In this document: positions 1-31,439 of the stretch, one piece after another
How positions within the stretch are numbered: the stretch's first letter is position 1
Layout of the letters: the number at the start of each line of letters is the position of its first letter
IMG/VR virus record: IMGVR_UViG_3300023178_000176
Span: 1 to 31,439 of that record
DNA from: a virus
Length of the DNA stretch: 31,439 bases
Direction: 5' to 3' (one strand)
The notes under the pieces: model-generated
What the model was told of the DNA's origin: nothing
The model's input: the letters and a program-made list of their open reading frames with translations, nothing else
The model's database searches: none
Translations under genes and position numbers: made by a program

Positions 1-330
1 TGTTGTAACTTAAACTGCCACTTGCACTGATTGCACTTCTGGCATCAGAGTCTGCATACATTGTAGGTTCAGTATACGAAATAACACCTGTTGATGAATT
101 ATAACTTAAATCACCACTTGCACTGATGAGTCCCCTAACTTCAGCGTCAGTTCTTTCAGTAAAGCTCATAACACCAGTTGTATTGTTGTAACTAATATCA
201 CCACTAGCACTAATTAAGCCTCTGACTTCACTGTCTGTACGCTCTGTGAAGCTCATTTCTCCTGTTGTGCTGTTGTAAGTTAAATCACCACTTGCACTAA
301 TTGCACTTCTTGCTCTTGCATCAGTGAAGT
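1..330 (-). repeat. Tandem 87-bp (29-codon) repeats in the fibre-like gene
   Basis: The block containing (t/c)caccact(t/a)gcact recurs at about 111, 198 and 285, exactly 87 bp apart. A further copy near 15 is 96 bp away. Each unit encodes a variant of SASGDLSYNSTTGVMSFTER followed by TDSEVRGLI. Diverged relatives of the unit occur further right in the same gene (around 690-830 and 2215-2480). These are coding repeats of a fibre shaft. Confidence 0.8.
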
Positions 331-2947
331 ATAGTGCAGAACCTTCTGTTAAATCGCCTGTAGTGAACGCACTCATATCTACTTCAATGTCATTTGCATT
401 TACTGTGATACCTGTGCCAGCACCTACGTTTAAGATTGCTGTTCCTGATGTAGCACCACCAGTTAAACCTGCGCCTGCTGTTACCGCGGTGATGTCTCCG
501 CTTTGTCCCGTGATAGTAATTGTACTACCGCTGTGTGTTACAGTAATGCCTGCTGAACCTTGGAATGTTACTAGATCGTTACTGGATACATCAATTTCAC
601 CTGCTGTTGCTGTGGTAAATTTCCATTTGTTATAATTGTCTGCACTTGATGTAAATACTCCTGTTCCGCTGTTATAACTCAGTGTACTTCCGCTTGCACT
701 AAAATAATTTCTAACTTGGCTTTGTGATACCCCAGCATAAGTAAATGTGCCTGTTGCAGAGTCGTAACTAAATGTACCATCACCGCCATTGTCTACAGCA
801 CTAAATGCACCACGTATTGCACTTATGTCAGCATTAACTGTGATAACGTTTGCAGATTCAGTTATTGTTGAGTATGTGCTGTCAGCAATACTTTTGATAC
901 CGTGATATGTTGTTGAGCCATCAACTCTTGTGCCTGCATATATGTTTGTGCCTGTTGCACCTACATTTTCTACATCACCTGCGTCTACTGCCGGAGTAAT
1001 TTTTCTTGCTGAACCGTTGAGATAAATGTATGCTTCGCCTAGGCTGTTGTCATAATAGATTGCACCTACTGTAGTAGAACTACTGCTTGGTGGTATTAGT
1101 TCACCGCTGAATGTTTTTGTGCCTGCAATAGTGATATTATTTGTTGATGTAACAACATTAGAATCGTCTACATAATAATAACCACCGGCGTTTGGCTCAC
1201 CAGGCTGAGTATGTTTATAAAACAATCCGCCGCCTTGTCTAGTAAGTATTACATTGCCTGTAGGTTCGCCTGCGTAAAAAGTATTATGAATATCTGTTAA
1301 GTCAGCATCACCTAAGTCTAGTTTTTCTGCGTGTAATACATTTGCAAAAACTTGATCAAAATGATTTGCCCAACTACCTAAATTATATGTATTTGCCGTT
1401 GTAGGAATAATATCTGTTGATAAATTTATTTGAGACGTAAATGTTTTTTCACCTGCTATTGTTTGAGCACCACTTGTTCTAACCACAGTGCTGTCAACAG
1501 CAAACGTTCTATCAGCGGCTAATGTTCCTCCACCGCTTAAACCGTCACCTGCTGTAAAGTTTACGCCTTCTAGTGTGCTAATTCTGTTAGTATTACTTGT
1601 TACAACGGAGCCTAATGAACTGTCGTCATTGATTGCGGCCGCTATTTCATTTAGAGTATCTAATGTTCCTGGAGCACTACCTACTAAGGCATTTATTGCC
1701 GCTTCAACATAATCTGTACTTGCCGCTTTTGTTGAGCCGCCGCTATCGCCTGAAACGTATGCATTGCCTGTTGGATTACTCGGTAATGTTAATGTTGGTA
1801 CAACTAATGAACCGGTAAATGTTTTTGTTCCCGCTAAACTTTGATTTCCTGATGTTCTAACAACTGTTGAGTCAACTTCGATATCGTTAGCATTTGCTGT
1901 AATACCGTCGCCGCCTATAACATTAAATGTTCTATCGCTTGCTAGTGTGCCGCCACCTGTTAAACCTGAACCTGCTATAAAGTTTGTTGCAGATCTTGCT
2001 ACAGTCGAGTCTACATCAATAACACCACTAGCAAAGTCTATGCCATCACCACCACTTAGATAATTTTCTACGTCCGATTCAACAGCACTTTGAAAATCTG
2101 TAACTTGCGAATGCGGTATAGCAATATTAACATCACTTGCCGCTGTAAGTTGTCCTTGAGCATTTACTGTATAAGTTGGTATTGCTGTAGCACTTCCATA
2201 ACTACCGGCACTAACTGCTGTGTTAGTAATTCTAAATTCACCGGTACTACTATCGTAGGTTAAACCTGTACCAGCACTAAAATGAGCTCTTGTTTCGCTT
2301 GCACTAGGACCTGTTTGCGTAAATACTCCTGTACTACTGTCATAACTAAATCCTCCGTCACCACCAGTAAATACAGCACTAAAATGATTTCTCACTTCAC
2401 TTGCACTTGGGCCAGTGTATGTAATTACACCTGATGTTGAGTTGTATGTTAAACTGCCATCACCGCCTGCATCGATAATACTAATTGCACTTCTTGCTCT
2501 TGCATCAGTAAAGTACATTGTGCCACTTGAAGTAGTAGCAACTGGATCTTCTGCTAAATCACTTGTATCATGGTTTGAAATATCTGTAACTTGTCCTGTT
2601 AAAACAGCACCAGTTCCATCTGCACCGTTTTCGAGTATTTTGCTTGTTCCATCTTCTGCATATACATCACCTACTAGATCACCAGTTAATTGGCTTCCGG
2701 GCGGAACGTTAATATTTGTATTAAAATAAAGTTCGCTACCATTATAAGTAACATTACCATAAGTGTTGTTTCTATTCAATGATATGATAGCATTAGCATC
2801 GTCGCCATCGCTGTTAATGGTTAATGTATGATTTTCAATATTTGTTACAATAGATGTTTGTTCTACTTGTACAACATTACCGACAACGGTCAACTGCCCT
2901 TGAATAAGCAGTTCTTCGTTTGGTGCTATTACAGTTCTTTTTGCCAT
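1..2947 (-). CDS. Tail-fibre-like repetitive structural protein (partial, C-terminus outside window)
   Basis: The reading frame is open from the ATG at 2947 to the left edge, about 982 codons, and begins MAKRTVIAPNEELLIQGQLT. An AGGA Shine-Dalgarno lies about 8 bases upstream. The protein is rich in Gly, Ser, Thr and Asp. It carries phage-fibre motifs such as GLTGGGTLASDRTFNV (two copies with variation) and FTDARARSAIS, and near the left edge it becomes a tandem array of about 29-residue units (SASGDLSYN...TGVMSFTERTDSEVRGLI). Such beta-rich repeats are typical of trimeric fibre shafts, so a role in host adsorption is inferred. It has its own late promoter and is separated from gp23 by a terminator. 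Receptor-binding tip and any chaperone domain are not visible. It could also be another fibrous virion decoration. Confidence 0.8.
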   Translation of the reverse strand, partial: MAKRTVIAPNEELLIQGQLTVVGNVVQVEQTSIVTNIENHTLTINSDGDDANAIISLNRNNTYGNVTYNGSELYFNTNINVPPGSQLTGDLVGDVYAEDGTSKILENGADGTGAVLTGQVTDISNHDTSDLAEDPVATTSSGTMYFTDARARSAISIIDAGGDGSLTYNSTSGVITYTGPSASEVRNHFSAVFTGGDGGFSYDSSTGVFTQTGPSASETRAHFSAGTGLTYDSSTGEFRITNTAVSAGSYGSATAIPTYTVNAQGQLTAASDVNIAIPHSQVTDFQSAVESDVENYLSGGDGIDFASGVIDVDSTVARSATNFIAGSGLTGGGTLASDRTFNVIGGDGITANANDIEVDSTVVRTSGNQSLAGTKTFTGSLVVPTLTLPSNPTGNAYVSGDSGGSTKAASTDYVEAAINALVGSAPGTLDTLNEIAAAINDDSSLGSVVTSNTNRISTLEGVNFTAGDGLSGGGTLAADRTFAVDSTVVRTSGAQTIAGEKTFTSQINLSTDIIPTTANTYNLGSWANHFDQVFANVLHAEKLDLGDADLTDIHNTFYAGEPTGNVILTRQGGGLFYKHTQPGEPNAGGYYYVDDSNVVTSTNNITIAGTKTFSGELIPPSSSSTTVGAIYYDNSLGEAYIYLNGSARKITPAVDAGDVENVGATGTNIYAGTRVDGSTTYHGIKSIADSTYSTITESANVITVNADISAIRGAFSAVDNGGDGTFSYDSATGTFTYAGVSQSQVRNYFSASGSTLSYNSGTGVFTSSADNYNKWKFTTATAGEIDVSSNDLVTFQGSAGITVTHSGSTITITGQSGDITAVTAGAGLTGGATSGTAILNVGAGTGITVNANDIEVDMSAFTTGDLTEGSALYFTDARARSAISASGDLTYNSTTGEMSFTERTDSEVRGLISASGDISYNNTTGVMSFTERTDAEVRGLISASGDLSYNSSTGVISYTEPTMYADSDARSAISASGSLSYN

Positions 2948-2976
2948 GAATAAATCCTATGATACAATATAATAAC

Positions 2977-2984
2977 TATTTATC
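2977..2984 (-). promoter_or_regulatory. Late promoter (GATAAATA) of the fibre-like gene
   Basis: On the minus strand the sequence reads GATAAATAGTT, 30 bases before the ATG at 2947. It is one base from the T4 late -10 element TATAAATA and is identical to the element in front of other late genes in this window. It lies just past the gp23 terminator, so the fibre gene looks like an independent late unit. Confidence 0.75.
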
Positions 2985-3001
2985 ATTATGAGTCGATAGC
3001 C

Positions 3002-3030
3002 AAAAAAAAGCCCCTGCATGTGCAAGGGCT
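3002..3030 (-). terminator. Rho-independent terminator after gp23
   Basis: On the minus strand an AGCCC-TTGCA / TGCAGGGGCT hairpin (9 pairs with one A-C mismatch) is followed immediately by eight T residues. It lies 24 bases after the gp23 stop and just before the fibre promoter, so it ends the head-gene transcript. Confidence 0.9.
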
Positions 3031-3053
3031 TAATTTTTCTAGTAAAGTAATTC

Positions 3054-4193
3054 TTACTGGAATGCTACGTTTGCTAATGTGATAGCGTCAACGTAGTCTG
3101 CCGCATTACCAAGCGATGAAGCAGTATTTGTAAGCTCTTTATAACCATATCTGGTCATGAAGCTCACTACTGGTTCAAATGTAGCAGGATCCATAACTGG
3201 ACCTGTGCTCATTAATGGAATGTATGGGCAGTAGAATGCTGGTGCATCAGTTTCGCTTGAACCTTTGTAACCAACAAGTACTTTAGTACCGTCAGCCGCG
3301 TAGTTGTCTACGAATACTTTGATTGTACCATTCAACGTACCTACAAACTTAGTGTTTGTTGGTGCTTCGAAAGAACCTTCTGTTGTTCTTGCGAATGTTG
3401 AAGTAGAGGCACTCTGTAGAATTGTTAATGCTTCTGGAGAAACAACGATATAGTTACCAGCACCACGTCTTGTTCTAGCCGCGATTCTGTTAGCCGCTCT
3501 GTTGATCTCGATAGCCAATGCCGCATGTCTGTCACCAACGTAAACACTTTGTCCACTTAATGTGCCAAAGTCTAAAGTTGTACCAGAACCTGCAAGAGTT
3601 CTTAGTGAACCGATAATTTCTTGGTCGATTTCAACTACGATCTCTTGTGCTAATGCTTGCATAATTTCTGCTTCAACATCAACACCGTGCATTGCTTCTG
3701 CATCTTGTGCCGCTTCAAATGTCCATCTAGCACTTAAACGTCTTGTCTTTGCTTCGACAGTTTCTTTTAAGATTTGGATTGACATTTTTCTACCTGCTTG
3801 TCCTTCAGCAGATGCTGTTGCATCTGGAGAACCAGCGTATGTGTTAGCAAGTTTGAATGGGCTAAGAGCCTCATCACCTGCTGTTGCACCACCGCCACTC
3901 TCTGAGTATCTAACTCTCAAAGTGTGGATTTGTCCTACTGGACCAGTCATAGGTTGAACACCTACTAATTCGTTAGCGATAACCGAAGGCATAACCCTGC
4001 GGATTAACGGTAACATTACTTTGTTTAATGTTGCTACTGAGCCTGCACCTGTGGCACCTGCTGTTGCGGCCTCTGACAAATGTCTTTTTGTATTTTCGAG
4101 GACCACATCCAAAGAAGATTTTCTGTTTCCAGAAAGACCTTCTAACAAGGCGTCTTTAGTTGCGGACCAGTTGCTTTCAAATAATTCTGCCAT
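3054..4193 (-). CDS. gp23: Major capsid protein gp23
   Basis: This 379-residue protein forms the hexameric lattice of the head. The segment IANELVGVQPMTGPVGQIHT (about residues 73-92) is the signature of the T4 gp23 family. It is shorter than T4 gp23 (521 aa). The N-terminal 41 residues look like the propeptide: L39-S40-E41 followed by AATAGATG fits the gp21 protease rule of cutting after (L/I)-x-E. A strong AAGGAG ribosome site precedes the ATG. It is the last gene of the gp20-67-21-22-23 series, 12 bases after gp22, and is followed by a terminator. Family assignment is firm; the cleavage site is inferred. Confidence 0.97.
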   Translation of the reverse strand: MAELFESNWSATKDALLEGLSGNRKSSLDVVLENTKRHLSEAATAGATGAGSVATLNKVMLPLIRRVMPSVIANELVGVQPMTGPVGQIHTLRVRYSESGGGATAGDEALSPFKLANTYAGSPDATASAEGQAGRKMSIQILKETVEAKTRRLSARWTFEAAQDAEAMHGVDVEAEIMQALAQEIVVEIDQEIIGSLRTLAGSGTTLDFGTLSGQSVYVGDRHAALAIEINRAANRIAARTRRGAGNYIVVSPEALTILQSASTSTFARTTEGSFEAPTNTKFVGTLNGTIKVFVDNYAADGTKVLVGYKGSSETDAPAFYCPYIPLMSTGPVMDPATFEPVVSFMTRYGYKELTNTASSLGNAADYVDAITLANVAFQ

Positions 4194-4205
4194 TTCTTTG
4201 CTCCT

Positions 4206-5321
4206 TTATTTTGAAAGTCCGGCTAATTTACGGATCATATCTAATTCAACGATATCGTCCGCTTTGTCATCGGCTTCTGCTTTTGCAGTTGCCTTCTTAT
4301 CACCAGTGTGCTCTTTCTTCACAACTGATTCTGACAATGTCTTCTTTACTCTTGATGTTTCGCCATCTAAAACAGATGGAAGATACTTATTAAATTGCTT
4401 CTCTAAGTTCTCTGTCTTAACACTTTCAAGTAAGTCGGACATAATTTCTTTCTTCTCTTTGCCTAGTGGGGCCATTAATTCATTGAGTTTTTCTTTTCTT
4501 TCGAATCGATCTTCTGCAATTCTTAACTTAGATTCTACAAGTTTCCCTGCTTCTTCTTTTTTAGCAATAGTTTCCTGTGCTTCGTTAAGTTTGGCTTCCA
4601 TTTCGGCTAGTGTTTTCTGTATTGTTTTGATTTCTTTGCTTTCGTTTAAGTAACTAGTACCATATTCGCTTGCAAAGGCTTCAAAAATTCTACGACCAAA
4701 GTCGTTCTCACGAGCCTTTGTGATGTCATTACGGAAAGATTTAACTTCTTCACTAATAACCTTGTTAATAACGCCTTCGACTTTATTAGCGGCTTTAGAG
4801 ATGAAGTCTTTCTTTGCTTCAGCAAGTTGTTTTTTGCCTTCTGCTACCATCTTGACTTTTTGCTCAACTAATGATTTCTTATCTTCGTGGAATTCAGAAA
4901 GTTCACTAGCAAGCGATTCTGTTACAAACTCGTCGAGTTTTGCAACGTGCTCACTTACTCTTGATCTATCTGCACGGAGTTCTTTGACTTCTTTTGCAAC
5001 CATTTCAGTTACAAATTTGTCAAGTAGTTTAGCATGTTCACTAATGGCTTTGTGATATTTTACTCTGTCTGTTGCTAGGCTATCTTTCTCCTCAGCAATC
5101 AAAGCAATCTCTGCTTTGAGTTGATCAGTAAACCAGTTATCAACTGCTTCAACGATCTGAGATTTGTCATGCTCGTATCTTTGAGCAAACTCTTCTCTTA
5201 ACTCAGCAGTGAGTTCTTCTTTTGCTTCAGAGACTTTTAATTCCCATGCCTCTTCCAATGCTGATTTCACTTCTTCAGTAAGTTCAGCACCTTCGAGTAA
5301 GTCTTTAAATGTCACTGCCAT
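4206..5321 (-). CDS. gp22: Prohead core scaffold protein gp22
   Basis: This 371-residue, highly charged, almost entirely helical/coiled-coil protein (long runs of K, E, A and L from about residue 10 to 320) sits between the prohead protease and the capsid gene, the position of gp22 in T4. The internal scaffold is assembled with gp23, then digested by gp21 and released. It is about 100 residues longer than T4 gp22 (269 aa). An AGGAG site lies 6-10 bases before the ATG. The assignment rests on position and composition more than on a sequence motif. Confidence 0.88.
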   Translation of the reverse strand: MAVTFKDLLEGAELTEEVKSALEEAWELKVSEAKEELTAELREEFAQRYEHDKSQIVEAVDNWFTDQLKAEIALIAEEKDSLATDRVKYHKAISEHAKLLDKFVTEMVAKEVKELRADRSRVSEHVAKLDEFVTESLASELSEFHEDKKSLVEQKVKMVAEGKKQLAEAKKDFISKAANKVEGVINKVISEEVKSFRNDITKARENDFGRRIFEAFASEYGTSYLNESKEIKTIQKTLAEMEAKLNEAQETIAKKEEAGKLVESKLRIAEDRFERKEKLNELMAPLGKEKKEIMSDLLESVKTENLEKQFNKYLPSVLDGETSRVKKTLSESVVKKEHTGDKKATAKAEADDKADDIVELDMIRKLAGLSK

Positions 5322-5336
5322 AGTAGTCTCCTACTT

Positions 5337-5963
5337 CTATAGTTTTAGTTCATTGATGAGTTTAGTGATCTCTCTCATCAAATGTTTTTCTGCACTTTTA
5401 TCGTGTGTCAATGCCCCAGCGGTGTCATGAATAACAGCACCGCCTCGCATATTAAATAAACTTTCATAGATAGTCTTAGGGTAAGCATCTGGTGCACTGG
5501 GCTGGGCCACAATGTCCACGGTAATAATATCAAAATCAGAAACTTTGCCTGATTCGTTAACATTACCGCTTCCTCTACTTGAAACGCCCAGTTTCGCACC
5601 TGCTTTTAATAGTGCTCTCGCAATATTACCCATAGGTGTATCTATAATTTTAAGTTTTCCTAAACCGTTAGACTCATCACAGTGCATATCTGTAATGATG
5701 TGACTAACACGGTCTAAGTTAATCTGCAATTCTTCTGGATGATCTAACTCACCCATTACAGTTTCGCCTTTTGATAACCTAGATCTAACACTTTCTACGG
5801 CTTTTTGTATTTCATCTTTGGGATATACTCTACCATTTTGGTTTTTTACATCACCTTGAATGAAAAGACCTGCCATAAAAAGATCTTTACCATCTTCTGA
5901 TTCCATGATTTTAACCCCAGATTGCTCTGGACTCATGTACTCGTAAAGTTTTCTAGTCATCAT
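5337..5963 (-). CDS. gp21: Prohead core protease gp21
   Basis: This 208-residue serine protease matures the head by cutting scaffold and capsid proteins. It has the gp21 family landmarks in order: NQNGRVYPKDEI (about 41-52), GELDHPEE with candidate catalytic His75, and GVSSRGSG with catalytic Ser128 or Ser129, then AQPSAPDAYP (about 153-162). Its length is almost that of T4 gp21 (212 aa). Two ATG codons lie in tandem at the start (5963 and 5960) and the exact one used cannot be decided; the ribosome site is weak (GGGG). It lies 15 bases before gp22 in the same transcript. Confidence 0.95.
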   Translation of the reverse strand: MMTRKLYEYMSPEQSGVKIMESEDGKDLFMAGLFIQGDVKNQNGRVYPKDEIQKAVESVRSRLSKGETVMGELDHPEELQINLDRVSHIITDMHCDESNGLGKLKIIDTPMGNIARALLKAGAKLGVSSRGSGNVNESGKVSDFDIITVDIVAQPSAPDAYPKTIYESLFNMRGGAVIHDTAGALTHDKSAEKHLMREITKLINELKL

Positions 5964-5990
5964 AATTCGTTACCCCTACAGTAAAAAGAC

Positions 5991-6788
5991 TTACGCCTTT
6001 TTAGGTTCTACTTTAATGTTGTCTGTAGGTGTGTGATCTTTTGCTGAATCACCTTTGTTGCCGTCGCCGCCATCTTTACCTTTTACAGGTGAGCCTTGAC
6101 TTGCAACTTTAGTGTGCTTAGGTGCTTTAGTGAATGGTGATTCACCTTCTGCATCGCCTGCGCCACCTTTTGGATCAGCAACTTTGTCTTGTAACTTAGT
6201 TGCTTCTTCAACAACTTCGTCTGATTCTTCTGCTTCTTCGTCTAAATCGTATTCAACAGACTCAAGATCAAGTTCGTCTTCCATGTCATCGCCCATTTCA
6301 GCGTCCATTTCTGCTTCTGCTTCATCTTCCATTTCGTCTTCGCCTGCTAGAAGTTTTTCGAATTCTGCTTTAAGATCGTCTAACTCGTTTTCTAAATCGT
6401 CAACTTTGTCTTCTAAATCTTCTTCGCCTTCGCTTTCGCCTTCGTCTTCTTCTTCGCCGACTTCGTCTGCTTCGATTTCTTCTTCGTCAGCAAGAATGTC
6501 ATCTTCAAAGTCGTTTGTTTGATCAACAACTTCGTCAACTTCAAATTCTTCTTCTGACTCTTCCACAGCCTCTTCCTCAGATTCATCTGATTCTTCTACT
6601 GCTTCTTCTTCTTGTTCGGTTGCTTCTTCAACTTCCTCTTCTTCAGTAGAATCTTCATCTAAAATGCTTTCGTATTCTGCTCTTGCTTTTGCAACAACAT
6701 ATTCGTGTAACATTTCTTCTGCTTTTTCTGTATCTTCTGAAAGGAGAAGTTCAAGAATTTCTTCTAATTTACTTCTTGATTCTGACAT
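5991..6788 (-). CDS. gp67: Acidic prohead core protein, gp67-like
   Basis: This 265-residue protein has a short helical N-terminus (about 1-40, LEEILELLLSEDTEKAEEML) followed by a long Glu/Asp-rich region (about 44-195) and a Lys/Gly/Pro-rich tail with KGKDGGDGNKGDSAK. T4 gp67 is an 80-residue acidic core protein with a similar helical start, encoded between gp20 and gp21. Position and composition match, but this protein is more than three times longer. In T4, gp67 is cut by gp21 and leaves acidic peptides inside the head. A strong TTAGGAGG site precedes the ATG, and a late promoter lies 147 bases upstream. The homology is inferred; low complexity makes it weak at sequence level. Confidence 0.72.
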   Translation of the reverse strand: MSESRSKLEEILELLLSEDTEKAEEMLHEYVVAKARAEYESILDEDSTEEEEVEEATEQEEEAVEESDESEEEAVEESEEEFEVDEVVDQTNDFEDDILADEEEIEADEVGEEEDEGESEGEEDLEDKVDDLENELDDLKAEFEKLLAGEDEMEDEAEAEMDAEMGDDMEDELDLESVEYDLDEEAEESDEVVEEATKLQDKVADPKGGAGDAEGESPFTKAPKHTKVASQGSPVKGKDGGDGNKGDSAKDHTPTDNIKVEPKKA

Positions 6789-6934
6789 TGTGGCCTCCTA
6801 AATTCATAAAATTAGTATCATACACTGACTTTAAATCAGCATACGGATATACTTACTTAGTAAAAAGAGTGTTTTTGTGCTTAATATGGTGTGATTTTGA
6901 TGTAAAACAGGCACTAATGCTGTTTCTGTAATGT

Positions 6935-6942
6935 TATTTATC
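6935..6942 (-). promoter_or_regulatory. Late promoter (GATAAATA) upstream of gp67
   Basis: The minus strand reads GATAAATAACA directly after the stop of the 66-aa gene and about 147 bases before gp67. It would drive gp67-gp21-gp22-gp23, which have no other promoter-like element between them. The transcript would carry a leader of roughly 140 bases, for which I see no clear function. Confidence 0.65.
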
Positions 6943-6946
6943 TTTT

Positions 6947-7147
6947 TTACATACCTGCGTCAGGTGCAGGTGCAGAATACATTACTTTAGCAAACTTGTC
7001 TTGCTCAATTTGTTCTGCTTTTTTAACTTCTCTGTATCTACGCAACTTACTTAATTGTTCTAATGTAAGTTTTGATTTTCGTGTGTCACCCTTTTGTCTT
7101 TCAACAAACTTGTCAAATTCTGGATTATAAAATTCTACTAATCTCAT
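6947..7147 (-). CDS. Small conserved head-module protein (66 aa, function unknown)
   Basis: A 66-residue basic, helical protein (MRLVEFYNPEFDKFVERQ..., then KSKLTLEQLSKLRRYREVKK). Its start overlaps the gp20 stop by one base (TAATG), which implies translational coupling. Small proteins of this kind after the portal gene recur in marine T4-like phages, from memory. T4 has gp67 and gp68 in this interval, so a core or portal-associated role is possible. No catalytic motif is visible. Confidence 0.8.
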   Translation of the reverse strand: MRLVEFYNPEFDKFVERQKGDTRKSKLTLEQLSKLRRYREVKKAEQIEQDKFAKVMYSAPAPDAGM

Positions 7148-8859
7148 TATACTTGTCCTTCAGGTGGCATAGGTGCTTCTGCTCCTGGTGCAGTACTATT
7201 TATATCTTCTTGTCCTGCCACAGGATCTTCTAAACCGCTTAAATCAGCATCTGCTTCAGGATCTACTATAGCATCTGGTTCTGCTCTAATACCAATATTT
7301 TTAAGATCTAACTGCTTACTAGCATCATCAAATTTCTTGTAATCGTTTTCTTGACGCCATTTTGCTTCGTTTTCTTTAATTTCGCTGTCGCTAAGACCCA
7401 AATATTTTTTAAGTTTAAATTGATTACTCAGATATGGAACTTGTGCTAATTGTGCATACAATTGAGCTCTTTCGTTGTCTAGTGAAAGATCTCTATAACT
7501 GCTAAAGTTCATAGGTGGAGTAAATTTAAGTCTAAACGTGCTGTTGTCTATGTCGACCCCTTTCTTTTTGAGGTACATTTTAAATTCATGATCTAAATCT
7601 TCTTGTACTTGTTTTTGCAGTCTTTCTACATATCTTGCAAATCTATATTCTTGAATGTACGCAATGCCTACTTTGCCGTCGTTATATTGTGCTGATCCAT
7701 CATCTGGTCCTGTTGGCAAATAACTTGCTGGAATACGCAAACCTCTTAATAGTTTGTTATTAAAATATCTTAAATCGTCTATTTGCCCTAAGTTCTCACC
7801 GCCTGGTAGTGTGTCTACTTTTGAACCTCTACCATCTGCTGTTTGTGCAAAGAAGTAGTCCTCCAGCATGCTCATTGGATTATAAGCGGCATCTGCTACG
7901 TTACTACCATCGCCCTTCTTGTTAGGTACACGTTTTTGTTGTACTTCGTATTTTACTTGTTCTAGATACTGACGTGCTTTGTGAGGAGGCATATTACCTA
8001 CATCAATCATAAACACACGTCTTTCAGGTGCTCTATGCACTCTGTAAATGATAATCGAATCTTCTAATAATTCTTTTTGCTTGAACACTTTAAAGATAGG
8101 CTCAAGTATGCTAACACCAAAAGGCCATGCATGATCCATGCCTTCTGTTAAACTAACATGTACAACATGTTTTGCATCTACAGGAACGCCTTGATCTACA
8201 CCGTCAATAGCGCCTGTTAAATAATTGCCAGTAGTAGTTGCTACCGGACTCATTACACCTGTAAGTCCTTGTCCAGCACCATATGGTCTTGCATGTAGTG
8301 GCGCAACATCTGTTGCAACTTGTTCTGCAAAATTAGGCTCTAAGTTTTTAATAAAGTAAGTTTCAATCTTCTTACCTTCACTTTCGTTAACAATTACTTT
8401 TTCGATGTTTGCTGGATCAATCCAAAACAATTCATATGTTTCTGGATCTCTAATAAAGAATTGATCACCGTATTTGCATGTGCTACGAAACATTCTAAAT
8501 GCACGTTTATGCATTTTATTAAGTCTGCACCAGTTTTTAAGTGTTTGAACTAAGATTTTATTTTCTGTATCACTAGGTGTACTATCAAACTCAAACTCAA
8601 AAGGAAGACCTGTAAATTCGTCTTCTTGAGTACCAAATTCTGCAATAGTATCTAAAGCCGCATTTACTTCTAAATCGCTATCCATTTGATCGTACTGTAT
8701 GTAACGCATAAGCCTGTTAGGCGAACCCGCATATACTTCAGGTAACCAACTTGCATATCTACTGCTCGATGCACCTGGGCCACCTGCTTCATTCGGCGAT
8801 TGTACGTTTAACGGTAAACCCGAATTGTCAAATGGTGTAAAATGTTTTCTCCAGCTCAT
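7147..8859 (-). CDS. gp20: Portal vertex protein gp20
   Basis: This 570-residue protein forms the dodecameric portal through which DNA is packaged. It has typical gp20 features: an N-terminal MSWRKHFTPFD, then SRYASWLPEVYAGSPNR, RYIQYDQMDSDLEVNAALD (about residues 52-70), a central HVVHVSLTEG segment, and EDYFFAQTADGRGSKVDTLPG followed by KLLRGLRIPASYLPTGPDD. Its length is near that of T4 gp20 (524 aa). The acidic C-terminal tail (about 515-570) is probably disordered. It heads the head-gene operon. The start at 8859 is supported by an AGGA site (CTAGGAATATTATG). Confidence 0.97.
   Translation of the reverse strand: MSWRKHFTPFDNSGLPLNVQSPNEAGGPGASSSRYASWLPEVYAGSPNRLMRYIQYDQMDSDLEVNAALDTIAEFGTQEDEFTGLPFEFEFDSTPSDTENKILVQTLKNWCRLNKMHKRAFRMFRSTCKYGDQFFIRDPETYELFWIDPANIEKVIVNESEGKKIETYFIKNLEPNFAEQVATDVAPLHARPYGAGQGLTGVMSPVATTTGNYLTGAIDGVDQGVPVDAKHVVHVSLTEGMDHAWPFGVSILEPIFKVFKQKELLEDSIIIYRVHRAPERRVFMIDVGNMPPHKARQYLEQVKYEVQQKRVPNKKGDGSNVADAAYNPMSMLEDYFFAQTADGRGSKVDTLPGGENLGQIDDLRYFNNKLLRGLRIPASYLPTGPDDGSAQYNDGKVGIAYIQEYRFARYVERLQKQVQEDLDHEFKMYLKKKGVDIDNSTFRLKFTPPMNFSSYRDLSLDNERAQLYAQLAQVPYLSNQFKLKKYLGLSDSEIKENEAKWRQENDYKKFDDASKQLDLKNIGIRAEPDAIVDPEADADLSGLEDPVAGQEDINSTAPGAEAPMPPEGQV
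7197..7204 (-). promoter_or_regulatory. Candidate internal late promoter (TATAAATA) in the 3' end of gp20
   Basis: The minus strand reads TATAAATAGT, an exact match to the T4 late -10 element, inside the gp20 coding region and 50 bases before the 66-aa gene. It may boost the small gene and downstream head genes. An 8-mer this AT-rich can occur by chance. Confidence 0.4.
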
Positions 8860-8879
8860 AATATTCCTAGTGTCTATAT

Positions 8880-8908
8880 ATAATACACTATTTATCGTAT
8901 CATGTCAA
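8880..8908 (-). promoter_or_regulatory. Overlapping sigma70-type and late promoters upstream of gp20
   Basis: On the minus strand TTGACA (8903-8908) and TATTAT (8880-8885) are 17 bases apart, and the spacer contains the late element GATAAATA (8889-8896). gp20 begins 20 bases further on. The two signals could give early read-through and strong late expression of the head operon. Confidence 0.65.
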
Positions 8909-8918
8909 GTGGTTTATA

Positions 8919-11900
8919 TTAAATTTGATCTGCTATATTCTTAGACGTACTTATTTGCTGTTTAAGCAGTCTATTTTGTGATCTAGTTTCAGCAAGCAAT
9001 TCTGCTAATAATTCTGCTTGTGTGTCAGTTTCTATCTTATTATCTGCTGATTTCTTTTCGGTTGTTTGTTGTTCAGTAGTCGCGACTTCTTCGGGTTTGT
9101 TTACCGCTGTGCCTTGAGGGCCTGCAGGCTGTGCAAATTGTATTCTTTCACCGGTGTCTGTGTTAGTGTATTGTGCCGCGCCTGCCGCTACTGCTTGCGG
9201 AGCAAATTCTTCACGAGCTTGTGTTTCTGCTTCTTGCATTCGCATTGCTCGTTGACCTCGAGTCATTGTACTGCCTTCAGCACTGTACTCTGCATCTATT
9301 TCTTCTTTTAATTCTTTCCTGCGATCTCTGAATTTGTTATAATTTTCAGAATCATTTTGTGCAAACTTCATTTCACTGAATGAACCGGAGTAATTTACAT
9401 TTTCCAGTGGATTTTGCTTGGCCGCTTGTCCCATATTGGCTACTGCATTGTTAGGCAGTTGCATTTGAACGTCGTTAGGATCAGCACCTATTCGTTGTAG
9501 TGCTTCTGCTCTTTCTTGCTCTGCTTCTGAAACTTTGGTTGGCTTAGCAGTGTCCTCTTCTTCTGCTTGAGGAGTCACTGCTTTCATTGCGGCTAATTTT
9601 AAAAGGTCAACCATGCTAAGGTTATCCATAGATTCGTTTAATCTATCAACACCTTCTGCCATTACTGTGAAGTGACTTCTTATGGAATCACTGTCTATGG
9701 CTTTTGCTGATTCGTTGAATGTTTTAATTGTGTCGTCCATGTTGCCCATGGTATCAGCCATCGCCACAATATGCGGAGCCGCATTACCTATTTTTGCAAT
9801 TTTATCAAACGGTGACTCTGCACCAAACAATTTGCCTAAGCCGTCTAATAATCCACTTATTAAACCGCCGGCACTTAATGCCGCCATGCCTACTGCCATG
9901 CCTATTAATGCAGGGCCTAATGCTAACATGCTTGAAATAGGAACATCTTTAATTGATGCTAAACCTTCGAACAGTGTTTGTATTGCTGGTGCCGCTATGT
10001 TAGCCGCAATGGCAAACGGAATAAGTGCTACACCTAATGCGCCTATTGCTATTGCACCTGGAATAATAAATGGCAGTGCTAATCCTAGCACAGATGCAAG
10101 TACGCCTAATCCGGTGAGTGCAACAAAACCTTTTGCTACATCTTCCCAATTTAAATTGCCAAATACTTCGAATGCTTTTGCCGCAACAAACATTGCGCCT
10201 GATATAACTAGCAGTGCCGCGGAACCTATCAATGCTTTAGGGTTACCTAATGCTTGTAGTCCTTTGCCTAATCCTGTTAATGTGCCTTGTAGTAATGCGC
10301 CTATACCTTTACCGACACCTTTACCGGCTTCCGCTATACCTTTACTTAATGTTGTTATGGCTTTGGATATGCCGCTTGCAAGATTGCTAACCACATTGCC
10401 TAATCCTTTTGATAATGTTGTTAATGCATTGGATACACCTTTTGCAAGATTTGTAAATAAGTCTGCTATGCCTTTACTGATATCTCGCATGCCATCGGCA
10501 AGTGTTTTGGTAAAACGTTGAGATGCTTTGCCTGCTTTTTCCATAGCCTTTGCACCCATGTCGCCTGCAGGGCTTGCACTATTACTTGCACCTGGTAATT
10601 TGCTTTTTAAGAATCCTCCAACCTTGTCGCTAAGTCCTCCTGTGATTTTGCTTAAACCTTTGCCTAATACTCCACCAACTGATTTCAATACGTTGCCTAA
10701 ACCGCCTAGTAAACTCTTTCCTAAACCTGCAATCATGCCTGGTATACCGCTACCGAATGCTTTCATAGCCAATAATACTATACCAACTATGCCGGTTAAC
10801 TTTCCTAATGTACCTGCTAAACTGCCGCCTTCACTTTCAAATAGTCCTGCAAACCACCCTAATAACTCACCGAGTTTAACAAATGGGTATTTGATAATAT
10901 CTATTACAACACCAAAGCCTTCGAACTTTTCAGCAAGATACTCTATTCCGGAAGATAGGCCGTCCCAAAGATAACCGATTCCTGCACCTATTGCACTAAA
11001 AATACTGCCTACTAATCTTAAAGGAATCATTACACCTTCAATAACACCTGATAAAAAGTCAAATGCTATAGTTATTGGTGCTACTGCTAGTTTGATTATA
11101 GTACCTATAGTACTTAATACTGAGAAAAATGATTTAAACCCGTTTACTAACTTAGGTACAAACGCAATCATACCTGCTACAAATTCTGCTACACCTGTAA
11201 TCAATTTAGGCAAGTGCTCTGCAACTTTTTCTCCAAACGATTCTGCACCTCCGGATAAGTCACCAAACACATCGCCCATACCGCCTAAGTCTTTGAATGC
11301 TTTACCTAATGCATCAAAAATAATTTGTTTTGCATCGTTTAATGCATCAGTAAATCTATCTGTACTCCCAACACCTGCAAAGAAAGAATACTTGAATGCA
11401 TCAAACATACCAGTAACTTCTTTTAATATTTTGTTAAAAGTATTAGTACCAGTTTGTACACCTTCCATTGTGAGGTTACTGTTTATGTCTGCAAGACGTC
11501 TTTCACTTTGTTCGAATTGTGTAATGGCTTTTGCCATTGATACTGCTTGAGCATCACCTGCCCTTGCTAGTGCAAACACTCTGTTCTTTTCTGCGGCACT
11601 GAGGTTTCCTAAGCTCATAGTGATTTGGTTACCCATTTCAGCCGCTTGTTCTTGACTTAATGTACCATTTTGAATAGCAGTGATATATTCATTCATTGGT
11701 CCTGCTAAACTAGGTACTGCTCTCACATAGCCTGTCATTTCTTCACTGAAGCCCATAGCACCCATCGATGCCGCTTCTGTGAATGCCGCCGCAATATTAC
11801 CGCCTTCTTCGCCACCCATACCACGCATAGCACTAGCAAAGTCTGTGATACCTGCTGTGACTTTACCTCTAACGTCATTACTAAAACGTATTAATGTAGC

Positions 11901-12782
11901 CGCTAGTACTGGAGTGTTTTGTAATATTGCTTTACTAAACTCTGCAAGTTCTTCTGTGCTTACACCTAATGCTCTACTGTATTGTTGTTGACGAGTGATA
12001 CTGGTTTGAATTTGTTTGTTTGCGGCCGCTCTACCTGCCGCTGTTGCAACATCTATTGCACCCAGTTTCTGTCTCATGCTTAATTCGTTACCATAACGGT
12101 TAACAGAATCTTCCAAACTCATACCAAAATCAACACCTGCATTGGTAGCATCCATAAATGCTGATGTCATTTCTGTGAATGCGCCTTTGCTTGTTGTAGC
12201 AACAACATTACTAAAGTTTGTCATCATTGCTACTGCATCTATACCTTTAGATGACAGTTTAGCCAATGCTTGTGTTGCTCTCATGGACTCGTCGCCCATT
12301 TCAACAAAGCCTACACCTACTCCTGTAAGTTGATTAAGTTCGTTACCAACATCTAAGAAGCCTTTGATAAACGCACCTAGTGCTACACCAGCCGCGGCAA
12401 CTACAGCACCTGTAAATCCTACAATAGCACTGTATGCTGTGGTCATTATTTTTTCACCACGTGCCATGGCTTTATTATAACGGTCTACTGCATCTTGGTC
12501 TAATGTAAATTCACCGCCTGATTCGGCTAGTTTTTTAAGTGCGGCTAATTGTTTTTCTCTGTCTTTATCAGCCTCTTCTTGTGATTTTTTGCTGTTCTTT
12601 GCTTCGTCTTTAGCAATGTCAAGTGCGTCAGACATGCTTTTTTCCATATCCTTAAACACATCCTTAGGAAAATTCTTTTTAAGGATTTCAAGCATATCCT
12701 TCTGCGTCTTTTCGAGAGCAAGGTCAGAAACTGTTCCTGTTGTTTGGGTGCCATCAGGCATATTGATTAAAATTTCAGCCAT
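8919..12782 (-). CDS. Tail tape-measure-like protein (gp29 position)
   Basis: This 1287-residue Ala/Gly-rich helical protein has a coiled-coil start (about 20-90) and several long hydrophobic segments (about 116-142 and 885-930, among others). There are repeats around Gly-Lys-Gly (GLGKGLQ, KGIGAL, SKGIAEAGKGVGKG) and a charged C-terminal helix. These are the hallmarks of tape-measure proteins, which set tail length and may reach the host membrane. T4 gp29, the equivalent, is only 590 residues. The neighbouring gp26-type gene with a frameshift supports the call, because tail chaperones usually adjoin the tape measure. Here they are divergent instead of co-directional. No sequence match to gp29 is claimed. 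Confidence 0.7.
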   Translation of the reverse strand: MAEILINMPDGTQTTGTVSDLALEKTQKDMLEILKKNFPKDVFKDMEKSMSDALDIAKDEAKNSKKSQEEADKDREKQLAALKKLAESGGEFTLDQDAVDRYNKAMARGEKIMTTAYSAIVGFTGAVVAAAGVALGAFIKGFLDVGNELNQLTGVGVGFVEMGDESMRATQALAKLSSKGIDAVAMMTNFSNVVATTSKGAFTEMTSAFMDATNAGVDFGMSLEDSVNRYGNELSMRQKLGAIDVATAAGRAAANKQIQTSITRQQQYSRALGVSTEELAEFSKAILQNTPVLAATLIRFSNDVRGKVTAGITDFASAMRGMGGEEGGNIAAAFTEAASMGAMGFSEEMTGYVRAVPSLAGPMNEYITAIQNGTLSQEQAAEMGNQITMSLGNLSAAEKNRVFALARAGDAQAVSMAKAITQFEQSERRLADINSNLTMEGVQTGTNTFNKILKEVTGMFDAFKYSFFAGVGSTDRFTDALNDAKQIIFDALGKAFKDLGGMGDVFGDLSGGAESFGEKVAEHLPKLITGVAEFVAGMIAFVPKLVNGFKSFFSVLSTIGTIIKLAVAPITIAFDFLSGVIEGVMIPLRLVGSIFSAIGAGIGYLWDGLSSGIEYLAEKFEGFGVVIDIIKYPFVKLGELLGWFAGLFESEGGSLAGTLGKLTGIVGIVLLAMKAFGSGIPGMIAGLGKSLLGGLGNVLKSVGGVLGKGLSKITGGLSDKVGGFLKSKLPGASNSASPAGDMGAKAMEKAGKASQRFTKTLADGMRDISKGIADLFTNLAKGVSNALTTLSKGLGNVVSNLASGISKAITTLSKGIAEAGKGVGKGIGALLQGTLTGLGKGLQALGNPKALIGSAALLVISGAMFVAAKAFEVFGNLNWEDVAKGFVALTGLGVLASVLGLALPFIIPGAIAIGALGVALIPFAIAANIAAPAIQTLFEGLASIKDVPISSMLALGPALIGMAVGMAALSAGGLISGLLDGLGKLFGAESPFDKIAKIGNAAPHIVAMADTMGNMDDTIKTFNESAKAIDSDSIRSHFTVMAEGVDRLNESMDNLSMVDLLKLAAMKAVTPQAEEEDTAKPTKVSEAEQERAEALQRIGADPNDVQMQLPNNAVANMGQAAKQNPLENVNYSGSFSEMKFAQNDSENYNKFRDRRKELKEEIDAEYSAEGSTMTRGQRAMRMQEAETQAREEFAPQAVAAGAAQYTNTDTGERIQFAQPAGPQGTAVNKPEEVATTEQQTTEKKSADNKIETDTQAELLAELLAETRSQNRLLKQQISTSKNIADQI

Positions 12783-12817
12783 ATACTCGAAAATCCATTA
12801 AAGCATCTTTTAACTCT

Positions 12818-12825
12818 GATAAATA
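12818..12825 (+). promoter_or_regulatory. Late promoter (GATAAATA) of the gp26-type gene
   Basis: GATAAATAGTT lies 60 bases before the ATG at 12885. It forms one arm of a perfect 11-bp inverted repeat with the minus-strand promoter at 12849-12859. Confidence 0.75.
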
Positions 12826-12851
12826 GTTTATGCAGAATTATGTGATATAAC

Positions 12852-12859
12852 TATTTATC
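12852..12859 (-). promoter_or_regulatory. Late promoter (GATAAATA) of the tape-measure gene
   Basis: The minus strand reads GATAAATAGTT (12849-12859), 70 bases before the tape-measure ATG at 12782. It faces the plus-strand element, so the two transcripts should overlap for some bases at their 5' ends. Confidence 0.75.
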
Positions 12860-12884
12860 TGCTTAATTAACTGGAGTTTTAATA

Positions 12885-13754
12885 ATGGCTAATAACACAC
12901 AGAATCCATTAAGTGCTTATTTTAGAGCACCAAAATTATATACAGGAATCCCTAGTGCAGGAAAATATTATACACCTGATGTTTGTGAAGTTCCTGATTC
13001 AGGTGAACTACCAATTTTTGCAATGACAGCAAAAGATGAAATGATCATGAAGAATCCGGATGCACTGTTAAACGGTGAAGCAGTAGCACAAGTTATCCAA
13101 AGTTGTGTACCTAACGTAAAAAATGCAAGAAAAATGTTAAGTAGCGATATCGATGTACTGCTAATTGCTATACAAGGTGCAACATATGGTGATGACATTG
13201 ATGTGTCTGCGCCGTGTCCTAAATGCGAACAACCATGCACAGGAACAGCAAGTGTAAACGATGCACTTACCACAATGGGTATTCTAGACGATCTTTACAG
13301 TGTGAAACATGGAGACGATTTAGTAATTAAAGTAAAACCTTTCACATACGCAAGCACAATTAAAGCAGGTATAACCAATTTCCAAAGTACCAGAAGTTTA
13401 CAAGCATTAGCAGATATTCCAGATGAAATGGAAAGATTAAAACTGTTTAATGAAAACTTTAAAGAAATTTCAGCACTTAACTTTGAACTGATTGCAGACA
13501 GTATCCACAGCATTAAGATTGTTGATCAAGATATTGACGTAACAGACAGAAATCAAATTGCAGAATTTTTAGATAATGCAGACAGTAGTGTAGGAAAAGC
13601 AGTAGAAGAAACAATTCAAAAAATTAACGAATCAGGCATCAACACACAAATGCAGTTAGAATGCGAGGCCGAAGAATGTAAAGAAAACGGTGAAACGTTT
13701 AAATTCGTTAGCAAAGTAAACTTTGATCCTGTAAATTTTTTCACGGCTTCCTAG
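12885..13754 (+). CDS. gp26: gp26-type baseplate hub / tail assembly chaperone, zero-frame product
   Basis: This 289-residue protein resembles the T4 baseplate gp26 family (recognised by pattern, not by search). It has an N-terminal IPSAGKYYTPD segment and a conserved helical core (RKMLSSDIDVLLIAIQGATYG, near 82-102). Paired cysteines C111-x2-C114 and C260-x4-C265 could bind zinc. It ends shortly after FDPVNFF. A GGAG site precedes the ATG. The zero-frame stop at 13752-13754 comes 9 bases after a T_TTT_TTC slippery site, so this is probably the shorter of two products, like lambda gpG. It acts in tail assembly in the cytoplasm. Confidence 0.8.
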   Translation: MANNTQNPLSAYFRAPKLYTGIPSAGKYYTPDVCEVPDSGELPIFAMTAKDEMIMKNPDALLNGEAVAQVIQSCVPNVKNARKMLSSDIDVLLIAIQGATYGDDIDVSAPCPKCEQPCTGTASVNDALTTMGILDDLYSVKHGDDLVIKVKPFTYASTIKAGITNFQSTRSLQALADIPDEMERLKLFNENFKEISALNFELIADSIHSIKIVDQDIDVTDRNQIAEFLDNADSSVGKAVEETIQKINESGINTQMQLECEAEECKENGETFKFVSKVNFDPVNFFTAS

Positions 13755-13975
13755 CACGGGCAGAGCCTGAAGAAATTTCCGGTTACCTAGGCAAGCTCAA
13801 ATCAGAACAAGATGCCCTCAACAAAACGATTATCGAGTTGGTAGTCTACAGTGAGGGCTCTGTGTCTTTTTCTGAAGTTTGGCAAATGACATTTGCTGAT
13901 AGACAAAACTTTGTGCAAGTCCTAAATCAATACAATCAAATCAAGTCTGGCAAAAAGCCAACAGAATATCTCTAA
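12885..13975 (+). CDS. Predicted -1 frameshift fusion product (gp26 plus C-terminal extension)
   Basis: If ribosomes slip -1 at 13736-13742 after codon 286, translation continues for 77 codons to the TAA at 13973-13975, giving 363 residues. The extension reads HGFLARAEPEEISGYLGKLK and later FSEVWQMTFADRQNF and IKSGKKPTEYL. The -1 frame is open only from 13727 (a TGA lies at 13724-13726) and has no ATG until about 13885, in the middle of the conserved-looking region, so it cannot easily be a separate gene. The arrangement parallels the G/GT chaperone pair of lambda and may correspond to T4 gp26 plus gp51. The alternative is a sequencing error in the T6 run, which would also yield one 363-residue protein. 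Confidence 0.75.
13736..13796 (+). promoter_or_regulatory. Programmed -1 frameshift signal
   Basis: The heptamer T_TTT_TTC (13736-13742) fits X_XXY_YYZ in the gp26 frame. Downstream, GCTTCCTAG (13746-13754) can pair with CTAGG-c-AAGC (13787-13796): nine pairs with one bulged C and a 32-base loop that itself holds GGC-AGA-GCC. The spacer is only 3 bases, shorter than usual, so the stimulator is less certain than the slip site. Confidence 0.7.
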
Positions 13976-14145
13976 GTCCTATCAAATAAATCAGCCGCAT
14001 TGCATTGTGGTTGACTTCTGCAATTCCTAATATTTCTTTCCCACATTAAATCAGTAGGCATCCAATCGAATTCAGGTAGAATAACATTTGGGTCTAGCGA
14101 AGTACACCCGGTAAGGAATATACTTAATATTAGTAAACGTTTCAT
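13972..14145 (-). CDS. Small lipoprotein (57 aa)
   Basis: The frame from the ATG at 14145 to the TAG at 13972-13974 encodes MKRLLILSIFLTGCTSLDPN and a 37-residue remainder. Lys2-Arg3, a hydrophobic core and the lipobox L-T-G-C14 form a classical lipoprotein signal. The +2 residue Thr suggests outer-membrane sorting. The mature part is about 44 residues and contains C-x5-C (NCRSQPQC). An AGGAG site lies 8 bases before the ATG. The stop codon overlaps the convergent frameshift-product stop. An outer-membrane spanin, a superinfection-exclusion lipoprotein or another envelope protein are all possible. It is not strongly proline-rich as many o-spanins are, and no i-spanin neighbour is seen. Confidence 0.75.
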   Translation of the reverse strand: MKRLLILSIFLTGCTSLDPNVILPEFDWMPTDLMWERNIRNCRSQPQCNAADLFDRT

Positions 14146-14232
14146 TTTTATATCTCCTAGTAATATATTTACTTCTACAAAACGTTTATTTTAATGAATT
14201 AGTTTAATCTGTTACAATTAATTACATTTAAC

Positions 14233-14700
14233 AGACACTTCGTGTCTTATCTTGTTGCGTTCTATCGTTCCGTTTCACTTCACTCGATCACTTACAAGAT
14301 ATTTTTTTATTTAAGAAGTTATCATGAAACTTGAGCCATAATTCACCCGTTGCCGGGTGAAAAAAATATGGTTGTCATCATGATGACTATCGCCATCTCT
14401 AACTCGGGTGCTGTTAAGAAGTGGTGGGCCTTATCTCCTCATACACTACCGTCACTGGTGTCCCACGGAAAATTGTATAACCTTGTAGAGTTCAGTTACA
14501 CAATTTCTCAGGTTGCTTTTTCTCAGAGCCTGAATCGTTCAATACTGTTGTCGTGTGTTTGTATCTCATGTACCGCCATACATTCCAGATCTGACGCCAA
14601 GCAAATGGAGCCTCAAGGAAATCGATATTATATGCCTCGATGGGGTGGTGTATGGACCTATGTGTGTGCCTATGTTAGCCGGGTGTGCCAGATGTGCCTT
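14233..14700 (-). ncRNA. Candidate structured non-coding RNA region
   Basis: The 568 bases between the lipoprotein and the GIY-YIG gene hold no credible protein gene. The 300 bases 14401-14700 are 46% GC by hand count, well above neighbouring intergenic DNA. Hairpins include 14342-14349/14354-14361 (8 bp), 14470-14481/14495-14506 (12 bp), 14508-14512/14529-14533 (5 bp), 14568-14572/14579-14583 (5 bp), 14621-14625/14637-14641 (5 bp), the 14-base palindrome 14374-14387 and 14233-14238/14242-14247 (6 bp). Two details favour the minus strand: its 8-bp hairpin has a GCAA (GNRA) loop, and the 12-bp stem has a G-U wobble there but an A-C mismatch on the plus strand. Ends and family are unknown; no tRNA, tmRNA or intron core was recognised. 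Confidence 0.5.
14248..14308 (+). terminator. Candidate plus-strand terminator downstream of the frameshift gene
   Basis: TATCTTGT (14248-14255) pairs perfectly with ACAAGATA (14294-14301) and is followed by seven T residues. An inner ATCG/CGAT pair (14264-14267 with 14285-14288) shortens the loop. The stem is AT-rich, and it lies 270 bases after the stop codon. It would also stop plus-strand transcription from entering the structured region. Confidence 0.5.
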
Positions 14701-14713
14701 AATCAGTAATTAG

Positions 14714-15142
14714 TTATATGTTAGCCAAACTTTCTTTTAAGATTTTTGAGCCGCCTACTCTCACATTGATAATTCCGTTGTAATAATCGTCTGAAAGCAG
14801 TACTTGTCTGTCAAATTGTTCTTTTGCTTCTAAGTAACTGGCAACTCCTCTACTAGGGCAAAAGTATAGTATTTCACGAATAAAATTGTCTTCTCCATAC
14901 TTTGCTACATCATCTTTTAAATGATCTGAACTGCCCCAATACTCTCGCCAGTCACTTTCTTTAGTGCCTCGCCTTTTGTTCTTTTTGCCTTTTAGTGGTG
15001 GTTTAGTTGTTTTGAATTTTGCTAGTTTTTTACCGACATATTTCATGCCGTTCTTTTTGTTCGTGATTAGATATACGAATGCTTCACATCCTTTTGGTAA
15101 TTCGTTTACTGTATTATCTTTATGTATCCAATCGCTAGGCAT
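14714..15142 (-). CDS. GIY-YIG-like endonuclease-domain protein
   Basis: This 142-residue protein contains FVYLITNKKNGMKYVGKK (about 23-40), which fits the GIY-YIG core as YLI ... YVG with the usual spacing. It continues with a Lys-rich loop, ESDWREYWGSSDHL, and NFIREILYFCPSRG ahead of YLEAKEQ, where the Glu is the likely metal-binding residue. It overlaps the gp46 3' end by 8 bases and so belongs to the gp55-47-46 transcript. Free-standing GIY-YIG proteins in T4-like phages are often homing endonucleases (Seg family), but stable copies in a recombination operon may serve DNA processing. No DNA-binding C-terminal repeat is visible. Confidence 0.75.
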   Translation of the reverse strand: MPSDWIHKDNTVNELPKGCEAFVYLITNKKNGMKYVGKKLAKFKTTKPPLKGKKNKRRGTKESDWREYWGSSDHLKDDVAKYGEDNFIREILYFCPSRGVASYLEAKEQFDRQVLLSDDYYNGIINVRVGGSKILKESLANI

Positions 15143-16904
15143 CTAAATATTCTGTGTCTGTATTGTAGTTTGTAAAGCCACCTTCTTTAACTACTGTCAA
15201 CACATTATTTACACGCCCAATCAATTCTTCTTTGTGAGAAATGAGTAATATGTTTTTGCTTTGCTCTCTATGCATCTTTTTAAGCACCGCAAGTGCATTT
15301 TCTACACCCATTGAGTCCATGCCACTGTCTATAAGTTCGTCTATACACATTAAATTCATAGGCCTATTTAAGCTCTCATACATGTCTCTAAACGCCCAAG
15401 ATAGCCCTAAAATGAGCCTATTTCGTTCACCTCTACTGAGGTTATCAAAGTCTAAGTCACGCCCGTACTCTGTAATTTCGACGCCTAAATCGCTCGCAAA
15501 TTTCACATCATGTGGTAATCCTAACTTGTCTAAATAGTGTGCTAACCGGTGATTTAGGTATGCTATGTTCTGATCTATAATCTTTTTACGGATAAAACTG
15601 TCTTTACTGGTAAGCAATTTGTATAAAAACTCTTGATGATCTTTTAAGTAAGTTAGTTCATTCATTGTTTCGAAACTGATTTCTTGTAAACCTGTTTCTT
15701 TTAAACCTTCGATTTGATCCACATAAGGGTTAATTTCATCTGCTTTATCTTCTAGTTGCGACTTCAATGTTTCTAAGTTATGCCTGTGCTCTAACGCATC
15801 TTCTACCTTAGGATAAAAAGTTTCTACTGTTTCCCCTATTACTCCTAATGCATCTTGCTCGTCTTGTATTTCTTTATCTCTTTTTTTCAAACCGGCAAAG
15901 TATTCTTCCTCTTCTGTAATTTTCTCACGCAACTCTTGTGTGTATGCTTCGTGCGTATCTAAATGTGCTGTACTTTGTTCACAAGCAGGACACACACCTT
16001 CTATTGCTTTTTGTAAGTTATCTTTTAGTGTAGATAGTTTTTCGCTACTTCTTACAATACTTCTATCGTTAACTTCACGCTCGTTGTTTAAGGTTGTAAA
16101 TTTTGTAGATTGCTCTGCAACAAATGTGTTGTGTTTATGCTTGTTAATCTCTGATTGTATATTAATTTCTTGTAACGATGTAATTAATTCTGCAATTTCT
16201 TGTAACTTATCATTGCGTTGTTTGTCCCATGCTCTACTTCTGCTTTCAATTTCTTTAATGTTTTTATCAATACGTTTATTGCTTTCTTCAACAGCATTAA
16301 TTCTAAACTCTTCTTCTTTGATGCTATCTCTAGTACCTTTCATAAGTTCTTTGAGAATTTCTGCTTTTTCTGACAATTCAGTAATACCTAACAACTGCTC
16401 AATCATATCACGTTGATCATTGTTTTTCATTGAAAGGAATGGCTCTGTGTAAGTGTTAAGAGCAATCAAATGCTTAAACATGTTGTGAGGGAAGCCAATA
16501 ATCTTTTCGATTTCTTTTTGTGTTTCTCTGCTGTCTCCTTGTTGCTCTTCGCTAAATGCATCTTCTCCATTTACTAACAACCTTAACACATTAGGTTTAC
16601 GCCCTCGTTCGATACGATACTCTCGACCCTCAATCTCAAAGTCAACAGTAGTCATCATGCCCTTACCGTTTGTTTTATTAATAAGGTTATCACGTCTAAT
16701 GTTTGTTAGTGCTTCACCATACAATGCATAACTGAGTGCATTGATAATAGTAGTTTTACCTGTACCGTTTCTGCTACCGTCTCCACCCATATCTAAGTTA
16801 TGACCGAGAACTAGTGTAAGTTGGCAATTATCAAAATTAACTGCCTGAGTATTGTTACCAATACTCATAAAGTTCTTTGCACTTACATTTTTAATTTTTA
16901 ACAT
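15135..16904 (-). CDS. gp46: Recombination endonuclease subunit gp46 (Rad50/SbcC-like ATPase)
   Basis: This 589-residue SMC-type ATPase works with gp47 to resect DNA ends for recombination-dependent replication and to degrade host DNA. It has a Walker A at 43-51 (GSRNGTGKT), a coiled coil of about 175-300 and 310-400, and a zinc hook C305-P-A-C308. The C-terminal half has the ABC signature LSRGERNR (489-496), Walker B MCIDEL with D522-E523, and a switch His557 (ISHKE). Its length is close to T4 gp46 (560 aa). It overlaps gp47 by one base. All key residues are intact. Confidence 0.97.
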   Translation of the reverse strand: MLKIKNVSAKNFMSIGNNTQAVNFDNCQLTLVLGHNLDMGGDGSRNGTGKTTIINALSYALYGEALTNIRRDNLINKTNGKGMMTTVDFEIEGREYRIERGRKPNVLRLLVNGEDAFSEEQQGDSRETQKEIEKIIGFPHNMFKHLIALNTYTEPFLSMKNNDQRDMIEQLLGITELSEKAEILKELMKGTRDSIKEEEFRINAVEESNKRIDKNIKEIESRSRAWDKQRNDKLQEIAELITSLQEINIQSEINKHKHNTFVAEQSTKFTTLNNEREVNDRSIVRSSEKLSTLKDNLQKAIEGVCPACEQSTAHLDTHEAYTQELREKITEEEEYFAGLKKRDKEIQDEQDALGVIGETVETFYPKVEDALEHRHNLETLKSQLEDKADEINPYVDQIEGLKETGLQEISFETMNELTYLKDHQEFLYKLLTSKDSFIRKKIIDQNIAYLNHRLAHYLDKLGLPHDVKFASDLGVEITEYGRDLDFDNLSRGERNRLILGLSWAFRDMYESLNRPMNLMCIDELIDSGMDSMGVENALAVLKKMHREQSKNILLISHKEELIGRVNNVLTVVKEGGFTNYNTDTEYLDA

Positions 16905-17920
16905 TACTGAGTCTCAATCTCATTATAGATATCTATGAGTTTTTGTTTTTCGATTGTTTGGCTTTCTATAGTTTCTAGTTGCTGTATTACAATTTGATCG
17001 ACACTTTCAAAAACAATATCGCCACCTTCGTATTCCTCTTCTTCTTTAATAGGAATAAGTTGCAATTCTCTGACATTGTATTGTTCTGCAAATTTTTCTC
17101 TAATAAAATTTGCTTCTTCATAACTAATACTGATGTCTAATTTAACTCTAGCATAGGTATATTCGTCTAGCAAGGTTTGATGATTGTCGAGCAGTTGTTT
17201 AAGTGTAAACACTTTGTATTTCGGGCATGCAGTCCAATTTACATACTGTGGTTCATCTCCCCATGTTAAGAACATAGCACCACGTTCGTCATCATCAACG
17301 TCTGCATAGTTGTGTGGGAAAGCATTGCCGATATAGTGAATGTTGTTTTTGTATTGACGCTTGTGGAAGTGCCCACTGAACACATACTCTGGACCGCTTA
17401 ACATGTCTGCTTTTATACCATCATGATCTGGCATTTCTACCATAGCATTCATTTTGAAGTACGGTAACTCAAAGTGTCCAAACATATATTTGCATTGCAT
17501 TTTTGCAACTTTTTTATATTCGGCACCTACTAGCCAAGGAATAATAGCAACATCATCTTGTAAGAAATGATCGTCTACCATTACAAAGTTAGATAAGTCA
17601 CGAGCATATTCAATGCTGTTAAGTTCTCTTTTATCTCTGTAATACAAATCGTGGTTACCTGTTATAAAGTAAACTTTTTCAAATGCATCGTTGAGTTTTT
17701 TGAGATCTTTGATAGTAGCATTCATGGTTGCTACGTTAACACTTGCTCTATGATGATGCCAGTCACCGAGAAATATACAAGTTTCTGCATTTCTTGCTTT
17801 CGCTTCTGCAATAAACCAGTCTATATATCGATGACAATCATCTAAATGTAGTCGGCTATTTTGCTTTAAACCGTAATGAATATCCGTAAAGCAAGCCGCT
17901 GTTTTAAACAGTTGGGCCAT
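16904..17920 (-). CDS. gp47: Recombination endonuclease subunit gp47 (Mre11/SbcD-like)
   Basis: This 338-residue metallophosphoesterase is the nuclease partner of gp46. The metal-binding motifs are in the expected order: D13-I-H15, GDWHHH (52-57), GNHD (88-91), GHFE (148-151, H149) and SGHFHKRQ (182-189, H184 and H186). Its length matches T4 gp47 (339 aa). It begins 3 bases after gp55 and couples to gp46 through a TAATG junction, favouring equal amounts of both subunits. Confidence 0.97.
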   Translation of the reverse strand: MAQLFKTAACFTDIHYGLKQNSRLHLDDCHRYIDWFIAEAKARNAETCIFLGDWHHHRASVNVATMNATIKDLKKLNDAFEKVYFITGNHDLYYRDKRELNSIEYARDLSNFVMVDDHFLQDDVAIIPWLVGAEYKKVAKMQCKYMFGHFELPYFKMNAMVEMPDHDGIKADMLSGPEYVFSGHFHKRQYKNNIHYIGNAFPHNYADVDDDERGAMFLTWGDEPQYVNWTACPKYKVFTLKQLLDNHQTLLDEYTYARVKLDISISYEEANFIREKFAEQYNVRELQLIPIKEEEEYEGGDIVFESVDQIVIQQLETIESQTIEKQKLIDIYNEIETQ

Positions 17921-17923
17921 AAA

Positions 17924-18790
17924 TTAATCTGCTAATGATTGTGTATCTTCTTCTGCGGCTTCACGCATTGCACGAATTTGTTCTTCATGTGCAATTTGTC
18001 TGCCATAACTCGGTAAGTGTCCTTGCTCGATTAAGATATCATCTCTAATAGTTTGATTTCTTTTTTCGATATTAAGCACTCTGGTAAAACTGTTGTTAAC
18101 TGCCGCAGTATAATATGCAAACGGATTGTCTGACTTAGATTCATCAAATTGTAATCCAATTTGTGCTAATTGTACTAATGCTTGTCCACGCATTTCGTCA
18201 ACATAAGTGTAACCTCTCCAGTTTGCTCTGTGGCTGTAACGCTCAACAAGTTTTAAAAACATTGTTCCAAGTTTGTTTGTGATACTACCGTGTTCAGTGT
18301 TAAACTCACCATTACTTAAACTGCCCTGCCAATGACTACGAGCAACCTCTACAACATTATCATCTTTGTATGCATAATGCTTAAAAGGCTTAAAGTTTAC
18401 TTTGGCTTTTTCTTCCGCAATGTTTTTAGGGTTCTTTTTACGCCCTTCTTCATCAGGAATATGTTCATATGTCATAACTCTAAACACTAAATCTTCTATG
18501 TCAATAGACTTAGGATCAACAGCAAATTCTTTTTGTTTGGGTTTATTTTTATAATCTTTAGGATCGTGTAAAGCCATCGCCGCTTGATATCCTTCGTACT
18601 GCATCTTTGCGGCCTTGTTTTCTCTTGCTTGTTTTACGCTATTTCTATTGATCTTTTTGACATCTTCTAAAATAATATCAAAATCCGTGTATTTTTCGTC
18701 CTCAATATAACAGTATGACATCTTGCTTTTGTGAATCTCTGTTAAGATGTCTCTGTTGTTTAAGTAATTAATTTTTTTCTGCGTTGCCAT
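17924..18790 (-). CDS. gp55: Late-transcription sigma factor gp55
   Basis: This 288-residue protein carries the gp55 core at about 175-255: FLKLVERYSHRANWRGYTYV, DEMRGQALVQLA, then ESKSDNPFAYYTAAVNNSFT and RVLNIEKRNQTIRDDIL. This corresponds to sigma region 2, which binds core polymerase and the late -10 element. The N-terminus NNRDILTEIHKSKMSYC also resembles gp55. T4 gp55 has 185 residues; the extra length lies mainly between residues 35 and 150 and is rich in Lys and Glu. It is read from a host-type promoter, as expected for a protein that must precede late genes. A GGAG site precedes the ATG. Confidence 0.93.
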   Translation of the reverse strand: MATQKKINYLNNRDILTEIHKSKMSYCYIEDEKYTDFDIILEDVKKINRNSVKQARENKAAKMQYEGYQAAMALHDPKDYKNKPKQKEFAVDPKSIDIEDLVFRVMTYEHIPDEEGRKKNPKNIAEEKAKVNFKPFKHYAYKDDNVVEVARSHWQGSLSNGEFNTEHGSITNKLGTMFLKLVERYSHRANWRGYTYVDEMRGQALVQLAQIGLQFDESKSDNPFAYYTAAVNNSFTRVLNIEKRNQTIRDDILIEQGHLPSYGRQIAHEEQIRAMREAAEEDTQSLAD

Positions 18791-18814
18791 AAAATCTCCA
18801 ATAACTCAACAAGT

Positions 18815-18842
18815 ATTATACACAATATAAGATTATTGTCAA
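18815..18842 (-). promoter_or_regulatory. Sigma70-type promoter of the gp55-gp47-gp46 unit
   Basis: The minus strand has TTGACA (18837-18842), a 16-base spacer ending TTGTG, and TATAAT (18815-18820). Both hexamers are perfect consensus. The gp55 ATG follows 24 bases after the -10, giving a leader of about 18 bases. No late element faces this way. Confidence 0.85.
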
Positions 18843-18889
18843 CTATTATTTACCCACTTTTAAAAATTATAAGATGTTTTATTGATTTC

Positions 18890-18897
18890 GATAAATA
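18890..18897 (+). promoter_or_regulatory. Late promoter (GATAAATA) of the baseplate operon
   Basis: GATAAATATAAG lies 20 bases before the chosen start at 18918 and is divergent from the gp55 promoter. It is the only late element before the four-gene plus-strand unit ending at 25166. Confidence 0.75.
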
Positions 18898-18917
18898 TAA
18901 GCATAGCAGGAGTTAGT

Positions 18918-19781
18918 ATGAGTGCAAAAAAGTATATTGGCAATCTTACCGACGGTTTAATATTTAAGCCGCCTACAATGCGTGGTGGTATAGGTCAGGC
19001 CGATTCTTTATATCAAACAGCAAAAGAAAGAGAATTAAGAGATAACATTGCTCGAGAAACTGCTCAAGCAGGCATAGTCGATGTTATATCATCTGGGCAA
19101 AAAGGCACAGGTACTCCTGTTGACTGGAGAGCTAGGTTAAGACCTAAAGGCGGTGCGGCAGATAATTTCTGGAAGGGTGGCAACACCCTTATAGGAGGCT
19201 CAGGTGAAAGTAGTGCAGGTGATGATTACTTATTAAAACCACTTAAAGATTCAGGTGGTTTAGTTTGGCAGTATACTCCTAATATATTTGTGAGCGGTAG
19301 AGCAAATTACGAAATAACAGATTTTTATGGTTCTAATTATCCTCTAGTAAATTATACTAATTCTACTCCCCCACAATTGGTTGTGGTAGAAGATTTTACT
19401 GCTAACACTATTGCAGAAGCAAGATACATGTTAGCAATCATGCACTTTTTAAAAATTGTTACAAAAAGTTTCTTTGGAGACCAAGCAGTAGCAGATGGCA
19501 TGTACGGTACACCGCCCCCAGTAATGTTGTTTGAATATTTGGGAGATCATGGCTTTAACAAAGTACCAGTAGTGGTAACAGACTATCAGTATCAATTAGG
19601 CGACGACGTAGACTATGTTCCTGTTAAAACAGGAGTCAATGGAGACGAAACTACTTTTGTACCAACTGCATCAAACATTTCTATTACACTGCAACCAAGT
19701 TATACACCTCATAAATTGCGTAAGAAGTTTGACCTTAACAAATTTACATCAGGTACTAATTATAAGGACGGGTTTATCTAA
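18918..19781 (+). CDS. Baseplate tail-tube cap protein, gp48/gp54-like
   Basis: This 287-residue protein begins MSAKKYIGNLTDG. The start at 18918 is chosen because GCAGGAG lies 5-11 bases upstream and because the upstream in-frame ATG at 18882 precedes the late promoter element. It has a glycine-rich N-terminal half, then YMLAIMHFLKIVTKSFFG (about 172-189), GTPPPVMLFEYLG and KVPVVVTDYQYQLGDDVDYV (about 216-235), and it ends SITLQPSYTPHKLRKKFDL. This resembles the marine T4-like proteins annotated as gp48, from memory. Such proteins cap the baseplate hub and start tail-tube polymerisation. Which of gp48 or gp54 it is cannot be decided. It overlaps gp53 by one base. Confidence 0.62.
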   Translation: MSAKKYIGNLTDGLIFKPPTMRGGIGQADSLYQTAKERELRDNIARETAQAGIVDVISSGQKGTGTPVDWRARLRPKGGAADNFWKGGNTLIGGSGESSAGDDYLLKPLKDSGGLVWQYTPNIFVSGRANYEITDFYGSNYPLVNYTNSTPPQLVVVEDFTANTIAEARYMLAIMHFLKIVTKSFFGDQAVADGMYGTPPPVMLFEYLGDHGFNKVPVVVTDYQYQLGDDVDYVPVKTGVNGDETTFVPTASNISITLQPSYTPHKLRKKFDLNKFTSGTNYKDGFI

Positions 19782-20080
19782 TGGCAGAAATTCACAGAAG
19801 GGACAGTTTTTTGAGACGTGCTGGAACATACGATGTGTTTTTAGATATTAACACTTTGCCTACAGTTCCTAAAGTTGTGTCAGATGTATCATACACTATT
19901 CCAGCAAAGTTTGCAGGCAGACCTGATTTATTAGCACACGAATTATACAACAACACACGACTATGGTGGGTATTTGCATTGAGAAATCCAGATCAACTAA
20001 AAGACCCTTTGGGCGATTTTAAACAAGGAGTAGAGATTAAATTGCCAACCAGAGCAACTGTTGAAAGCATTATAGGCTAG
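19781..20080 (+). CDS. gp53: Baseplate wedge protein gp53
   Basis: A 99-residue protein with RPDLLAHELYNNTRLWWVFA (about 47-66), then LRNPDQLKDPLGDFKQGVEI and KLPT. This LysM-like segment, where a Trp-Trp pair is followed by RN and DP...F..G..I..P, is characteristic of T4 gp53. It is about half the length of T4 gp53 (196 aa), and mainly the LysM-like core remains. gp53 binds the wedge to the hub. The start overlaps the upstream stop (TAATG). Confidence 0.85.
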   Translation: MAEIHRRDSFLRRAGTYDVFLDINTLPTVPKVVSDVSYTIPAKFAGRPDLLAHELYNNTRLWWVFALRNPDQLKDPLGDFKQGVEIKLPTRATVESIIG

Positions 20081-20082
20081 TT

Positions 20083-22545
20083 ATGAGCGACACAACACCA
20101 CAGCCACAATACGATCCGATAGTAGGCACTGTTTATGGAAACGTGCTGGATAAATTTGACAACTATGCGTATAATATTAAATTATACATGATTCCCCCTA
20201 AAGCATCACCCGTTGCCGCAGGCGTTTTTACTCCCAGTGCAGGTACTACTGCTAGAAATCCCTTGCCTACTCCTAGTGCATCCGGCGGCGGCTCCGGCGG
20301 AGGTTATTTAAAAAATTATTTAATTGCAAAGCCAGAAGAAACAGTGGTTCTCGCACAAACAGGTGTTACTGGAGCACAAATAGATAATGTACAAATTGTG
20401 TCTGCTGTAGGCACTGGCGGTTCTTTTCATACATCAACAATAAACTTTGATGTAATACAGCCTGGATCTGCAGACTTCATGGATCAAATACTTGCCGCAA
20501 AAAAACATTTAGGTTGCCCAATCTTTGCACCTGATGTGCCTTTATTTTTAGAAATTGTGTTTAAAGGATATTCAGAAGACATAGACGATCCTGAAAAGGA
20601 AGGTGTTGTAACAGCAATCGCTGGTCCTTATAGATATAATATGATTTTAAAAAATGTAGGCATAGATATCGATGCAAAAGGAAGTCAATATTCGTTTGAA
20701 TGTGTAGCAAAAGATCAGATACCTTATTCAGATCAGTTTTACACATTACCCTGTCTTGTTACTGCAGAAGGCGGAACAATTAAAGAATATTTGACTGACG
20801 TTGAAAATAAATTGAAAGAGTATGCAGAAAAGAATTTAACAGACTATCAATTCAGAGATGAAATAAAATTTGATTTAAGTGGCCTATTGGTATCCGAAGG
20901 CGCCGATCCTGATTTAGGCATCAGTGACGACACCCTCACTAATAACAGCAAAGCAAAAGCAGAAGATATTAACCGTATAATGAATCCACAGTTGTCAGGA
21001 AAAACACAGGACGAATACAAAGAAATACTAGAAGGTGATCCTATAGACAGCGGTAGGCTAGACGTTGTTGTGAGCAAAGACATGGTCACATTCAGAGAAG
21101 GTGTTAAAATTGATGTAGTAGTTGCAACCATACTTAGTATGAGTGATGAATTTTTTGAAGGTACCACAAGATCCGATGCGGCTGACGCCGGTGCAAATGT
21201 ACGCAAGGAACAAGGTTTTGTTAAATGGTTTAAAATTAATTCCGATTATGAATACGGTGAATATGACGAATATAGAAATACCCATCAGAAAAAAATAACG
21301 TATGGTCCGTACATTTATAGAACTGATGGCAGTAATATTCAGCAGAACACAGAAGAAAATATTAATTTGTCTAAATCTGATGTTCAATCTCGTTTCGATC
21401 AAATGAGTGCAACAGTTTTTAAAGCATATCATTATACCTATACCGGTAGAAATGATCAAATTATAGATTGTAGAATTGGCTACAACAATGGTATTGCATT
21501 AATTGTTCCTCCTGCAGGAGGTGTTACAGGTGACTTCAGTACAGCACTGGCAGACTCTTTGTCAGACACTGCAGGCGAAAACGATGACCTAACAGGACAA
21601 GAAGCGGCTCAAGCGGCAGAAAAAGCCGCCGCGGCAGAGCAAGCGAACGACTTCTTAAATAATTTAGACCCAGGCCAAAGACAACAATTAGGGGAATGGG
21701 CAGGATTAAGCGGCGCCGAAATTGCTGATCTAGTGAGCAATCAAAACGGACAAAGTCAACAGTTCCTTGCACTAGCATTAGCAGACTCATCGCTTTTACA
21801 GGCCGCACAAAATGCAGGAGCTCAAGCAAATGCAAACACATTAAGTGACACACAAAAAGGTATCAATGGGGGTTCGTATTCAGAAAGATTAAGCGGTTAT
21901 CAATACGGTGCTGATATCATGGACAGTCAAGGGCTAGATATAAGCCAAGATATGAGCCAGCAAACAGTTAAAAACAGAATTAGAGATTTAAGACGTCAAG
22001 CAAAGAATTTAGATTCAGAATCACAGCATGCGGACGCAGGTGATAATGCACAACCTCAAGTGCAACAAATACATTTAACAAACCCATCAGAAGCGGCAAC
22101 ATACGATGGCACAACAAGGAATAGTATATTTGGTTACTTGATGCAACAACATGGTGCTAGTGATTTCTTGGTAAAATTAGATATGACTGTTAGAGGAGAT
22201 CCATTTTATCTCGGCCAACCTGATACAACTGGAAGACAGGTACCTCTTGTAAATGATCCGGCAGAAACTAATCCAGAGTATGCTGTCTACAGCAAAGACG
22301 AAAACTATGTGATGTTTGAAATGCAATTACCTAGACGTTATGATATGGATGTTGAAGATGAAGATAACAACACCGGTTATTGGCAACCAAAAGGCACTAG
22401 TTATTTCATAAGTGGCATGTACAGAATGGTTACTGTAGTAAATAACTTCAGTAGAGGACTTTATAGTACTGAATTAAACCTTAATAAGTTAACACCTATC
22501 AAAATCAGTATGTTAGAAAAACATCCTCCCGGAGAAAGTGAATAA
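20083..22545 (+). CDS. Baseplate hub protein (gp27-like position)
   Basis: This 820-residue protein sits directly before the gp5 spike, where T4-like hubs place the gp27 partner. The N-terminal part has YAYNIKLYMIPP and a segment STINFDVIQPGSADFMDQIL (about 125-145), then PLFLEIVFKGYSED, like hub tube domains. A middle region (about 500-660) is Ala/Gln-rich and likely flexible. The C-terminal part has SDFLVKLDMTVRGDPFYLG and SGMYRMVTVVNNFSRGLYST followed by ELNLNKL, which resembles the closing domain of gp27/VgrG-type hubs. It is about twice the length of T4 gp27 (391 aa). The hub role is inferred from context and pattern. It overlaps gp5 by one base. Confidence 0.62.
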   Translation: MSDTTPQPQYDPIVGTVYGNVLDKFDNYAYNIKLYMIPPKASPVAAGVFTPSAGTTARNPLPTPSASGGGSGGGYLKNYLIAKPEETVVLAQTGVTGAQIDNVQIVSAVGTGGSFHTSTINFDVIQPGSADFMDQILAAKKHLGCPIFAPDVPLFLEIVFKGYSEDIDDPEKEGVVTAIAGPYRYNMILKNVGIDIDAKGSQYSFECVAKDQIPYSDQFYTLPCLVTAEGGTIKEYLTDVENKLKEYAEKNLTDYQFRDEIKFDLSGLLVSEGADPDLGISDDTLTNNSKAKAEDINRIMNPQLSGKTQDEYKEILEGDPIDSGRLDVVVSKDMVTFREGVKIDVVVATILSMSDEFFEGTTRSDAADAGANVRKEQGFVKWFKINSDYEYGEYDEYRNTHQKKITYGPYIYRTDGSNIQQNTEENINLSKSDVQSRFDQMSATVFKAYHYTYTGRNDQIIDCRIGYNNGIALIVPPAGGVTGDFSTALADSLSDTAGENDDLTGQEAAQAAEKAAAAEQANDFLNNLDPGQRQQLGEWAGLSGAEIADLVSNQNGQSQQFLALALADSSLLQAAQNAGAQANANTLSDTQKGINGGSYSERLSGYQYGADIMDSQGLDISQDMSQQTVKNRIRDLRRQAKNLDSESQHADAGDNAQPQVQQIHLTNPSEAATYDGTTRNSIFGYLMQQHGASDFLVKLDMTVRGDPFYLGQPDTTGRQVPLVNDPAETNPEYAVYSKDENYVMFEMQLPRRYDMDVEDEDNNTGYWQPKGTSYFISGMYRMVTVVNNFSRGLYSTELNLNKLTPIKISMLEKHPPGESE

Positions 22546-25166
22546 TGCCTACATCATACCAGTCTAATACGTTTAGGAGCAGTAACAAAAATCCTAGACA
22601 AAAAATTCAAGAGACTAAAGATCCTACCTACGGTATCTTTATGGGCGAAGTAGTAGCAAACAAAGATATCAGCAGAACAGGTAGATTAAAAGTTTTTGTT
22701 CCTGCTCTAGCACAAGACAAGCAAACGTCAACAGGATATTTTGAAGCGGTATGGAGTTCACCTTTCGCTGGTTCCACTGATCCCAAAGCAGTGGGTAAAG
22801 AATTAGAAAATCCTACTAACACAATGCAATCCTATGGTATGTGGATGGTACCTCCGGATTTAGGTAACCACGTGCTGGTTGCATTTGGTGATGGTAACAT
22901 GAAGTATCCTATTATCATCAGTTGCCTGTATCAAGATAAATTTAATCACATGGTACCTGGCTTACCGTATGACAATAATTTTCAAGTTAATGCATTCCAA
23001 ATGCCAACATTAGAAAAAAACAAACGATCTGAACAGGAAGGCCATAACGATATATTTAGGCCAATTTCACATACAATAAGTGAAGCAGTGACTAAACAAG
23101 GTTTAATTTTTGATAATGTAAGAGGACCAACAAGCAGTGGTGCAAGACGAGAATCGCCTAGTGAAGTATTTGGTGTACTTACTCCAGGACCTAGAGATCC
23201 GGAAAAATATGATTATAGATTAGGCGGACACCAATTTATAATGGACGACAGTTTAACTAATAGACAAGTTAGAATTAGGTCAGCACAAGGAAATCAAATA
23301 CTGTTAGATGATAATGAAGGAATGATTTACTTTATTAATAAAAGCGGTAAAGTTTGGATGGAGATGACTGGAGCAAATCAATTGGTGTTGTATGCAGACA
23401 CAGAAATCACAATGCGTACCAAAGGTGATTTTAATGTTAGAGCAGACAGAAACATTAATTTAGAAGCAGGCCAGGATGTAAATATCAAAGCCGCCGGTGA
23501 CACAACAAATGCTGGTGAGTCAGGTACTGAATATGCCGGACCTGGTGTGTTAGGCAATGCTCCAACAGGTGTTGGCGGCAACTTTATTGTAGAGTCTCAA
23601 AACGAAACAAGATTTGTTTCTTCAGCAAGTATTTTGGGTACTTCTGCCGCAGGCGATATACAATTTAATGCCGCAGGAGTATTTAACGGAACAGCGGGCA
23701 CAGATGTTAATTTAAAAGCAGGCGGCGGGTCGCTGTTTGCTGAATCATCTAGCACCACACACATCAAAGCAGGCAGTGCAGTAAACATAACTGCTGGTAG
23801 TAACATAAATGAGAACTCCGGCGGCAGAATTATGATGAACAGCGGCGGTCCAAATGCAAGCGCCGCTACTGATGCTAGTACTGTTGCCTCAATAGCAACT
23901 AATACTTTTAATGATGAACCATACAGTGAGATTGAGTATGACGCAGGTGCTGAAGATCCACTTAAAGGAAAAGGCGGGGTTAGATCCGGTGAAGCCAAAG
24001 AAATTTCTACTATTACATCTAATTATATTACATTAGAGCCTTGGATAGGACATAACATCAGTGACCCGAGAGATCAAATAGAAAAGCCACCCGGCATCGG
24101 CGGCACGGCCCCAGAAGACAATCCCCCACCAACTGCACCATTAACTCCTGACACACCAGCAGATGTAAACACACCAGACGGGTTCAGTGCAGGAGTAGGA
24201 TTTGAAGGATCATCACCCAGTTACATATCAACTAACGGAGCACAAAGCAACTGGGATGTTCCAGCACAGAAAACTATAGGCCCAGAAAAAGTAACTGCGG
24301 TAATTTCTGCACTTAATAAATCATTGCCACCTGTTCGATCAGCAACTCTAACAGCAGATAAAACAAAAATTATAGGTTCAATGACTAGAGTTGAAAAAGG
24401 CATTGGCGATGCAGATTTAATTGGTATAGATTATGCTGGCAGGAAAGCCAGCATACAACAAGGCCAATTAAAAGAAATGAAAAGCAACATTAATAGGGCC
24501 AAAATGACATCTGCAGATAACGTAGAGTTTCTCAGTGAACTAGAAGATATAGGCATTACTGCGTATACAGAAGGTTCCACAGTTGTTTACACAGATCAAA
24601 ACGGAAATTCTATAAGAGATGTGTCTCAAGGAAACATTACTGATGAAACTAATTATCAATTAGTGCAAGCAGAGTTTATGGCAGAAAAAGAAAAAGTAGG
24701 TAGTATAATCAATGTACCAGTAAGTGATAATCAACTAAGTGCATTAACTAGCATGTCTATGCATATTAGTTTTGACGAGATGGTAAGAAGCCCAGTTGTA
24801 GATGCAACAAATGCCGGTGCTTTTAGCCAAGTTCCGGCAATTATGATGAATTATCAATACGGTATGACGCCCAGCGGCCCCGTGCTCAAGCAAGACTACA
24901 GAGATAGAAGAATTTACGAAGGTGAGTTGTTTATGACTCCGGATAATATTCCCTTGCCATCATACGGTACTAATTCTGTGCCTTGGGCACAACAGGCTAA
25001 AGATTTGCGTAGAGCTAGAAAAATGTATACTTCAGTATTCGGTGAACCTATCTCTATTGTTGACCCGATCGTTGTAGTAGATCCAGGCCCAGTAAAGCCA
25101 GACCCAAGGCCAAACCCAGGTGGACCAGAAGTTATAGTTGATGATTGGTCCGATTGGAACGTTTAA
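22545..25166 (+). CDS. gp5: Baseplate central spike gp5 with C-terminal lysozyme-like region
   Basis: This 873-residue protein has an N-terminal OB-fold (about 28-140; YGIFMGEVVANKDISRTGRL, WMVPPDLGNHVLVAFGDGN). Next comes a VgrG/gp5-type beta-helix (about 220-420; GNQILLDDNEGMIYFINKSG, then short repeats such as DFNVRADRNINLEAGQDVNI). A linker follows, and then a region (about 655-800) that resembles GH24 lysozymes: FLSELEDIGITAY aligns with the E..L.AY motif, NQLSALTSMSM with the central helix and YRDRRIYEGELF with the C-terminal lobe. In T4 the lysozyme lies between the OB-fold and the helix, so the order differs. The TIGxGH motif is missing, so activity is doubtful. The tail is Pro-rich. 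The spike pierces the outer membrane. Confidence 0.88.
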   Translation: MPTSYQSNTFRSSNKNPRQKIQETKDPTYGIFMGEVVANKDISRTGRLKVFVPALAQDKQTSTGYFEAVWSSPFAGSTDPKAVGKELENPTNTMQSYGMWMVPPDLGNHVLVAFGDGNMKYPIIISCLYQDKFNHMVPGLPYDNNFQVNAFQMPTLEKNKRSEQEGHNDIFRPISHTISEAVTKQGLIFDNVRGPTSSGARRESPSEVFGVLTPGPRDPEKYDYRLGGHQFIMDDSLTNRQVRIRSAQGNQILLDDNEGMIYFINKSGKVWMEMTGANQLVLYADTEITMRTKGDFNVRADRNINLEAGQDVNIKAAGDTTNAGESGTEYAGPGVLGNAPTGVGGNFIVESQNETRFVSSASILGTSAAGDIQFNAAGVFNGTAGTDVNLKAGGGSLFAESSSTTHIKAGSAVNITAGSNINENSGGRIMMNSGGPNASAATDASTVASIATNTFNDEPYSEIEYDAGAEDPLKGKGGVRSGEAKEISTITSNYITLEPWIGHNISDPRDQIEKPPGIGGTAPEDNPPPTAPLTPDTPADVNTPDGFSAGVGFEGSSPSYISTNGAQSNWDVPAQKTIGPEKVTAVISALNKSLPPVRSATLTADKTKIIGSMTRVEKGIGDADLIGIDYAGRKASIQQGQLKEMKSNINRAKMTSADNVEFLSELEDIGITAYTEGSTVVYTDQNGNSIRDVSQGNITDETNYQLVQAEFMAEKEKVGSIINVPVSDNQLSALTSMSMHISFDEMVRSPVVDATNAGAFSQVPAIMMNYQYGMTPSGPVLKQDYRDRRIYEGELFMTPDNIPLPSYGTNSVPWAQQAKDLRRARKMYTSVFGEPISIVDPIVVVDPGPVKPDPRPNPGGPEVIVDDWSDWNV
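24432..24455 (+). other. Perfect 9-bp hairpin inside gp5
   Basis: TATGCTGGC (24432-24440) and GCCAGCATA (24447-24455) are exact complements around the loop AGGAAA. It encodes residues of the segment DYAGRKAS just before the lysozyme-like region. No T run follows, so it is not a terminator. Confidence 0.6.
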
Positions 25167-25354
25167 CTTTTATTTAATTCTCTTTGCAAATCTGAAATTT
25201 TAACGTATGCTCTATACTTTTGATCTTGTTCTTCTTTGATTGTATTTTTAAGCATATCAATTTCAGATTTAAGTGCGTTGATAGTTTTCAACTGATCGAC
25301 TAACTGAATTCTTAATTCTTCTTCTAGTGTGTTGTTTAAGGTTTTGTTAACCAT
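25163..25354 (-). CDS. Small coiled-coil protein (63 aa, function unknown)
   Basis: A 63-residue protein that is almost entirely a charged heptad-like helix (EEELRIQLVDQLKTINALKS, then EIDMLKNTIKEEQ). It has a CGGAGAG ribosome site, overlaps the hydrolase 3' end by 8 bases and overlaps the convergent gp5 stop by 4 bases. It is the last gene of the minus-strand cassette. No domain is recognised; oligomerisation or protein binding is the most that can be inferred. Confidence 0.7.
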   Translation of the reverse strand: MVNKTLNNTLEEELRIQLVDQLKTINALKSEIDMLKNTIKEEQDQKYRAYVKISDLQRELNKS

Positions 25355-25967
25355 TATGCTCTCCGGTATAGATTTTATTTAATAAATCTGTTACACTATT
25401 ATTTAATAAAACACCGCTGTGACCTGCTTCTATGTACACGTTTTCGGTCTGTTTAAAATTTTCAGGAGTACTGCTTTGACTGCTAACACTAACCATACCG
25501 TCGTTTGCTTGACTGCCCATTCCTGCTACAGGATTACCACCCTGAGTGCATACAATGTTAGTGTGCAGACCAGTAAATGTTTTTTGCTGTAAAAGCGATA
25601 ACACCTCTGCCCCAGGTCTAGTGTTTTGGAACATTTTAGAGTTTCTAAAAAAGTAGCCAAAAATTCTAGCAACAGGTGTGCCTTGCCACGGTGTAGCAAT
25701 AGTTACTAAATGTGTAATTCGTTTTGGGTTGACGGCACTAAACCATGCACCGATCAACCCACCAAAACTATGGCCAACAACAATAATTTTGTCGTTTCCA
25801 AATTCTCTGGTTACTTTACGATTAAGAGAATCTACTACATCAAATGGGTCCTCTTCCATATCATACATTGGTGCAATGTGATCATGTTCAGGTAATATTA
25901 ATTTGTAATAATTAAAATTATCTGGTGATGCATTAGCACCGTGCAAATATAGAACTTTAGGACGCAT
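25347..25967 (-). CDS. Alpha/beta hydrolase (esterase/lipase-like)
   Basis: This 206-residue protein has a full alpha/beta-hydrolase triad: the nucleophile elbow G65-H66-S67-F68-G69-G70, Asp156 (NDGMVSV) and His183 (EAGHSGVL). An oxyanion-hole segment LYLHGAN lies at 6-12, and an ATPWQGTP segment (91-98) is typical of lipases. There is no signal peptide, so it acts in the infected cell or is released at lysis. Its substrate is not evident; membrane lipid, polyester or an ester-linked metabolite are all possible. It is cotranscribed with two small genes from a host-type promoter, so it is likely an early auxiliary gene and not a virion part. Confidence 0.85.
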   Translation of the reverse strand: MRPKVLYLHGANASPDNFNYYKLILPEHDHIAPMYDMEEDPFDVVDSLNRKVTREFGNDKIIVVGHSFGGLIGAWFSAVNPKRITHLVTIATPWQGTPVARIFGYFFRNSKMFQNTRPGAEVLSLLQQKTFTGLHTNIVCTQGGNPVAGMGSQANDGMVSVSSQSSTPENFKQTENVYIEAGHSGVLLNNSVTDLLNKIYTGEHNG

Positions 25968-26211
25968 TAGTTAGCAAATTTTCCATCTCCGCAAACTCTG
26001 CAGGCACAACACTCTTATCGTATTGATAATGTCCTGAAAACATTATAGTATCAAATACTACATGTTTTTTAGTAGCATAATCATACAAACAATAAGACAT
26101 ATACCGCTTGTTTGCTGACTGGCTCAAAATGAACCTTTTATTATTAAGTTTTTTGTTGACAGCATCTGCCAACAACCCTAATCGATCAAATTCGTTTTTG
26201 ATCTTAAACAT
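25957..26211 (-). CDS. Small protein of unknown function (84 aa)
   Basis: An 84-residue mixed alpha/beta protein (MFKIKNEFDRLGLLADAVNK, then SANKRYMSYCLYDYATKKHV and FDTIMFSGHYQYD). An AGAGGAT ribosome site precedes the ATG, and it overlaps the hydrolase start by 11 bases. It is the first gene of the cassette, about 50 bases after the predicted transcription start. I do not recognise a family. Confidence 0.75.
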   Translation of the reverse strand: MFKIKNEFDRLGLLADAVNKKLNNKRFILSQSANKRYMSYCLYDYATKKHVVFDTIMFSGHYQYDKSVVPAEFAEMENLLTNAS

Positions 26212-26267
26212 TTTAGCATATCCTCTTGTTGCTAATGAATGTAATACTATTTACATAGTATAAGTGT

Positions 26268-26295
26268 ATTATACACACTTATTTGAGCATGTCAA
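26268..26295 (-). promoter_or_regulatory. Sigma70-type promoter of the hydrolase cassette
   Basis: The minus strand has TTGACA (26290-26295), a 16-base spacer ending GTGTG, and TATAAT (26268-26273), the same design as the gp55 promoter. The -10 lies inside an inverted repeat, TAAGTGT (26261-26267) with ACACTTA (26275-26281), that could be an operator. Confidence 0.85.
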
Positions 26296-26334
26296 CCATT
26301 TTTTTCTTATAATAAAACTTCTGTTAATGATTAT

Positions 26335-26342
26335 GATAAATA
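26335..26342 (+). promoter_or_regulatory. Late promoter (GATAAATA) abutting gp25
   Basis: GATAAATACTTGT ends 5 bases before the gp25 ATG at 26348. With the usual T4 spacing, transcription would begin at or next to that ATG. Confidence 0.65.
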
Positions 26343-26347
26343 CTTGT

Positions 26348-26710
26348 ATGGCAACAATATTCAAAGGCTTTAGTACAGTAGATCAGGTTAGAGCACCTTA
26401 CACTCTTACAGATATAGATCTAGTTAAAAGAGATTTACTGAACGAATTTTATACTCGCAAAGGCGAGAGAGTAATGCGTCCTAATTTTGGTTGCATAGTA
26501 CATGATTTGTTAATGAATCCTGAGGATACATTTACAGAAGAAGAATTAAGAGAAGATATCAAAAGAATCATAGATAAAGAGCCTAGAGTAGAATTTTTAG
26601 ATATGAACATTTACCGTGTAGATCATGCAGTGAGAGTGGAATTACATTTGCAGTTTGTTGTGTTAGATGAAGAAGATATACTTTATTTAGAGTTTAAAAG
26701 AGAGAATTAA
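26348..26710 (+). CDS. gp25: Baseplate wedge protein gp25
   Basis: A 120-residue gp25-family protein (T4 gp25 is 132 aa). It has the family core TRKGERVMRPNFGCIVHDLL (about 35-54), then EEELREDIKRIIDKEPRVEF and a terminal beta strand VELHLQFVVLDEED. gp25 belongs to the conserved wedge core that triggers sheath polymerisation. The start MATIFKGF at 26348 is chosen by fit to the family N-terminus. Upstream in-frame ATGs (26264 and around 26327) would add a hydrophobic stretch unlike gp25, and they lie before the late promoter. No Shine-Dalgarno is visible. It ends 2 bases before gp6. Confidence 0.93.
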   Translation: MATIFKGFSTVDQVRAPYTLTDIDLVKRDLLNEFYTRKGERVMRPNFGCIVHDLLMNPEDTFTEEELREDIKRIIDKEPRVEFLDMNIYRVDHAVRVELHLQFVVLDEEDILYLEFKREN

Positions 26711-26712
26711 AG

Positions 26713-29700
26713 ATGGCATTAGTAAATAGACAGAACAATTTATTTGCCGCAGAAGACTGGAAAGTTGCATACAAAGCCTACAGCAAAGTAGACTTCCAAG
26801 CATATGATTTCGATACTATCAAAGATGCATTGGTTGATTATGTGCGTACAAATTTTCCTGAAAACTTCAACGACTATACAGAAAGTTCTGAGTTTATTGC
26901 TATTATTGAAATGCTTGCATTCTTATCGCAGTCAATTGCATTTAGAATGGATATCAACAGCAGAGAAAACTTTTTAGAAACTGCTGAAAGACGAGACTCT
27001 ATTTTTAAACTTGCAAAAATGCTAGGATACAATCCTAAGCGAAACATACCAGCAAGTGGATTAATGAAAGTAACTGCGATTAGAACAACAGAAAACTTAA
27101 CTGACAGTTTAGGCAATCCTTTAAACAACGTCAATGTATTCTTCGACGATGCTAATAATCCTGACAGTTACGAACAGTTTATCACTATTTTAAATGCGGC
27201 AATGAGCAGTAGTAATAGATATAGTACACCGATTAAAACTGGAAAAGTAAACAACATTAATTCAGAAATTTATGAGGTACAAACACCTATAAATGCACCG
27301 TTAACATTTCCATTTAAAGCAACTATCAACGGAACAGAAATGCCGTTTGAAGTTGTTAATCCAGATTTTGTAGATGGCGGTGTGTTTACTGAAATGCACC
27401 CTGAGCTACTTAATAACTTTAATATAATTTATAGAAACGATGGTTTAGGTGTTAGCAGTGATAACTCCGGCTTTTTCTTGATGTTTAAGCAAGGAACACT
27501 GAATAAGACATCCCTAGATTTTAATATACCAGTAGAAAGCAGAACCGAAGATATTACTATACCTAATATAAACGAAACTGATGTATGGTTATCTGAATTA
27601 GACGACAACGGATTTGCATTAAACAAATGGGCTAAAGTTCCAAATACTGTAGGCCAAACACTTACATATAATGATGTTGTTCTTAAAAATAGAAATCTAT
27701 ATGCAGTAGAAAATTTAGACAATGATGCTGTTAGACTTAAATTTCCAGACGGTACATTCGGAAACATACCTTTTGGTAACTTTAGATTATACACTAGATC
27801 TAGTGTCAACAGAACATTTACTATACATCCGCAGGATTTGAGAAACATCTCAATTGACATTCCTTATGAAAATGCTGACGGCGAACTGCATGCATTAACA
27901 ATTACTGCTAGTTTAAAATATACAGTAAAAAATAGTTTACCAACAGAATCATTAGCGGCTATTAAACAAAGGGCACCACAAGCATTCTACACACAAAATA
28001 GAATGACCAGCTCACAGGATTACAACGTATTTCCTTTTAGCCAAAGTTCTAATATTACAAAATTAAAAGCCATTAATAGAACACATGCAGGTCATAGTAG
28101 ATATATTGATATTAATGATCCTACTGGAACGTATCAAAACTTAGAGACGTTTGCACAAGACGGTGCATTATATACTGAAGTTAATACAAAATCTTCTGCT
28201 ATTAGAATTTCTAATAACAACACTGTTCAGGAAGTATTGCAGTTTGATGTCCCTCAGATATTAAAGGACGACAGCATGAATAACTTCATGTACAACGAAT
28301 TTAGAAAACAGTGGGAACGCACAAATAGTAATATTTTTAGTATTAGAAGTTTAAGTATCTATTGGAAATCATTGCCTGTGGTAACAGGAACAAGTAGAAC
28401 AGGATACTTTACAGAAACAAGTTCAACACCCGGCACAGAAAACGTGTTAGTAAATTATTACTTTTTATATAAAATGTTCCAGGAAAACAATTTTATAAAG
28501 TTTGAAAATCCAAACGATCCATCAGAATATGTTTGGGCAAGAATCGTAACAATAGAAAATAATGGACAGTTGCATAGTGGATTATCAACTGCAACAGGTC
28601 CATTTTATTTAAGCACAGCAGTTAAACACGGCTGGCAAGCAACTGATTTTATTTCTACAATGAGAAAAGAATTTTTGCTACCTGAAAGAAATGCAATTAT
28701 TGAAAAACTGCAAGAGAAAACAAAATTTGGTTTAGGCTACAATGTTTTAACAAATCAGTGGTATACCATCAGTAGTAATAATTTAGACACAACATCAGAC
28801 TTTTCTCCTCTGTTTGCACAAGATCAAACAGATTTTAATAAAGATGCTAGTTGGTTAATGAAATTTGATTTAATTACAGCACCTAATAGTTATGGCGGAA
28901 CAGAATATAACATTACTTATAGAGTACAAGATTATATTGTTGAAAGCAAAAATGATCTCAAATTTTACAATATTAATAATGCAAAAGTTGCTGACAGTTT
29001 AAACAGTGCTAGTCAAGATCTTATAACCTTTACTACACTTAATTTTAAACCAGGTAGTGCTGAAACATTTACATGGTCAGACACGACAGGCAACGACATA
29101 GGCGATCAGTTTATTAGTAACGAAACAAGCAGTTCGTATGCTCCGAGTAGTTGGAATCCAGATTTACCTTTACGTTCACGTTCAACACAATGGTTTGATG
29201 TCAATATTGATTGGAAGACTAATTTAGGTATTTTTATTGGCGGTGATGTTGCCGGTAATATTTTTGTTGATCCTACGACAATCAATTTAAATACCTACGT
29301 TGAAAATCCTTTAGATTTATCAAATATTGAAAACACATCAAATATTAATATAGGAAACAACACCGGGTCAATTAATTATTGGCCTGGTTATGTTACTTTT
29401 GCTTTTAGCAATACTACATTTGGCGTAAACAATATACTTGCTGGAAACGGTGAGGTAATTTATAAAGATTTAAATCCTGATACAGGTGCATTTGAAGTTT
29501 ATCATGCAAACACAACAATAACAATCAGTCATGGTATTAATGATGATACTCCTAATGTGAGTGCTATAGGCAGAGTGAAATTATTAGATAGCAACACAAT
29601 TACTGAAACAGGTAATTTAAAAATAACAGAATGGAACAGTAATAATCATACACATGTCCGTGATGCCAAAGGGTTAAGTCGAGATCAACTAATTGTTAAT

Positions 29701-30882
29701 TACAAGTTTGATAAAGAAAAATTAACAAACGATATCAAGTGGACTGTTACAAAACCAGTCAAATACAATGACGGCTATACAGATAACAGAAAAGTTTATG
29801 TAAAAGCATACGACACTGACAATGATTTAGTGCCCGATAGGCCCCTACAGTTTGAAGAATTTGTAGGTTATAACGATTTAGTATTTTTTGATTACTTTAC
29901 AGACTTTGACGGATATTCTTATAGTAGACCGTTCACAGGAAATATTTTAGATCTTAGAGATGAAACAGTTATAAAAGTAGACTTGTCAGAGCAAACTGTT
30001 ACTCCCGGTAGTTATACAAATATTAGCGATTTGACAAAAGTAGATTTAATTATTATTAAAAATGATAATATGGTAGAAGATTTTGAAAATTCAGATGGCC
30101 AATTAAGCGGCTTGCTATTATATTCACTAGAGTCAGACACAATCTTTAGATTAAGTAGTTCAAGTTCCGATGCTAACACTGTGGTAGCTCTTGCACAAAC
30201 AGAAGATCAAATATACGTTAGAAACGGCAGAGCGGCAGGGCAAAATAACAGTGCATTAACAAATGATGAAGTTATTTTTAAATGGAAACATGTTGCACCA
30301 AAAGATGTTAGAATTGATCCTAGTGTAAGTAATGTGGTAGAAATGTTAGTGTTAACAACAACATATTACGATGCAATTCAAGTTTATAAAAAAGTGCCAG
30401 GAACAGAGTTTCCTTATCCGCCAACTAGTTCTGAATTAGCAAATGAATTTGCTAATCTAAATGAATTTAAAAATGCTAGTGATACATTAGTATTTAAGAG
30501 TGCAAAATTTAAAAAATTATTTGGCTCTGATGCAGAAGATGAAGTACAAGCAAAATTTAGAGTGGTGAAATTGAAAGGTTCTACACTGAGCGATAACGAA
30601 ATCAAGAGTAGAATTATAAAAGCATTTGATGCATATTTTGCAGTAAATAATTGGGAATTTGGTGAAACATTCTACTTTACAGAATTAAGCAGTTATGTAC
30701 ATCAGCAATTAGGCAGTAATATAGGAAGTATTGTTATTATACCTAGAAATACTGCTGGTACGTTTGGTGATTTGTTCCAGGTTAAAGGTGAACCTAACGA
30801 GCTGTTTTTAAACACCGCAACTGTAAACGATATAGAAGTAGTTGAAAAAATTAGTTCACAAACATTGAGAAGTGATAGGTAA
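26713..30882 (+). CDS. gp6: Baseplate wedge protein gp6 (enlarged)
   Basis: This 1389-residue protein begins like gp6: VDFQAYDFDTIKDALVDYVR (about 27-46), then FIAIIEMLAFLSQSIAFRMD and SRENFLETAERRDSIFKLAK followed by MLGYNPKRNIPASG. Its C-terminal part (about 1290-1380), with FRVVKLKGSTLSDNEIKSRI and NNWEFGETFYFTELSSYV, matches the closing domain of marine T4-like gp6 proteins, from memory. T4 gp6 has 660 residues, so roughly 700 residues, Asn/Thr-rich and beta-like, appear to be inserted between the conserved ends (broadly 500-1250). gp6 dimers form the ring that holds the wedges together. The frame is uninterrupted throughout. Confidence 0.9.
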   Translation: MALVNRQNNLFAAEDWKVAYKAYSKVDFQAYDFDTIKDALVDYVRTNFPENFNDYTESSEFIAIIEMLAFLSQSIAFRMDINSRENFLETAERRDSIFKLAKMLGYNPKRNIPASGLMKVTAIRTTENLTDSLGNPLNNVNVFFDDANNPDSYEQFITILNAAMSSSNRYSTPIKTGKVNNINSEIYEVQTPINAPLTFPFKATINGTEMPFEVVNPDFVDGGVFTEMHPELLNNFNIIYRNDGLGVSSDNSGFFLMFKQGTLNKTSLDFNIPVESRTEDITIPNINETDVWLSELDDNGFALNKWAKVPNTVGQTLTYNDVVLKNRNLYAVENLDNDAVRLKFPDGTFGNIPFGNFRLYTRSSVNRTFTIHPQDLRNISIDIPYENADGELHALTITASLKYTVKNSLPTESLAAIKQRAPQAFYTQNRMTSSQDYNVFPFSQSSNITKLKAINRTHAGHSRYIDINDPTGTYQNLETFAQDGALYTEVNTKSSAIRISNNNTVQEVLQFDVPQILKDDSMNNFMYNEFRKQWERTNSNIFSIRSLSIYWKSLPVVTGTSRTGYFTETSSTPGTENVLVNYYFLYKMFQENNFIKFENPNDPSEYVWARIVTIENNGQLHSGLSTATGPFYLSTAVKHGWQATDFISTMRKEFLLPERNAIIEKLQEKTKFGLGYNVLTNQWYTISSNNLDTTSDFSPLFAQDQTDFNKDASWLMKFDLITAPNSYGGTEYNITYRVQDYIVESKNDLKFYNINNAKVADSLNSASQDLITFTTLNFKPGSAETFTWSDTTGNDIGDQFISNETSSSYAPSSWNPDLPLRSRSTQWFDVNIDWKTNLGIFIGGDVAGNIFVDPTTINLNTYVENPLDLSNIENTSNINIGNNTGSINYWPGYVTFAFSNTTFGVNNILAGNGEVIYKDLNPDTGAFEVYHANTTITISHGINDDTPNVSAIGRVKLLDSNTITETGNLKITEWNSNNHTHVRDAKGLSRDQLIVNYKFDKEKLTNDIKWTVTKPVKYNDGYTDNRKVYVKAYDTDNDLVPDRPLQFEEFVGYNDLVFFDYFTDFDGYSYSRPFTGNILDLRDETVIKVDLSEQTVTPGSYTNISDLTKVDLIIIKNDNMVEDFENSDGQLSGLLLYSLESDTIFRLSSSSSDANTVVALAQTEDQIYVRNGRAAGQNNSALTNDEVIFKWKHVAPKDVRIDPSVSNVVEMLVLTTTYYDAIQVYKKVPGTEFPYPPTSSELANEFANLNEFKNASDTLVFKSAKFKKLFGSDAEDEVQAKFRVVKLKGSTLSDNEIKSRIIKAFDAYFAVNNWEFGETFYFTELSSYVHQQLGSNIGSIVIIPRNTAGTFGDLFQVKGEPNELFLNTATVNDIEVVEKISSQTLRSDR

Positions 30883-30887
30883 ATTCA

Positions 30888-31439
30888 ATGGCAGATAAAA
30901 CTTTTAATAATCTACCAGTAGTTCTGCAGACAACTGCAATTAAGAATTTCTTTGACAACACTGTAGATCAATTATATAGTAAAGCAAATACAGAAATACT
31001 TAAAGGCTATATTGGCACACAATCTGGCGACGAAATAGATTTACCTGGTGCATTTATTACCAGTGGTGACGCTGATAGGACTGCGTATGCATTAAGTCCA
31101 GCCGTAAATAATATTAATCCTGTAACAGGAGAAAGCGAAAATATTATTTTCTATGACGAACTTTGTGATACATTAAGAGCGTACGGTGTAAACACTAGAA
31201 ATCATAATTCAATTTTTGCTAGTAATTTTAACACTTTTTTACCACCAATTAACATAGATAAGTTTTTAAACTATGCAGAGTACTACTGGGCTATTCCAGG
31301 CGCAATAGAGTCTTTGGTTGATTATACTTTCCCAGCAGATGCAAACAGAGCGTCCGGATTATCTAGATCTCAAACATATTCTATAACAGATCCTACCACT
31401 AGTGGAACAGGCTTAGGTTGTAAAATTTCTGTTTTTGTT
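30888..31439 (+). CDS. Large baseplate/virion structural protein, N-terminal part (gp7 position)
   Basis: The frame from the ATG at 30888 stays open to the right edge (184 codons), beginning MADKTFNNLPVVLQTTAIKN. It continues FFDNTVDQLYSKANTEILKG and later FYDELCDTLRAYGVNTRNHN. It starts 5 bases after the gp6 stop. In T4 the gene after gp6 is the wedge protein gp7, and marine relatives carry a very large structural protein here. The position supports a wedge or virion role, but no domain is recognised in the visible part. Confidence 0.75.
   Translation, partial: MADKTFNNLPVVLQTTAIKNFFDNTVDQLYSKANTEILKGYIGTQSGDEIDLPGAFITSGDADRTAYALSPAVNNINPVTGESENIIFYDELCDTLRAYGVNTRNHNSIFASNFNTFLPPINIDKFLNYAEYYWAIPGAIESLVDYTFPADANRASGLSRSQTYSITDPTTSGTGLGCKISVFV

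Follow-up and report, generated by a model that had tools for sequence, protein, structure and literature searches.

A conserved -1 slip site near the end of a gp26-type gene in a T4-like virus points to a frameshifted tail chaperone pair

Frameshifting in the genes of tail chaperones (TACs) is well known. In the lambda G/GT and P2 E/E+E' systems, ribosomes slip back by one base towards the end of a short chaperone ORF next to the tape-measure gene, giving rise to a rare, C-terminally extended form of the protein. T4 has been described in a major review as the exception to this rule (PMC5009743). Its genome encodes two PF12322 proteins from divergent genes, gp26 (208 aa) and gp51 (249 aa), the latter of which is required for assembly and absent from particles (PMC3004832). 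In 2010, a paper on the T4 core genome described cyanophage and marine vibriophage gp51 as missing the first ~200 residues, which was left unexplained (PMC3037559), and the published annotation given there treats the -1 ORF of P-SSM2-type phages as a shortened gp51. According to PMC10885494 and PMC12846349, Vladimirov, Gautam and Davidson (2022) identified gp26/gp51 as the TACs of T4-like phages. In the account given by PMC10885494, some T4-like phages dispense with frameshifting and have one short copy and one long, fused copy, while PMC12846349 cites the same work for poly-T slip signals in the TAC-N genes of T4-like phages. The gp26/gp51 proteins as T4 chaperones are therefore already published, and poly-T slip sites were apparently noted in that study, as the later paper implies.

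The DNA analysed here (the window) is an IMG/VR virus record of 31,439 bases, which carries T4-like capsid, protease, portal, gp46/47-like, late sigma and baseplate genes. Its gp26-type gene adjoins, and is transcribed divergently from, a gene matching two families that are both labelled 'tail length tape measure protein' (Table 1). The gp26-type product matched PF12322 (T4_baseplate; E=1.2e-17, 64.8 bits, above the cut-off of 24.5) and phrog_150 (baseplate hub; E=5.5e-19), and 42 relatives of the gene, 53-100% identical, were found in IMG/VR; arrangement counts refer to the 41 whose sequence reaches its 3' end. An SD-like motif precedes the start in 37 of these 41. As the earlier note had claimed, the gp26 frame crosses T_TTT_TTC and ends at the coordinates given in Table 1, with a TAG at 13752. 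Its account of the second frame was equally accurate: the -1 frame contains a TGA at 13724, is open only from 13727 and runs without a usable start to a TAA at 13973-13975, and the fused product computes to the claimed 363 aa. The locus, 12885-13975, is most readily interpreted as encoding a TAC pair (G/GT, TAC-N/TAC-NC) through programmed -1 ribosomal frameshifting, a reading that is given a probability of roughly 85%.

Table 1. Coordinates of the slip site, the two reading frames and neighbouring features in the window.
Feature	Position	Strand	Remarks
Tape-measure protein gene	8919..12782	-	1287 aa; phrog_58 E=9e-8, phrog_4372 E=2e-7
GATAAATAG, T4-late-promoter-like -10 motif	12818..12826	+	about 67 nt before gp26 ATG
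Second GATAAATAG motif, divergent	12851-12859	-	between tape-measure gene and gp26
gp26-type gene (TAC-N, 'G')	12885..13754	+	ORF; 289 aa, ending ...DPVNFFTAS before the stop
A_AAT_TTT heptamer	13733..13739	+	likely primary or alternative -1 slip site in the window's family
T_TTT_TTC heptamer	13736..13742	+	in gp26 frame; common to jumbo, cyanophage and KVP40-like relatives
-1 extension ('T', TAC-C part)	13742..13975	+	adds HGFLARAEPEEI...KKPTEYL
Imperfect 9-10 bp stem, GGCTTCCTAG / CTAGGcAAGCT	13745..13797	+	downstream of slip site
SegE-like GIY-YIG homing endonuclease gene	14714-15142	-	PF19835, E=4e-32
gp55-type late sigma gene	17924-18790	-	

Two in-phase heptamers of the type X_XXY_YYZ overlap shortly before the zero-frame stop, where the -1 ORF also overlaps the gene. 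The T_TTT_TTC named as slip site in the earlier note is indeed present, but the A_AAT_TTT one codon upstream had been missed; a -1 slip on either would give the identical 363-aa protein. The gp26/-1 ORF arrangement was kept in all 41 relatives, down to about 53% identity. The earlier note had asked for conservation of the heptamer and the frame offset in relatives, and the offset was found in 41/41, as was A_AAT_TTT, while T_TTT_TTC occurred in only 30. The remaining 11 read TTT-TCC at the slip site (T5CC instead of T6C; L004, L014, L030-L032, L034, L036-L040), a natural swap that abolishes T_TTT_TTC but not A_AAT_TTT and causes no change in the predicted fused protein at the slip position. 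Since these relatives have lost T_TTT_TTC, A_AAT_TTT may be the working slip site in the window's family. Across the window's genes, an in-frame XXXYYYZ was found at 44 of 8,589 codon positions, and only at the two overlapping ones in gp26 does the -1 reading continue beyond the zero-frame stop, by 221 nt; the slip-site arrangement is thus far beyond chance. The site is also conserved beyond the constraint on the protein. In 26 aligned non-redundant genes, a conserved residue with a choice of synonymous codons was found in 103 columns, of which just four never changed codon: the slip-site triplets GTA, AAT and TTT, and a GCT located three codons further on. As these genes are related to each other, the counts are not independent events.

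The substitution pattern of the -1 extension is that of a coding sequence. Past the zero-frame stop, 64% of single-base codon differences were synonymous in the -1 frame compared to 18% and 11% in the other frames, and the -1 frame contained no stop in any of the 26 sequences, whereas the other two frames averaged about five. The -1 ORF spans 78-81 codons from the heptamer in the 41 relatives. At the same time, the gene end reads DPVNF[FS]xAS before the stop in the relatives, where x is Thr with one exception. The codon of this Thr, which follows the slip site, switches between synonymous forms in the zero frame (ACA/ACG/ACC), although these variants alter the -1 residue (S/G/R); this indicates that the tail of the short product is kept as well. 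The proposal in the earlier note of a programmed -1 frameshift and a G/GT-style pair is therefore supported, at the level of sequence comparison, by the 41/41 arrangement, the codon invariance and the coding selection on the -1 frame.

The arrangement extends well outside the window's family. The nearest isolates are jumbo T4-like phages with 26-39% identity in gp26 (121Q, GAP32, PA5oct, Atu_ph07, Phosso and SCTP-2). These six have T_TTT_TTC and an alignable -1 extension of 72-79 aa but, unlike the window, no A_AAT_TTT, and five of them carry gp26 in divergent orientation to an adjacent gene that is structural or large. In all eleven jumbo T4-like phages examined, T_TTT_TTC lies close to the 3' end of the gp26-type gene and a -1 ORF aligns to the window's extension, and public records annotate either two genes or the first alone, with the extension missing. 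The phages in which T_TTT_TTC was found together with a -1 ORF include, besides these six, BF, XbC2, XaC1, Hallingskeid, PHA46, Desulfovibrio phage 7757, the KVP40-like vibriophage phi-Grn1, S-RIM2 and P-SSM2, and Rhizobium phage I1_9 has TTTTTTG at the slip position. Prochlorococcus phage P-SSM2 has a single PF12322 gene followed by a -1 frame ORF annotated as gp51, and in 80 of 80 metagenomic loci of the cyanophage type (P-SSM2-related) T_TTT_TTC lies exactly 10 nt before the stop. P-SSM2-type cyanophages thus share the single PF12322 gene, the heptamer and the overlapping -1 ORF with the window, but their T part is about 62-65 aa long and has little sequence similarity to that of the window. 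Frameshift phages with a match to the PF12322 profile had one copy, compared to two in T4; for SCTP-2, the profile search returned no PF12322 match. The heptamer count covers lineages other than the Ackermannviridae-type relatives (D531, 207E48.1 and phiA8-29), which have no canonical heptamer. In three loci of this type (L146, L148 and L150), a -1 ORF overlaps a PF12322-type gene and the sequence reads CTT-TTC or CTT-TTT; another slip site may be used there, or coupled re-initiation.

In the most probable mechanism, most ribosomes would read to the TAG and release the 289-aa gp26-like protein (TAC-N, 'G'), while a minority would slip one base back on AAT-TTT-TTC (13734-13742), at A_AAT_TTT or T_TTT_TTC, and produce the 363-aa TAC-NC ('GT') with an extra helical C-terminal domain of ~77 residues. 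By analogy with G/GT, the common N-terminal domain would coat the divergently encoded tape-measure protein, and the role of the C-terminal domain would be to bring in tail-tube subunits; the frameshift efficiency and the binding partners are likewise extrapolated from lambda. The window differs from lambda and P2 in having the tape measure on the opposite strand, and family and structure searches returned no sequence relation to G/GT or E/E+E'. AlphaFold models were built from the window and the IMG/VR rows, separately for the N domain and the extension. The extension is predicted to be all-helical (pLDDT 81), while the N-domain model was mediocre (pLDDT 67); compared with the PDB, the latter matched no solved TAC structure, and in BFVD it retrieved gp26/gp51 relatives, with annotated TACs weakly similar (9NA and CcrColossus; E 0.1-0.3).

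The frameshift could be real and the product a component of the baseplate hub rather than a G/GT-type TAC. The matched families are named baseplate hub, and some T4 genetics places gp26 in the hub (PMC3004832). Against this stand the absence from the particle of T4 gp51, although needed for assembly (PMC3004832), and the T4-like TAC genes reported by Vladimirov et al. 2022, as relayed by PMC10885494 and PMC12846349. A short and a long product sharing an N-terminal domain, predicted from one gene next to the tape-measure gene, also fits a TAC, and a hub component appears unlikely. A chaperone role is accordingly suggested because of the T4 gp51 assembly data and the published identification of T4-like TACs.

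A further explanation would be two separate proteins, with the downstream ORF using a start of its own or being translated through stop-start coupled re-initiation, and no frameshift. The only start codons in the window's -1 ORF are TTG 13838, GTG 13862, ATG 13886 and GTG 13913, none of them plausible, and in 24 of 41 relatives no start codon occurs within the first 35 codons, while the others vary. With no conserved start, an independent start was rejected for the window's family. Elsewhere the situation is more favourable to separate translation, as 121Q, phi-Grn1, Rhizobium phage I1_9 and the P-SSM2 group have an ATG that either overlaps the gp26 stop or lies shortly behind it, and the locus is annotated as two genes in several public records. 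In contrast to the window, all 80 P-SSM2-like loci (L059-L138) have ATG as codon 6 of the -1 ORF, only a few bases past the gp26 stop, and this invariance makes a free C-terminal domain produced by re-initiation possible in that group. However, the gp26 stop is not accompanied by an ATG in PA5oct or GAP32, S-RIM2 lacks the one at codon 6, protein similarity starts exactly at the slip site, upstream of the annotated starts, and the T4 fused form is made from one frame. The invariance of the slip-site codons would also be left unexplained, and separate proteins without frameshifting are consequently very improbable. An independent start in relatives, which the earlier note had named as a refutation, is thus seen in some other lineages (the P-SSM2 codon-6 ATG and TAATG overlaps in several phages), but not in the window's family or S-RIM2. 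Coupled re-initiation may act as an additional route in several other lineages with an ATG near the gp26 stop.

The fused product could in principle also result from transcriptional rather than ribosomal slippage, as a T5-T6 run is present at the site and one added base leads to the same frame. So short a run is, however, a weak slip site for a polymerase, 11 of the 41 relatives have only T5, and the conserved element is a codon-phased heptamer that includes the AAT upstream of the run, which makes this origin very improbable. A sequencing or assembly indel in the T run that broke one continuous gene, homopolymer runs being prone to error, was rejected as having next to no probability: the identical T6 run in IMG/VR contigs L002, L003 and L042, which come from other metagenomes and encode the same protein, already makes it very unlikely, the same break recurs in 41 metagenomic loci, 80 cyanophage-type loci (121 in total) and finished isolate genomes, and the zero-frame tail [FS]TAS is conserved past the slip site, its Thr codon changing synonymously.

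The possible 9-bp stem that the earlier note had placed 3 bases after the heptamer exists in the window, where it begins at about 13745, 2 nt past the heptamer, but it is not a general feature of the locus. It is conserved only in the window's subclade, across nine sequences (the window and eight near relatives) and without compensatory changes, and no consensus structure was found by RNAalifold over the 26-sequence alignment. By eye, no SD-like stimulator was seen upstream of the slip site in the window.

Compared to T4, the window shares the PF12322 N domain and a probable role in tail or baseplate assembly, but in T4 the short and long forms come from two paralogous genes with no frameshift, whereas a single gene with a -1 slip site is present in the window. 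In T4 gp51, the N part corresponds to PF12322 and the C-terminal part to phrog_634, in one frame. The last ~50 residues align with the cyanophage -1 ORF, and the resemblance to the window's extension is weak and only suggestive (profile comparison of the latter with the T4/cyanophage extension, E 1e-4, probability 59%). As gp51 consists of a PF12322 domain plus a C-terminal extension, gp51 would itself correspond to 'GT', and gp26 to 'G'. The suggestion in the earlier note that gp26/gp51 represent the T4-lineage version of the G/GT pair is thus supported, with the correction that the downstream ORF matches only the last ~50 residues of gp51 and not the whole protein; as an idea it is not new, having been anticipated by Vladimirov et al. 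2022 according to PMC10885494 and PMC12846349.

In a tree of the N domain, T4-type gp26 and gp51 were sister paralogues (96/97) and the other lineages, with one gene each, fell outside, the tree being midpoint-rooted only and long branches including phi-Grn1 being unsurely placed. Given this paralogy and the composition of gp51, T4 has probably swapped frameshifting for duplication and fusion. The simplest history suggested by these comparisons is probably one in which the frameshift is old and the T4 two-gene form derived. A fuller version, which is favoured with reasonable but limited confidence, holds that -1 frameshifting of a gp26-type TAC was ancestral in the T4-like supergroup and kept in most lineages outside T4-type Straboviridae, that T4 gp26/gp51 arose by duplication and in-frame fusion, and that the slip site in the window's lineage is moving from T_TTT_TTC to A_AAT_TTT. 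A conserved slip site would explain the short gp51 described in 2010, the absent part being gp26, joined by frameshifting, as well as the T4 exception, where recoding would have been replaced by gene duplication and fusion. If the frameshift is true, the long chaperone is mis-annotated or missing in many public T4-like and jumbo genomes. The literature searched, which covered Vladimirov et al. 2022 through the two later papers, yielded no mention of the slip site being widespread in jumbo T4-like phages, of A_AAT_TTT as a variant or of an explicit connection with the short gp51 of 2010.

The tape-measure and gp26-type genes are both preceded by GATAAATA motifs, which resemble T4 late promoters. 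The GATAAATAG motif occurs four times in the window compared to 0.32 expected, and a + strand KATAAATA lies within 160 nt upstream of gp26 in 37 of 38 relatives. The window also contains a gp55-type late sigma gene. Finally, the GIY-YIG gene directly follows the gp46-like gene and has the same orientation.

Follow-up and report, generated by a model that had tools for sequence, protein, structure and literature searches.

Few phage RNAs are both large and ornate, and none has a known job. The nearest in kind to the RNA considered here are GOLLD, ROOL and a noncoding transcript of the virulent phage ICP1 (PMC12286853, PMC7567579, PMC10383478). In the sections of these papers drawn on here, GOLLD is a large structured noncoding RNA of phages and prophages that rises during lysis and whose function is unknown (PMC12286853, PMC7567579), with many members exceeding 800 nt (PMC12286853); ROOL is a phage-encoded large RNA with several pseudoknots, abundant and, where tested, non-essential (PMC12286853); and the ICP1 RNA, of about 800 nt, lies between gp139 and gp140 and is the most abundant transcript (PMC7567579). 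We describe a block of viral DNA whose product would be a further family of large phage RNAs, one that Rfam 15 lacks and that extends to phages whose contigs measure up to 344 kb.

The window, that is, the whole stretch of 31,439 nt that was analysed, is by its structural, recombination and baseplate genes a piece of a T4-related phage genome. It carries, in this order, genes for the major capsid protein, prohead protease, portal, tape measure, baseplate hub, a SegE-type GIY-YIG nuclease, gp46, gp47 and the late sigma factor gp55, followed by baseplate genes. Among 50,697 cultured phage records, the nearest relatives of its gp46 belong to PA5oct-group Pseudomonas jumbo phages of 285-288 kb (53.6% identity). 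Between the SegE and hub genes (Table 1), an initial annotation made from the sequence alone had marked 14146-14713 as a GC-rich, hairpin-dense block with no gene and a candidate large structured RNA. The profile across relatives places a conserved core at 14236-14690, with conservation dropping off on both sides; the conserved unit as a whole spans about 14233-14705, and the block as first drawn starts 87 nt too early, 14146-14232 being unconserved. The 46% GC counted by hand over 14401-14700 agrees with the measured 46.3%, against 31% and 36% in the adjacent bins, but composition alone carries little information, as the window has four more 300-nt bins that reach 46%. As for the neighbours, the PF19835 match of the SegE-type protein is full-length (positions 1-123 of 123), and this protein of 142 aa barely exceeds the 123-aa nuclease domain, leaving little space for a separate DNA-binding part; the PHROGs name of its family phrog_447, 'NAD synthetase', looks wrong. 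Downstream of the RNA, a 57-codon frame on the minus strand (13974-14145) has a good ribosome-binding site; it has no family match, and its tblastn matches fall in near-identical loci only.

Table 1. Positions of the RNA, its structural elements and its neighbours in the window
Feature	Position	Strand	Remarks
Baseplate hub gene	12885..13754	plus	Convergent; brackets the SegE-RNA cassette on one side
RNA gene	14233..14705	minus	About 470 nt, running from near 14705 (5') to hairpin P11 (3'); from conservation profile, covariation and lack of a reading frame
P11 terminal hairpin	14233..14247	.	Read on the plus strand, a UUCG-type hairpin then T residues
P10 long hairpin	14301-14294/14255-14248	minus	7/8 pairs change on both sides
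R1, downstream copy of direct repeat	14318..14332	minus	Covariation with R2
P9 hairpin	14342..14361	minus	8-bp stem of the initial annotation; between repeats R2 and R1; present in group 2 too
R2, upstream copy of direct repeat	14374..14388	minus	Same-base covariation, top score of all column pairs
Pseudoknot PK1	P6 loop 14490-14487 with 14400-14397	minus	3/4 pairs change on both sides
P7	14451-14449/14407-14405	minus	Within 14405..14466
P8	14441-14435/14421-14415	minus	Within 14405..14466
Pseudoknot PK2	14466-14462/14428-14424	minus	P8 loop with upstream sequence; 3/5 pairs change on both sides
P6 hairpin	14470..14506	minus	12-bp stem of the initial annotation; 12/12 pairs change on both sides
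P5 hairpin	14507..14534	minus	Loop near-invariant (CUCUGAGAAAAAGCAAC); motif also in group 2 and PA5oct
P4 hairpin	14565-14561/14545-14541 (span 14541..14565)	minus	Covariation count
P1 domain	14576..14655	minus	P1 14655-14649/14582-14576; alternative sequences across relatives; encloses P2, P3 and P3a
P3	14619-14617/14586-14584	minus	Inside P1 domain
P3a	14608-14605/14600-14597	minus	Inside P1 domain
P2	14640-14637/14625-14622	minus	Inside P1 domain
Late-promoter-like motif	14711..14718	minus	TATAACTA; just upstream of the RNA; putative function
SegE-type GIY-YIG nuclease gene	14714..15142	minus	Constant upstream partner of the RNA; PF19835, E 4.1e-32
gp46-like recombination nuclease gene	15135..16904	minus	Brackets the SegE-RNA cassette together with the hub gene

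Of 80 IMG/VR loci fetched via gp46, 75 have a homologous block next to that gene; the five loci without it lie on contigs that end less than 0.85 kb from gp46. A sequence pattern taken from the block alone was found in at least 120 viral stretches, at least eight of them chance matches. Of 196 loci compared in all, 182 have the block, and we call this group, to which the window belongs, group 1; the other 14 are the five with contigs ending too soon, phage Melnitz, and eight sharing the pattern by chance. Each of two different sequence patterns occurs in at least about a hundred viral stretches. The predicted RNA is conserved throughout a large clade of (jumbo) phages that are related to T4 and mostly uncultured.

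Covariation among relatives, the test set beforehand for a large structured RNA on the minus strand, is strongly positive. From 153 full-length copies we drew an alignment of 62 sequences differing by more than 5% and applied a home-made test (G statistic with average-product correction) against 20 null alignments preserving tree and column rates. Twelve column pairs exceed all 20 tree-based nulls, of which eight are canonical, while the remaining four fall within the direct repeats; we claim significance solely for such pairs, as many of the second-best ones are non-base pairs that reflect shared ancestry. Over these 62 sequences, a structure of 16 helices and 82 pairs has 98.0% canonical cells (85.6% in shuffles), and 54 of the 82 pairs change on both sides, in 614 cells vs 149.5 in shuffles, although the helices were chosen on the same alignment that was then used for counting and the shuffles ignore relatedness. 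With partners slid, a control that keeps relatedness, the covariation score falls from 0.392 to 0.044-0.095. At least seven hairpins had been predicted, and they are borne out, including the near-perfect 12-nt stem 14470-14481/14495-14506, the perfect 8-bp stem 14342-14349/14354-14361, whose loop on the minus strand is indeed of the GNRA type (GCAA), and 14248-14255/14294-14301. Hairpin P3a (14608-14597) occurs in a small number of strongly differing forms, some short and some long, which are spread over distant lineages as if swapped by recombination.

The strand is set by wobble pairs. The G-U wobble noted in the 12-bp stem on the minus strand is there, and cells with G-U outnumber those with A-C on that strand by 123 to 0 in P8 and by 72 to 5 and 92 to 2 in two parts of P6; because G-U is present but almost never A-C at the variable pairs, the RNA is read from the minus strand. 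A plus-strand RNA was rejected, since both RNAalifold and the G-U to A-C comparison are worse for it. The hairpin P11 is a separate case: in many relatives its plus-strand reading comes directly after the stop codon of the convergent neighbour, and it is likely the terminator of that gene. The folding energy of the whole block is weak (z -1.87 for the minus strand, -0.47 for the plus strand), and 250-nt windows that begin at or after 14401 are no more stable than shuffles. The proof of a structured RNA is thus comparative, not thermodynamic. It could be argued from so weak a z, and from a 119-codon open frame on the plus strand (14350-14709), that the hairpins cluster here by chance or that the block hides a protein gene. 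However, the whole block is conserved with compensatory change, and the frame is broken by indels in 58 of the 62 relatives, with no third-position excess among its changes in the six relatives checked, which rules out a protein-coding reading and leaves the pair of explanations a negligible chance. The initial annotation's statement that there is no gene here thus holds, and the conserved reading frame that it had named as counter-evidence is absent.

More distant relatives were sought in a second group of 80 further loci fetched from PA5oct gp46, on other contigs of up to 344 kb. Model R1, which covers the central domain of the RNA, gave 50 matches in 66 group-2 loci (E up to 5); they are weak, but each lies downstream of gp46 and on its strand. 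A sequence profile likewise gave weak matches in 45 of the 80 loci (E up to 1), with the same strand and position. A further profile, made from these group-2 matches, recognises 56 of the 80 loci with E below 1e-35 and always on the gp46 strand; reciprocally, it matches 67 group-1 loci (best E 2.7e-7). Group 2 has compensatory changes of its own and shares with group 1 the P5 loop, the P9 hairpin and the direct repeats. Five of six large contigs or records contain exactly one copy of the RNA.

Model R2, built from both groups, matches only one of 20 further loci, that of PA5oct. The match lies about 1.9 kb beyond gp46, on the strand of that gene, and covers the whole model at E 0.19. When the PA5oct locus is searched alone, E is 0.01, with a second, worse match at 0.085; a search of the whole PA5oct genome with stricter filters gives no match, and model R1 finds nothing in PA5oct, Phosso, Atu_ph07, SCTP-2 or Melnitz. 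The P5 motif occurs only once in the 287 kb of PA5oct, at the candidate, and is absent from four other large phage genomes. In 11 PA5oct-like records the candidate stretch is at least 99.5% identical and is annotated with small 'hypothetical protein' calls. We regard the cultured PA5oct as carrying a probable, rather than proven, remote homologue of the RNA; if the match is real, the RNA is accessible at once in a P. aeruginosa laboratory phage. Just past the candidate, the noncoding stretch at 7900-8500 of the PA5oct locus (from NC_071039.1) folds strongly, with 250-nt windows down to z -9.5, and a 1.2-kb query over the region hits three places per PA5oct-like genome, so that part of it is repeated. 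In the locus from Sinorhizobium phage Phosso, 1 kb without annotated genes (8410-9425 of the locus) follows gp46 and a Holliday junction resolvase; some of its windows fold at z -4 to -5, it matches neither model R1 nor model R2, and it may perhaps hold an unrelated or very remote RNA. The fold energies of these PA5oct and Phosso gaps were computed and given no weight.

The most constant companion of the RNA is SegE. It lies upstream on the same strand in all 131 group-1 loci with at least 2.5 kb of upstream sequence, no more than 150 nt away in 125 of them, and upstream in all 56 RNA-bearing loci of group 2. SegE occurs without the RNA in phage Melnitz, where the RNA was searched and none was found; in three group-2 loci (L244, L246 and L288) SegE and 0.6-0.9 kb beyond it are present and the RNA was not found, although an inserted gene could hide it. 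In one PA5oct-type relative (L222, 7852-8181) SegE is on the strand opposite gp46, and the RNA was not detected. The pair moves as a cassette. Of the 90 rows, each with a distinct gp46 protein, that were placed on a gp46 tree, 59 carry the RNA on the gp46 strand and 31 on the other; the tree implies five changes of orientation, at least four of them forced by well-supported branches. SegE and the RNA are inverted as one unit, and the gp46 and hub genes on either side of them are convergent. The initial annotation had the RNA read with the gp46/GIY-YIG transcript: it does follow SegE on the same strand, but because the pair has been inverted repeatedly relative to gp46, the RNA is independent of the gp46 transcript. 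In either arrangement the gene downstream of the RNA (hub or gp46) is convergent, so the RNA is not a 5' leader; apart from the 57-codon frame of the window, with matches in near-identical loci only, it does not precede a same-strand gene, as a cis-regulatory leader would.

Such a tight association raises the alternative that the RNA is not independent but belongs to the SegE mRNA as a structured 3' UTR, through which the expression or stability of the nuclease would be controlled. Besides the constant order and short distance in group 1, the RNA begins within about 16 nt of the SegE stop codon in many group-2 loci, and RNA and SegE are jointly absent from two loci (L248 and L257) in which about 5 kb downstream of gp46 is present. 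However, the RNA is intact 585-1560 nt from SegE in six group-1 loci and about 1 kb from it in several group-2 loci (L232, L239, L252 and L291), the PA5oct candidate has no annotated SegE nearby, and a UTR of this length (470 nt), containing two pseudoknots, would be very large. A promoter-like motif also bears on the question. ATAASTA stands just upstream of the RNA in 50 of the 62 group-1 rows (three of the 12 without a match read CTAAGTA), and it stays with the RNA, not with SegE, where another gene separates them (L118, L091 and L164). It resembles GATAAATAG, found ahead of the portal, tape measure and hub genes of the window phage; the T4 late promoter is TATAAATA. Late transcription of the RNA is suggested by this motif alone. 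No motif of the ATAASTA type was seen upstream of the RNA in group 2; given this, and the closeness of the RNA start to the SegE stop codon, the RNA of that group may be a SegE 3' UTR. For the family as a whole, we consider the UTR reading unlikely.

No known RNA family accounts for the block. Rfam covariance models, including GOLLD, ROOL and group I and group II introns, gave no match at gathering scores in the window or in 12 relatives, nor in the group-2 RNAs, and at E up to 5 the RNA itself gave nothing beyond weak chance matches; UnaL2 (E 4.7) and Arthropod_7SK (E 1.4) were dismissed as such. ARAGORN finds no tRNA or tmRNA in the window and none in 13 further loci. BLASTN with five family members found no convincing match to the RNA in cultured phages, one to Vibrio phage Yong XC31 (E 0.2) being rejected as it falls inside an annotated gene, and one sequence pattern per group has no exact match in the bacterial genomes of the GTDB species set. 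A literature search, mostly outside subscription journals, yielded no description of such an RNA in phages, jumbo phages or PA5oct. A GIY-YIG endonuclease partner, recurrent cassette inversion and a pseudoknotted core might bring to mind a ribozyme or a degenerate mobile intron spread by SegE, that is, a group I-like element reduced to an intergenic RNA. Yet neither a group I nor a group II model matches, and the RNA lies between whole genes in both orientations and interrupts none, leaving no split gene to splice; we hold this origin to be quite improbable.

The strongest covariation of all does not come from base pairing. Two direct repeats of 13 nt, R2 and R1, flank P9, and positions 14381 and 14325 within them read AA, GG or TT together (score 101). 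At the six variable positions scored, R1 and R2 are equal in 61 of the 62 rows, vs 10.8 by permutation, with seven or eight different repeat cores across the rows; the sole discordant row is probably an extraction artefact, showing the same core on direct display, yet it was counted as different. Fixed differences between the repeats persist, with GATG in R2 vs GATA in R1 and an extra base in R2, which makes simple copying of one repeat onto the other unlikely. The co-changing continues in group 2, where one row breaks the pattern. Most simply, we infer that a single partner may be bound twice. Among the column pairs, no third segment of the RNA stands out as covarying with both repeats. A search of the flanks in 42 loci for targets scored a phage's own repeat at a best match of 10.33, as against 10.30 for the repeats of other variants, and six contigs of 183-344 kb hold no further exact copy and no clear excess over a backwards control.

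Direct repeats of this kind resemble paired protein-binding sites, and together with the fixed place beside the recombination genes gp46 and gp47 and the inversion of the cassette they could suit an element that acts at the DNA level, such as a replication origin or a recombination or packaging site, with hairpins working as single-stranded DNA. The one-sided excess of G-U pairs and the pseudoknots are, however, the signature of a single-strand folded RNA, and we give a DNA element a very slim chance. The repeats could also be read as part of one system with SegE, in which a compact GIY-YIG nuclease would use, or be controlled by, a large RNA, and the twin 13-nt segments would serve as interchangeable sequences that recognise a target, either of the host or of competing phages. 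If this were true, the twin segments would be rewritten together as the target changes, and IscB and other nucleases with an RNA partner would have a GIY-YIG counterpart in this system. The repeat variants require 17 changes on the SegE tree and also 17 on the gp46 tree (five rows labelled ACAA are probably mislabelled), which gives no sign either way of co-evolution between repeats and SegE. A single system of this sort strikes us as a long shot; most likely, SegE is a mobile companion whose homing maintains the cassette in the population, and it is not part of the RNA machinery.

Our own leaning, a modest one, is towards a stand-alone, pseudoknotted noncoding RNA of about 470 nt on the minus strand that would be made late and act in trans. 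Transcription late in infection might start, in the window's group, at a late-type promoter belonging to the RNA itself, or else result from read-through from SegE. The product might then work as a folded RNA or an RNP, and we infer action in trans from the opposite orientation of the gene that follows the RNA. The twin repeats around P9 would offer two docking sites to one partner that changes from phage to phage. Since no phage DNA site was found, we propose that this partner is a protein, an RNA of the host or, in an oligomer, a second copy of the RNA itself.

In style this RNA is like GOLLD and ROOL, and by the Rfam tests it is unrelated to both. Like GOLLD it is large, structured, noncoding and phage-borne, but at about 470 nt it is without an Rfam match and is paired with SegE, and whereas GOLLD often lies near tRNA genes, ARAGORN found none here. 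It shares with ROOL several pseudoknots, PK1 and PK2 in this case, a likeness of style only, and it differs in the same lack of an Rfam match, its position away from tRNA genes, its SegE companion and its twin co-changing repeats. The ICP1 RNA, at the start of the lysis cluster rather than beside gp46, is set apart by description only. Constant pairing of a structured RNA with an endonuclease gene is otherwise a feature of HEARO, the omega RNA associated with IscB; there the likeness lies in the pairing, while the nuclease of the present cassette is GIY-YIG, not HNH/RuvC, the RNA is downstream of it, and no Rfam model matches. Its neighbour is instead comparable with the free-standing Seg-type homing endonucleases of T4, being a SegE-type GIY-YIG protein (PF19835) that Melnitz has without the RNA, and we know of no such RNA companion in T4. 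The near-constant nuclease partner and the twin repeats rewritten together are two handles that GOLLD and ROOL lack, and the jointly rewritten repeats point to a specific partner that can be sought.
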